This document shows positions 1 to 41,623 of a stretch of DNA of 41,623 nucleotides, piece after piece. Position numbers and translations under genes: made by a program. This DNA is from Methylocucumis oryzae (GTDB taxonomy: Bacteria > Pseudomonadota > Gammaproteobacteria > Methylococcales > Methylomonadaceae), in assembly GCF_000963695.1 (NCBI RefSeq), contig NZ_LAJX01000004.1, positions 1 through 41,623 of the forward strand, read 5' to 3'. The stretch's first letter is position 1; each line of letters starts with the position of its first letter. Under the pieces are notes generated by a model. It was not told the origin of the DNA, made no database searches, and worked only from the letters and a program-made list of their open reading frames with translations.

Positions 1-1118
1 GCGTTAATTCTGGAAGCGCTTATTTAAGCGCTGTCAGAACACATAAAGCCACGCGCGGTATTGTATCCGGTTCAGCAGTGCCATATACCGGTAAAATCAC
101 TAAAGTGATGACCGACGATGAAACTTGCGACCAAACCGCAGGTGATTTAAAGCTCATGAAAGGCCGCGCAACTGTCTTAATTAATGGTTTGTTAGCAGCT
201 AAAGAAACTAGCCCTGGTGTGATTAGCGGGGCTATTACGATTGGCGGGTTAACGTACACCTCAGCTGGTACGATTAATAACGACACAGGCACATTTACTG
301 TAACAATTACATCAAGTGGTGCGGTGTTAGGCTCTACAAATAACGTCCATGTAGAAGCTGTTATGGATTTTGAACGCGATGGTTCGCTTATTTCTAATAT
401 AGACACATACGCTGAAACATACACGATTTTAGCAAATCCGTGGCGTGGATTTGCTCAAAGCTCAATCGATTCACAAACTCAATTAAGCAATGAGTTAGGC
501 ATTGACCCTATTGCGCAATCAATGATTGCAATAAGCAATCAAGCAGAAAACGAAAGACATTACAAAGCGTTATGGTATATCAAGCAATTAGCAGTTCAAA
601 ATAGCGACACGTTTGATTTTGATTGGCCTACGCGTTCTGCACAGCTTAATGCCGCGCAAATTTTTAATGACATGCAAACAGTTGTTGGAGAGTTAAGCCA
701 ACAAATGGCAATTGATACCCTCATGTCAGGCATTAAATATTGGTATGTCGGGAAGAAAATGGCTGCCATTATTCAAGGATTACCGCGCAGCATATTTGAG
801 CCGTCAGGTTTATCTAACCGCCCAGGTGTATTTAGGTTAGGTAAATTGTTTGGTGTCTACGAGGTGTATTACACACCACGCCATGCCACTGAATCTGGTT
901 CAGACTCAAAAATTCTATTTGTAAGCGATGCTTATGAGGCTTCTCGTTCGCCAATTGTTTTTGGTGATGCAGTAGCAAGAATTATTAAGCCATTAGGCTT
1001 AGCCGCCGATTTAAAAGGCGGGTACGCTTGTTATGAGCGTAATTTTTTAGTTCCTAACCCACATAGACCTTCATCACTCGGTTGTGCTGCGTTAGATGTT
1101 AGCAACTTGATTAACTAA
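1..1118 (+). CDS. probable major capsid protein (5' end cut by window)
   Basis: The reading frame is open from the first complete codon (base 3), so the true start lies upstream; the GTG at 78 is internal. About 372 residues are visible. The C-terminal two thirds look like an HK97-type capsid subunit: a helical stretch with EMERHY-like character (AENERHYKALWYIK), then an alternating alpha/beta domain ending in a segment such as KILFVSDAYEASRSPIVFGD and a compact C-terminus. A Gly/Thr-rich beta segment (around GAITIGGLTYTSAGTI) could be an inserted domain. It sits directly upstream of a linker protein and the tail sheath, as expected for a virion structural block. The assignment is by style and context, without a diagnostic motif; another abundant head protein is possible. 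Confidence 0.6.
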   Translation, partial: VNSGSAYLSAVRTHKATRGIVSGSAVPYTGKITKVMTDDETCDQTAGDLKLMKGRATVLINGLLAAKETSPGVISGAITIGGLTYTSAGTINNDTGTFTVTITSSGAVLGSTNNVHVEAVMDFERDGSLISNIDTYAETYTILANPWRGFAQSSIDSQTQLSNELGIDPIAQSMIAISNQAENERHYKALWYIKQLAVQNSDTFDFDWPTRSAQLNAAQIFNDMQTVVGELSQQMAIDTLMSGIKYWYVGKKMAAIIQGLPRSIFEPSGLSNRPGVFRLGKLFGVYEVYYTPRHATESGSDSKILFVSDAYEASRSPIVFGDAVARIIKPLGLAADLKGGYACYERNFLVPNPHRPSSLGCAALDVSNLIN

Positions 1119-1130
1119 TAGGTGCTAATA

Positions 1131-1769
1131 ATGGATAACAAAACTAACTCAGTCATTATTGGCGACCCGGCTAAAACTGGCATGAAAGCCAATGACTTAT
1201 TAGCGGATTACTTTGCGCAAGCTGAGTATCCAATGCTGGTACGCATTGCGAATAAAATGCCAAGGCCGTTTAGATTTAACCCTCTCAGTGTGTTTTTAAA
1301 ACCTGAATTAACCGGCCAAAACACGGCAGATGTTGCCGTGCCAAGTTTTGGTGTATTGCAAGCTGCCTGTGTTGAAGCCGAAGCCATAGCTAAATTAAAT
1401 CACTATGAAGAGGCTATCGAAATTATTGATTTAAATCTCAATGCCGGGAGTCCTGAAGACACTAAAACGGATGGGACGGAAGACGATAAGAAGCCTGAAG
1501 GCGAAGGCGGTGACAATAAGCCTGCCGACCCAGAAGACGATAAGAAGCTTGGAGACGAAGCTGGCGACAATAAGTCTACTGAATCGGAAGACGATAAAAA
1601 ATCCGAAGGCGAAGGCGGTCAAGTGCCAACGACAGAAAACACTGAATCAACTCTTGTTGCTAGCGATGCTAGCACAGCAGCCGAAACGATTGCCGGGGGT
1701 GAAAGCATCGCAACAACAGAACCCGAATCAGCCGGTAGCGATAAATTTCAAAAAAGAAAAGGAAAGTAA
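1131..1769 (+). CDS. hypothetical protein with acidic tandem repeats
   Basis: The ATG at 1131 is preceded by AGGTG at good spacing and is preferred over the GTG at 1122. The 212-residue product has an ordinary N-terminal half (about residues 1-105: NDLLADYFAQAEYPMLVRIANKMPRPFRF and onward), then a highly acidic, lysine-spiked low-complexity tail. The tail holds three copies of an 18-residue unit built on EDDKKxEGEGGDNK and a Ser/Thr/Ala-rich end. It lies between capsid and sheath genes, and its last codons carry the ribosome-binding site of the sheath gene. The N-terminal part may be a head-completion or adaptor protein, but I do not recognise a family. The acidic tail is probably disordered. 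Confidence 0.7.
   Translation: MDNKTNSVIIGDPAKTGMKANDLLADYFAQAEYPMLVRIANKMPRPFRFNPLSVFLKPELTGQNTADVAVPSFGVLQAACVEAEAIAKLNHYEEAIEIIDLNLNAGSPEDTKTDGTEDDKKPEGEGGDNKPADPEDDKKLGDEAGDNKSTESEDDKKSEGEGGQVPTTENTESTLVASDASTAAETIAGGESIATTEPESAGSDKFQKRKGK
1479..1619 (+). repeat. 54-bp in-frame tandem repeat, about 2.6 copies
   Basis: The block starting GAAGACGATAA recurs at 1479, 1533 and 1587, an exact 54-base period (18 codons). The copies have diverged at several bases, so this is an old expansion, not an assembly stutter. It encodes the acidic EDDKK units of the surrounding gene. Confidence 0.85.
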
Positions 1770-1772
1770 GCA

Positions 1773-4171
1773 ATGGCAAATATATTTACCAGGCAATTAG
1801 GCGCTGCACCCGGCGTGCAGCTAAATCCTTTACAAGATAACTCAGAAATTACCACCGATATTCGTGACCAGATTTTTGCGGGCATGTTGCGGTTAACGCG
1901 CGGTCGAATTGATAAACCGTTTTTAGTTGATAACAAAAACTTTATCAGCAAATGCGGCCAAGGCGCGAAATTGGGCAAAAAACCAATGCCTATAAAAATT
2001 GGTTGGCAACGTTTGAAGGATTGAAAAACGGTGCAGCCGCTGCGGTTTTACAACGGCTAGTACCTCAAGGTAGCAAAAATAAATACATCGTGGTGAAGTC
2101 GGGAACGAGTATTAAGCTCACTCCTACGATTCGTGATGGCATCCTCAATACGATTAGTGTGATTAACCAAGGTACGGCGGCTTATCCATTACCGACAGTC
2201 ACAATTAGCGATGGTGCTCTCGGAAAAGTGTATGTAACAGTCGATAAAGACGGCGTTATTGTTGGTGTCGATGTTGAAGGCGGTTCAGGTTATTTAAGTA
2301 ATTCAACCATTACCTTTGGTGGTTCAGGTGGTTCAGGCGCTACTGCAACATTAAGCGGAGTTAAAAACGGCAGTCTTAATAACGCTAAAGTGACTATAAC
2401 AAATGGCGGCACAGGCTATCCACATCCATCGGTTGCATTTACCGGTAGCGGAACTGGTGGCGAGGTTTATGTCACGTTGTACGCATCAGGCGCTAAAGCT
2501 GGCAAAATAAAAGCCATTACTGTAGCTAAAGGTGGGCGCGATTATAATGTTTGGAACGCAGCTACAAACCCGACTGTAGTAGCTATTACGGGAGGCACTG
2601 GCGCAGGCGCAACCGCTAGGGTTACTGATGTTATTGATGGTGTTATTACTGCGATTAGCGCACCTAATGCAGTAGGCGATTATTTGCCGTCAGTGCCTAG
2701 AATTAGCATCAAAAGTAAAAAAGACGCTCAAGGCAAGAGAGGCTCTGGTGCGTCAGCGACGTGTACTATTGACGATGGTGATATTGATGTCATTACCGTG
2801 GTTAGCGGTGGTTCTGGTTATAAACTAGAAAATACGATTGTTACGGCTAATCTAGCTAAGAATCCGCAATATATTCTGATGAATGACTTGCCGGACGAGG
2901 AAGAAGAGCCGTATTTATTCGCCATTAAAGACCTTGAGTGCTTTAACGACGGGATGATTATCTCGATGCATTGCGAGGAGAAATTAGATAGCGCTGGCAA
3001 CAAAGCCGATAATGACCGGATTCATTTACGCATTATCGACCCATTAAAGCCTAGAGGGTATCGCTATGAGTTTATTGGCGATTTATCCGATGATGGTCGA
3101 GATGATTTTAATTCATCAACGTTCCTTCCTGATGTTGTTAGCAGAAAAACCGATACGATTGAAATAACAGTCGGTCAAGACGCTATCGTGCAAAATGAAT
3201 CGTTTATGTACGGCTATTATGAAGATGATGAAGATAAAGCCGGTGAAGAAAAATGGGTTACTTCAGAGGTTATGAAGTATTTTTCCGAAGGCACGGCTGA
3301 ATTTGAGGCAGCAGATTACATTGCAGCACGACGCAAGCTTATAGCTACGCCGCTAGATTTTGCCTATATTTCATCGCTTGATACTGACTCCACGGCAATT
3401 ATCAAAGAATTGGCACAAGTGTCTTATGAAACTAATAAGAACTTACGTTTTGACGTTCAAGGCGAAACTGTTGTTGAGGCCGTCTCATTTGTTGATTCAT
3501 TAAACCTATCCGAACGCTTAGAAAATCACTTGATTCATGCGTTCTGGTCACCGCAACTATGTGAAGACCCGTCAAGAAACAACGGCTCGTTGCAGATGGG
3601 TTCAGCGACGTTAAACATTGCGTTTGCCTGTGCGCGAAATCGGAAAAAAGATGTTAGAGGCTTTGCACCTAAGCATTATCCGATTGTGGGTAAAGATTGG
3701 CCGCTTAATAAAGTGCGTAGCAATATCCGTCAAAACACCGATTTAAGCCGGATTAACCTAGACCGATTGGCCCGCGCAAAAATCAACCCGGTAATTTTCC
3801 AAGATGGTAACTTTATCTTTGGTGATGCGATTACCTGCGCTAATGTCGATGTGAGTTTACGCAAATTGATTGCTGCGACGGATATGTCAACGTCGATTGA
3901 TGATGCAGTGGTGCGCTTTGGTCGGGCAGTGATTGGTTATCCCATGCGCGATGCGGTCACTAAAACCAAAGACTACTTAAAGTCATTGTTTGAAGGCGCG
4001 GAAGCTGCTGGTTGGTTAGAGAAATCGACCGACCCTGAAATGCTGGGGAAGTCATTTAGGTTTGAGGTGTATCCGTCCGAAGAGAACCCTTATGAAGTTA
4101 TTATCGTGAATTACTGGGTGCGTTACCAAGGCACAGCACGTCAAGTGTTTCGTAACTCAAACCTACACTAA
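1773..4171 (+). CDS. tail sheath protein with inserted beta-repeat region (one frame break)
   Basis: This is the contractile tail sheath monomer, about 799 residues. The N-terminus (TTDIRDQIFAGMLRLTRGRI, then DKPFLVDNKNFISKCG) matches the sheath opening. The C-terminal half has the polymerising sheath domain: ATLNIAFACARNRK, then a stretch where LDRLARAKINPVIFQDGNF precedes a GDAITC segment, and a final beta hairpin (EVYPSEENPYEVIIVNYWV). Residues of about 105-365 are a Gly-rich insertion of repeated units (GGSGY, GGTGY, GGTGAGATA). The frame breaks at the A6 run 1977-1982: one more A joins GQGAKLGKK to TNAYKNWLATFEGL. The ATG at 1773 follows AAGGA. The gene is followed by virion protein genes in the same direction. 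Confidence 0.85.
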
Positions 4172-4184
4172 ATAAGGTGGTGTT

Positions 4185-4941
4185 ATGGACTTAAGAGACC
4201 CGATTTACCAGGCGATGTTAGGTAATATTGGTTTGGATTCAGCATCCAAACCGGCTGTTGTATTCGATTCATCCTGCGCCGACAAAGAAGACATGATGCT
4301 AGATGCCGCGTCGATGGAAGATGTTGAAACCGCGCGGCTTAATGAGGAAACGGTAGCGGCTATCCATACTTGGTTAGAAACCGATGACTTAGACGATAAC
4401 GAAACCTTTGCTGATAGGTTGTTCGCGTTATTCGTGGGTATTTTCGACATTAACAAAAATGGTGAACTCGATGAGAACGAGAGCGAAATTTTTAGACATG
4501 ATTCTAAATGCCGCGTGGGATTACCTTACGTCAAAAAGGTGTTAGCGAGGAAGACGCTAACGCCTTGTTAAATGATGGTGATGCTAATGCCGCTACGCGC
4601 GTGTTTGACTTGTTATTAAATGCCATGCCAGACGGTCAAGAGGCGGTAGATGCCGATATTGATAGTTTTGCTTGGGGTGATAATGAACAAGAGCCAATGA
4701 TGCTTGATTCAGTCGGCGGCATGTTGAAAAAGCTAGGCGGTATGTTCAAAAAAGGTTTTCGCGATTCGCAAAGGCAAAAAAAGTACGCATTAATAAGCGT
4801 GTCGGCGGCGTTGCCAGGTTAACTGCTAAGCAAAAAGCCGCTGTGCGTAAATTACACGCAAAACCCGTTAGCGCAACCGCAAGGCTTAGACGCATGAAAT
4901 CCATGCGCTTAAGTAGAGCGATGGGCTTAAGTGGCGGCTAA
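4185..4941 (+). CDS. EF-hand-like virion-associated protein (three frame breaks)
   Basis: About 251 residues after repair. AAGGTGG precedes the ATG. The first part is acidic and contains a 12-residue loop, DINKNGELDENE, that fits the EF-hand calcium pattern (D1, N3, N5, G6, L8, D9, E12). The last part is strongly basic (AKQKAAVRKLHAKPVS, then RLRRMKSMRLSRAMG). Breaks are an extra T in 4489-4493 (joining NESEI to LDMILNAAWDYL), an extra A in 4533-4537 (YLTSK to GVSEEDANALL) and a missing A in 4776-4782 (RQKK to VRINKRVGG). The repaired length is a multiple of three. The function is unknown; the context and the acidic/basic bipartite nature suggest a structural or packaging-related protein. Confidence 0.65.
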
Positions 4942-5767
4942 TTCGACGTTATTACCTCCGGTTTTATCCTCACGTTGGGACGGGCTATCATACTCATTGA
5001 TAGCCAGTTTTTTTGAGTGCGATAAAAACGGCGATATGGTGCAAGACAAGGACGGCAATCCGGCGAGTCCGATTGTCGAAGCGCCATTAACCGAATCTAA
5101 TTTAGACGCCTCGTTTAATTGGCAAAGTGCGTTTGAATCGATGTCGCCGGAAAGCAAAGCCCCAATGCTCTTTGCTATGCTTCAGTCCGGCGCTATTCAG
5201 CCGGTTATCGATGCCTTAAGTGCGTCAAAAGTCGGTAGCGCCGTTGGTGGCCTGTTGGGTAGTAATGCAGGGCAAACAAGCGGCAATGCCGTCACATCCG
5301 CTCAACAACAATCCGGCGACTTTTTAAAGCAATTTGAAGGCCGCACGGGCATTACCAAACTTAATTCGACACAGATTTTTAGCGGTATGCCACCTGTGAA
5401 AATACAGCTAACCTTGCTGTTTCGCGCGTGGCAAGACCCAGTGAGCGAAGTCGAAGACCCGCTAGACCAATTACTATCATGGGCATTTCCACAACGCTTA
5501 GCTAACGATAGCTTAATTGCAAACCTCATAAAAGCCGCCCAAGGCGAAGCTAATCCCATAGAAGCGCTACTCCCGTCACAATCCCCTAAACTTATTGCCT
5601 TTGTCTATAAAAATCGGAAATACGCACCGATGGTGATAGAGCAAATCGGTATACCCTTATCTTCACCCATTGATAGTAATGGCAATTTTGTTGAGTTGTT
5701 ATTGCCTGTTACGCTAGGTTCGTTAACCGCGTGGGATAAGGACGATTGGGCTAATACGCGGTATTAA
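4931..5767 (+). CDS. putative tail/baseplate structural protein
   Basis: A 278-residue protein from a GTG start that overlaps the end of the preceding gene by 11 bases. It opens with a short acidic EF-like segment (FFECDKNGDMVQDKDGN). A Gly/Ser/Gln-rich middle follows, then a folded C-terminal half beginning ITKLNSTQIFSGMPPVKIQL and continuing with LLFRAWQDPVSEVEDPL and a terminal beta-rich part (ELLLPVTLGSLTAWDKDDW). The wording of the C-terminal half is typical of small myophage tail or baseplate proteins that join tube and baseplate, but I cannot name the family with certainty. It is the last gene of the leftmost structural block. Confidence 0.55.
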   Translation: MAANSTLLPPVLSSRWDGLSYSLIASFFECDKNGDMVQDKDGNPASPIVEAPLTESNLDASFNWQSAFESMSPESKAPMLFAMLQSGAIQPVIDALSASKVGSAVGGLLGSNAGQTSGNAVTSAQQQSGDFLKQFEGRTGITKLNSTQIFSGMPPVKIQLTLLFRAWQDPVSEVEDPLDQLLSWAFPQRLANDSLIANLIKAAQGEANPIEALLPSQSPKLIAFVYKNRKYAPMVIEQIGIPLSSPIDSNGNFVELLLPVTLGSLTAWDKDDWANTRY

Positions 5768-5809
5768 CTGACATAACTAGCCGAGTTGCCGCGCTAGAAA
5801 TATTTAACC

Positions 5810-5824
5810 TTTGTGCTAAACTTT
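5810..5824 (+). promoter_or_regulatory. candidate extended -10 promoter
   Basis: TTTGTGCTAAACTTT contains TG-C-TAAACT, an extended -10 shape, about 50 bases before the start of the next gene. The same 15-mer with one change occurs at 6731-6745 before the RTX gene. No convincing -35 box is visible. Confidence 0.45.
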
Positions 5825-5872
5825 TTAAATGAGCTATGCCACTATTTTAAACGTTACACAAAAGGTTACAAC

Positions 5873-6070
5873 ATGTCAGAACAAGTAAAAGATAAAAAAC
5901 AACCTAATATCCGGGAAATATCAAGCGTTCCTGGGTTTGATTCTGCCACAATAGTAGATACTGAAGACGCTACTAAAGGTATTGCTACAGCTATTGAAGT
6001 TAAAAATACCATGCCGTCTATTCCAAATAGAAACCGCGACGATAACGGACGTAAGCAAGATGAATCTTAA
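5873..6070 (+). CDS. small hydrophilic protein, partner of the following membrane protein
   Basis: A 65-residue product starting MSEQVKDKKQPNIREISSVP. The frame could be extended to 5813, but the ATG at 5873 sits after the candidate promoter and gives a compact soluble protein. It is charged and Thr/Asp-rich, with no membrane segment and no recognisable motif. Its 3' end overlaps the start of the two-TM protein by 11 bases, so the two are probably translated together and may act as a pair. No function can be assigned. Confidence 0.55.
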   Translation: MSEQVKDKKQPNIREISSVPGFDSATIVDTEDATKGIATAIEVKNTMPSIPNRNRDDNGRKQDES

Positions 6071-6626
6071 AGAGCAACTTAATTTATCCGATGAAAACTA
6101 TAACTTATTGTTTGATATACGGCGCTCTGTTCGGTATCACGACCGTAGGAAAAGCTTTTTTTATGCTATTCAAAATGTCGTTAGTTTCCTCTCAGTGATA
6201 ATGGCCGGTGTTGTTATCATGGACGCCGTTAAGCAAGGTATTACACCATACTGGATGATTAGTGTTGGAGTTATTGCTGCGATATTATCTGCGTTGGATT
6301 TAGTCATAGGCTTTTCAAAAAAAGCCGATATGCATTCTAAATTACGCGAGAAATTTGCCGACCTTGAGATAGATATTATTACCGGCCCGCCGTCTGGCGA
6401 AATATGGCTAGAGTATCAAAAGAAGCGTTTGGTCATAGAGAAAGATGAGCCTGCTATCTATTTTGCAATTGATGGCTTATGCCGTAATGAGCTATTGATA
6501 GCGGACGGTTTTTCTAGGCTAAACGATGCATGTCATTTCGCTAAGGTCAATTGGTTGCAAAGACTTTCCGCGCATTGGTTTCATTGGCAAAACGCAACAT
6601 TTTTTTCAATAATGTTTGCTAGCTGA
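6060..6626 (+). CDS. two-TM SLATT-like membrane protein
   Basis: A 188-residue protein from the ATG at 6060; the frame is open further upstream, but that part would lie wholly inside the preceding gene. Two close hydrophobic helices (about residues 36-56 and 64-85) are separated by a short loop. They are preceded by a charged helix (RRSVRYHDRRKSFFYAIQ) and followed by a long amphipathic region with KKADMHSKLREKFADLEIDI. This layout resembles the SLATT family (SMODS/SLOG-associated two-TM effectors), whose members form membrane pores in nucleotide-signalling defence. No SLOG or nucleotidyltransferase partner is encoded here. A phage superinfection-exclusion or anti-defence role is inference. 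The AT content is higher than in the structural genes. Confidence 0.55.
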   Translation: MNLKEQLNLSDENYNLLFDIRRSVRYHDRRKSFFYAIQNVVSFLSVIMAGVVIMDAVKQGITPYWMISVGVIAAILSALDLVIGFSKKADMHSKLREKFADLEIDIITGPPSGEIWLEYQKKRLVIEKDEPAIYFAIDGLCRNELLIADGFSRLNDACHFAKVNWLQRLSAHWFHWQNATFFSIMFAS

Positions 6627-6730
6627 TAGCCAAAATCTAAATGTAAACGCAGGTGACATTTACAAAGCCAAGCGTTAGTATAAAACACCCTACCTAAAAG
6701 CCGAGCCGCCCCGCGCGTACAATCCACTTT

Positions 6731-6745
6731 TTTGTGCTAGACTTT
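6731..6745 (+). promoter_or_regulatory. candidate extended -10 promoter
   Basis: TTTGTGCTAGACTTT differs at one base from the copy at 5810-5824 and contains TG-C-TAGACT about 30 bases before the RTX start. The 146-base gap upstream of this start holds no other evident signal. Confidence 0.45.
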
Positions 6746-6772
6746 AGTTTTTTAACTAGCTAGAGAATAGAC

Positions 6773-7385
6773 ATGGCTACACTATATGGCACTAAAAGCA
6801 ACGATGAAATTAACGGAACAGATATTAAGGATTACATCTATGGATTAGAAGCTGGTGATACTATTTATGGTAATGGTGGTAACGATATTATCTATGGTGA
6901 TAATAAAAAATATGTTTATGGCGATGGCGGTGATGTGATTTACGGCGGCAAAGGTAATGACAAAATATATGGCGGTGAAAGTAGAGACTCTTTACATGGA
7001 GATGAAGGTAATGACCGCCTTATTGCCGGAGAAGGAGATGATTTTTTAAGAGGCGGGCGTGGCAATGATATTTTAACTGGTGGAGGCGGGGACGATATTT
7101 TTTTCTTTTACCGAAATTAAAACAGGTTATGACACTATAACTGATTTTCATCGAGGCGATGACATTATCGACTTATACAATATTGACGCAAATAACCATA
7201 CTTATGATGGGAATAATAAATTTACCTATATTGGCAAAGGTGATTTTTATGCTGAAGGTCAGATAATTTTTAATCCAGATACACACTATTTATTGTTAAA
7301 TATCGATGATAATTTTGATACTGCGGAAATAATCATTAAGGTTTTAGGCGTTACGGAAATGAACCAGTTTGATTTTTATTTGTAG
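6773..7385 (+). CDS. small RTX-type calcium-binding repeat protein (one frame break)
   Basis: About 203 residues. It consists of glycine- and aspartate-rich nonapeptide repeats of the hemolysin-type: GNGGNDIIYGD, GGKGNDKIYGG, GDEGNDRLIAG, GGRGNDILTGG. These form a calcium-filled beta-roll. After them comes the usual capping segment (TEIKTGYDTITDFHRGDDIIDL). There is no toxin, protease or secretion domain, and the length is far below that of RTX exoproteins. The frame breaks at the T7 run 7098-7104: one T fewer gives GGDDIFSFTEIKTG, a standard RTX end. It is probably a phage moron or a virion-attached protein. It converges on the J-domain gene with a shared terminator. Confidence 0.8.
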
Positions 7386-7392
7386 ACCATGC

Positions 7393-7419
7393 GGCGCAAT
7401 ATGCTGATGCTATTGCGCC
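7393..7419. terminator. bidirectional hairpin terminator
   Basis: A perfect 9-bp inverted repeat, GGCGCAATA / TATTGCGCC, with a 9-base loop and a T-rich run after it on the plus strand. It lies exactly between the convergent RTX and J-domain genes. Confidence 0.75.
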
Positions 7420-7428
7420 ATTCTTTAT

Positions 7429-8520
7429 TTAAGATAGAGCATCCAATAATACATCTCTTGCTGCCTTAGATTTTATAAACATATCAGCAATTCCGCCTCT
7501 ATCTGGATGATGTTTTAAAGAGGCTTTAACAAATGCTTTCTTAATCGCTTCAATAGTTTCAGGCCATTTTGTTATCCCTAAAATATCCATTGCCCATTGG
7601 ATATTATTAATTGGAATTTCAACAACATCATAAATATCATCATCTAATTTTGCGTTAAATTTCGCATCATCGTCTTTAATAGTATGTTTTATTTTTTCAA
7701 ATTCGCTTTTGCTATAAAGCATATAGCCATTACTATAAGCTGCATATCCATTTTTCTCAAAATCATCTCTTTTAACCATAAAAGCGTAAGAAATTTGAGA
7801 TTGCCAACCTTGCTTTAAATAACTGCAACCACAGTAAGGGAAAAGTTCAACAAAAATATTACTCTTGGTTTTTTTGATGATTCTATGCCGATACCATGTT
7901 TGTTTTTCATAATGGTTTTTATTTCTAACTTTGTATATGAATTCAATAATAAAAATATCGCTTTTTTGTGGTTTAGTTTTAAATCGTTTAATAGCTTCTT
8001 TTTTTCTAATGTAATTTATGACATAGCCACTAAGATAGTTTTGCTCTGAAAATCCTTGTTTTTCTATTAGTAATGTATGTAATTCATTTTCTGTTAAATT
8101 ACGTCGTTCAAAAATTGGTTCAATATTACAAAGATAATGCAATCGGTTAGTCCAGATTGCTAAATCATATTTATCAATACCTTTTTTGGCGTATGAAATT
8201 ATGCCAGAGTTGTATTTAGAAAACTCAAGAAGGAGTTGATTAGCGTGATGATTGTTGTTGAAAATAATTAGCCCATCCATGCAATATTGTTTCGCAATGT
8301 TAACAACGCTTGGTTGACCATAAACAAGACCTGATAATATCGGTGGCCTATAAACATCATGCTTGGATAAATATCCCAAATTGCCCATATATAAGCATCT
8401 TTTTTTATTAATATCAGGAATTAATTGATGATTGTCTGTAAGATAAGGTAATAGAACTAAGTTTATATCGGCGTCTAGTTGCACAACTGAGAAGAAAAAT
8501 TGATTATCAAGACTTTTCAT
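7429..8520 (-). CDS. protein with C-terminal J domain (DnaJ-like)
   Basis: A 363-residue leftward gene. The last 60 residues form a J domain: AMDILGITKWPETIEAIKKAF (helices I-II), then KHHPDRGG, with the catalytic HPD at about 338-340, followed by a helix (FIKSKAARDVLLDAL). J domains stimulate Hsp70 (DnaK) ATPase. The first ~300 residues match no family I know; they are aromatic- and lysine-rich and soluble. A C-terminal J domain without Gly/Phe or zinc regions indicates a class III co-chaperone, which would recruit host DnaK to a specific partner. The gene is AT-rich and runs against its neighbours, which fits an acquired accessory gene. It diverges from the C4-RNA/antirepressor unit. Confidence 0.75.
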   Translation of the reverse strand: MKSLDNQFFFSVVQLDADINLVLLPYLTDNHQLIPDINKKRCLYMGNLGYLSKHDVYRPPILSGLVYGQPSVVNIAKQYCMDGLIIFNNNHHANQLLLEFSKYNSGIISYAKKGIDKYDLAIWTNRLHYLCNIEPIFERRNLTENELHTLLIEKQGFSEQNYLSGYVINYIRKKEAIKRFKTKPQKSDIFIIEFIYKVRNKNHYEKQTWYRHRIIKKTKSNIFVELFPYCGCSYLKQGWQSQISYAFMVKRDDFEKNGYAAYSNGYMLYSKSEFEKIKHTIKDDDAKFNAKLDDDIYDVVEIPINNIQWAMDILGITKWPETIEAIKKAFVKASLKHHPDRGGIADMFIKSKAARDVLLDALS

Positions 8521-8565
8521 AAAACTCTTATTTTTGTTGAAATTATTGACGTTTTAATCTGATTA

Positions 8566-8660
8566 GGCGTATCCTTATGCCGCCTTCACCACATTGTGAA
8601 GGTCGGGCTTACGACTCCCGTTTTATCAAAGGATGCCAGCGCATCATGCGCTATTTTTTT
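8566..8660 (+). ncRNA. C4-like antisense RNA with intrinsic terminator
   Basis: An outer stem (GGC..ATCCTT at 8566-8576 with AAGGATGCC at 8629-8637) encloses two hairpins. The first is CCTTCAC/GTGAAGG (8583-8602). The second is CGGG/CCCG (8604-8620) with loop CTTACGACT. A short GC-rich hairpin (8638-8652) and seven T's then end the RNA. This is the architecture of the C4 RNA of phages P1/P7, which represses an antirepressor operon by pairing with its leader. The second loop TACGACT (8610-8616) is complementary to AGTCGTA at 8723-8729, and the match extends to 10 of 11 bases with the flank. GCCGCC (8579-8584) can pair with 8766-8771. The location directly upstream of an antirepressor gene fits. 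Confidence 0.7.
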
Positions 8661-8801
8661 GCCTACCGTTTTGGTGGTCTGGCACAGGCTCGCTTACGCG
8701 AGGCCGTCTTCCTTTGGACGGTAGTCGTATCCTGTGTCAGGCTGCCGCCCAACACGACATCAAGCGGCGGTCTTCTTAAATCACAAAGGAGACTATCATG
8801 A
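8646..8801 (+). CDS. Ash/Icd-like small ORF upstream of antirepressor
   Basis: A 51-residue frame from ATG 8646 (the frame also has an ATG at 8577 inside the C4-like RNA). The sequence MRYFFAYRFGGLAQARL, then SCVRLPPNTTSSGGLLKSQ, is the recognisable style of the P4 Ash / P1 Icd-like family. That family is found just before antirepressor genes and is sometimes annotated as a host cell-division inhibitor. Its TGA overlaps the next ATG as ATGA, so translation is probably coupled, as in icd-ant of P1. It may act mainly as a translated leader; conservation could reflect RNA structure more than protein function. Confidence 0.6.
   Translation: MRYFFAYRFGGLAQARLREAVFLWTVVVSCVRLPPNTTSSGGLLKSQRRLS
8679..8771 (+). 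promoter_or_regulatory. structured leader of the antirepressor operon, C4 target
   Basis: A 10-bp stem (CTGGCACAGG at 8679-8688 with CCTGTGTCAG at 8731-8740, one G-U pair) encloses two hairpins, CTCGC/GCGAG (8689-8702) and CCGTC/GACGG (8704-8721). The C4-complementary AGTCGTA (8723-8729) is left single-stranded in the junction. A further stem GCCGC/GCGGC spans 8744-8768. The antirepressor ribosome site (AAAGGAG) follows. Confidence 0.6.
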
Positions 8802-9789
8802 ATACCGCAACCCTATCCCCCGAAACACTTCCCGCTATCATTTGGAATAACCAACCTGTTATTACCACTGAGCTTCTTGCTAATATTTACGGCGCAAAGG
8901 AAATTCAAATTCAGCAAAATTTCAATAATAACGCCAGTCGTTTTATTGAAGGAATTCATTATTTCATAATTAAAGGCACTGATTTAAAAGAACTAAAATT
9001 GTACTTAGATAAAATCGAAGTACAAATTTCAAACATGGTTCGTAAGCTTTACCTCTGGACAGAACGCGGTACCGTACGCCACGCCAAAATACTTGATACC
9101 GATAATGCGTGGCTAGTACAAGACCAACTGGAAGAATTTTATTTTACTAAGAACACACCCGTCCCATACGGTTTAAAAGACACACCAACCGAGCGCCTAC
9201 CCCTCAAAAAACCAAGCTCGCATTGCCTGGTTGTCTATCCGCTGAAACGCAAGACGAGCTTAAGAAGCTCATTGATGACCGTGCAGCGCTGTTACCCAAA
9301 GACCAGCAAGCCAAGGCGGTTATCTCAATGTGGAGTGCATTAGGTACGCACTTCGGTGTTAAAAAAGAAAAAGGCGACAAAATTCCGGCTTACAAACGCA
9401 TTCCTGAAGGTGCGCGGCTAGAATGTTTATCGCTGTTAGCCCGGTTATCGGTCGATGATTTGGTCACGATGACACAAAACGAATTCGAGCAAGCGATTAA
9501 TGACCGGATTGCGTTATTGCCTAAGCCAGAAGCCGAACCAGTCACCTTAGACGAAAAAATACAGCAAATCGTTGACGCCAAAATAAAAGCGATTCAAGGC
9601 GAGTTAATGCCACGGGTTGTTTTAAGCGATGACCAAGTTCTCGTTAGCAAGACTAAGCTAAAACAAGCCTTGCGCCGTGCATGTGGTGAGAAAATAACTA
9701 TTCGATTAGGCCATGACTTAATCGTTAAAGTAAATGAAGATATTTACCAACAGTCAGAACACGCATTTTTTGAAACCTTGAATCACTAA
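8798..9789 (+). CDS. ORF6N-domain antirepressor-like protein (one frame break)
   Basis: About 330 residues. The N-terminal domain is ORF6N: IWNNQPVITTELLANIYGAK, then QQNFNNNASRFIEGIHYF, and LYLWTERGTVRHAKIL. This DNA-binding module occurs in phage antirepressors. The C-terminal part (LPGCLSAETQDELKKLIDDR, then ISMWSALGTHFGVKK and SLLARL) resembles the C-terminal region of the P22 antirepressor family. The A6 run at 9206-9211 lacks one A; repair joins PLKKT to KLALPGCL. AAAGGAG precedes the ATG, which overlaps the Ash-like stop. It is probably repressed by the C4-like RNA and, when made, inactivates a repressor. No repressor gene is in the window. Confidence 0.8.
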
Positions 9790-9975
9790 CAATAAAGGCC
9801 ACGGACGGCCTACTCGGTACAGACTTGCGGAAATAGATTAATTAATAGTTGTAATCTACTTAAAATCGATTAATTTTCAATATTAAACTTTATTTTTACT
9901 TTTATGCATGTTTTTACTCGCATTAATAAAAAATTCCAGTAAAATAATAGCTTATTTTGCGATTAGGTGATTGTT

Positions 9976-10974
9976 ATGACTGAACATAAAGATTTAATAG
10001 GAAAGGCTAAAGGCGGAAAAGCTCTTGCGGATAAAATGACTATTGAAGAGCGAAAAGCCAAGTCATTAGCTATGGTTGATGCTAAAAAGCGCAGAAAGGA
10101 AATGCCAAAAGCAACTCATGACGGTATCTTAATAATTTTAGATATAAAGATACCTTGTTATGTATTAAGTAATGGGCAGAGAGTTTTATCTCAAAGAGGA
10201 ATATCAGAAGCATTCACAGGAAATCGCGGGGGGGAAGTGTTGCTGGTGATGGCGCGCAAAAAACCCCTCGTTTCCTTGCAAAAAAAGATGTTATATCTTT
10301 TATAAACAATGATTTACTTGCGCGCATAAATTCGCCTATTGAATTTCTTCCAAAAGCAGGAAGAAGCGCTTTTGGTTATGATGCAATCTTATTACCTGAA
10401 ATTTGTGAGGTAATAATGGATTCGTCAAGAAAAAATAACAAAATAGATTCGCAGCAAAATCTAATTGCCGAAACCCTTATAAGAGGTTTTGCTAGAGTTG
10501 GAATATCCGCTTTAGTTGATGAAGCAACAGGCTATCAAAAAGATAGGGAAAAAGATGCTCTAGCAAAAATACTCGAAGCATTTGTAGCAAAGGAATTACA
10601 GCCTTGGATTAAGACATTTGACCATGAGTTTTATGAAAATATGTTTAGATTACGCGGCATACCTTATCCGCCTAAAAATTCAAATTATAAACCTAGTTAT
10701 TTTGGGCATTTAACCAATGATATTGTTTATAGAAGGCTTGCCCCAGGCGTTTTTAGATGCTTTAAAAGAAGAAGCAAAAAAGGAAGAAAAGAAAACTCAT
10801 TTACATCGACATTTAACAGCCGGATATGGCAGGCAAGAGTTACTTAAGCATCTTGGCGGTGTTATTTGGTTAATGAGAGATTCAAATAATTGGCAAGATT
10901 TTATAGCTAGATTGGATAAGCAAGCGCCTAGATACGGAGAAACAATGCCATTTGATTTTGACGATACAAATTAG
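9976..10974 (+). CDS. P63C-domain phage protein (two frame breaks)
   Basis: About 332 residues. ATG 9976 follows AGGTGA. The repaired sequence reads VLSQRGISEAF, then GDGAQKTPRFLAKKDV, INSPIEFLPKAGRSAFGYDA, LVDEATGYQKDREKDALAKI and LHRHLTAGYGRQELLKHLGG. These are the landmarks of the P63C family, found in phages and mobile elements next to Bro/ORF6N-type regulators and of unknown biochemical role. Breaks are a missing G (or two extra) in the G7 run 10228-10234, and an extra T in 10750-10754 (LAPGV to LDALKEEAKKEE). A 186-base gap before it carries a 5-bp hairpin AGGCC/GGCCT at 9796-9811 and an AT-rich stretch that could hold a promoter. Confidence 0.75.
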
Positions 10975-10987
10975 TTTTAGGTGAATT

Positions 10988-11275
10988 ATGAGCATAAAAA
11001 ACGATGTTGGATTGATAGACAAATTTAGAGAATTTCAAGATGTCTGCTCAATGCAGGTAAAGATAAATCATGACCAAATTTGTGAAATAGTTGTTGCCGA
11101 TTTAATGAACAAGTATAAAGCTTGTGCAGAACGGAATGATGAATTTAAAGAAGCTTTTGCAAAAGTCTTAAGATTTTATCTTGATGAAGAAGAGTTTAAC
11201 GAAATGCTGGGTATTATTGAACAGCCTAGAGGGTTAAATGAGAATCCTGATGTGTGGTGCAAGTATGGATATTAG
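10988..11275 (+). CDS. hypothetical protein
   Basis: A 95-residue protein with a good ribosome site (AGGTGA) just after the P63C gene, so the two are cotranscribed. It is helical and acidic (ADLMNKYKACAERNDEFKEAF, then RFYLDEEEFNEML), with no membrane segment or metal motif. The family is not recognised. Confidence 0.6.
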   Translation: MSIKNDVGLIDKFREFQDVCSMQVKINHDQICEIVVADLMNKYKACAERNDEFKEAFAKVLRFYLDEEEFNEMLGIIEQPRGLNENPDVWCKYGY

Positions 11276-11320
11276 CAAGCAACCCTAAGCCAGTAATTCG
11301 GCGTCTCAACCTAAAATAAA

Positions 11321-11395
11321 TTAGGAAAACCCGACAACTCCATTCCCACGAACCACCATAATCTAGCCAACAGTACATTAAACAGGCTAGATTAT
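11321..11395 (+). promoter_or_regulatory. TTAGGAAAAC box plus start-codon inverted repeat
   Basis: TTAGGAAAAC at 11321-11330 lies with its GGAAAAC 70 bases before the ATG at 11394. A perfect 11-bp inverted repeat, ATAATCTAGCC (11358-11368) / GGCTAGATTAT (11385-11395), ends on the first two bases of that ATG. The same layout precedes the genes at 13300, 25405 and 32561. Confidence 0.5.
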
Positions 11396-12399
11396 GCTCC
11401 CGCAATTTCAAGAAGTCAGGACGCGCAGGCTTAAAGCGTCTTATAGTGAGCTGACAGTCGGTCAGTCGCTTGCTTTATCAAGTTTGCCGCCAGAGTCTAC
11501 ATGGCGGTCAATACGCGAATTCCTTTCCTACGTTGTTACTCTCGACGGCGTTAATTCGGTACAAGAGCTGACGGTACCGGAACAAAATTTACTCTTGTGC
11601 CAATACCTTTCCGCGCTTTCGCCGCATCCCGATTTTGAACTAAGTCAAAATGGGCATTATTCCGATTATTTAAACGCCGCCTTTGATGTCGAATTGGATG
11701 GTGAACGCCAGCTTAAAGTATTCGATTTAGGCATTATTGGCGATGACCATTGGCAAATAAGCTATTTAACCGGTGGCATGGCGGAAGCGATTGAACGCCT
11801 ACAAGGTGAAGTTAAGCTACCGAATAACCACGTTGTTACCGAACTGCAATATTGGGAGCTAGGCTGCATGGCGGCGATGCTGTCTATTGTTGACCAACCT
11901 ATATTAAATCCCTATCAAAACGAAGGCGCATACGATGAGCAATTACTGCATCGGATGAACGTTTTTCTCAATTATCCACAAAGCATTTTCCGACAACTCA
12001 GAACCGCCTTTTATAGCGGTTGGGTACAACTCGACCACTTGTTTAGTCTTGGGTTAAACAATAAGGGCATTGTTGTTATGCCAAGGGAGGTCGGTTCTAC
12101 CTTGCCGCCTGCCCGATTTCGCGTATCTGCAATCATCCCCGCAAGCATTAAAGGACTGGCAGCATCAACTGCATAGCGCGATTGATAACGCAGTGCTGTA
12201 TGCCAACTGTTCGTTACCAGAGGCGTACACGTTGCCGGTTAGCGCAATAGACCAGTTTCTTACCGGTGACGCTTTTAAGAACTGGAAAAAGCAAAAAGAG
12301 AACGAAATAACAATACAGATTGCCCAGGTTGACCGAATAAACCGAGTGATTCAGACCTTGGGTAATTTTATGAAAATGGTTGCAAAGATGAGGCGATGA
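11394..12399 (+). CDS. phage virion/assembly protein (one frame break)
   Basis: About 334 residues after repair, opening MLPQFQEVRTRRLKASYSEL. The middle (ELQYWELGCMAAML, then LHRMNVFLNYPQSIFRQLR) reads like a myophage tail-assembly protein. The end is a coil-forming stretch (NWKKQKENEITIQIAQVDRI). One base is surplus somewhere between 12079 and 12118; removing an A from CCAAGGG gives MPGRSVLPCRLPDFAYLQSS, but the exact site is not certain. It starts a unit behind the TTAGGAAAAC box and overlaps the next gene by four bases. It could be a tail chaperone or a baseplate-related protein; the family is not identified. Confidence 0.55.
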
Positions 12400-12758
12400 C
12401 TATGGACTTAGAAAGCAAAGACGGTATTGGGTTAATTGTGGGTTCGGTAGTAACCGCTATTCCAGTGATTTTTATCGGATTTAAAAAGCTGTTTTTGCAA
12501 TCAAAAATAGCTGACACACAGATTGCCTCTACGGAAGCGAACAAGGACGTTATCACTATGTTACGAGACGAAATAAAGCGTGTGGATGAGCAATATCAAG
12601 AAGCGATTAAGCGGGTTAATGAAATACATACCGAGAATTTAAAGCTTAGAGCTGAAAACTCGACATTAACATCGCAAATTATGCGTCTAAACGAAACGAT
12701 AGAGGAGTTGAAAACCGAAATTGAAGGTATTGGGCGACGGAAAAACGACAGTAAATAA
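12396..12758 (+). CDS. membrane-anchored coiled-coil protein, possible lysis accessory
   Basis: A 120-residue protein with one N-terminal transmembrane helix (about residues 11-32, GLIVGSVVTAIPVIFIGF), then a continuous heptad-like coiled coil to residue ~112 (VDEQYQEAIKRVNEIHTENL, then LKLRAENSTLTSQIMRLNET). ATG 12396 overlaps the previous stop as ATGA; ATG 12402 is an alternative start. This topology fits an inner-membrane spanin or a pinholin-class accessory. It lies immediately before the endolysin gene. No outer-membrane spanin partner (lipobox) was found next to it, so the lysis role is by position only. Confidence 0.55.
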   Translation: MTMDLESKDGIGLIVGSVVTAIPVIFIGFKKLFLQSKIADTQIASTEANKDVITMLRDEIKRVDEQYQEAIKRVNEIHTENLKLRAENSTLTSQIMRLNETIEELKTEIEGIGRRKNDSK

Positions 12759-12775
12759 AACGCAGAGGTATAACC

Positions 12776-13198
12776 ATGATTAATAGCCGTGAACTAGAAC
12801 AATTACACCCTTTCGTTGAAATAAAATGTAGAAAATTCATAGAGCTATGTAGGAATAATAAAATAGATGTGATTATAACAAGCACCTATCGTGATTTTGA
12901 GTCGCAAACAGCGCTTTATGCGCAAGGACGCACTAAGCCGGGAAAAATAATAACTAATGCTAAAGCTGGACAATCCTTTCATAATTTTCGTTGCGCGTTT
13001 GATTTTGTTCCAGTTCGTGATGGCAAAGCTCAATGGAATGATTTAAAGACATTTCAAATTTGTGGTGAGATTGCTGAATCACTTGGTCTGGAATGGGCTG
13101 GGCGCTGGAAAAAATTTAAAGAGATGGCTCATTGCCAATATACGGGGGGATTAAGTTTGGCTGATTTACGGGCTGGTAAAATCATACCCAAGATTTAA
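12776..13198 (+). CDS. endolysin, M15-family L,D/D,D-peptidase
   Basis: A 140-residue single-domain peptidase that cuts the peptide crossbridge of peptidoglycan, like the T5 endolysin and VanY/M15 enzymes. The zinc ligands are visible: H69 in GQSFHNF, D76 in CAFDFVP, and H119 in EMAHCQ with E116 as the likely catalytic acid. The preceding ITSTYRDFESQTALYAQG is the standard substrate-loop region. There is no signal peptide, so it needs a holin; the upstream one-TM protein and the downstream 16281 gene are candidates. AGAGG precedes the ATG. Its length equals that of other minimal M15 endolysins. Confidence 0.85.
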   Translation: MINSRELEQLHPFVEIKCRKFIELCRNNKIDVIITSTYRDFESQTALYAQGRTKPGKIITNAKAGQSFHNFRCAFDFVPVRDGKAQWNDLKTFQICGEIAESLGLEWAGRWKKFKEMAHCQYTGGLSLADLRAGKIIPKI

Positions 13199-13224
13199 TC
13201 GTAACAGCTATCGTACATAACACA

Positions 13225-13301
13225 TTAGGAAAACGCGAAAAAGCGACCGTTTTAACTGCATAAAGTAATTGCCGATGTTAATTAACCAGGACAGAGGCAA
13301 T
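13225..13301 (+). promoter_or_regulatory. TTAGGAAAAC box plus start-codon inverted repeat
   Basis: TTAGGAAAAC at 13225-13234, with GGAAAAC 72 bases before the tail-tube ATG. A 6-bp inverted repeat ATTGCC (13268-13273) / GGCAAT (13296-13301) covers the start codon, with the palindrome GTTAATTAAC inside the loop. This is the shortest of the four repeats and the one most likely to be chance. Confidence 0.45.
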
Positions 13302-13800
13302 GACTGTTTCAGAGCAGCAATATTTAAAAAAACGCCATAGTGAAATTAAAGCGCTTGGCGACAAAGTAATTTCAAGCGATGGCTCAATGGTCATCGAAGG
13401 TTTTGAAGGGATGTATTTGCTAACCAAGCAATTCCCTTGGCCTACCGTGACGCCGGTAGGTGAAATTGAAGTGCCGACTATCATGGGTACATCAAGATGG
13501 CAATCAGGACAAGCAAAGCTTAACCACCAAGGTGCAGTAACGCTTCAAGAGGTTGTTGCTGGTTCTGTTGATGATATGTTGCTTCAGCTTTTGCAAAACG
13601 GCGGCACGTTTGACGCAAAAGTGTATGAGGGTATTCCGCAAGCTCATTTGCGGTACAAGCCGATTTATGACTGTTTTTTCACGATGGAAAATCCTGATAG
13701 GGATTTTGAAAACAGAACACAGGTTTTAACGTTTAGTGGCACGTTGTTTTTCCATTACTTCGGCGAAGTTGAGCAAGGTAATTCGGATAACTACCGCTAA
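13300..13800 (+). CDS. tail tube protein
   Basis: A 166-residue protein with the pattern of myophage tube subunits: a beta-rich body containing VPTIMGTSRWQSGQAKLNHQ, then FDAKVYEGIPQAHLRYKPIY, and DCFFTMENPDRDFENRTQVL ending SGTLFFHYFGE. The tube is the inner cylinder driven through the envelope when the sheath contracts. It starts the run tube, small protein, hub, spike, all overlapping by a few bases. The sheath gene lies more than 9 kb upstream, an unusual separation, because accessory and lysis genes have been inserted between them. Confidence 0.8.
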   Translation: MTVSEQQYLKKRHSEIKALGDKVISSDGSMVIEGFEGMYLLTKQFPWPTVTPVGEIEVPTIMGTSRWQSGQAKLNHQGAVTLQEVVAGSVDDMLLQLLQNGGTFDAKVYEGIPQAHLRYKPIYDCFFTMENPDRDFENRTQVLTFSGTLFFHYFGEVEQGNSDNYR

Positions 13801-14165
13801 TGACATTAACGGAATTAGTAGGGCGTTACGTTACGGAAGAAAAGCCGGATACGCTACTGTTAGACAGCGACACGGTGATGGCTCAAGCGGTCACGGCCAC
13901 GCTGTTTTATGCTGGATATGCGGCGATTACCAGTGAGCCTACGACTATCGATAGTTCGACAGAACTAAGCTATTCGGAATGGGCGCTTATTAGACCGTTG
14001 TTTTTGCTTTATGTTGACCGCGAAACCGCTGTTCAGTTAGAAGCGTCTAGGATGATGGGGGTTGATGTGTTTGGCCGGTCTACCAGTGAAGTCATGCAAG
14101 AAATTATGCAAGCAGAAAACGAATTAGCCCATAAAGCGTTTTACCGAGACATAGAGACATTTTAG
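13800..14165 (+). CDS. hypothetical tail protein
   Basis: A 121-residue product whose ATG overlaps the tail-tube stop (TAATG) and whose stop overlaps the next start. It is mostly helical (SYSEWALIRPLFLLYVDRET, then STSEVMQEIMQAENELAHKA). Its size and place behind the tube gene fit a tail-assembly chaperone or tube-associated protein, but no diagnostic motif is seen. Confidence 0.55.
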   Translation: MTLTELVGRYVTEEKPDTLLLDSDTVMAQAVTATLFYAGYAAITSEPTTIDSSTELSYSEWALIRPLFLLYVDRETAVQLEASRMMGVDVFGRSTSEVMQEIMQAENELAHKAFYRDIETF

Positions 14166-15055
14166 TGATTATTGCAACTGAAAAAGGCGAACAAATACGC
14201 GGCGATTTGATTATTTCCGCTGTGATTAGAACAGGTTTAGTGCCTGTTCCGGTCACGTTTGAAGCCCAAATCAGAACCGATGACGCTTTAGCGGCGCAGC
14301 TTGTTGAAGGTAAGGTGTTAACGGTAAGCGGTGACACGTTTCGCATCATCAAAATTAATCCGGTTGAAAATCGTGTGTCACAAGGCGATAGAAATTTTGG
14401 CGGCGTTAGCTTAATCGCCTTTCTTGATAACTGTGCATCTATCGCATTTAAGCGAGAACGCGCAATTATCAAGACTAAAACTAGCTTAATGGCGATTTAT
14501 AAAGCAGCCGGAGCGACGTTTAAAGGCTTTGACTCTGACATAACCATTCCGGCTTTTTCGTGTTTTGTTGGTAGTACGCCTAGCTTTGAAATTGCTAGAG
14601 TATTGCAAGAAGAAGGCGGCGAAGTGCGTTGGAAAAACGGCAAAATGCAGTTTTTTCGCTATGCAGATTTATTCCGGCAAAAAGCGATGTTGAAAATCCC
14701 CAACAATGCCTCGGATGATGTGAAGAGCGGCTTTTTAGAGCGTCACGAAGTGCCTAGTTTTTATTCGCTTGATAAAAATGGCAACGTGGTATCCGGCAAT
14801 ATCTCAAAAGCCAGAGCGCGTTTATTTATCCCGAATAAAAACGCGCAACAACTTCAGAACATGACCCGTTGCTTGGTGCATAAGAAAAAGTCGAAAGTCA
14901 CGTTAAATATGAATATAGCGGGTGGTGATGTGATTGAGGTGGATGGAGCATCTCCATTAGTAGTTATTACCGCCGCGCATGTGGTTGAAACGGGGGATAA
15001 CGGCATGGCTGACCAATACACCAAGCTATGGCTAGGGAGTTTAGAGAATGTTTAG
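14165..15055 (+). CDS. baseplate hub protein (gpD-like)
   Basis: A 296-residue protein starting at GTG within TAGTG. The N-terminal segment (LVPVPVTFEAQIRTDD) and the central part (EIARVLQEEGGEVRWKNGKM, then QFFRYADLFRQKAML) have the late-control/hub protein pattern, a ring that carries the spike at the tube tip. The C-terminal part (ARARLFIPNKNAQQLQNMTR, then GGDVIEVDGASPLVVITAAH) is consistent. The downstream spike gene overlaps its end by eight bases. Confidence 0.65.
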   Translation: MIIATEKGEQIRGDLIISAVIRTGLVPVPVTFEAQIRTDDALAAQLVEGKVLTVSGDTFRIIKINPVENRVSQGDRNFGGVSLIAFLDNCASIAFKRERAIIKTKTSLMAIYKAAGATFKGFDSDITIPAFSCFVGSTPSFEIARVLQEEGGEVRWKNGKMQFFRYADLFRQKAMLKIPNNASDDVKSGFLERHEVPSFYSLDKNGNVVSGNISKARARLFIPNKNAQQLQNMTRCLVHKKKSKVTLNMNIAGGDVIEVDGASPLVVITAAHVVETGDNGMADQYTKLWLGSLENV

Positions 15056-15506
15056 TTATCCAGGGCGTTATCCGGCTGTGGTTAAAGGTTATGACGGCCC
15101 GACTAGACAGGTGCGCGTAAGCATCCCAGGCATTACCGATGGCGGCGATGAGTTACCAGTAGCTGAAATTGAATACCCAATCGGTGACAAAAAAAATACC
15201 GAGATAGAAATCTTAGACGGCGATACCGTTTGGGTTGCCTTTATTGGCGGCGACCAACGTTACCCAATTATTACCGGGTATCGTAATCCATCGGCGGGCA
15301 ATGAGGTTGATTGGCGCAGGTTTCATCATGCCAATATCGAATTAACGGCTGATAACGTGTTAAAGCTCAATGCTGCAACCATTGAGCTGCATGGCGATGT
15401 CGCGATTAGCGGCGGCGAATTAACGCATGAAGGTAAGAATGTCGGTGCAACGCATACCCATAGTGGCGTGGATACCGGGGCAGGCAACACAGGAGAACCA
15501 AACTAA
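15048..15506 (+). CDS. baseplate spike protein (gpV/gp45-like)
   Basis: A 152-residue membrane-piercing spike. An N-terminal OB-fold region (VRVSIPGITDGGDELPVAEI, then DTVWVAFIGGDQRYPIITGY) is followed by a beta-helical stem (NIELTADNVLKLNAATIELH). The tip is GATHTHSGVDTGAGNTG, with H136 and H138 forming the His-x-His that in P2 gpV-type trimers holds an iron ion at the apex. The length and order agree with P2/Mu spikes. Confidence 0.85.
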   Translation: MFSYPGRYPAVVKGYDGPTRQVRVSIPGITDGGDELPVAEIEYPIGDKKNTEIEILDGDTVWVAFIGGDQRYPIITGYRNPSAGNEVDWRRFHHANIELTADNVLKLNAATIELHGDVAISGGELTHEGKNVGATHTHSGVDTGAGNTGEPN

Positions 15507-15751
15507 TGGAAACAAACGAAAAAATTATTGCTGAAATTATTCCACAATTAAAACCCGGCGATATGATTGTGCTTAGAAATGCATCACTGCTGAATAGGCA
15601 ACAATTTGACACTTTAATGGATTCATTTAGGGCTGCTATACAACCTAGAAATATATCTCCAATAACAATTATTCCATTACCTAGTGGGATTGATATTGAA
15701 TTACTAAATCCTGAAGAAATGAAAAAACACGGATGGATTAAGGATAAATAA
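15506..15751 (+). CDS. hypothetical protein
   Basis: An 81-residue soluble protein linked to both neighbours by TAATG overlaps. The sequence (IIPQLKPGDMIVLRNASLLN, then DSFRAAIQPRNISPITIIPL) has no motif I recognise. The tight overlaps indicate a cotranscribed component of the baseplate or injection set. Confidence 0.55.
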   Translation: METNEKIIAEIIPQLKPGDMIVLRNASLLNRQQFDTLMDSFRAAIQPRNISPITIIPLPSGIDIELLNPEEMKKHGWIKDK

Positions 15752-16254
15752 TGTCAAACACAATACCCGCAAGCAATTTATTGTTTAATTACGAAGACCT
15801 TGCCAGTGATAAAGACAAGGCGACGCGAACAATTAGCAAGTCGTTTGAAAAACATCATTGCCCGATTGCGCAAGTTGATGTTGATGCAAAAGCTAAGCGC
15901 ACATCCGGTATTAACTACCGGGAAATGAATCTTGTTTTTGCTGATTCGCAAACAGTGACCTTGCGAATTAAGCAGTCCGGCGATGTTTTTCAGGTGTTAA
16001 TTAATAAAAAACTGACACCGATTAAACATCAGGACAATCACGAAAAAGCGGTTATTGAGATTGTTAATATACTCGACGCGAGCCGAGTAAAGTGGCAAAA
16101 GAAATTAGCCGCGCTACAAATCGAAATACCCAAAGGAATTAAAACACCCGCGCCAAAAATGCTGGAAGTCTTGACCGCTAAGCGCGATGGGTTGAAAGAA
16201 GTATTAACGGATTTGCAGCAAGAAATAGCGCAATTGAAAGGCGTAACAACGTAG
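15751..16254 (+). CDS. DarA-like antirestriction-associated protein
   Basis: A 167-residue protein. The central block (KAKRTSGINYREMNLVFADS, then QTVTLRIKQSGDVFQVLINK and DNHEKAVIEIVNILDASRVK) agrees, from memory, with the domain called defence against restriction A, found alone or in large polyvalent proteins that enter the cell with phage DNA. The C-terminal 45 residues are coiled coil (EVLTAKRDGLKEVLTDLQQE). The presence of a DarA_N-like region in the 19349 gene and a DarB-like methylase/helicase at 25405 supports this. In P1 these proteins protect incoming DNA from type I restriction. Confidence 0.55.
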   Translation: MSNTIPASNLLFNYEDLASDKDKATRTISKSFEKHHCPIAQVDVDAKAKRTSGINYREMNLVFADSQTVTLRIKQSGDVFQVLINKKLTPIKHQDNHEKAVIEIVNILDASRVKWQKKLAALQIEIPKGIKTPAPKMLEVLTAKRDGLKEVLTDLQQEIAQLKGVTT

Positions 16255-16280
16255 TTTTTAACTAACCAAGTGAGAAAGCA

Positions 16281-16700
16281 ATGAGAAATACAGTAATGTT
16301 AATTTTTGGTCTATTGATGGCAATCGTATTAATGGCGTGTGTGCCTTTGGCGATGGCTGCCGAACCTGATTTAAACGTAACAGCAAGCAAGATTCCTATT
16401 AAGATTGTGAACGTGATTTTTATGTTAGGCATTTGCGGTGTAGGCGCGATTTTTCAGTATTTTGTTAGCTCGTATAAGAATCAACTCAATTGCTCACCGA
16501 TAGAGTATTTCTTCGGTGCGATTAAGTACACATTAGCGAGTATCGGTGCGAGTGGTGTGGTTGTCATGCAAATGGTTAGTGATGGCAAAACCGATATTAG
16601 CGACCCTTTGATATTGGGAGCTTTGTTTATGTCAGGTTACGCAATTGACCATGTATTAAATAAACCTCCGGCACAACCGACATTGAGAATGGGTGTTTAA
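16281..16700 (+). CDS. membrane protein, candidate holin
   Basis: A 139-residue protein with an N-terminal hydrophobic segment that could be a signal peptide or first helix (residues 1-27, with a C at LMAC). Two further transmembrane stretches lie at about 41-63 (NVIFMLGICGVGAIFQYFVS) and 78-100, and a weaker one at 112-128. The multi-TM topology, small size and location near lysis and baseplate genes suggest a holin. It lacks the usual strongly basic C-terminus. A lipoprotein reading of LMAC is less likely because further TM helices follow. Confidence 0.55.
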   Translation: MRNTVMLIFGLLMAIVLMACVPLAMAAEPDLNVTASKIPIKIVNVIFMLGICGVGAIFQYFVSSYKNQLNCSPIEYFFGAIKYTLASIGASGVVVMQMVSDGKTDISDPLILGALFMSGYAIDHVLNKPPAQPTLRMGV

Positions 16701-16706
16701 AAATCA

Positions 16707-17024
16707 ATGTCTTTTGACTTTGAAATTAAGCAAGGCCGCTCGTTTAAAGCGAGCGGCTTTGCATTAAATGATGATGATACTCCACGAGATATATCTAATA
16801 TCGCATTGCACTCGCATGTGCGAGACAAGCGAGGTAGACGCGTTGCGATATTAGATGTAGCTGTTATTGATGCTATTAGTGGTGAATATGAGTTATCGGC
16901 TAATGACACAACATCCTGGCCGCCTGGAACCCTCTACTTAGACATTTTAGAACTAGAAAACGGCGAAAAAACGCTAACTGAAACAATTGTTTTTAAAGTT
17001 GAAGAGGCGATTACACGGCTATGA
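16707..17024 (+). CDS. tail-fibre-region beta-sandwich protein
   Basis: A 105-residue protein (FEIKQGRSFKASGFALNDDD, then YELSANDTTSWPPGTLYLDI) that resembles the small Ig-like proteins placed before tail-fibre genes in many myo- and siphophages. Its fold is probably all beta. The ribosome site is weak, and the stop overlaps the next ATG. It may be an upper-baseplate or fibre-attachment module. Confidence 0.6.
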   Translation: MSFDFEIKQGRSFKASGFALNDDDTPRDISNIALHSHVRDKRGRRVAILDVAVIDAISGEYELSANDTTSWPPGTLYLDILELENGEKTLTETIVFKVEEAITRL

Positions 17025-17368
17025 AGCATAGACTTGAGATTGATGGTGCGCCTCCCATTAAAAAGCATGTTTTAAGACTTGGGGATACCGGTAAAAGCGC
17101 TTATGAAATTGCGGTTGATAATGGGTTTTTAGGCACTGAGCAGGAATGGTTATCATCTTTAAACGGCTCTTCCGGTGGGCAGTTTTTATACACACAATCT
17201 ACATCATCAGATATATGGGTTGTTAATCACAATCTAGGGCGGCGGCCTAATGTCCAAGTAACTAATCTAGGTGGCATGCAAATTATTGCAGAAGTACAGC
17301 ATATCAGCATTAATCAAGTCACTATTTATTTTGATACGCCGATGGCTGGTTTGGCTATCTGCTCATAA
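17021..17368 (+). CDS. short tail-fibre protein
   Basis: A 115-residue protein. The segment GKSAYEIAVDNGFLGTEQEW (residues ~24-43) is the collar motif seen next to collagen-like or fibre domains. It is followed by a C-terminal beta domain with WVVNHNLGRRPNVQV and NQVTIYFDTPMAG. The same kind of C-terminal domain ends the next gene, suggesting a shared receptor-proximal module. It lies in the fibre operon and overlaps its upstream partner. Confidence 0.65.
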   Translation: MKHRLEIDGAPPIKKHVLRLGDTGKSAYEIAVDNGFLGTEQEWLSSLNGSSGGQFLYTQSTSSDIWVVNHNLGRRPNVQVTNLGGMQIIAEVQHISINQVTIYFDTPMAGLAICS

Positions 17369-17384
17369 CTAAGAGGGTATAACA

Positions 17385-18176
17385 ATGGCGGTAGATGTAC
17401 AAAGAACTTTAGATTTTGGTAATATCCGCAAGATAATTAATTTACCTAACCCTACATCTGCACAAGATGCGGCGACTAAAGCCTATGTTGATAGCGCTGT
17501 TGAAGGCCTTGCTTGGAAAGATTCTTGTCGGGTTAAAACGCAAGGCAATATCAATTTATCATCACCAGGTGCAACGATTGACGGCATAACGCTATCGTCA
17601 AATGATAGGGTGTTGGTATCGGAACAGACAACCGCCTCTCAAAACGGCATATATATCTGGAATGGCGCGTCCGTCGCGATGACGCGTAGCTTAGATTGTT
17701 CGACGGCTGATGAGCTAGAACAGGCTGTCGTAACTATTGAAGAAGGTACTAATGCTGGAACTACTTACCGTCAGACCGTAGTTAACGCAACACTAGATAC
17801 GACATCCTTGGCTTGGACTGTGTTTGGTACATCGGCGGGGGCTGCATCAGAAAGCAGTTCAGGTATTGCTGAAATAGCTACACAATCTGAAACCGATGCC
17901 GGAACAGATGATGCGCGAATGCTAACGCCATTAAAGTTAGCATCATCTATTTTCGCGAGTAAGAAGTTTAATCAAACAATTGGAGACGGTTCGGCGACTA
18001 GCTATACCGTTACGCACAATTTAAATAGTCGTGATGTAACTGTTGATGTTTATCGTAATAGCGGAAACTACGACACCGTGCTTGTCGAGGTGCAGAGAAC
18101 TAGTGTTAACAGCGTTACTATTGTGTTTGATAGCGCACCATCATCTAATGCCTATCGTGTTTTAGTCAGGGCATAA
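17385..18176 (+). CDS. tail fibre protein
   Basis: A 263-residue fibre protein. The N-terminus has the standard attachment motif INLPNPTSAQDAATKAYVDS, followed by a beta domain of the type DRVLVSEQTTASQNGIYIWN seen in many phage fibres. A linker (SGIAEIATQSETDAGTDDAR, then MLTPLKL) of the class that repeats in long fibres comes next. The C-terminal module has VTHNLNSRDVTVDVY and VNSVTIVFDSAPSSNAYRV. It is preceded by AGAGGG and is probably the structural backbone of the fibre. Confidence 0.85.
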   Translation: MAVDVQRTLDFGNIRKIINLPNPTSAQDAATKAYVDSAVEGLAWKDSCRVKTQGNINLSSPGATIDGITLSSNDRVLVSEQTTASQNGIYIWNGASVAMTRSLDCSTADELEQAVVTIEEGTNAGTTYRQTVVNATLDTTSLAWTVFGTSAGAASESSSGIAEIATQSETDAGTDDARMLTPLKLASSIFASKKFNQTIGDGSATSYTVTHNLNSRDVTVDVYRNSGNYDTVLVEVQRTSVNSVTIVFDSAPSSNAYRVLVRA

Positions 18177-18177
18177 T

Positions 18178-18978
18178 GTGATTGATGTATTAAGTAAACT
18201 GCGGGTCAACCCACCCAGTGATATTTGGGCAAATAGGGCGGCTTTAGCCGCTTTTGGCGCAGGTATTTACCGATTTACCGACATCGGAACTACTGGAAGT
18301 TTATGGTATTACGATGGAGCTACCTGGCTACAAGTAGGAAGCATTCCTCTGATGTCAAAAAGCGAGGGATATATTGTAGCTAGTCTGACTGGTGCGACAT
18401 ATAGTCAAACTGGAACAACAATAACTGTAACATTAGCTAATCACAGGCTAACCTCAGCTTTAAATGGTAGGCTTATCTATCTGACAGGAACGGGGGGGAT
18501 ATTATCAGGATGGTATAAATTTACTTTTGTAAGCACGTCCCAATTCACTTGCTATTGGCCGGTAGAACAATCAATAACCGGCAATATATCAAACTCAAGC
18601 GGTGAGTATGTATTTGATATAGCTAATGTAGCATTGCCTTCGGGTTTTTTTAGCAATAGGACAGTCGAGATAAGAGCAAGGTTTAGATATGAAAACGGTG
18701 CAGTATCGACAAAAAACCCAAGGCTATATCTTAATTCGACACTATTACTTACTCACACCATTGCAAACAATATAGCTGCGAGCGCGGTAAACTGGGAGTT
18801 GTCTGACAATGGAGAAAACGCGCAAACCGCATTTATGAACAGTGGCAACTTAGGCACTGGTACGGTAGGGACATCGTTAGAAAACACAGGGTCATCAAGC
18901 TGCACAATAAGAATTTCTGTGAATCTTGCTTTAAGCTTGACGTGGGCTTGTTTAGATTTTGTGGAAGCCATTCTATGA
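18178..18978 (+). CDS. tail fibre / receptor-binding protein
   Basis: A 266-residue protein starting at GTG two bases after the previous stop. The N-terminus (NRAALAAFGAGIYRFTDIGT, then GSLWYYDGATWLQVG) is an attachment domain used by phage fibre tips and bacterial adhesins. The rest is an all-beta jelly-roll-like region (NRTVEIRARFRYENG, LYLNSTLLLTHTI). It probably binds the host surface. A four-base ATGA overlap joins the next gene. Confidence 0.7.
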   Translation: MIDVLSKLRVNPPSDIWANRAALAAFGAGIYRFTDIGTTGSLWYYDGATWLQVGSIPLMSKSEGYIVASLTGATYSQTGTTITVTLANHRLTSALNGRLIYLTGTGGILSGWYKFTFVSTSQFTCYWPVEQSITGNISNSSGEYVFDIANVALPSGFFSNRTVEIRARFRYENGAVSTKNPRLYLNSTLLLTHTIANNIAASAVNWELSDNGENAQTAFMNSGNLGTGTVGTSLENTGSSSCTIRISVNLALSLTWACLDFVEAIL

Positions 18979-19352
18979 TTTACGACATACTTAGCTCAGA
19001 AGTTATTAATATTCCAGACCCAAAACAAGTTTTTTTTCAAGGCGCAAGAGCTATTGTTAGAACTGGCGATGACATGGACGTTATAGAGAAAGAAATAATC
19101 AAAGTAAAAAAATCCGAGTTTAAAATAGCTCTGGTTTTATACAGCCAAGAGCTTCAGCTTGCAGTATCTTTACTAGAGTCTGTAGAACAAGCTGTCGCTA
19201 ATTCTGGCGATATATTCATGCAAATTCTTTGGAAAGACCATGACGAATTCTGGAGCAACAATCAACGCATTCTTATAATGGGTTCAACATTAGAACTGAG
19301 TGAACAACAGATTTATCGAGTGTTTGAGATAGCGCAATCGGTGCAGCCATGA
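18975..19352 (+). CDS. hypothetical protein in fibre/injection operon
   Basis: A 125-residue protein from ATG 18975 (ATGA overlap). The earlier GTG at 18942 would extend it into the fibre gene and is rejected. It is soluble and helical (ELQLAVSLLESVEQAVANSG, then STLELSEQQIYRVFEIAQSV). It is linked by four-base overlaps to the fibre gene upstream and the giant polyvalent gene downstream. It could be a fibre chaperone; no family is recognised. Confidence 0.55.
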   Translation: MIYDILSSEVINIPDPKQVFFQGARAIVRTGDDMDVIEKEIIKVKKSEFKIALVLYSQELQLAVSLLESVEQAVANSGDIFMQILWKDHDEFWSNNQRILIMGSTLELSEQQIYRVFEIAQSVQP

Positions 19353-22300
19353 ATCCAGTCATAAAAATCGAAACCGCCGCACAATCATCAGCAACTGCGT
19401 ACAACAATACAACAAAGCAACCTTTTATCGGGCAACTAAAAGCCGGTAACTATAAAAAAGGTAAGTTCTGGTTGCATGGCTTGCAAATAGCGATAGAAAA
19501 CCCGTTCGGAACATACCGCGTAGGCATGGATAGCAACGGCGTAGAATGGCGTTCATTATTAGCGGCGCATTACGGTTACATTTGCGGCACAAAGGGCGCT
19601 GACGGCGATGCGGTTGATTGTTTTATCGGCCCATATCCTGAAGCCGACCAAGTTTATATCATCAATCAATTTGTTAACGGCAAATTCGACGAACATAAAG
19701 TCATGCTTGCGTTTGTCGATGAAGACGCAGCTATTAGCGCATATAAGCATAGTTATGAACGCGGCTGGAATGGCTTGCATAGCATCGTTGCGTTATCAAT
19801 TACACAGTTTAAAACGTGGTTAAAAACCGGAGATTTATCAATGTCTATTCAATCGCCAGGCACTAATATTATTAATTTAAAAGCGGTGTATTGGGATAGC
19901 TCAGCAAACCCTTATGACGTAGACCTTGATAAATTGCTGTATGCCATTCGCCAAGGCGATAATGGTTTAATCTTTGATGCCGCAAACCAGCAAGATATTT
20001 ACGAAGATGCTGACCAGGTATTAGGTTTAGATGCGATGGTGACACCGTATCAGTTTATGCAACGCAAAATGGAAGCCATGACGCGAGTTTTAGATGCGAC
20101 AAGTAGCGTACTAAAAACCACTGACGCCACGCTTACTGAACCGTTTACTAAAAATGGTACCGTCAACGTGGCAATGGTTTTTTCATTGTCGGATGGGCAG
20201 ACTATTTCAGCGTTTTTCCATAATCCTGATACCACGCCTAAGAAACTTAATCCCAGCGATGAAATGATTAGCTGGAAATGGCTAATAAATAAAAAAGACG
20301 TGACCATTGTAGTTGCACCGGAGAAAGGCAAAGACCTGGACGTGAAACAAGTGGCCGCCCGGTTAATGCGGCTAGCTGAAAAAAATAGCCCTGCGTTTCA
20401 GCGCGTAAATAAGAAAGTCGCTGAACGTGCGGCGCAAAAATCGGCGTTATTGGATGAAATAACATCGCTGGAAGGGCAGATTAATGATGCAAAAATCGAG
20501 CTTGAGCAGTTGAAAACTGCTGTTAAAGCAACGCCTGCACAACATTCTACTATTGAACCATCATCAGAAATAACTAAACAATTCCATAACAAGCAAAGCG
20601 AGTTTTTTGAAAAAATAAAAGGCTATGTTAGTGGTAAAGTCAATGAATTTGCTGAAATAGCCACTGGCTCAAAGGGTGTTTTAGCATTCGTTAAGGCGTT
20701 TGGAGAGATGCATACTATACAAGCGAATGAAGAAGCGACAGCAATTGATTACATTTGTCATGGTGCCGCCGCTTTTAAAGCATTAAATTATGTTTTTGAC
20801 TTAAACAACAGAGATAGAGGTGTTGAAGCATTGTTAGTCGAGCTGCAAAAATCTTATGTTGTTGACTACAATAACGCACAGAATAAATTTGAAAGATTCA
20901 AATGGTTTAAAAAAGTAATGGAATATGTTGAAAATGTAAAAAGCACTATTTCAGACACTCCACCAACTACTGTTGAACCTAAACCCAATAAAATTAGAAA
21001 AGCAACAAAATCACAGGCACGGGATTTAATTGACTCAATTCGATATGCGCTTGATGACCTTTCAGGCCATACGGCGGATGAATTTAAAGCCGCCGATGTA
21101 CCGGGTCGGTTATTGCCGAAAATCGATGAAATCAACGCCCTGCTAGCGCGTGGCATTATGAAAAACGATGAAGATTTAGAGGGTAGGCTTAGCAATCAAA
21201 TTGATTTGATTAATAAGCGGATTGCACGGTGGAATGCGGTAAATAATACATCTGTTGATTTTGATACTAGACTTAAAAGGCTAAACGCTAGACGCGAAGG
21301 ATTACCTGAGCTGAATACCCAGAAAATAGCGGTCAGTCTGCCCAAGCAAATGATAACGATTTAGACCCTATAACCCCCGAAGGCTACAAGCAAATTAAAG
21401 GTGTTGCAAACATGGAGTTGCGTTATCAGGATGTTTTAGATTCCTTATTTCAACAAAGAATTCCTGCCGTATGGAAAGCTCTTCTTAATTTGGGGTGGAT
21501 GTCTGGCAGAGATAAAACGTATAACTTAACAAAAAATGGGTTTTCAGCAATTTTCAATTTTAAAAATGTTGGAGCTGGGGCTAATGTTGTTGGATTTTGG
21601 GTTGAAGTAAAAGAAGGTGCAGATTACCAAGCCGAAATAGGTGACAATCTAGCCTCTACACCTGCCGAAATTGCCGCACAGATAGATGCCGTTGTTACAA
21701 ATTCTGGAACGGTAAAGACGCCTGAGTCAAATGATGTTCAAGAAACAAGTAGTGATGAATCAATTATTCCATTACCGCAAGAAATTGGCGCGCCCGTTCC
21801 AGACCCACGCGACCAAGATAAATTTTATTTAGATGAAGATGAGCAGGAAGTCTACCTTAAGCAAAGAGACGCTAAATTTCAACAGTTTGTCATTGAAAAG
21901 CTAGGTTTTGAAGAAGACGAAAGCACAAGTTCACCCGGTTATCGTCAAGCGTTAATTGATGACGACAAGCTAGAGTTCGCAAAATCCGCGTTTATCGTTA
22001 ACAACGAAGTGATTGCTTATGGTGGGCAGATAACTTGGGGCGACTATAGCGCTAGCGCGTTTAACGGTGCATTATTTGATAGTGCGGCTGTTGAGCCTAA
22101 TACATTGTGCGCTCAAATCGGTAAAGACGGAGAAATTATCGCCCGTGTGCGCATTGAGCTTAATGGCATGGTGACGTTTTATAGAGGTGCTACGGGCATT
22201 GATGTTTTAGCTACATCTGAACCATCTGTGACCGATATTGATAAAACTGTTAAAGATATTTTAGGTTATATCGAGCCGGTAATGCCGCATTTAGCTAATC

Positions 22301-23292
22301 AATTACCTGAACAATCCACACCTATTTCACCATTAGATGAGTTTGAAAACAGTGGTGGCGAAGCATGGCAAGTGACACAAGCAAAATGGGTAGAAATAAT
22401 GAGTGGTCATTTTGCTTTTTTAGGCCAAGAGCCTAATGTTTCAGATTTTAAAGAGTTTCATAAGAGCATGGTTAAACAGGCGATTGATGCTGGTAAAGAT
22501 ATTCCGGCTGATGTTTTAGTCGATTACCCATGGATGAAAATGGAAACCGATGATGAAAAACAGGAAAGACTAAAGAAAATCGAGCAAAACCTTAGCAACG
22601 TAATCGATATTGCGAGCGGTAAAGCAACTGATGAAGAAGTTGCTAGAGTTATGCCATTAATAAAAACCTTTATTGGCAAATCGCAACTAAGCGTTATTAA
22701 ATCAGCTCTTAAAGGCGAAGAAGGCCAGCATTTCAAAGATAAATTAGTCGAAATTGCCAACGTTATAAAAACCATGCCAAGCAGTTATGAGACTGACGGA
22801 CAAGGCGATAATGCAGTTGCATACTTGCATTATTTTAAAGGTAGCATGGATTGGTATATTACCGAAAAGGATAAGGGCGCACCCGATGACAAAAAAGAAG
22901 GCGTCAAACCACAGAGCCAAGCATTCGGGTTAGCCGATTTAGGTTACGGTGGCGAACTTGGTTATATCAGCATACCTGAGATTACATCGTCAGATGTAGA
23001 GTTAGATTTGTATTGGACGCCAAAAACCTTAAGCGAGATAAGTGGTAATGATAGCAATGACGAGCAAGGAGAATCCGATATGGCGGTAAACGACGATAAA
23101 AAATCCCAGTTCGAGCGCGAATTAGACGAATTGATGACCGAAACCGACATTCAAAAGTATGGCCAACACCTTGATGACATTGCCGCACAAATTGAAGAAG
23201 CCGGTTTAATGGATGAGCTGGATGCCAAGTTGAATGAGGCGGCAGATGTGCTGACACGGCTATTGTCTGAAGCTGAAAAAATGGCGGCTTAA
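19349..23292 (+). CDS. giant polyvalent protein: pyrophosphatase-like, DarA_N-like and DUF2958-like domains (one frame break)
   Basis: About 1,314 residues. The first ~160 hold the inorganic-pyrophosphatase-like domain of phage polyvalent proteins (KGKFWLHGLQIAIENPFGTY, HYGYICGTKGADGDAVDCFI, FDEHKVMLAFVDEDAAISAY). Near residues 270-360 comes a DarA_N-like block (SLSDGQTISAFFHNPDTTPK, then EMISWKWLINKKDVTIVVAP). A coiled coil follows, and after residue ~1,150 a DUF2958-like end (LHYFKGSMDWYITEKDKG, AFGLADLGYGGELGYISIPE, VELDLYWTPKTLSEI). A missing C at 21318-21320 splits the frame; repair joins PELNT to PENSGQSAQANDN. Such proteins are packaged and injected to counter host defence; that role is inference here. 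Its stop overlaps the stop of the opposing gene by two bases. Confidence 0.75.
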
Positions 23293-23468
23293 CCTTCTTT
23301 TAGTTTTGCTCGTCTATTCCGTTGTCTGATAAGACCAGCATGGATTTTGCACCCGGTTACGCCTGTATTGGCGTATCCCATGAATTTTACCCCACACTCA
23401 GGACAAATTTTTTCGACTCGTTGGCGCAACGCGGCTAATGCAGCGCCTGGAGATGGGTGGCTATTCAT
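23289..23468 (-). CDS. small zinc-ribbon-like protein
   Basis: A 59-residue protein from ATG 23468 (a TTG at 23474 is possible). It contains CPEC near residue 23 and GCKIHAG about 16 residues later, a Cx2C...Cx2H spacing that suggests one zinc site. The ends are basic (RQRNRRAKLKEG). It is the last gene of a leftward cassette and overlaps its upstream neighbour by eight bases. It may bind nucleic acid; no family is recognised. Confidence 0.5.
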   Translation of the reverse strand: MNSHPSPGAALAALRQRVEKICPECGVKFMGYANTGVTGCKIHAGLIRQRNRRAKLKEG

Positions 23469-23649
23469 TGGCAATAGCCTCTTTTTCTTGACGGTTAATT
23501 TCAGCCAGAGCTTTAAACTCTATTTCTGTTTGAATGCCTCGCATCTTAAGGTTTTTAATCCTTATTTCAAGGTTTTCTTTATCCAGCGAAAAGCATCTAT
23601 ATCCATTATTAAATTTTACAACCCCATTTTTTACTTCTTCAATAATCAT
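23461..23649 (-). CDS. hypothetical protein of leftward cassette
   Basis: A 62-residue protein with an N-terminal beta part (EEVKNGVVKFNNGYRCFSLD) and a C-terminal charged helix (FKALAEINRQEKEAIANE). It overlaps the zinc-ribbon gene downstream. The plus-strand frame covering the same DNA lacks protein-like composition and is rejected. Confidence 0.5.
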   Translation of the reverse strand: MIIEEVKNGVVKFNNGYRCFSLDKENLEIRIKNLKMRGIQTEIEFKALAEINRQEKEAIANE

Positions 23650-23698
23650 TTTGGCTCTCCAAATGCAGTAAACATAAAAAATAACTTCGCGTGGTTTT

Positions 23699-24239
23699 TT
23701 ATCTTCCCATTGTCCATGTTTTCCCCTGTTTAATTAATTGGTCGATAGGATGCTTCATCCAGTTTGCCATTACCGATTGTCCGTTATTAAGCTCAACAAG
23801 CTGCTCTTGTACCGATGATAAAAACGCTAGCGTCATATCAGGTGGCATGGTTACATAACGCAAAACACGCACGGTGTTATTTTCATCAACAACATGAATC
23901 TCGATAGCTAGACGCTGCTCAGCGTTATCGATTGAATGTAATTGCAGTTTATCTTTAGGGATTAACCTCACATCAAACGGGCAATCGAATGACAATAACG
24001 GTTTACCGTTGCTGCCATAAAATTGAAACATCAACAGCATCGCCCCTTTTTCGTATAGCATACCGCCAATCATCATCCCTGATTTAAGCGCGTTGAGTTC
24101 TTTGCTATCTATGTCTGGCAACAAAATTCTTAGGAATGTTGCCAGATACCAAGAATTCAGCGCTAGCGCCTTCAGCTTGGTGTTGTTTTACGTCGATTGG
24201 GTATGGCTGACCGACGGCTAATAGTGTTAATTCGCTCAT
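23699..24239 (-). CDS. hypothetical protein of leftward cassette (one frame break)
   Basis: About 179 residues after repair. The start at 24239 (MSELTLLAVGQPYPIDVK) overlaps the upstream stop as ATGA. The frame breaks near 24123-24128; shortening the A run on the plus strand (T run in the gene) by one joins VSGNIPKN to LLPDIDSKELNALKSG. The rest is a mixed alpha/beta domain (MLLMFQFYGSNGKPLLSFDC, then RLAIEIHVVDENNTVRVLRY and LAFLSSVQEQLVELNNG). I do not know the family. Tight coupling to the 24236 gene suggests a functional pair. Confidence 0.6.
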
Positions 24240-25003
24240 GATGCTAATATCCTTTTCATGACATCTTTACGCTCAAATCCTGAAAAATAGGCTTTGCAAA
24301 CGAACATCCCATTCTTTGTTTCGATAGCGGCTTCAGCATGATTATTGTCTTCACTAATATTCGTGAAAGTGACCGTCCCATAATCACCTAAAAGTATTTT
24401 TTCAAAAAAATCGGATAGTTGATACCTTGTTTTTAAAGCAAGTGATTCAATTGATTCCCCTATGTATTCAATAAATTGCTTGGCTGTCCGCTGCTCATGA
24501 TTAAGATTAGACCAAAGCAGATAATCAAAGCCTTTTTTATCAAATACCAAGTAGTAATCACAAGCATCCAGCACTGGGAAAAAATAATAATCATCTATCT
24601 TTTGAAAAGTCTTGTAATTAACGTTTACATAAGTAAAGTCAGCAACTTTTATTTTATGACTGCCGTCGTAAGACGTATCGAAAACACTAGGGCCGTCAGA
24701 TGAATCGTCATAATTACTTACATAAATAACTTTTGAATCACTAAAGTTATTTTTAACTATTTCAGCAATACTTTTTTCATGTTCGGCAATTATTAACTCT
24801 TTTTTCTTAAGCTTTCTAATTGCTTTATTGAATGCGCCAATTGTCGGTGCTGGCATTTTTGTTTTTCTATCATGAGTTTTTCTATGTTGGTGTAGCAACA
24901 TAGACCATATCTCAGATACTGTAAAAGCGCCTTTTTCTGTGTTTATTAAGACGCTAAAATCGCCATTTTTTTCTGCATTAAGAAACTCGTTTAAAGTGTT
25001 CAT
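24236..25003 (-). CDS. hypothetical protein of leftward cassette
   Basis: A 255-residue protein. ATG 25003 has GGAGAA at good spacing and is preferred over the upstream start at 25057. The N-terminal third resembles a winged-helix or similar helical unit (AFTVSEIWSMLLHQHRKTHD, then AFNKAIRKLKKKELIIAEHE). The remainder is aromatic-rich alpha/beta (DDYYFFPVLDACDYYLVFDK). The last segment contains GMFVCKAYFSGFERKDVMKR. No catalytic motif is evident. It is lower in GC than the flanking polyvalent genes, which fits acquisition as part of a cassette. Confidence 0.6.
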   Translation of the reverse strand: MNTLNEFLNAEKNGDFSVLINTEKGAFTVSEIWSMLLHQHRKTHDRKTKMPAPTIGAFNKAIRKLKKKELIIAEHEKSIAEIVKNNFSDSKVIYVSNYDDSSDGPSVFDTSYDGSHKIKVADFTYVNVNYKTFQKIDDYYFFPVLDACDYYLVFDKKGFDYLLWSNLNHEQRTAKQFIEYIGESIESLALKTRYQLSDFFEKILLGDYGTVTFTNISEDNNHAEAAIETKNGMFVCKAYFSGFERKDVMKRILAS

Positions 25004-25090
25004 GTTAGTTCTCCGGTTAATCTGAGCGGGAATCGCTCGCTTTAAATTATTACCCAAAACGTTTTGCTGTAATGTCCTATAAACGAAGGG

Positions 25091-25237
25091 CTAAGACTGC
25101 ACACTGTCTATACGATTAGTACAATTTTTACATGCACTAATCGTTTTGTGGTTATGACCACAACTAGCCATAACCAATCTGTTGTTTTGAACAAAGACAT
25201 ACATAACGGTATAGCCGTCATAACTATGCTTTTTCAT
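25091..25237 (-). CDS. small Cys/His protein, first gene of leftward cassette
   Basis: A 48-residue protein from ATG 25237, preceded by GGGG at a suitable distance; starts further upstream lack a ribosome site. It contains CGHNHKTISACKNC, four or more potential metal ligands in 14 residues, so a zinc knuckle is likely. It follows a good minus-strand promoter with a possible operator, so it may be the regulator of the cassette, though it is too small for a standard repressor. Confidence 0.45.
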   Translation of the reverse strand: MKKHSYDGYTVMYVFVQNNRLVMASCGHNHKTISACKNCTNRIDSVQS

Positions 25238-25272
25238 ATTAACTACCCCAAGATTGCGTTTGACTTGTGATA

Positions 25273-25307
25273 ATAATAGCAGGTTGTAACTAATGCGCAA
25301 TAGTTAC
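25273..25307 (-). promoter_or_regulatory. promoter and operator-like inverted repeat of leftward cassette
   Basis: On the minus strand, TTGCGC (25300-25295) and TATTAT (25278-25273) are separated by 16 bases, a reasonable sigma70 promoter. A perfect 7-bp inverted repeat GTAACTA / TAGTTAC (25286-25292 and 25301-25307) brackets the -35 box and looks like a repressor site. Confidence 0.5.
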
Positions 25308-25327
25308 ATGAAAATATTTTTTTACAT

Positions 25328-25395
25328 AAAGGAAAACCGCGCAAACCACTCTAGCCTAACCCATAGAATACAAGCATCATCGCCTTATTCTATGG
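25328..25395 (+). promoter_or_regulatory. AAAGGAAAAC box plus inverted repeat near start
   Basis: AAAGGAAAAC at 25328-25337 is the fourth, slightly diverged copy of the box, its GGAAAAC 74 bases before the ATG at 25405. A perfect 10-bp inverted repeat CCATAGAATA (25361-25370) / TATTCTATGG (25386-25395) ends ten bases before that ATG, over its likely GGA ribosome site. Confidence 0.45.
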
Positions 25396-25404
25396 AACGC
25401 ATCC

Positions 25405-28400
25405 ATGCTCTCATTCAAAGAAAAACGAGAATTACAAAAAATAATTTCCGCACAAAATGCAATTCTTGCCGGTAATCCATCATTTTCAGAAAAGCGAGCG
25501 GCGCAAAAGGCTAAGGCCGATGCACTAATTAAGCTTGGGGTTGTTGGAGATGCAAAAGAGGCTTTAACGCCATTAGAAGAGCAAGTTATATCAACTCAGG
25601 TTGATAATAGCGATTACGGATTACAAGCCAGCGGAGTTAAAACTCGCGAGAAAATCAACGCCCAAGTTAAATCAATTACCGACCTGATACGCGCAGGTAA
25701 AGACCCAGCGACATTAACGTCGGATGAAATTAACCTGCTTAAACAATACTCAGGCAAAGGCGGCTTAACAATTAATTCGCAGCATGAATACTACACACCT
25801 ACGCATGTTGCCCAAGGTGTATGGGATGCGCTTAAAATAAATGGTTTTGAAAACGGCAACGTGCTTGAACCCAGTAGTGGTGCAGGTGTGTTTTTGGCAA
25901 CTAAGCCTCAAGGTGTTATTGCTACTGGTACGGAAATCGACGAAACAAGCGCGACTGTCGCACAGGTGTTAAATCCTAATGACAAAGTAAGCAATTCATC
26001 GTTTGAGCTATTAGCGGTCAATGCCGATGATAATAGTTTTGATGCTGTTATAGGCAACGTACCCTTCGGGAATGCCCGTGGCGCATCGGCGCATGATGAC
26101 CCGGAATATAAAAATGAAAAGCTAATTGAACGTTATTTTGTTCAACGCGTTATCGATAAAGTTAAACCAGGCGGTTTAATTTGTCTTATCGTGCCGGTTA
26201 ATATCATTCAAGCTAAAGGCAAGGCATGGGAAAAATTCCGTATTGCGATTAGCAAAAAAGCCGAATTCTTAGGTGGGCATAAGTTACCGTCTAAAACGTT
26301 CGGCAAGCAAGGCACGGATGTTGTAGTCGATGTGTTGGTGATGCGTAAGCACGGTGCAGAATTCTTAAGTCGAGTTGACGATTTAACCTTTTGATACGCT
26401 TAAAGCTACTAATGTCGTGTGGGATGAATTCATCGAAGGTCGATACTGGCAAGGCGAAGGCAAGAAATTCATTAAAGGTGAATTCGTGCCAAAAGACCCC
26501 ACTAAATTCCGTGATTCAGATAAAGTTATTGCTGGCGAAAACATGACCGATGAGGCGCTTAAGCGGTCATTAGCGGTTAAGTTTGATTCGCGCATTGATT
26601 GGGTATTATTGGATGAAGCTGAGCCGATAACCAGAAATTATTCTGAAGGTGATATTAAAACAATCAATGGCCTTGATTACGAACTTAAAGCCGGTCAATG
26701 GAAAAAAGTGACCTATGACACCCAGAAAACGATTATTGATTTAGCTCAATATGGCTCTGACTCGATTGAAGCATTGGAAGGCTTGATGTCTACCGATGCG
26801 GGGATTTTGTCGCTCAATTGGGCGCAGGTTGAGTCAACGTTAGCCGCATATCCTAATATTGTTCCGGGTTATGTTAAAGACGCGTTACGGTTTTCAGATT
26901 TACAACCGCCTGAGCATCAATGGCGGGCATTCCGTGGCGCAATCATTGGCGCAAAAATCGAAGGCTATCTTAATAGTGGTAGTAATGACCAGGGCGAACT
27001 GGATGAGCTTAAAGAGATTATTCTTCATGAGGTTGTGAAATACGGCAGCCCTAAAGATATTTCCGGTTTAGTGTTAGCCGGTAAAGAGTCAAAACGACTA
27101 GGCATGTTCATCAATTCAATTGATGAAAAAGGTAATTTCTCACCAATGCTTGAGTCAGGAATTCTTAAGCAAGAAGCCGATGAGTACAATAGCGCCGATG
27201 TAACCTCAATCATTGCTTACTTATTCGAGAAGAATCAAGACCCCGTTGAGCTTAGTACAATTTTGGAAATGTACGATGGCGATAAGCGCTTAGAGGATTT
27301 AGGCGATATTGTTGAAATACCTGGTATGGCGGTGTCGCCCGATGGCTTTATCTGGCCGCTTGAGCAATATTGTTCCGGTGATATTTATCAAAAGATGCGC
27401 GATATGCGTGATGCCATGCTGGATGAAAAAGACCTGCGCATTATTGCCGCTTACAAGCGACAAATAGAGCGAATTGACGCAAAGCGACGTAAAACACCGA
27501 CTGAAGATATTACGTTTGCTATGCGGCAAAAATGGTTTGATAAAGCCTATGTCTTGGAGTTTTTACAAGCCAATGGCTATAAACGCACGATTACCTATAG
27601 CGAAGAGCGTGGAGAATGGAAGGCAGTTGGGGTATCAGGCGGAATCGTTCCGCAAATCGTTAACTACCTTAATGAAAAGCCAATCGCGGGCGGCACTAAA
27701 GTAGCTGAATATAAGGACGGCATTAAAGCGTTAGAAGAGCAGTTTAACGCGTTTATGCAATCCCATTCCGATGGTGAAGACTTAACCAATCGTTATAACG
27801 AAACATTTAATGGGTATGTTGAATTTAATTTCAGCAATAGCGACCTTGGGTTAAAAAATGTTAGCGGGAAAATTATTCCGCACAGTTACCAAAATGAAGG
27901 GATTAGGAGATTATCCAGAGAAGGCAAAGGGATTCTTGGGTGGGACGTCGGACTTGGAAAATCCTACGGAGCATTAGCGCTACAAGCCTACAACGAACAA
28001 ATGGGCAGAGCGAAACGCACGTGTATCACGGTACCCGATGCCGTACTTGCCAACTGGTATCACGAACACAAGCTATTTTACAAAGATACATCAAATATGC
28101 TCTTTGTAGGTATGTCGCCCAAACGTGACAAAGATGGCAATATCGTTCAAGAACGTGTGTTAGACGAAAAAGGCAATCCAAAACAGGATAAAAACGGGCA
28201 AGACCTTTATCAAGACGTGCTGGTTAAAGACGACCGCGAGACTATTTGGGAGAAAATGCATCGAATACCGCAGTCTAATTTGTCTTTAGTCGTTATGACA
28301 CAACCGCAGTTTGGCAAGATTCCGGTTAAACAAGCGACTAAGCAGCAATATGCCGATGAAATGATGGCTAAAGAATTACTAAGCCAGTCGGATGCTAAAA

Positions 28401-31400
28401 AGCTAATGGAAGACAAGCTTACCTATGAAGGTGCGAAAGAAAAAGACCGGTTGAGCCAAAAATACAGTGATGAAGGCACGGCGAAGCAAGACGCCTACCC
28501 GTATTTTGAAGATATGGGCTTTGATTCGGTTATCGTCGATGAAGCGCACAATTTTAAAAATAGCTTCAGCCCAGGTAAAGAATCTTCTCGAATCGCGTAT
28601 TTACCTACGCCTGCGCCTTCACAAAGAGCTATCGATATGTCGCTAAAAATGGCGTATATCCGCAAAGAAAACGGCGGACGTGGGCCAGTATTGTTATCTG
28701 CGACCCCCGTAACTAACAGTCCGCTGGAAATCTATAACATGCTATCGTTATTAATTCCGGCAGAAGAGTTTGAAAAGTTTGGCGTATTTACGCCGGATGA
28801 CTTTATCCGCGTATTCGGGCGAGTTGAAAGTATCGAAAAAATGAAAGTATCCGGCGACGTTGGCACGGTTGACGCGATGGTTGGCTTTCAAAACCTTGAT
28901 GGGTTGCGGTCGCTATTCCATAAATACTCGATTATTAAAAATGCCGAAGATGTTAAATTGCCATTACCCGATGCCGATGAGGTTAATGCCACAGTTGAAC
29001 TATCTGAAGAACAACAAGATATTTATCAAATATTGCGCGAAGAGGCTAAACAAGCGTCGTCACCAGACCCAAAGATAAGAGAAACTGCAAGGCCGTTGTT
29101 TTCCATTATTCGTGATATGGACAGAACGACAACTGACCTGGATATGTACCACAAACAAATAACGTTTGTGTTTACTGATGCGCACAAAGATGCATTAGAT
29201 AAGGCGATGGCAATGATGCCAACAACGGTACAACGCAAGGAATATGATAGTGACCTTGAAAAAAGATGTAGTTGTAACTGTTCCGTTTGAATACTCAATA
29301 ACTGAAAGTGATGGCAAAATCATTGTTGTAATGACCGATGCGGGCGAAGACGACATGCTTTCTGCCATGCAAAAAAGTTGGGATACCAGAAAAAGAAGTC
29401 GCGCACCCGATTACGCCTAAATATGCCGAATTAATTAAAAACCTGACTATCGAATTAGAAGCGGGTGGCAAGCAAATCATATTCATCGAAGAGAAAACTC
29501 AGCATCAAAAATTAGCCAGAATTCTTGTACATTTTTTGCCTATTACAATGGAAAACATTGGCGTTATTAATGCGACCGATGCGGCTGGGGAAAAACTACA
29601 ACGCATATCTGACGCTTATAACGCGGGCAAAATAAAGATTGTCATAGCGAATAAAAAAGCCGAAGTAGGCGTTAATCTACAAAAAGGCACAACGGCGATT
29701 CACCACCTTACTTTCCCTTGGGTTCCGGCGTCAATGCAGCAACGCAATGGCCGTGGGGTTCGTCAGGGCAATACGGTAGACACGGTTAAAATTTACCATT
29801 ACATCGGCAAAGGCTCTTTTGATTTATTCCGGTTAAATTTAATTAACCAAAAAGGCAACTGGATTAACGATATTTTAAGAGGCACTGAATCTAGCGTTGA
29901 AAATAAAGGCGACGGGCATTTATCGGCTGAAGATGTGATGGTTTTATTATCCGATAACCCGGAGGAAGCCCGTGCTAGGATGGACGAAGCAAAAGCCAAG
30001 CGCGATGCTAAGAAAAAAGATAAAGCCGATAAAGCGATGGTGATAAACCTTAATCAGCTTGTTGAGGCTAGAAAAAAATTAAGCTTACTGTCAGGATGGA
30101 AAAAACGCCGAAGCTTTGCAATTAACCGCAGACATATCTGCGCAAGAAGCAAAATTAACCGGGTTTAACAATGATGGCTCAGACGATGCAAAAGCTAAAT
30201 TAATCAGCCTTAAAAACAAATTGGCCGCCTCTAAGCGTAAACTAGAGACCTTAGACGCAAAATACAAAGAAATCGAAGAAAACACTACGGCGACCATTAA
30301 GCAAAAATCAGTATTTTTGCGAGCAAAAGCCGCATCCGGGGAATTGCCTTTTGATGCATCCGTCATTGATAACACGGATGCGGTATTAATATCGCGCGAA
30401 GGGCAAATAATTAAAGCGGGTGCAATCTTTGAATTCAAAACGCTTAAGTATGTTGATAACAAAATCAATGACCTGGCGTTAGTCACTGAACTAAATATTC
30501 AAGAAAAGTTTTTTATTGTCAGAGCTAGAAATTTAACCTATGACATCAGGATTTATTTAGCCGATTTGCATAATTACCAATTGCAACCGGTGGCGATGAC
30601 CAAGGAAGATTGGGAGGTTGCCGTTATGTTGGCAAAAAACCTATCAATAAAAGACATCATTGAATTGGGTGTTGATACGTTTACAAAATATCGTAAGCAA
30701 ATTAAATTGTATTATGGCTATCACTATATTTCGTCTATCGACGGTGACTATAGTGTTGTAAAAAACTACAATTCAAATAATCCTATTGATGATAATTTTG
30801 TTTTCCCTGATGCCAATAGTGAGGACATTAAACGCGCTATTGCTAAGCAGTATTATGTTGGTAAAAATACTAACGAAGTAATCCGTGACCTAATTATTCC
30901 TTTGTACGGTAGCAGTGGATGGGAAGAATCGTTAAAGCAGTATGCTAATTTAACCCCGCAAGAAGAGGTATTAAGCCAAGCAGCTTTAGCATTCAGCAAG
31001 ATAGCGGTTGAGTACGATAAAAGCGAAATTGACCTTGCTAGTACAATTAGTTATAGCGACCGTATAGGTCTTATAGAGCGCATAGAGAGCACGATTAATG
31101 GTGATAATCGAGAAAGCATTAAGCAATGGGTTAATGAGTTTTTAAATGATAGAAAATCTAAAGCCTTAGAAATTATTGCCGAAAAACGGCGTAAAGATGA
31201 AGAGGAACAAGTAAAAAGTGACCCGAATTACAAAGAAATTCCGGTGGCGATTGCTGATAAATTGAAAAGCATAGGGATTACAGCAAAGTATAACGCACAA
31301 TCTGTTTATGCAGGGCGTAGTCATCGTAGCGCGTTTACGATGCTGTTTTTGCAAGATAGCAACGGCAAAAACGGTTTACTCTTTAAAGCTAAAGAAGATT

Positions 31401-31732
31401 TGAAAACCTATTTTGGCGCACAATTCGGCACAGACATTGGTGCGGGTCTAATGGGCGCGTGGTGGTTTATTACAGCCGACAAAGATATAAATAAGGTTTT
31501 ATCGACTATTACCGGTGAAAATTCCGTCGCCGAACTTGCAGAACAAAAAGCTAAGCCAGAGAAATTAATTGTGCCTGAAGGCAAAGTAAAAATAGGTGAT
31601 ACGGTAGCTGGGTTTGTTGTAACCAGTCTAGGCAAATCGTGGGAAGCTAAAGATTACCATATCAGCAAAGTCAAAGCTGATTCAGGCTTTGAAATTGAAG
31701 AGGGTGATTCCATCCAATATGCGAGATTTTAA
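25405..31732 (+). CDS. DarB-like polyvalent protein: N6-adenine methylase fused to SNF2-type helicase (four frame breaks)
   Basis: About 2,107 residues after repair. Residues ~110-330 are an adenine methyltransferase: motif I VLEPSSGAGVFL and motif IV IGNVPFG, where NVPF replaces the usual NPPF/NPPY. A superfamily 2 helicase follows, with Walker A WDVGLGKS, box II VDEAHNFKNS, motif III LLSATPVTNSP and motif VI QQRNGRGVRQGN. A further ~600 residues of coiled coil and unassigned domain close it. Breaks are extra bases at T 26389-26392, A 29259-29264, A 29371-29376 and A 30100-30105. The architecture matches P1 DarB and related phage or plasmid polyvalent proteins that enter with DNA and block restriction. 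It starts behind an AAAGGAAAAC leader. Confidence 0.85.
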
Positions 31733-32140
31733 ATGAGACTTTATAACCAGCAAGACCTCGAAAATGCGCTAAATGAAGCGCTTGATGTCAACGATAGCGC
31801 TGAAGCGTTCGTTAAAAAATTTGTAACGAATGTGGGAAAGATTTTAGCTAAAACACCAAAAACATACCGATATTTTGGCCCTTATTGGTGGTCATTGAAG
31901 AAATTGATGATTCAACACAATATTCCAGGTGTTGATGATTTTATTGATGCGACCTTGGTTGAAAAAACGAACTTAGGTACACCAGAGTTAACCTGTGTTG
32001 CTGCGTGGTCATTCCAGGAAGAACGAATTAGCAGCATGGAGTTGCCGGTCAACAAGGTGTTGCTAGAAGATAATGACGGTAATATTACAGAATACGTTTT
32101 GAATGATGAATTTATGGAATTGCGTATTGCGGTGGGTTAA
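31733..32140 (+). CDS. hypothetical protein
   Basis: A 135-residue protein whose ATG starts one base after the helicase stop. The sequence (YRYFGPYWWSLKKLMIQHNI, then LTCVAAWSFQEERISSMELP) is soluble and mixed alpha/beta. It is probably cotranscribed with the methylase/helicase and may be its accessory protein. The 104-base gap after it shows only weak dyad symmetry around 32159-32214. Confidence 0.6.
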   Translation: MRLYNQQDLENALNEALDVNDSAEAFVKKFVTNVGKILAKTPKTYRYFGPYWWSLKKLMIQHNIPGVDDFIDATLVEKTNLGTPELTCVAAWSFQEERISSMELPVNKVLLEDNDGNITEYVLNDEFMELRIAVG

Positions 32141-32244
32141 TAACGCCGTGTTAAGCGGCAATCCTCCGCACACTTGTGATTGGTTATGTAAAGCCGCCAA
32201 CATGCGGATTGTCTGATTGAACTAGCTATTAGGATAATATTTGT

Positions 32245-32493
32245 ATGACATTGGACGAACTTATAGATTTAAATAATGACACTACAAAAGAATGGCGTTG
32301 GTCGCATGGTAAAAAATTGCCTTTTCTTACCGATAGAGAACTTAACTATGTTGCTCAAGTGATAGTAGAAGGCAAAAGACAAGTCGATGTTGCAAAAGAG
32401 CTTGGCGTTACCCAAGGGCAAATATCGTGGGCTGTCGTGAGATTTAAGCGCTATTTATTGCCTAACGCTCTAAATACAAGCATCCACAATTAG
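32245..32493 (+). CDS. small helix-turn-helix DNA-binding protein
   Basis: An 82-residue protein. The C-terminal half is a clear helix-turn-helix: RQVDVAKELGVTQGQISWAV, with the turn at LGV and the recognition helix after it, as in sigma-like or TrpR-type HTHs. The N-terminal part is a short charged helix. It stands alone between the polyvalent gene and the portal operon, a plausible place for a regulator of late genes. Its target is unknown; the TTAGGAAAAC box, of which one copy overlaps its stop codon, is a candidate. Confidence 0.65.
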   Translation: MTLDELIDLNNDTTKEWRWSHGKKLPFLTDRELNYVAQVIVEGKRQVDVAKELGVTQGQISWAVVRFKRYLLPNALNTSIHN

Positions 32494-32565
32494 GAAAACA
32501 TTACAAATCCATTTATTGCCATAGCATACCCTAACGCCATTAATTTATTCTTGGCGAACTATGGC
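32490..32565 (+). promoter_or_regulatory. TTAGGAAAAC box plus start-codon inverted repeats
   Basis: TTAGGAAAAC at 32490-32499, with GGAAAAC 68 bases before the portal ATG. Nested inverted repeats GCCATAG / CTATGGC (32518-32524, 32559-32565) and CGCCA / TGGCG (32535-32539, 32552-32556) end over the ATG at 32561. Confidence 0.5.
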
Positions 32566-34102
32566 AAAAACACCTAACTTACCCAGCACACAGCGAGGCG
32601 GTTTTCTTGGTTTGTTTGGTACTGCGACTAAGAAAAGCTGGGAAGCAGAAAATATAAAGCCAGCCTCTGATATATCGTTATCGGATGCTTATACTTATGG
32701 CGCAAGCACGACAATTGCCTCGCTTATAGGCAATGTTAAAGGCGGTGTCAGAACTAGACAGCAAATCTACCAAGATTGGCTTAATATGGGGCAAGATTCG
32801 ATTTGCTCATCCAGTATTAAGCTACTTACCACCACCGCGCTAGGCGGACACGACACAACCGGTGACATTGTTTTCATTGAAAAGAAACCGGAAATACAAA
32901 AAGACCAAAAGCTATCCAAACTTGTCGAAGACATTGCCAAAGCTGTTGGCCCAATTCTAAATGAAGTTATCTATTCCGCAGCGTATACCGGTGCGCAATA
33001 CGGTGATGCGTATGGACGGATATACGCTAATTCAAAAGGCGTTAAACACATCAATGTCGATGAAACCTTGCATCCTTCTCTTGTTCAACCGTTCGAGCGT
33101 GGCGGAATAACGGCGGGGTATGCCGTCTTTATTGGCGAAAAGAGTTTTGAGCGTTTAGATATATCGCAAGTCGCACGGCTGAAGATGCCACGTATTCAAC
33201 TTATTCCGCAATACGGGATTATCGAAAAATCATTAAAAATAGCGATAGCGCAAGACGATATAGAGCAATTGCCGCTTATGCCGTCATTAGCGGGTGGGTC
33301 TTTGCTTTATCCGGCTGAAGATGCGTACAACAAGCTAAATAATACCTTGCTTGGCTTAGTTGCCCAAAGGATGAACGTATCGCTTGACCATCGAATTGTC
33401 GGCCTGCAAATGGAAGGGATGACAAAAGAGCAGCAAGACAAGTTCGGAGCATCCGTTGTCGCGATGTTCAAAAAAGTCAAAGAAGTCGTTGCCGAATCGG
33501 TGCGAACAGGCAAGCCTATTACCGAGTCTATTATCTCAATTTTGCCAATGCATGCAGAAAAGCAATTGGTTAATCTGTCGCAGGGCAACACGGCCCAACA
33601 AACCTTAAATATTGATGATGTACTTGTCCATGCACGGTTATTAGCCGGAGCGTTCGGCACAGATTTATCCAACCTTGGTTTTTTAGACCAAGTAAGTGGT
33701 TGGATGGGTGACTCTGGTCTTGCCAGGACATCGTCGCAAGCAGCCGAGAATTCGCGCGGCATACGAATTGGTGCTGCTGAATTTTGTCATCATGTTATCG
33801 ACATCCATTGCTTAAAACGATATGGAATCGTCTTTGATAAAAGTAATCGCCCCTATCAAGTAAACTTCTATGGCTCAATATCGGCGTTGGAATCTGAACG
33901 ACAAAGAACCAACAATGACAAAGCTAATGCGGTATTGGTTATGGGTCAAGCTATGCAGGTTTTCAAAGATATGGGAGCAACAGAAGAAATTATGGAAAAC
34001 TTGCTCTCTAAGCACTTTATGTTAGATGAAGAAGACGCCAAGCTTTATGCCAAAATCGTTAACGCTGCACCGCCGCCAATGGCGGATGCCGGGATGATGT
34101 AA
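32561..34102 (+). CDS. portal protein
   Basis: A 513-residue protein. Near the N-terminus comes RQQIYQDWLNMGQDSICSSS, followed by an alpha/beta clip-like region with GDAYGRIYANSKGVKHINVD. A long helical stem segment follows (DAYNKLNNTLLGLVAQRMNV), then a wing region containing VNLSQGNTAQQTLNIDDVLV, DQVSGWMGDSGLARTSSQAA and RGIRIGAA. This sequence of elements fits the large portal proteins of myoviruses, which form the dodecameric vertex ring for DNA packaging. The location at the head of the right structural operon supports it. No terminase gene is in the window. Confidence 0.65.
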   Translation: MAKTPNLPSTQRGGFLGLFGTATKKSWEAENIKPASDISLSDAYTYGASTTIASLIGNVKGGVRTRQQIYQDWLNMGQDSICSSSIKLLTTTALGGHDTTGDIVFIEKKPEIQKDQKLSKLVEDIAKAVGPILNEVIYSAAYTGAQYGDAYGRIYANSKGVKHINVDETLHPSLVQPFERGGITAGYAVFIGEKSFERLDISQVARLKMPRIQLIPQYGIIEKSLKIAIAQDDIEQLPLMPSLAGGSLLYPAEDAYNKLNNTLLGLVAQRMNVSLDHRIVGLQMEGMTKEQQDKFGASVVAMFKKVKEVVAESVRTGKPITESIISILPMHAEKQLVNLSQGNTAQQTLNIDDVLVHARLLAGAFGTDLSNLGFLDQVSGWMGDSGLARTSSQAAENSRGIRIGAAEFCHHVIDIHCLKRYGIVFDKSNRPYQVNFYGSISALESERQRTNNDKANAVLVMGQAMQVFKDMGATEEIMENLLSKHFMLDEEDAKLYAKIVNAAPPPMADAGMM

Positions 34103-35013
34103 TGAGTTTGTTTAACGACATCTCACAAAACTTGTTATCTGAGCAAAGCAGCTTAGGTGGAGTTAATTTTTTATCTAGTCGTAGCCTAATTGATGCTGGA
34201 CTAGATGCGGTCAGCGGGGGTGTTGCAGAGGCATTAGGCGGTTCACAATTAAGTTCTGCGCTAGGCATGATGGCGTCTAATCAACTATCAAGAGCGACGC
34301 AAGGCTATTTAGATGCTAACACGCTTAATTCAATTGATTCTGGCCTTGGCATTGCCAATGATTTGTTGAATGGGCAATTTAGCAGTGCTGGCTTGCGCTT
34401 GTTAGGTTCTGGCTTATTCAATGATTTGATTCCCGGCTTATCGGGCATTCTTGCCCAAGCGCGGTACTTAAATACTGCAACGCCCATGTTTGGTGGTATT
34501 ACGCCACTACAAGCCAAACAAATCATTGGCGAATTAAATTCCATCGACTTTGCTCATAAAAATCTATTCTTGATTGAAGTGTCTAGCGCGTTATACGGCG
34601 ATGTGTCCAGGCGCTTTAACATGTATTGCACGGAAGCCAATTATTCGGCGCAAGCCATTACCGGCGAGAAACGGCGCATCGGCGGCGCACAAATCGATAG
34701 TGTCAATTCGGCTGACGCTACGGAAATTAACCTTACAACGTTTGACGATAAAACAGGGTTTATCAAAGAATGGTTTAAAGCTCATGCCGCCGCTTGTGTG
34801 CATAAAGATGGCACGGTAGGCGTACCGGCTGATTATGCTATCACATTTAAGTTGTTACACGCCTATATCACACAAGAAACCAATTACAACGGTTATCAAG
34901 ATATTGGCATGTTTAGACCGGCCAATATTGATACCAGCTTATCCCGTCGAGAAGACGGCCTTGAAGAGTTGACCATGAGCTTTTCCCAGCTCGATACCTT
35001 TATGAGCGTTTAA
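34102..35013 (+). CDS. tail-tube-like baseplate protein
   Basis: A 303-residue protein sharing one base with the portal stop. The first ~140 residues are a low-complexity, Gly/Ala/Leu-rich region with AEALGGSQLSSALGMMAS. The C-terminal half resembles a tube-type fold: HKNLFLIEVSSALYGDVSRR, then FNMYCTEANYSAQAITGEKR, and a final beta hairpin (LSRREDGLEELTMSFSQLDT). Proteins with a tube-like domain near the tape measure usually initiate the tail tube on the baseplate. This is an inference from fold-like pattern and place. Confidence 0.55.
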   Translation: MSLFNDISQNLLSEQSSLGGVNFLSSRSLIDAGLDAVSGGVAEALGGSQLSSALGMMASNQLSRATQGYLDANTLNSIDSGLGIANDLLNGQFSSAGLRLLGSGLFNDLIPGLSGILAQARYLNTATPMFGGITPLQAKQIIGELNSIDFAHKNLFLIEVSSALYGDVSRRFNMYCTEANYSAQAITGEKRRIGGAQIDSVNSADATEINLTTFDDKTGFIKEWFKAHAAACVHKDGTVGVPADYAITFKLLHAYITQETNYNGYQDIGMFRPANIDTSLSRREDGLEELTMSFSQLDTFMSV

Positions 35014-35014
35014 T

Positions 35015-38000
35015 ATGCTAGAACATGATTCCGAAGGGTTCTTAATTGCTGATAGAACAGCGATTAATGAAGAAGGGGTTAATTACCTTGAACAGATTAG
35101 TGACCAGCTTGCTGAAATCAAAGATTTGGTTTCCGGCATAGTATCAACCGCAAGCGCTAATCCTGTTGCTAATAGCCAAGAGCAAAACACGCCAGAACCG
35201 GCTACAAATGACACAAGTATTAGCGTTCAACCACAAATTCAGGCTAATGCTGAGCTAAATCCAACGATTGATGTATCGGTTAATATTGAGTTACCTAATC
35301 CTGTCGGCAACAACACAGTTAATCGCAATTTTAATCGTGACGCATTAGGGCGGTTTATATCGGGTAATACCAATCTTGCTGAAATCATAAATACCGATAA
35401 TGCGCAGACAATAAATAACGGCGACGAATCGCAACGAGTTATTAATCGCCAACGTGACGCACAAGGCCGGTTTATTCGTAGTGATAATACCGCCGAAGCT
35501 ATGGCGGAAGCAGCGAATAATTCAACCAACAACCAATTATCACAAAACACAGACAATCATATAACGAATACTGTGTTGCCTAGCGAGATTGCAAATAGCG
35601 CACAGCAAACCATTAATAATAGGACAGATAATCGCTTAGACAGCCGGTCTAGCGCAGAATCATCTAACCAGAATAGCAATACTCAAATAAATAATGGGCA
35701 GCCAGCAAGCGATGGTCGTCAACGTGATTCGCGTGGACGGTTTATCCGTAGCGATAACACAGCGGAAGCCGGGAATGAATCGGGTAATCGTGGCCGCGAT
35801 AATAGAGGACGGTTTACCGCTGGAAGTAGAAGCCCTAGCGAACGGCAAGAAGAGCGAGGATTAATCGGTAAGCTAATCGATGCGGTTTCAGGACGTAGTA
35901 GTGATGGTGTCGATTTACAAGATGTTGGCCCAATGATTAGAGCCGCTAATGAAATAAATGAATTAGCATCGCCTATTTTTAACACTATCGGGGCGGCATG
36001 GAATGTCGCTGGTAAAATTGGTGGATTAATTCCGCGTAGACGCGCTAGCGAAAATACAAGCGAACCTGTTGCACCAACGGCTAATCAACCGCAACGTAGG
36101 GCAGAGCCGACCAACGCGAGCGAACAAGCACAAGCGAATGCAGGCGGTAATGGCGATAGCGATAGCGCTAGCAATACTCTAAATAGACGACGTAGAACAT
36201 CACGCACTAGCGAGAGGGCATCAAATACCCGTGATAATAGCCGCACTAGCGCCAATGAAAGAACTTCGACAAGTGAAACCATTGCCGAAAACAGAGTAGA
36301 CCAACAACGGTCTAGCGCTGAATCAACAACGAGTGACCGGCAATCGGCTGATGTATCGATAAATAATAGCGAAAACAGCCCACAGGTTAATAGTCAACGC
36401 GGTAATGAAGAAATTAATCGCACTACTGATAGCCGTCCACCGCCACAAATAACGCGCGATGTCATTATTGCTGAACAGAACGTAGCGGAACCGCTTATTG
36501 AAAATACTGGCATATCGGCGCGCGAGGAAACAAGGCAATCTAAAGCGTTTAAAACGTTTTTTTTGCCGATTTTAGACTTTTTCGCCGCGAAGATGGAGTA
36601 TTTCAAAAAACAACCAATAAGCTGTTAAAAGAAATTTCAGAGCGTACAGCCCAAGCCGAATCATCAGACTCAAACGGTTTTTTAGGTGCTTTCTTAGGTG
36701 GGTTAACGCCGATGATGCTAGCGTTACTGACCACGATAAGCGGCGCTATTATTTCCACATTGGCAGGATTAGCGCCAATGTTGTTATCGGCAATTGGCTC
36801 AGTATTAACCTTAGTTTTTTCGCCTATAGGACTCGCCGTTGCTTCAGCGGCAACCTTGGCATGGGGGTTATTTACCGAGCAAGGGCGCGAATTCTTCAGT
36901 AATTCAGCCGGGTTTATAAAAGAAAAGTTCGCGCAAGCAGTTGATTATTTTGCGCAGAGCTTTCCAGAAACAACACAACATATTAAGGATACTTGGAATA
37001 GTGTTGTTGAATCAGGCCAAGCGGCATGGGATTGGGTGAAAGACTCATTTACACCGGCTATTGATAGCGCTAATGAATTATTTAGTTGGTTAAAAACAAA
37101 ATGGACTGACGCATTATCGGTTATTGAAACTATGTTCGACGGCGTTGCCGGGTTTATTAAAGACAAATTTAATATTGACATTAAAACTCAGGCAAAAAAA
37201 GCAGTTGAAATAACTAAGAAAACTATTGAAAAGGGTGTAACGCTTGCTAAGACGGTTACAGAATCGGTTAAAACATCGATAAGCGAAAAGATTGATGGCG
37301 CAAAACAAGCAGCAGAACGCGCTTATAACGTAGCCGCTTCAACCGCTGGTTCTGCGCTTGAGAAAGTCATGCCTAAAGGTTATCGCCATAAAGCCTTATT
37401 CGATGGGGTGAAAGGTGGTGATGCTTTAACTAAATATGGCAGCTATACCGATGAAGAGGCCGCACGGATTCGCGAGTTAAAGACAACAGGCGCAAATACC
37501 TCAGCAAATTTAAAGAGCGGAATGCCGGTAGAGGTGCAGGATAAAATAGCGGCACAAGCTAAAAAGCACAATTTAGACCCGGTAATGATGCAAAAAATAG
37601 CCGCAATGGAAAGTGGCGGCAATGCGAACGCCATTAGCTCAACTGGGGCATTGGGCATTTATCAATTTACCGGTCAAACTGCTTCGCATGTTGGAATAAA
37701 AAACCGGTTTGATGTTGACCAAAACATCGAAGGCGGCATGAAGTTAGCGCAAGAAAATATTGCGGTATTAAAGAGCAAAGGCTTGCCGATAACGGCTGAG
37801 AATATTTACATGATGCATCAATTAGGTGCTGGCGCTGCTCCTGAAGTAATAAAAGGCGCTATGCAGGGCAAGTCTAAAGCTGAGTTATCGGCTAGCACCC
37901 AAAAGGGAATGAATCTTAATTTTGGCTCAAACAGCCGAACCGCCTCCGATTACGTTGAAACGAATAGAAAAGCGTTGGATGCGCGTTATGTGCAAGTGGT

Positions 38001-38403
38001 GAAAAACACCACGACAACAGGGTCAAGTAGTCCTACTAAAACCAATGTAACTAATAGTGCTGTTGCTAATAATGCAACATCCACGGCACAAACAACGCTC
38101 ACTAACACTCGCTTAGCGCCCACCGTAGAAAACGCCTTAGCGCAACAACAAGCGCTCACTAATATCCTGAACACCACGCCACAAACTATCAGCGTATCGG
38201 CAATCCCCAAAGTTAATGCGCCAACACCACTAATGCCTGCAAAAATACCGGAAGCGCCGACAGTCACTATTCCTCTAGCTTCTAATGATAGCTCAACCAA
38301 TCAAACAGTTATCACTAATGCGGGTGATGTTGGTCAAGACGTGTCAGATAGAAATATTGCCCACATTGTAACAGGTGGCATCGCTCCCAAGGGATTCATG
38401 TGA
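35015..38403 (+). CDS. tape-measure-like protein with lytic transglycosylase domain (one frame break)
   Basis: About 1,129 residues. The first ~500 are Asn/Ser/Arg-rich and disordered, with four copies of an RDxxGRF motif near 35336, 35453, 35723 and 35795. After that come hydrophobic helices (MMLALLTTISGAIISTLAGL, then MLLSAIGSVLTLVF) and a long coil. An SLT transglycosylase domain lies near 37540-37900, with the catalytic Glu in AAMESGG and the partner motif GALGIYQF. The frame breaks in the T8 run 36557-36564 (one T missing or two extra); repair joins SKAFKTFF to ADFRLFRREDGVFQK. A tape measure with an embedded peptidoglycan hydrolase sets tail length and opens the cell wall during DNA entry. 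Confidence 0.7.
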
Positions 38404-38684
38404 TAACCACCGATGACGTAGCAGAAATGGTTGATTACTGGCTAGCGACACCAGCAAATAGCCGGTTAGGGTCTGACTTTGGAAACAACGCCAATATGCT
38501 TATTCCAGACCCCTATAATGCAGAAAAGGCGAACAGTTTTATCAAGAAATTGATTAAAGACGTGCCGGTTCTTGGCGTTTTACCAAGGAACGCGATTAAC
38601 GTTTATATGATTGAAATCGATATAGATAAAACGCAATTAATCCTAGAAATATCAGGCCAAACATTCCAGCTCAATGCTAACTAA
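38400..38684 (+). CDS. small baseplate protein
   Basis: A 94-residue protein from a GTG that overlaps the previous stop by four bases. It reads VAEMVDYWLATPANSRLGSD, then KKLIKDVPVLGVLPRNAINV, a compact alpha/beta protein. It sits directly before the J-like baseplate gene, where gp25/W-type wedge proteins normally lie, and it overlaps that gene by 11 bases. Its length is near that of W proteins; the lysozyme-like signature is not evident, so only a wedge-like role is proposed. Confidence 0.5.
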   Translation: MITTDDVAEMVDYWLATPANSRLGSDFGNNANMLIPDPYNAEKANSFIKKLIKDVPVLGVLPRNAINVYMIEIDIDKTQLILEISGQTFQLNAN

Positions 38685-40199
38685 ACAAGACTTTCTCGAC
38701 AAAATAGGTCAATCAATCGGCGACTATCCAGATATAGCGCCATTGTGGAAAGTTGACGACCCGCGCACCAAGCAAATCACGGATGCTATGGCAACGATGC
38801 TGTCTATGTTATCGCAGCAAATCGATGTCGCGATGGCTGAGCCGTTTGTAAAATCCAGAGATGCGACAGTTTTAGCGGATGCGGCTATACGCGGCATTAG
38901 CAACGAAGCGAAACCTGCTACCGTACAATTAACCGTAACCAATGAAAACTTAGTGCCGGTACAAATTCAAGCGGGCATGGCGTTATTAGATTCAAACGGC
39001 AATCGTTATGTTGTGACCGAACCCGCAACCATTGATGCAAGCACCTTAGTATCGTCTGCTTATGTTCCCGGTACCGGCACGATTCAAGCCAAGCAGTATT
39101 ACACCGAAACCATAGTCGAAACCGCTACGCGTAGCGAGGACTTCTACGCGGTTGCGATACCGGAAGCTAACGATAATGCTTATATAAGCAAACTCACTGT
39201 ATTTTTAGCCGATTCTGACACGCCTTATCAGTACGCCAATAAACTCATCAATGTTTTTGCCTGGGGCAAAAATATTCACGGTTGAATTTGACGACCGTGG
39301 GCAGGCTTATGTCAGGTTTGGCGCAAAAAAATGTGGTTGGTCGGGCGATTAGCGCGGGCGATGTCATTACTATCGAGATACAACGCACGGTAGGTAAAGT
39401 TAATCCAAAGATTAACAGCCCGTTTTCATTCGACTATCCCCCAATAGAGGAAGACTCCGAGATTGATTGGGCCCTTGTTGAGTTAAAAATGAATGAATTG
39501 CTCGTACCTGGGCAAAACCCAATGAGTTTATCAACATTACGTGAGTATTGCCGGTACCCCTCAGTTTATGATGATTCGGCGGTTTTCCTGGGTGAATTTG
39601 AGTTTTTAATTCGTAGGAAATACCCTGAATTAGATTTTATAGCGGTATGGAATGAAGCTATAGAGGAAGTTGCGAGAGGCGCTGGCAGCTTAGACAACAT
39701 TAACACGTTATTTGTGGCATGTTATGACGGTAGCGAAACCATACTTGCACAACCAGACATTGAAACGCCGGTATTGCCTACGGTTATTACCTCGTTAACC
39801 GATAAGCAAACAGCGATAAAACAAACCCTACTAGCCGCCGATAATAGCTACAAAGTCACGTTTTACACCCCAGTCACTAGCGAAATAACCATAACGGTTA
39901 CAGCAAAAATATCAACGGCGCATGTCGTTGAAGCAGTTGCCGCAAAAATAAAACAAGAATTGCTTAAAGCTTTTAATCGTGATGCTGGCAATCATGCCAG
40001 TAAACCTGTACAGCGCTTAGCCTATTCATTATTAATAGAAAAAGTACCGGAGCTAAGTGTTGGCAATGCTTATTTAAAAGTCGATGTAGTTGAATTAACC
40101 GGCGCATTCCGGCCCGAATTATGGCGCTATGTGACCGCTAGCAGTATTGCCGTTACAGTGACGCAAACCAATATTGCTTTGCCGGGATGGGGTGGCTAA
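38674..40199 (+). CDS. baseplate J-like wedge protein (two frame breaks)
   Basis: About 507 residues. N-terminal helices (MLSMLSQQIDVAMAEPFVKS) are followed by the beta region typical of gpJ/gp47 proteins: RGISNEAKPATVQLTVTNEN, then GMALLDSNGNRYVVTEPATI. The conserved core KIFTVEFDDRGQAYVRFGAK is restored by removing one A at 39268-39272 and one A at 39325-39331. Then comes ISAGDVITIEIQRTVGKVN and a C-terminal domain with FYTPVTSEITITVTAKISTA. Wedge proteins of this family form the baseplate periphery that triggers sheath contraction. The next gene starts with a one-base overlap. Confidence 0.75.
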
Positions 40200-40883
40200 T
40201 GGCAACGGCTAAAGGCTTTACCAACGCAAAACTAACAGAGTTATTGCCACTTAAAAATAGTAGCGTAGCAAACGCTTATGAACAACAACTGCGCCAACTT
40301 TTTTATCGACCTGTTTACCACTTATCTTGCAGATGATTATTTTGACGCCAATGTTTCAGGCGTACCCGAATTAGGTTCAATCGCATTAGTAAGACGCTCT
40401 ATTGATGCTATGGGTTTTTCTATGCTTAATGAGATTATCAGCGATAAACAAGCGCGGATAATCCATAAGTTATTCCGAGGTCGGCATTATCAAGGACGCG
40501 GCTTTCAATTGTTTGAAGCGATATTGCGCGTGTTATACCGCAACAACTACGCAATTGAGCAATATTGGCATCCTAAAGCCACGGCGATTAGCTACCCGGC
40601 CAATATTTTTACCACAACTGAAAACCCTGACACTTCTAATGCGTTTTTAACAAGCCGTATTTTTATCCGTATCCCGGTATCAGATACGCCGGATGTAACC
40701 GTTTTACAAAAACTAGCCTTATCGCTTTTACCCGCACGGATAGTTGCTTTTGTCGCTGCGTCACCGCCTGACAATATGATTTTAGACGCGCATGACGCAA
40801 CACCGCCACCACCTGTTGTTGAGATTAGCCCAAGCGATGCGGATAGTGACTTTAATGACACTTTTGATTTAGGACATGCGTAA
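40199..40883 (+). CDS. tail protein I-like, fibre attachment (one frame break)
   Basis: About 227 residues. The true start is ATG 40199 (MATAKGFTNAKLTELLPLKN, preceded by the J-like stop). The T6 run at 40299-40304 has one T too many; repair joins AYEQQLRQL to FIDLFTTYLADDYF. The sequence AMGFSMLNEIISDKQARIIH follows, then LFRGRHYQGRGFQLFEAILR. The order W-like, J-like, this gene, fibre is that of P2-type phages, where gpI connects the baseplate with the tail fibre. The C-terminus is Pro/Asp-rich. Confidence 0.65.
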
Positions 40884-40885
40884 AT

Positions 40886-41500
40886 ATGGCAACTTATGAC
40901 GCACAGATTTTACAGCGACGTGATACCGCCGCAAATTGGCACTCAGCTAACCCAATATTAGAACCGGGTGAGGTCGGTTACGAAATTGTGCCGGATTACG
41001 GCGACAAGATGAAAGTGGGTGACGGCATTACCGCTTGGGATGATTTACCGTATGCCTATGCAGGACTAGGCAGCAACACGTTTACCGGTGCGCAAAATGA
41101 AGCGCATGGCGACCCGGTTGCATCCGCTTCAACTGTAAATTTAAACACAGCCACCGGTAACTTTGTCGAGATAACCGGAACGACACAAATCAATTTAATC
41201 ACGCTGAGCGACGGTTTTGAGCGTACCGTAAGATTTAGTGGGGTGTTAACGCTAAAACATGGCACAAAGTTAATTTTGCTTGGCGGTGAAAACATCATTA
41301 CAGCGCCGGGTGATGTGGCAATATTCCGGGGCGATGCGGCCAATGCTGTGCAAATGGTGGCATATTCCCGCGCCGATGGTAAGGCGCTGAAAGAAACGAC
41401 CGTAGCATCGTCAATTTACAACAAGCGTGGACATAACATAGCGTCAGCCGCATCAATTAGGATTCCGCCCAAAATAACTTCCCGAAATCACCTGTCTTGA
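40886..41500 (+). CDS. tail fibre protein, probably truncated by an insertion
   Basis: 204 residues are visible. The N-terminus is the common fibre opening: QILQRRDTAANWHSANPILE, then PGEVGYEIVPDYGDKMKVGD and ITAWDDLPYAYAG. A beta-rich shaft domain follows (NLNTATGNFVEITGTTQINL). The frame stops abruptly with an uncharacteristic tail after ASAASI. From about 41460 the DNA changes character and carries a minus-strand frame, so the natural 3' end is probably displaced by a mobile element. A natural short fibre is less likely. Confidence 0.7.
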   Translation: MATYDAQILQRRDTAANWHSANPILEPGEVGYEIVPDYGDKMKVGDGITAWDDLPYAYAGLGSNTFTGAQNEAHGDPVASASTVNLNTATGNFVEITGTTQINLITLSDGFERTVRFSGVLTLKHGTKLILLGGENIITAPGDVAIFRGDAANAVQMVAYSRADGKALKETTVASSIYNKRGHNIASAASIRIPPKITSRNHLS

Positions 41501-41623
41501 GGTAAAGCACGGTAATTCCAACGGGGTAGAAAATCATCAAACACGATACGACTATTTTCGATAAAATCAGAGGCACATTTCTTCCCTGTTTCATAGACAC
41601 CGGTCAAAATGTCGACCGTGACA
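41488..41623 (-). mobile_element. 3' end of a probable transposase/insertion sequence (cut by window)
   Basis: The minus strand carries 44 codons open from the window edge to a TGA at 41488, ending RIVFDDFLPRWNYRALPQDR. The C-terminal style WNYRA suggests a DDE transposase, but I cannot name the IS family. The DNA between its stop and the fibre sequence (about 41460-41487, starting GGATTCCGCCC) would hold the terminal inverted repeat. The other end is outside the window. Confidence 0.4.

Follow-up and report, generated by a model that had tools for sequence, protein, structure and literature searches.

The DNA before an ORF6N antirepressor gene in the window (the whole 41,623-nt stretch analysed here, which is an entire contig of its assembly) had been read, in an initial annotation made from the letters, as a C4-type antisense RNA switch. 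The locus raises the question of which of its RNAs is the C4 RNA, with which sites it pairs, and whether it belongs with the systems of P1, P4 and Gifsy-1. Judging by sequence, we consider it highly probable that the window holds the immunity-type RNA module common to P1 (C4), P4 (CI/seqA) and Gifsy-1 (IsrK/STnc1160), and that C4 acts in it by blocking synthesis of the antirepressor.

The surroundings are as that annotation had described them, a structural-gene region, with matches to tail sheath, portal and tail tube proteins on the contig, and further PmgG-like and DarB-like matches. Several of these protein names come from P1-type phages. The assembly carries a PF02461 (PmoA/AmoA) gene (428.5 bits), so that the host is probably a methanotroph.

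Identity of the C4 RNA

The sole match over cut-off in an Rfam scan of the whole window was to the C4 antisense RNA (RF01695), at 8667-8752, with 55.9 bits against a cut-off of 45 and spanning model positions 1-87 of 87 (Table 1). A permissive scan of 8500-8820 returned this match again, together with an isrK match upstream of it at 8582-8658, and the C4 model gave no match at E<=10 to 8560-8665, the segment for which a covariance search had been proposed as a check. The kind of element had been recognised correctly, as a C4-type switch before an ORF6N antirepressor, but its parts had not: since C4 matches 8667-8752 and isrK 8582-8658, the presumed leader is the C4 RNA itself and the presumed C4 is its upstream partner.

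Table 1. Features of the RNA module and of the antirepressor frame, in coordinates of the window
Feature	Position	Strand	Basis
Predicted sigma-70 promoter, TTGACG - 18 nt - TATCCT	8546..8575	+	promoter scan
Upstream RNA resembling isrK / P4 seqA / c4-a1b1	8582..8658	+	sub-cut-off isrK match, predicted fold
a1 site TACGACT	8610..8616	+	complementary to a' 8723-8729
b1 site CAAAGGA	8627..8633	+	complementary to b' 8710-8716
Intrinsic-terminator-like hairpin and T-run between a1b1 and C4	8638..8659	+	hairpin 8638-8652 plus tail
C4 antisense RNA	8667..8752	+	Rfam RF01695, predicted fold, position compared with P1 c4 RNA
C4 outer stem	8672-8688/8731-8747	+	predicted fold
C4 hairpins	8689-8702 and 8703-8722	+	predicted fold
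C4 loop b' TCCTTTG	8710..8716	+	complementary to b1 and b2
C4 junction a' AGTCGTA	8723..8729	+	7 nt to a1, 5 nt to a2
a2 site ACGAC (weak)	8754..8758	+	5-nt match to a'
Proposed c2 site GGCGGT	8766..8771	+	opposite C4 3' arm GCCGCC 8744-8749
b2 / Shine-Dalgarno CAAAGGAG	8784..8791	+	7-nt match to b' (CAAAGGA at 8784); ATG at 8798
ORF6N antirepressor frame	8798..9343	+	PF10543 E 1.3e-19; PHROG anti-repressor phrog_1760 1.1e-44

The predicted minimum-energy fold of C4 (-45.6) has an outer stem that closes two hairpins, and the stretch 8665-8805 folds as a three-way-junction RNA with a z of -5.35 (0 of 200 shuffles equally good), so that the three-way junction reported downstream stands as a fold but not in its role as a leader, being the C4 RNA. 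By position relative to P1, the mature C4 would be about 8673-8749, that is 77 nt, and would start with GGT. The excerpts of PMC5320573 available to us deal with Acinetobacter, where C4-like RNAs undergo RNase P-type processing, and describe a GGW processing motif; in the window, GGT at 8673 is such a motif at the place of the P1 mature 5' end, and cleavage there is a prediction.

Rfam C4 matches P1, P4 and Gifsy-1 with 68.8, 74.9 and 69 bits, in all three over the cut-off. The isrK model matches upstream of C4 with 35.1, 60.8 and 79.3 bits (two of three over the cut-off, P1 being below) and c4-a1b1 with 51, 44.1 and 48.1 bits (also two of three over it), and in each system the three models match in the same order along the DNA. 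The link of these profiles to P4 is already published, as the accessible part of PMC10111431 reports that relatives of CI and seqA are picked up by the C4 and isrK profiles of Rfam. C4 and c4-a1b1 are listed as motifs in the excerpt of PMC2864571, and IsrK and C4 are covered in those of PMC12197685 and PMC8546580.

P1 resembles the window in C4 fold and score, in the places of a' and b', in the positions of a1, b1, a2 and b2 and in its antirepressor operon, and in both the target adjoins or lies inside a Shine-Dalgarno sequence. The P1 record annotates a1 and b1 (as ‘putative’), C4 at 48343-48419 (77 nt), a2 and b2, and our site-finding script, applied to P1 as a positive control, recovered all four sites at their annotated places. 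In P1, however, icd follows directly after b2, whereas b2 of the window is the antirepressor's own Shine-Dalgarno sequence, and a2 is weak in the window, unlike in P1. P4, with its CI RNA and seqA/seqC, has C4 and isrK in the window's order and shows the same complementarities, but the gap from isrK to C4 is 107 nt, as opposed to 8 nt in the window, and its next genes are not annotated as antirepressor. Gifsy-1 (IsrK / orf45 / anrP) has, as does the window, a 77-nt isrK match, C4 and then an antirepressor-like gene, with b2 abutting its Shine-Dalgarno sequence. Apart from the weak a2 and the two cut-offs missed with the upstream models, every sequence test makes the module of the window an ordinary member of this known RNA immunity family.

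The upstream element and the leader sites

Promoter, two hairpins, terminator and C4 follow one another on one strand of the window, each of them as a prediction. The promoter-like site is weak when taken alone, with one found where 0.7 would be expected by chance; its -35 box lies 64 nt before a1, compared with 60 nt for the P1c4 annotated in P1. Transcription is predicted to start near 8582, where the match to isrK (RF01394) begins, a match that runs over the full length of the model (1-77) with 28.4 bits (cut-off 50) and an E value of 1.9e-4 in a 321-base scan. The Rfam element c4-a1b1 (RF03163) is like the upstream element in role and place, but its model has no match at E<=10 in 8500-8820. 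Folded alone, 8582-8658 forms a hairpin at 8582-8603, a second at 8604-8620 whose loop holds a1, a small weak stem and the terminator, which agrees with the two hairpins and the terminator-like stem (8638-8652) followed by a T-run tail of the initial annotation.

The heptamer TACGACT (8610-8616) and its complement AGTCGTA (8723-8729) occur in one copy each between 8540 and 8830, and the match of 10 of 11 bases with the flank, counted by eye, is as it had been given. It is the pairing of a' with the upstream site a1 and not that with the ribosome-binding site of the antirepressor, which would be the pairing of b' with b2. The set of b1, b' and b2 (CAAAGGA at 8627 and 8784, TCCTTTG at 8710), which includes the Shine-Dalgarno sequence, had been missed. 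In 20,000 random placements in this window, a match of at least 7 nt at 20-170 nt upstream arose in 9.1%, and an a-type together with a b-type match in 0.6%. As in c4-a1b1 elements, a1 is the complement of a' and b1 that of b' in the C4 downstream (7 and 7 nt), and the predicted duplex of a1b1 with a'b' has -27.8 kcal/mol, compared with -13.6 +/- 2.9 for shuffled sequences (0 of 1000 shuffles equally good).

At the window's flanks, segments from the other 74 loci of the comparison described below equal or beat its own in 2.7% at a1, 9.5% at b1, 51.4% at a2 and 13.5% at b2, and the a2b2 duplex of the window has no advantage over shuffled sequences (444 of 1000 equally good). The weak a2 and this undistinguished duplex are the main result against a fully working repressor in the window.

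A second match of the initial annotation, GCCGCC (8744-8749) with GGCGGT (8766-8771), holds with five standard pairs and one G-U, GCCGCC having a second copy at 8579. It corresponds to a site that we propose as c2, defined as the leader segment between a2 and b2 that is complementary to the C4 3' arm. Within the window's taxonomic order, c2 has a z of 7.6 (0.0 for the C4 5' arm as control), with at least 6 nt in 39 of 75 loci, and by duplex energy a z of 8.7, against 1.1 for the 5' arm control; in the 22 independent loci from outside the order the values are 2.1 and 2.3 (9 of 22). By eye, a c2-type match is found in P4 (9 nt), Gifsy-1 (8 nt) and P1 (8 of 9). None is annotated in the examined stretch of the P1 record, and such a site is not mentioned in the excerpts of PMC4825925, PMC10111431, PMC2864571, PMC5320573, PMC12197685 and PMC8546580 at hand. 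We regard c2 as a possible third leader site, which stays a proposal because it is strong in the order yet weak in the independent set.

A more specific role for c2 strikes us as unlikely, though worth stating: it would compete for the C4 3' arm and help to hide the Shine-Dalgarno sequence in a leader hairpin as long as C4 is folded, and on opening of C4 by the a1b1 RNA, its 3' arm, now free, would take c2 and the Shine-Dalgarno sequence would be released. If so, the module would be a three-state switch, with the upstream short RNA as a built-in anti-antisense RNA. In the leader tests, which took in 68 of the 75 non-redundant loci, 59 of 66 loci have their Shine-Dalgarno sequence paired in a leader hairpin with a probability above 0.5, and own parts fitted better than swapped ones (z 4.3-4.9). 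A Shine-Dalgarno-hiding leader hairpin was nevertheless rejected, its mean pairing of 0.81 being modestly over the controls (0.74 with the left parts of other loci, 0.68 shuffled).

Co-variation across C4 loci

Of 301 genomes sampled in the window's order, where the P1/P4/Gifsy-1-type module is common, 130 had a C4 match at E<=0.001. A match was also found in 24 of 369 genomes searched in the class outside that order. The set compared here consisted of 112 loci, namely L001, L002 (the window's own locus), 30 returned by the order search and 80 hand-picked among the matches listed. Loci with a minimum-energy fold lacking the expected two-hairpin junction were dropped (L040, L080 and L085, leaving 109; L143, L155 and L169 from the outside-order set), and removal of near-duplicates reduced the 109 to 75, with 41 distinct junction 7-mers, and the outside set from 25 to 22.

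At all four sites the C4 of a locus fits its own flanks better than does a swapped C4, with 0 of 2000 permutations as high in each case (109 loci). The mean longest exact match, own versus swapped, is 7.09 vs 5.08 (a) and 6.63 vs 4.81 (b) upstream, and 6.82 vs 4.72 (a) and 7.43 vs 4.64 (b) downstream, and matches of at least 6 nt are found at a upstream, b upstream, a downstream and b downstream in 105, 93, 97 and 101 of the 109 loci. For the 75 non-redundant loci the z values are 18.7 (a1), 19.0 (b1), 19.7 (a2) and 25.8 (b2), and for the 22 non-redundant loci of the class outside the order 9.0, 10.6, 9.5 and 12.8. The parts and their order can be seen in the sequence, and across loci a1, a' and a2 co-vary, as do b1, b' and b2. 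Compensatory change of loop and target had been suggested as a further check, and a' and a1 do vary together (75 + 22 loci); on this evidence the TACGACT/AGTCGTA pairing is real, one of four that co-vary. The upstream sites, ‘putative’ in the P1 record, co-vary with C4 about as much as the downstream target does, and so the role of the upstream element, as termination site or decoy, is testable across many natural pairs.

In 105 of 109 loci the 60 nt before C4 include a T5 run, and 83 of 109 have a promoter-like site scoring at least 10, with the -35 box at a median of 61 nt before a1 (where a1 is at least 6 nt); both are counts without a shuffled control, and the a1 and b1 positions of this survey were found by complementarity itself, so that only the swapped comparison is evidence. 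Of 20 of these loci examined by cmscan, 16 have an isrK and/or c4-a1b1 match directly before C4 and in its orientation, and in 7 the isrK score exceeds its cut-off. DNA similarity searches found no relatives of the RNA stretch: 17 phage records had short weak matches, 12 of which fell in the part of the query that codes for ORF6N, plasmids gave no match, and the family gave pieces in 2 of its 236 other genomes. A contig search with the antirepressor returned one locus (L033), which was left out of further analysis.

The same assembly contains a second C4 module, L001 (1353-1586, with C4 at G000:C24:8834-8919), which has the a' CTGCTAA, differs from the window in the letters of a' and b', and precedes a Rha-type regulator gene. 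Its c4-a1b1 match (30.2 bits) and its isrK match are also below cut-off.

The antirepressor gene, the proposed mechanism and its alternatives

The antirepressor gene apparently goes on in a different frame (9223-9789), which has a weak Ant match only (phrog_245, 0.0058), and with the frame interrupted the product may not be made. A Pfam scan at E<=0.001 of 93 frames downstream of C4, that of the window included, found Bro-N in 9, KilA-N in 7, Rha in 4, AntA in 3, ORF6N in 3 and P22_AR_N in 2 (counts that may overlap), so that an ORF6N target of C4 is not unusual; the 93 are those of 109 that remained after setting aside frames without a start found, under 40 codons or without a stop in the locus. 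A P63C-domain fragment (10416-10847; PF10546, 3.8e-22) lies beyond the antirepressor.

The small ORF at 8577-8801 does overlap the antirepressor by ATGA (ATG 8798, TGA 8799-8801), and its own ATG at 8577 lies 5' of the predicted transcription start. The label Ash-like was rejected, with no Pfam family at E<=10 and no PHROG at E<=0.01. Of 109 loci, 100 have an ATG at the C4 5' end, in the first 10 nt of C4, which the window lacks. In 64 of the 95 loci with a defined stop and next start, the frame of this ATG stays open up to 30 nt before that start or further, as compared with 77 of 190 cases for the two remaining frames. Several C4 loci have such an ATG frame of about 45 codons whose end overlaps the next start by 4 bases, like Gifsy-1 orf45. 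Gifsy-1 has this coupling orf45 (PMC4825925, in excerpt), whereas the corresponding frame of the window, read by eye, has TTG for ATG and reaches its stop after 17 codons. A coupling ORF of the orf45 type was rejected as a general rule.

From the arrangement of the parts we infer a course of events that covers the transcription start, processing, repression and which way a1b1 acts. One promoter would give rise to a short terminated a1b1 RNA and, by read-through, to a transcript with C4 followed by the antirepressor gene; C4 would be excised from the latter transcript. Its b' would pair with b2, the Shine-Dalgarno sequence of the antirepressor, and a' weakly with a2, and antirepressor synthesis would be blocked. 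The a' and b' surfaces would also pair with a1 and b1 upstream. Most likely, this second pairing makes transcription end early, at the terminator, in the manner of P4, and free short a1b1 RNA can in addition soak up C4, raising antirepressor synthesis as IsrK does.

That the a1b1 RNA is instead mainly a decoy, titrating C4 and so turning the antirepressor on as in Gifsy-1, and not a site of C4-enforced termination as in P4, we hold to be a serious contender but the less probable course. According to the accessible portions of PMC4825925, the short IsrK RNA acts as a translational activator of its own read-through mRNA, anrP translation rising over 100-fold with IsrK in trans, and the co-variation of a1 and b1 with C4, like that of a2 and b2, would suit a decoy. 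Both models predict the same pairings, however, and sequence cannot separate them, while the same element in P4, a seqA-type element, is the site where CI causes termination (PMC10111431, in the part available). The Gifsy-1 excerpts (PMC4825925) also note P4 SeqA as a structural homologue and discuss STnc1160 as a CI-like factor, and report that co-expressed STnc1160 strengthened, and did not weaken, the growth arrest by IsrK, which argues against a decoy.

It is very improbable that the C4 RNA is 8560-8665 with its outer stem, acting on a leader at 8679-8800, as first proposed. An outer stem closing the two hairpins does appear when folding from 8560 (minimum-energy fold of 8560-8665, z -3.95), and the heptamer match is real, but besides the missing C4 model match the 5' arm of this stem overlaps the predicted -10 box (TATCCT, 8570-8575), so that the stem is probably not transcribed, and the C4 annotated in P1 sits, relative to a1, b1, a2 and b2, as 8667-8752 does. 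We also think it rather unlikely that the module is a decaying remnant, in which the pairing parts can still be read and a working antirepressor is no longer regulated. The antirepressor split over two frames and the weak a2 would fit such decay, whereas the sites a1, b1 and b2 are present together with the C4 fold, the terminator and the promoter-like site, and other ORFs of the window overlap in different frames too, which may point to assembly indels.

Such neighbouring ORFs, overlapping or successive in different frames, lie at 5813-6626, 6773-7385, 8798-9789, 9967-10974 and 11394-12399, and may reflect assembly indels or decay; two of these places are close to base runs (9206-9211 and 10228-10234). 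On the minus strand, opposite to the surrounding phage genes, 7429-8520 encodes a 363-aa protein with a C-terminal DnaJ match slightly below cut-off (25.3 vs 27.8 bits). Matches to DarB-like antirestriction or methyltransferase-helicase proteins (phrog_1685, phrog_11801) extend over more than one ORF at 26417-31732.
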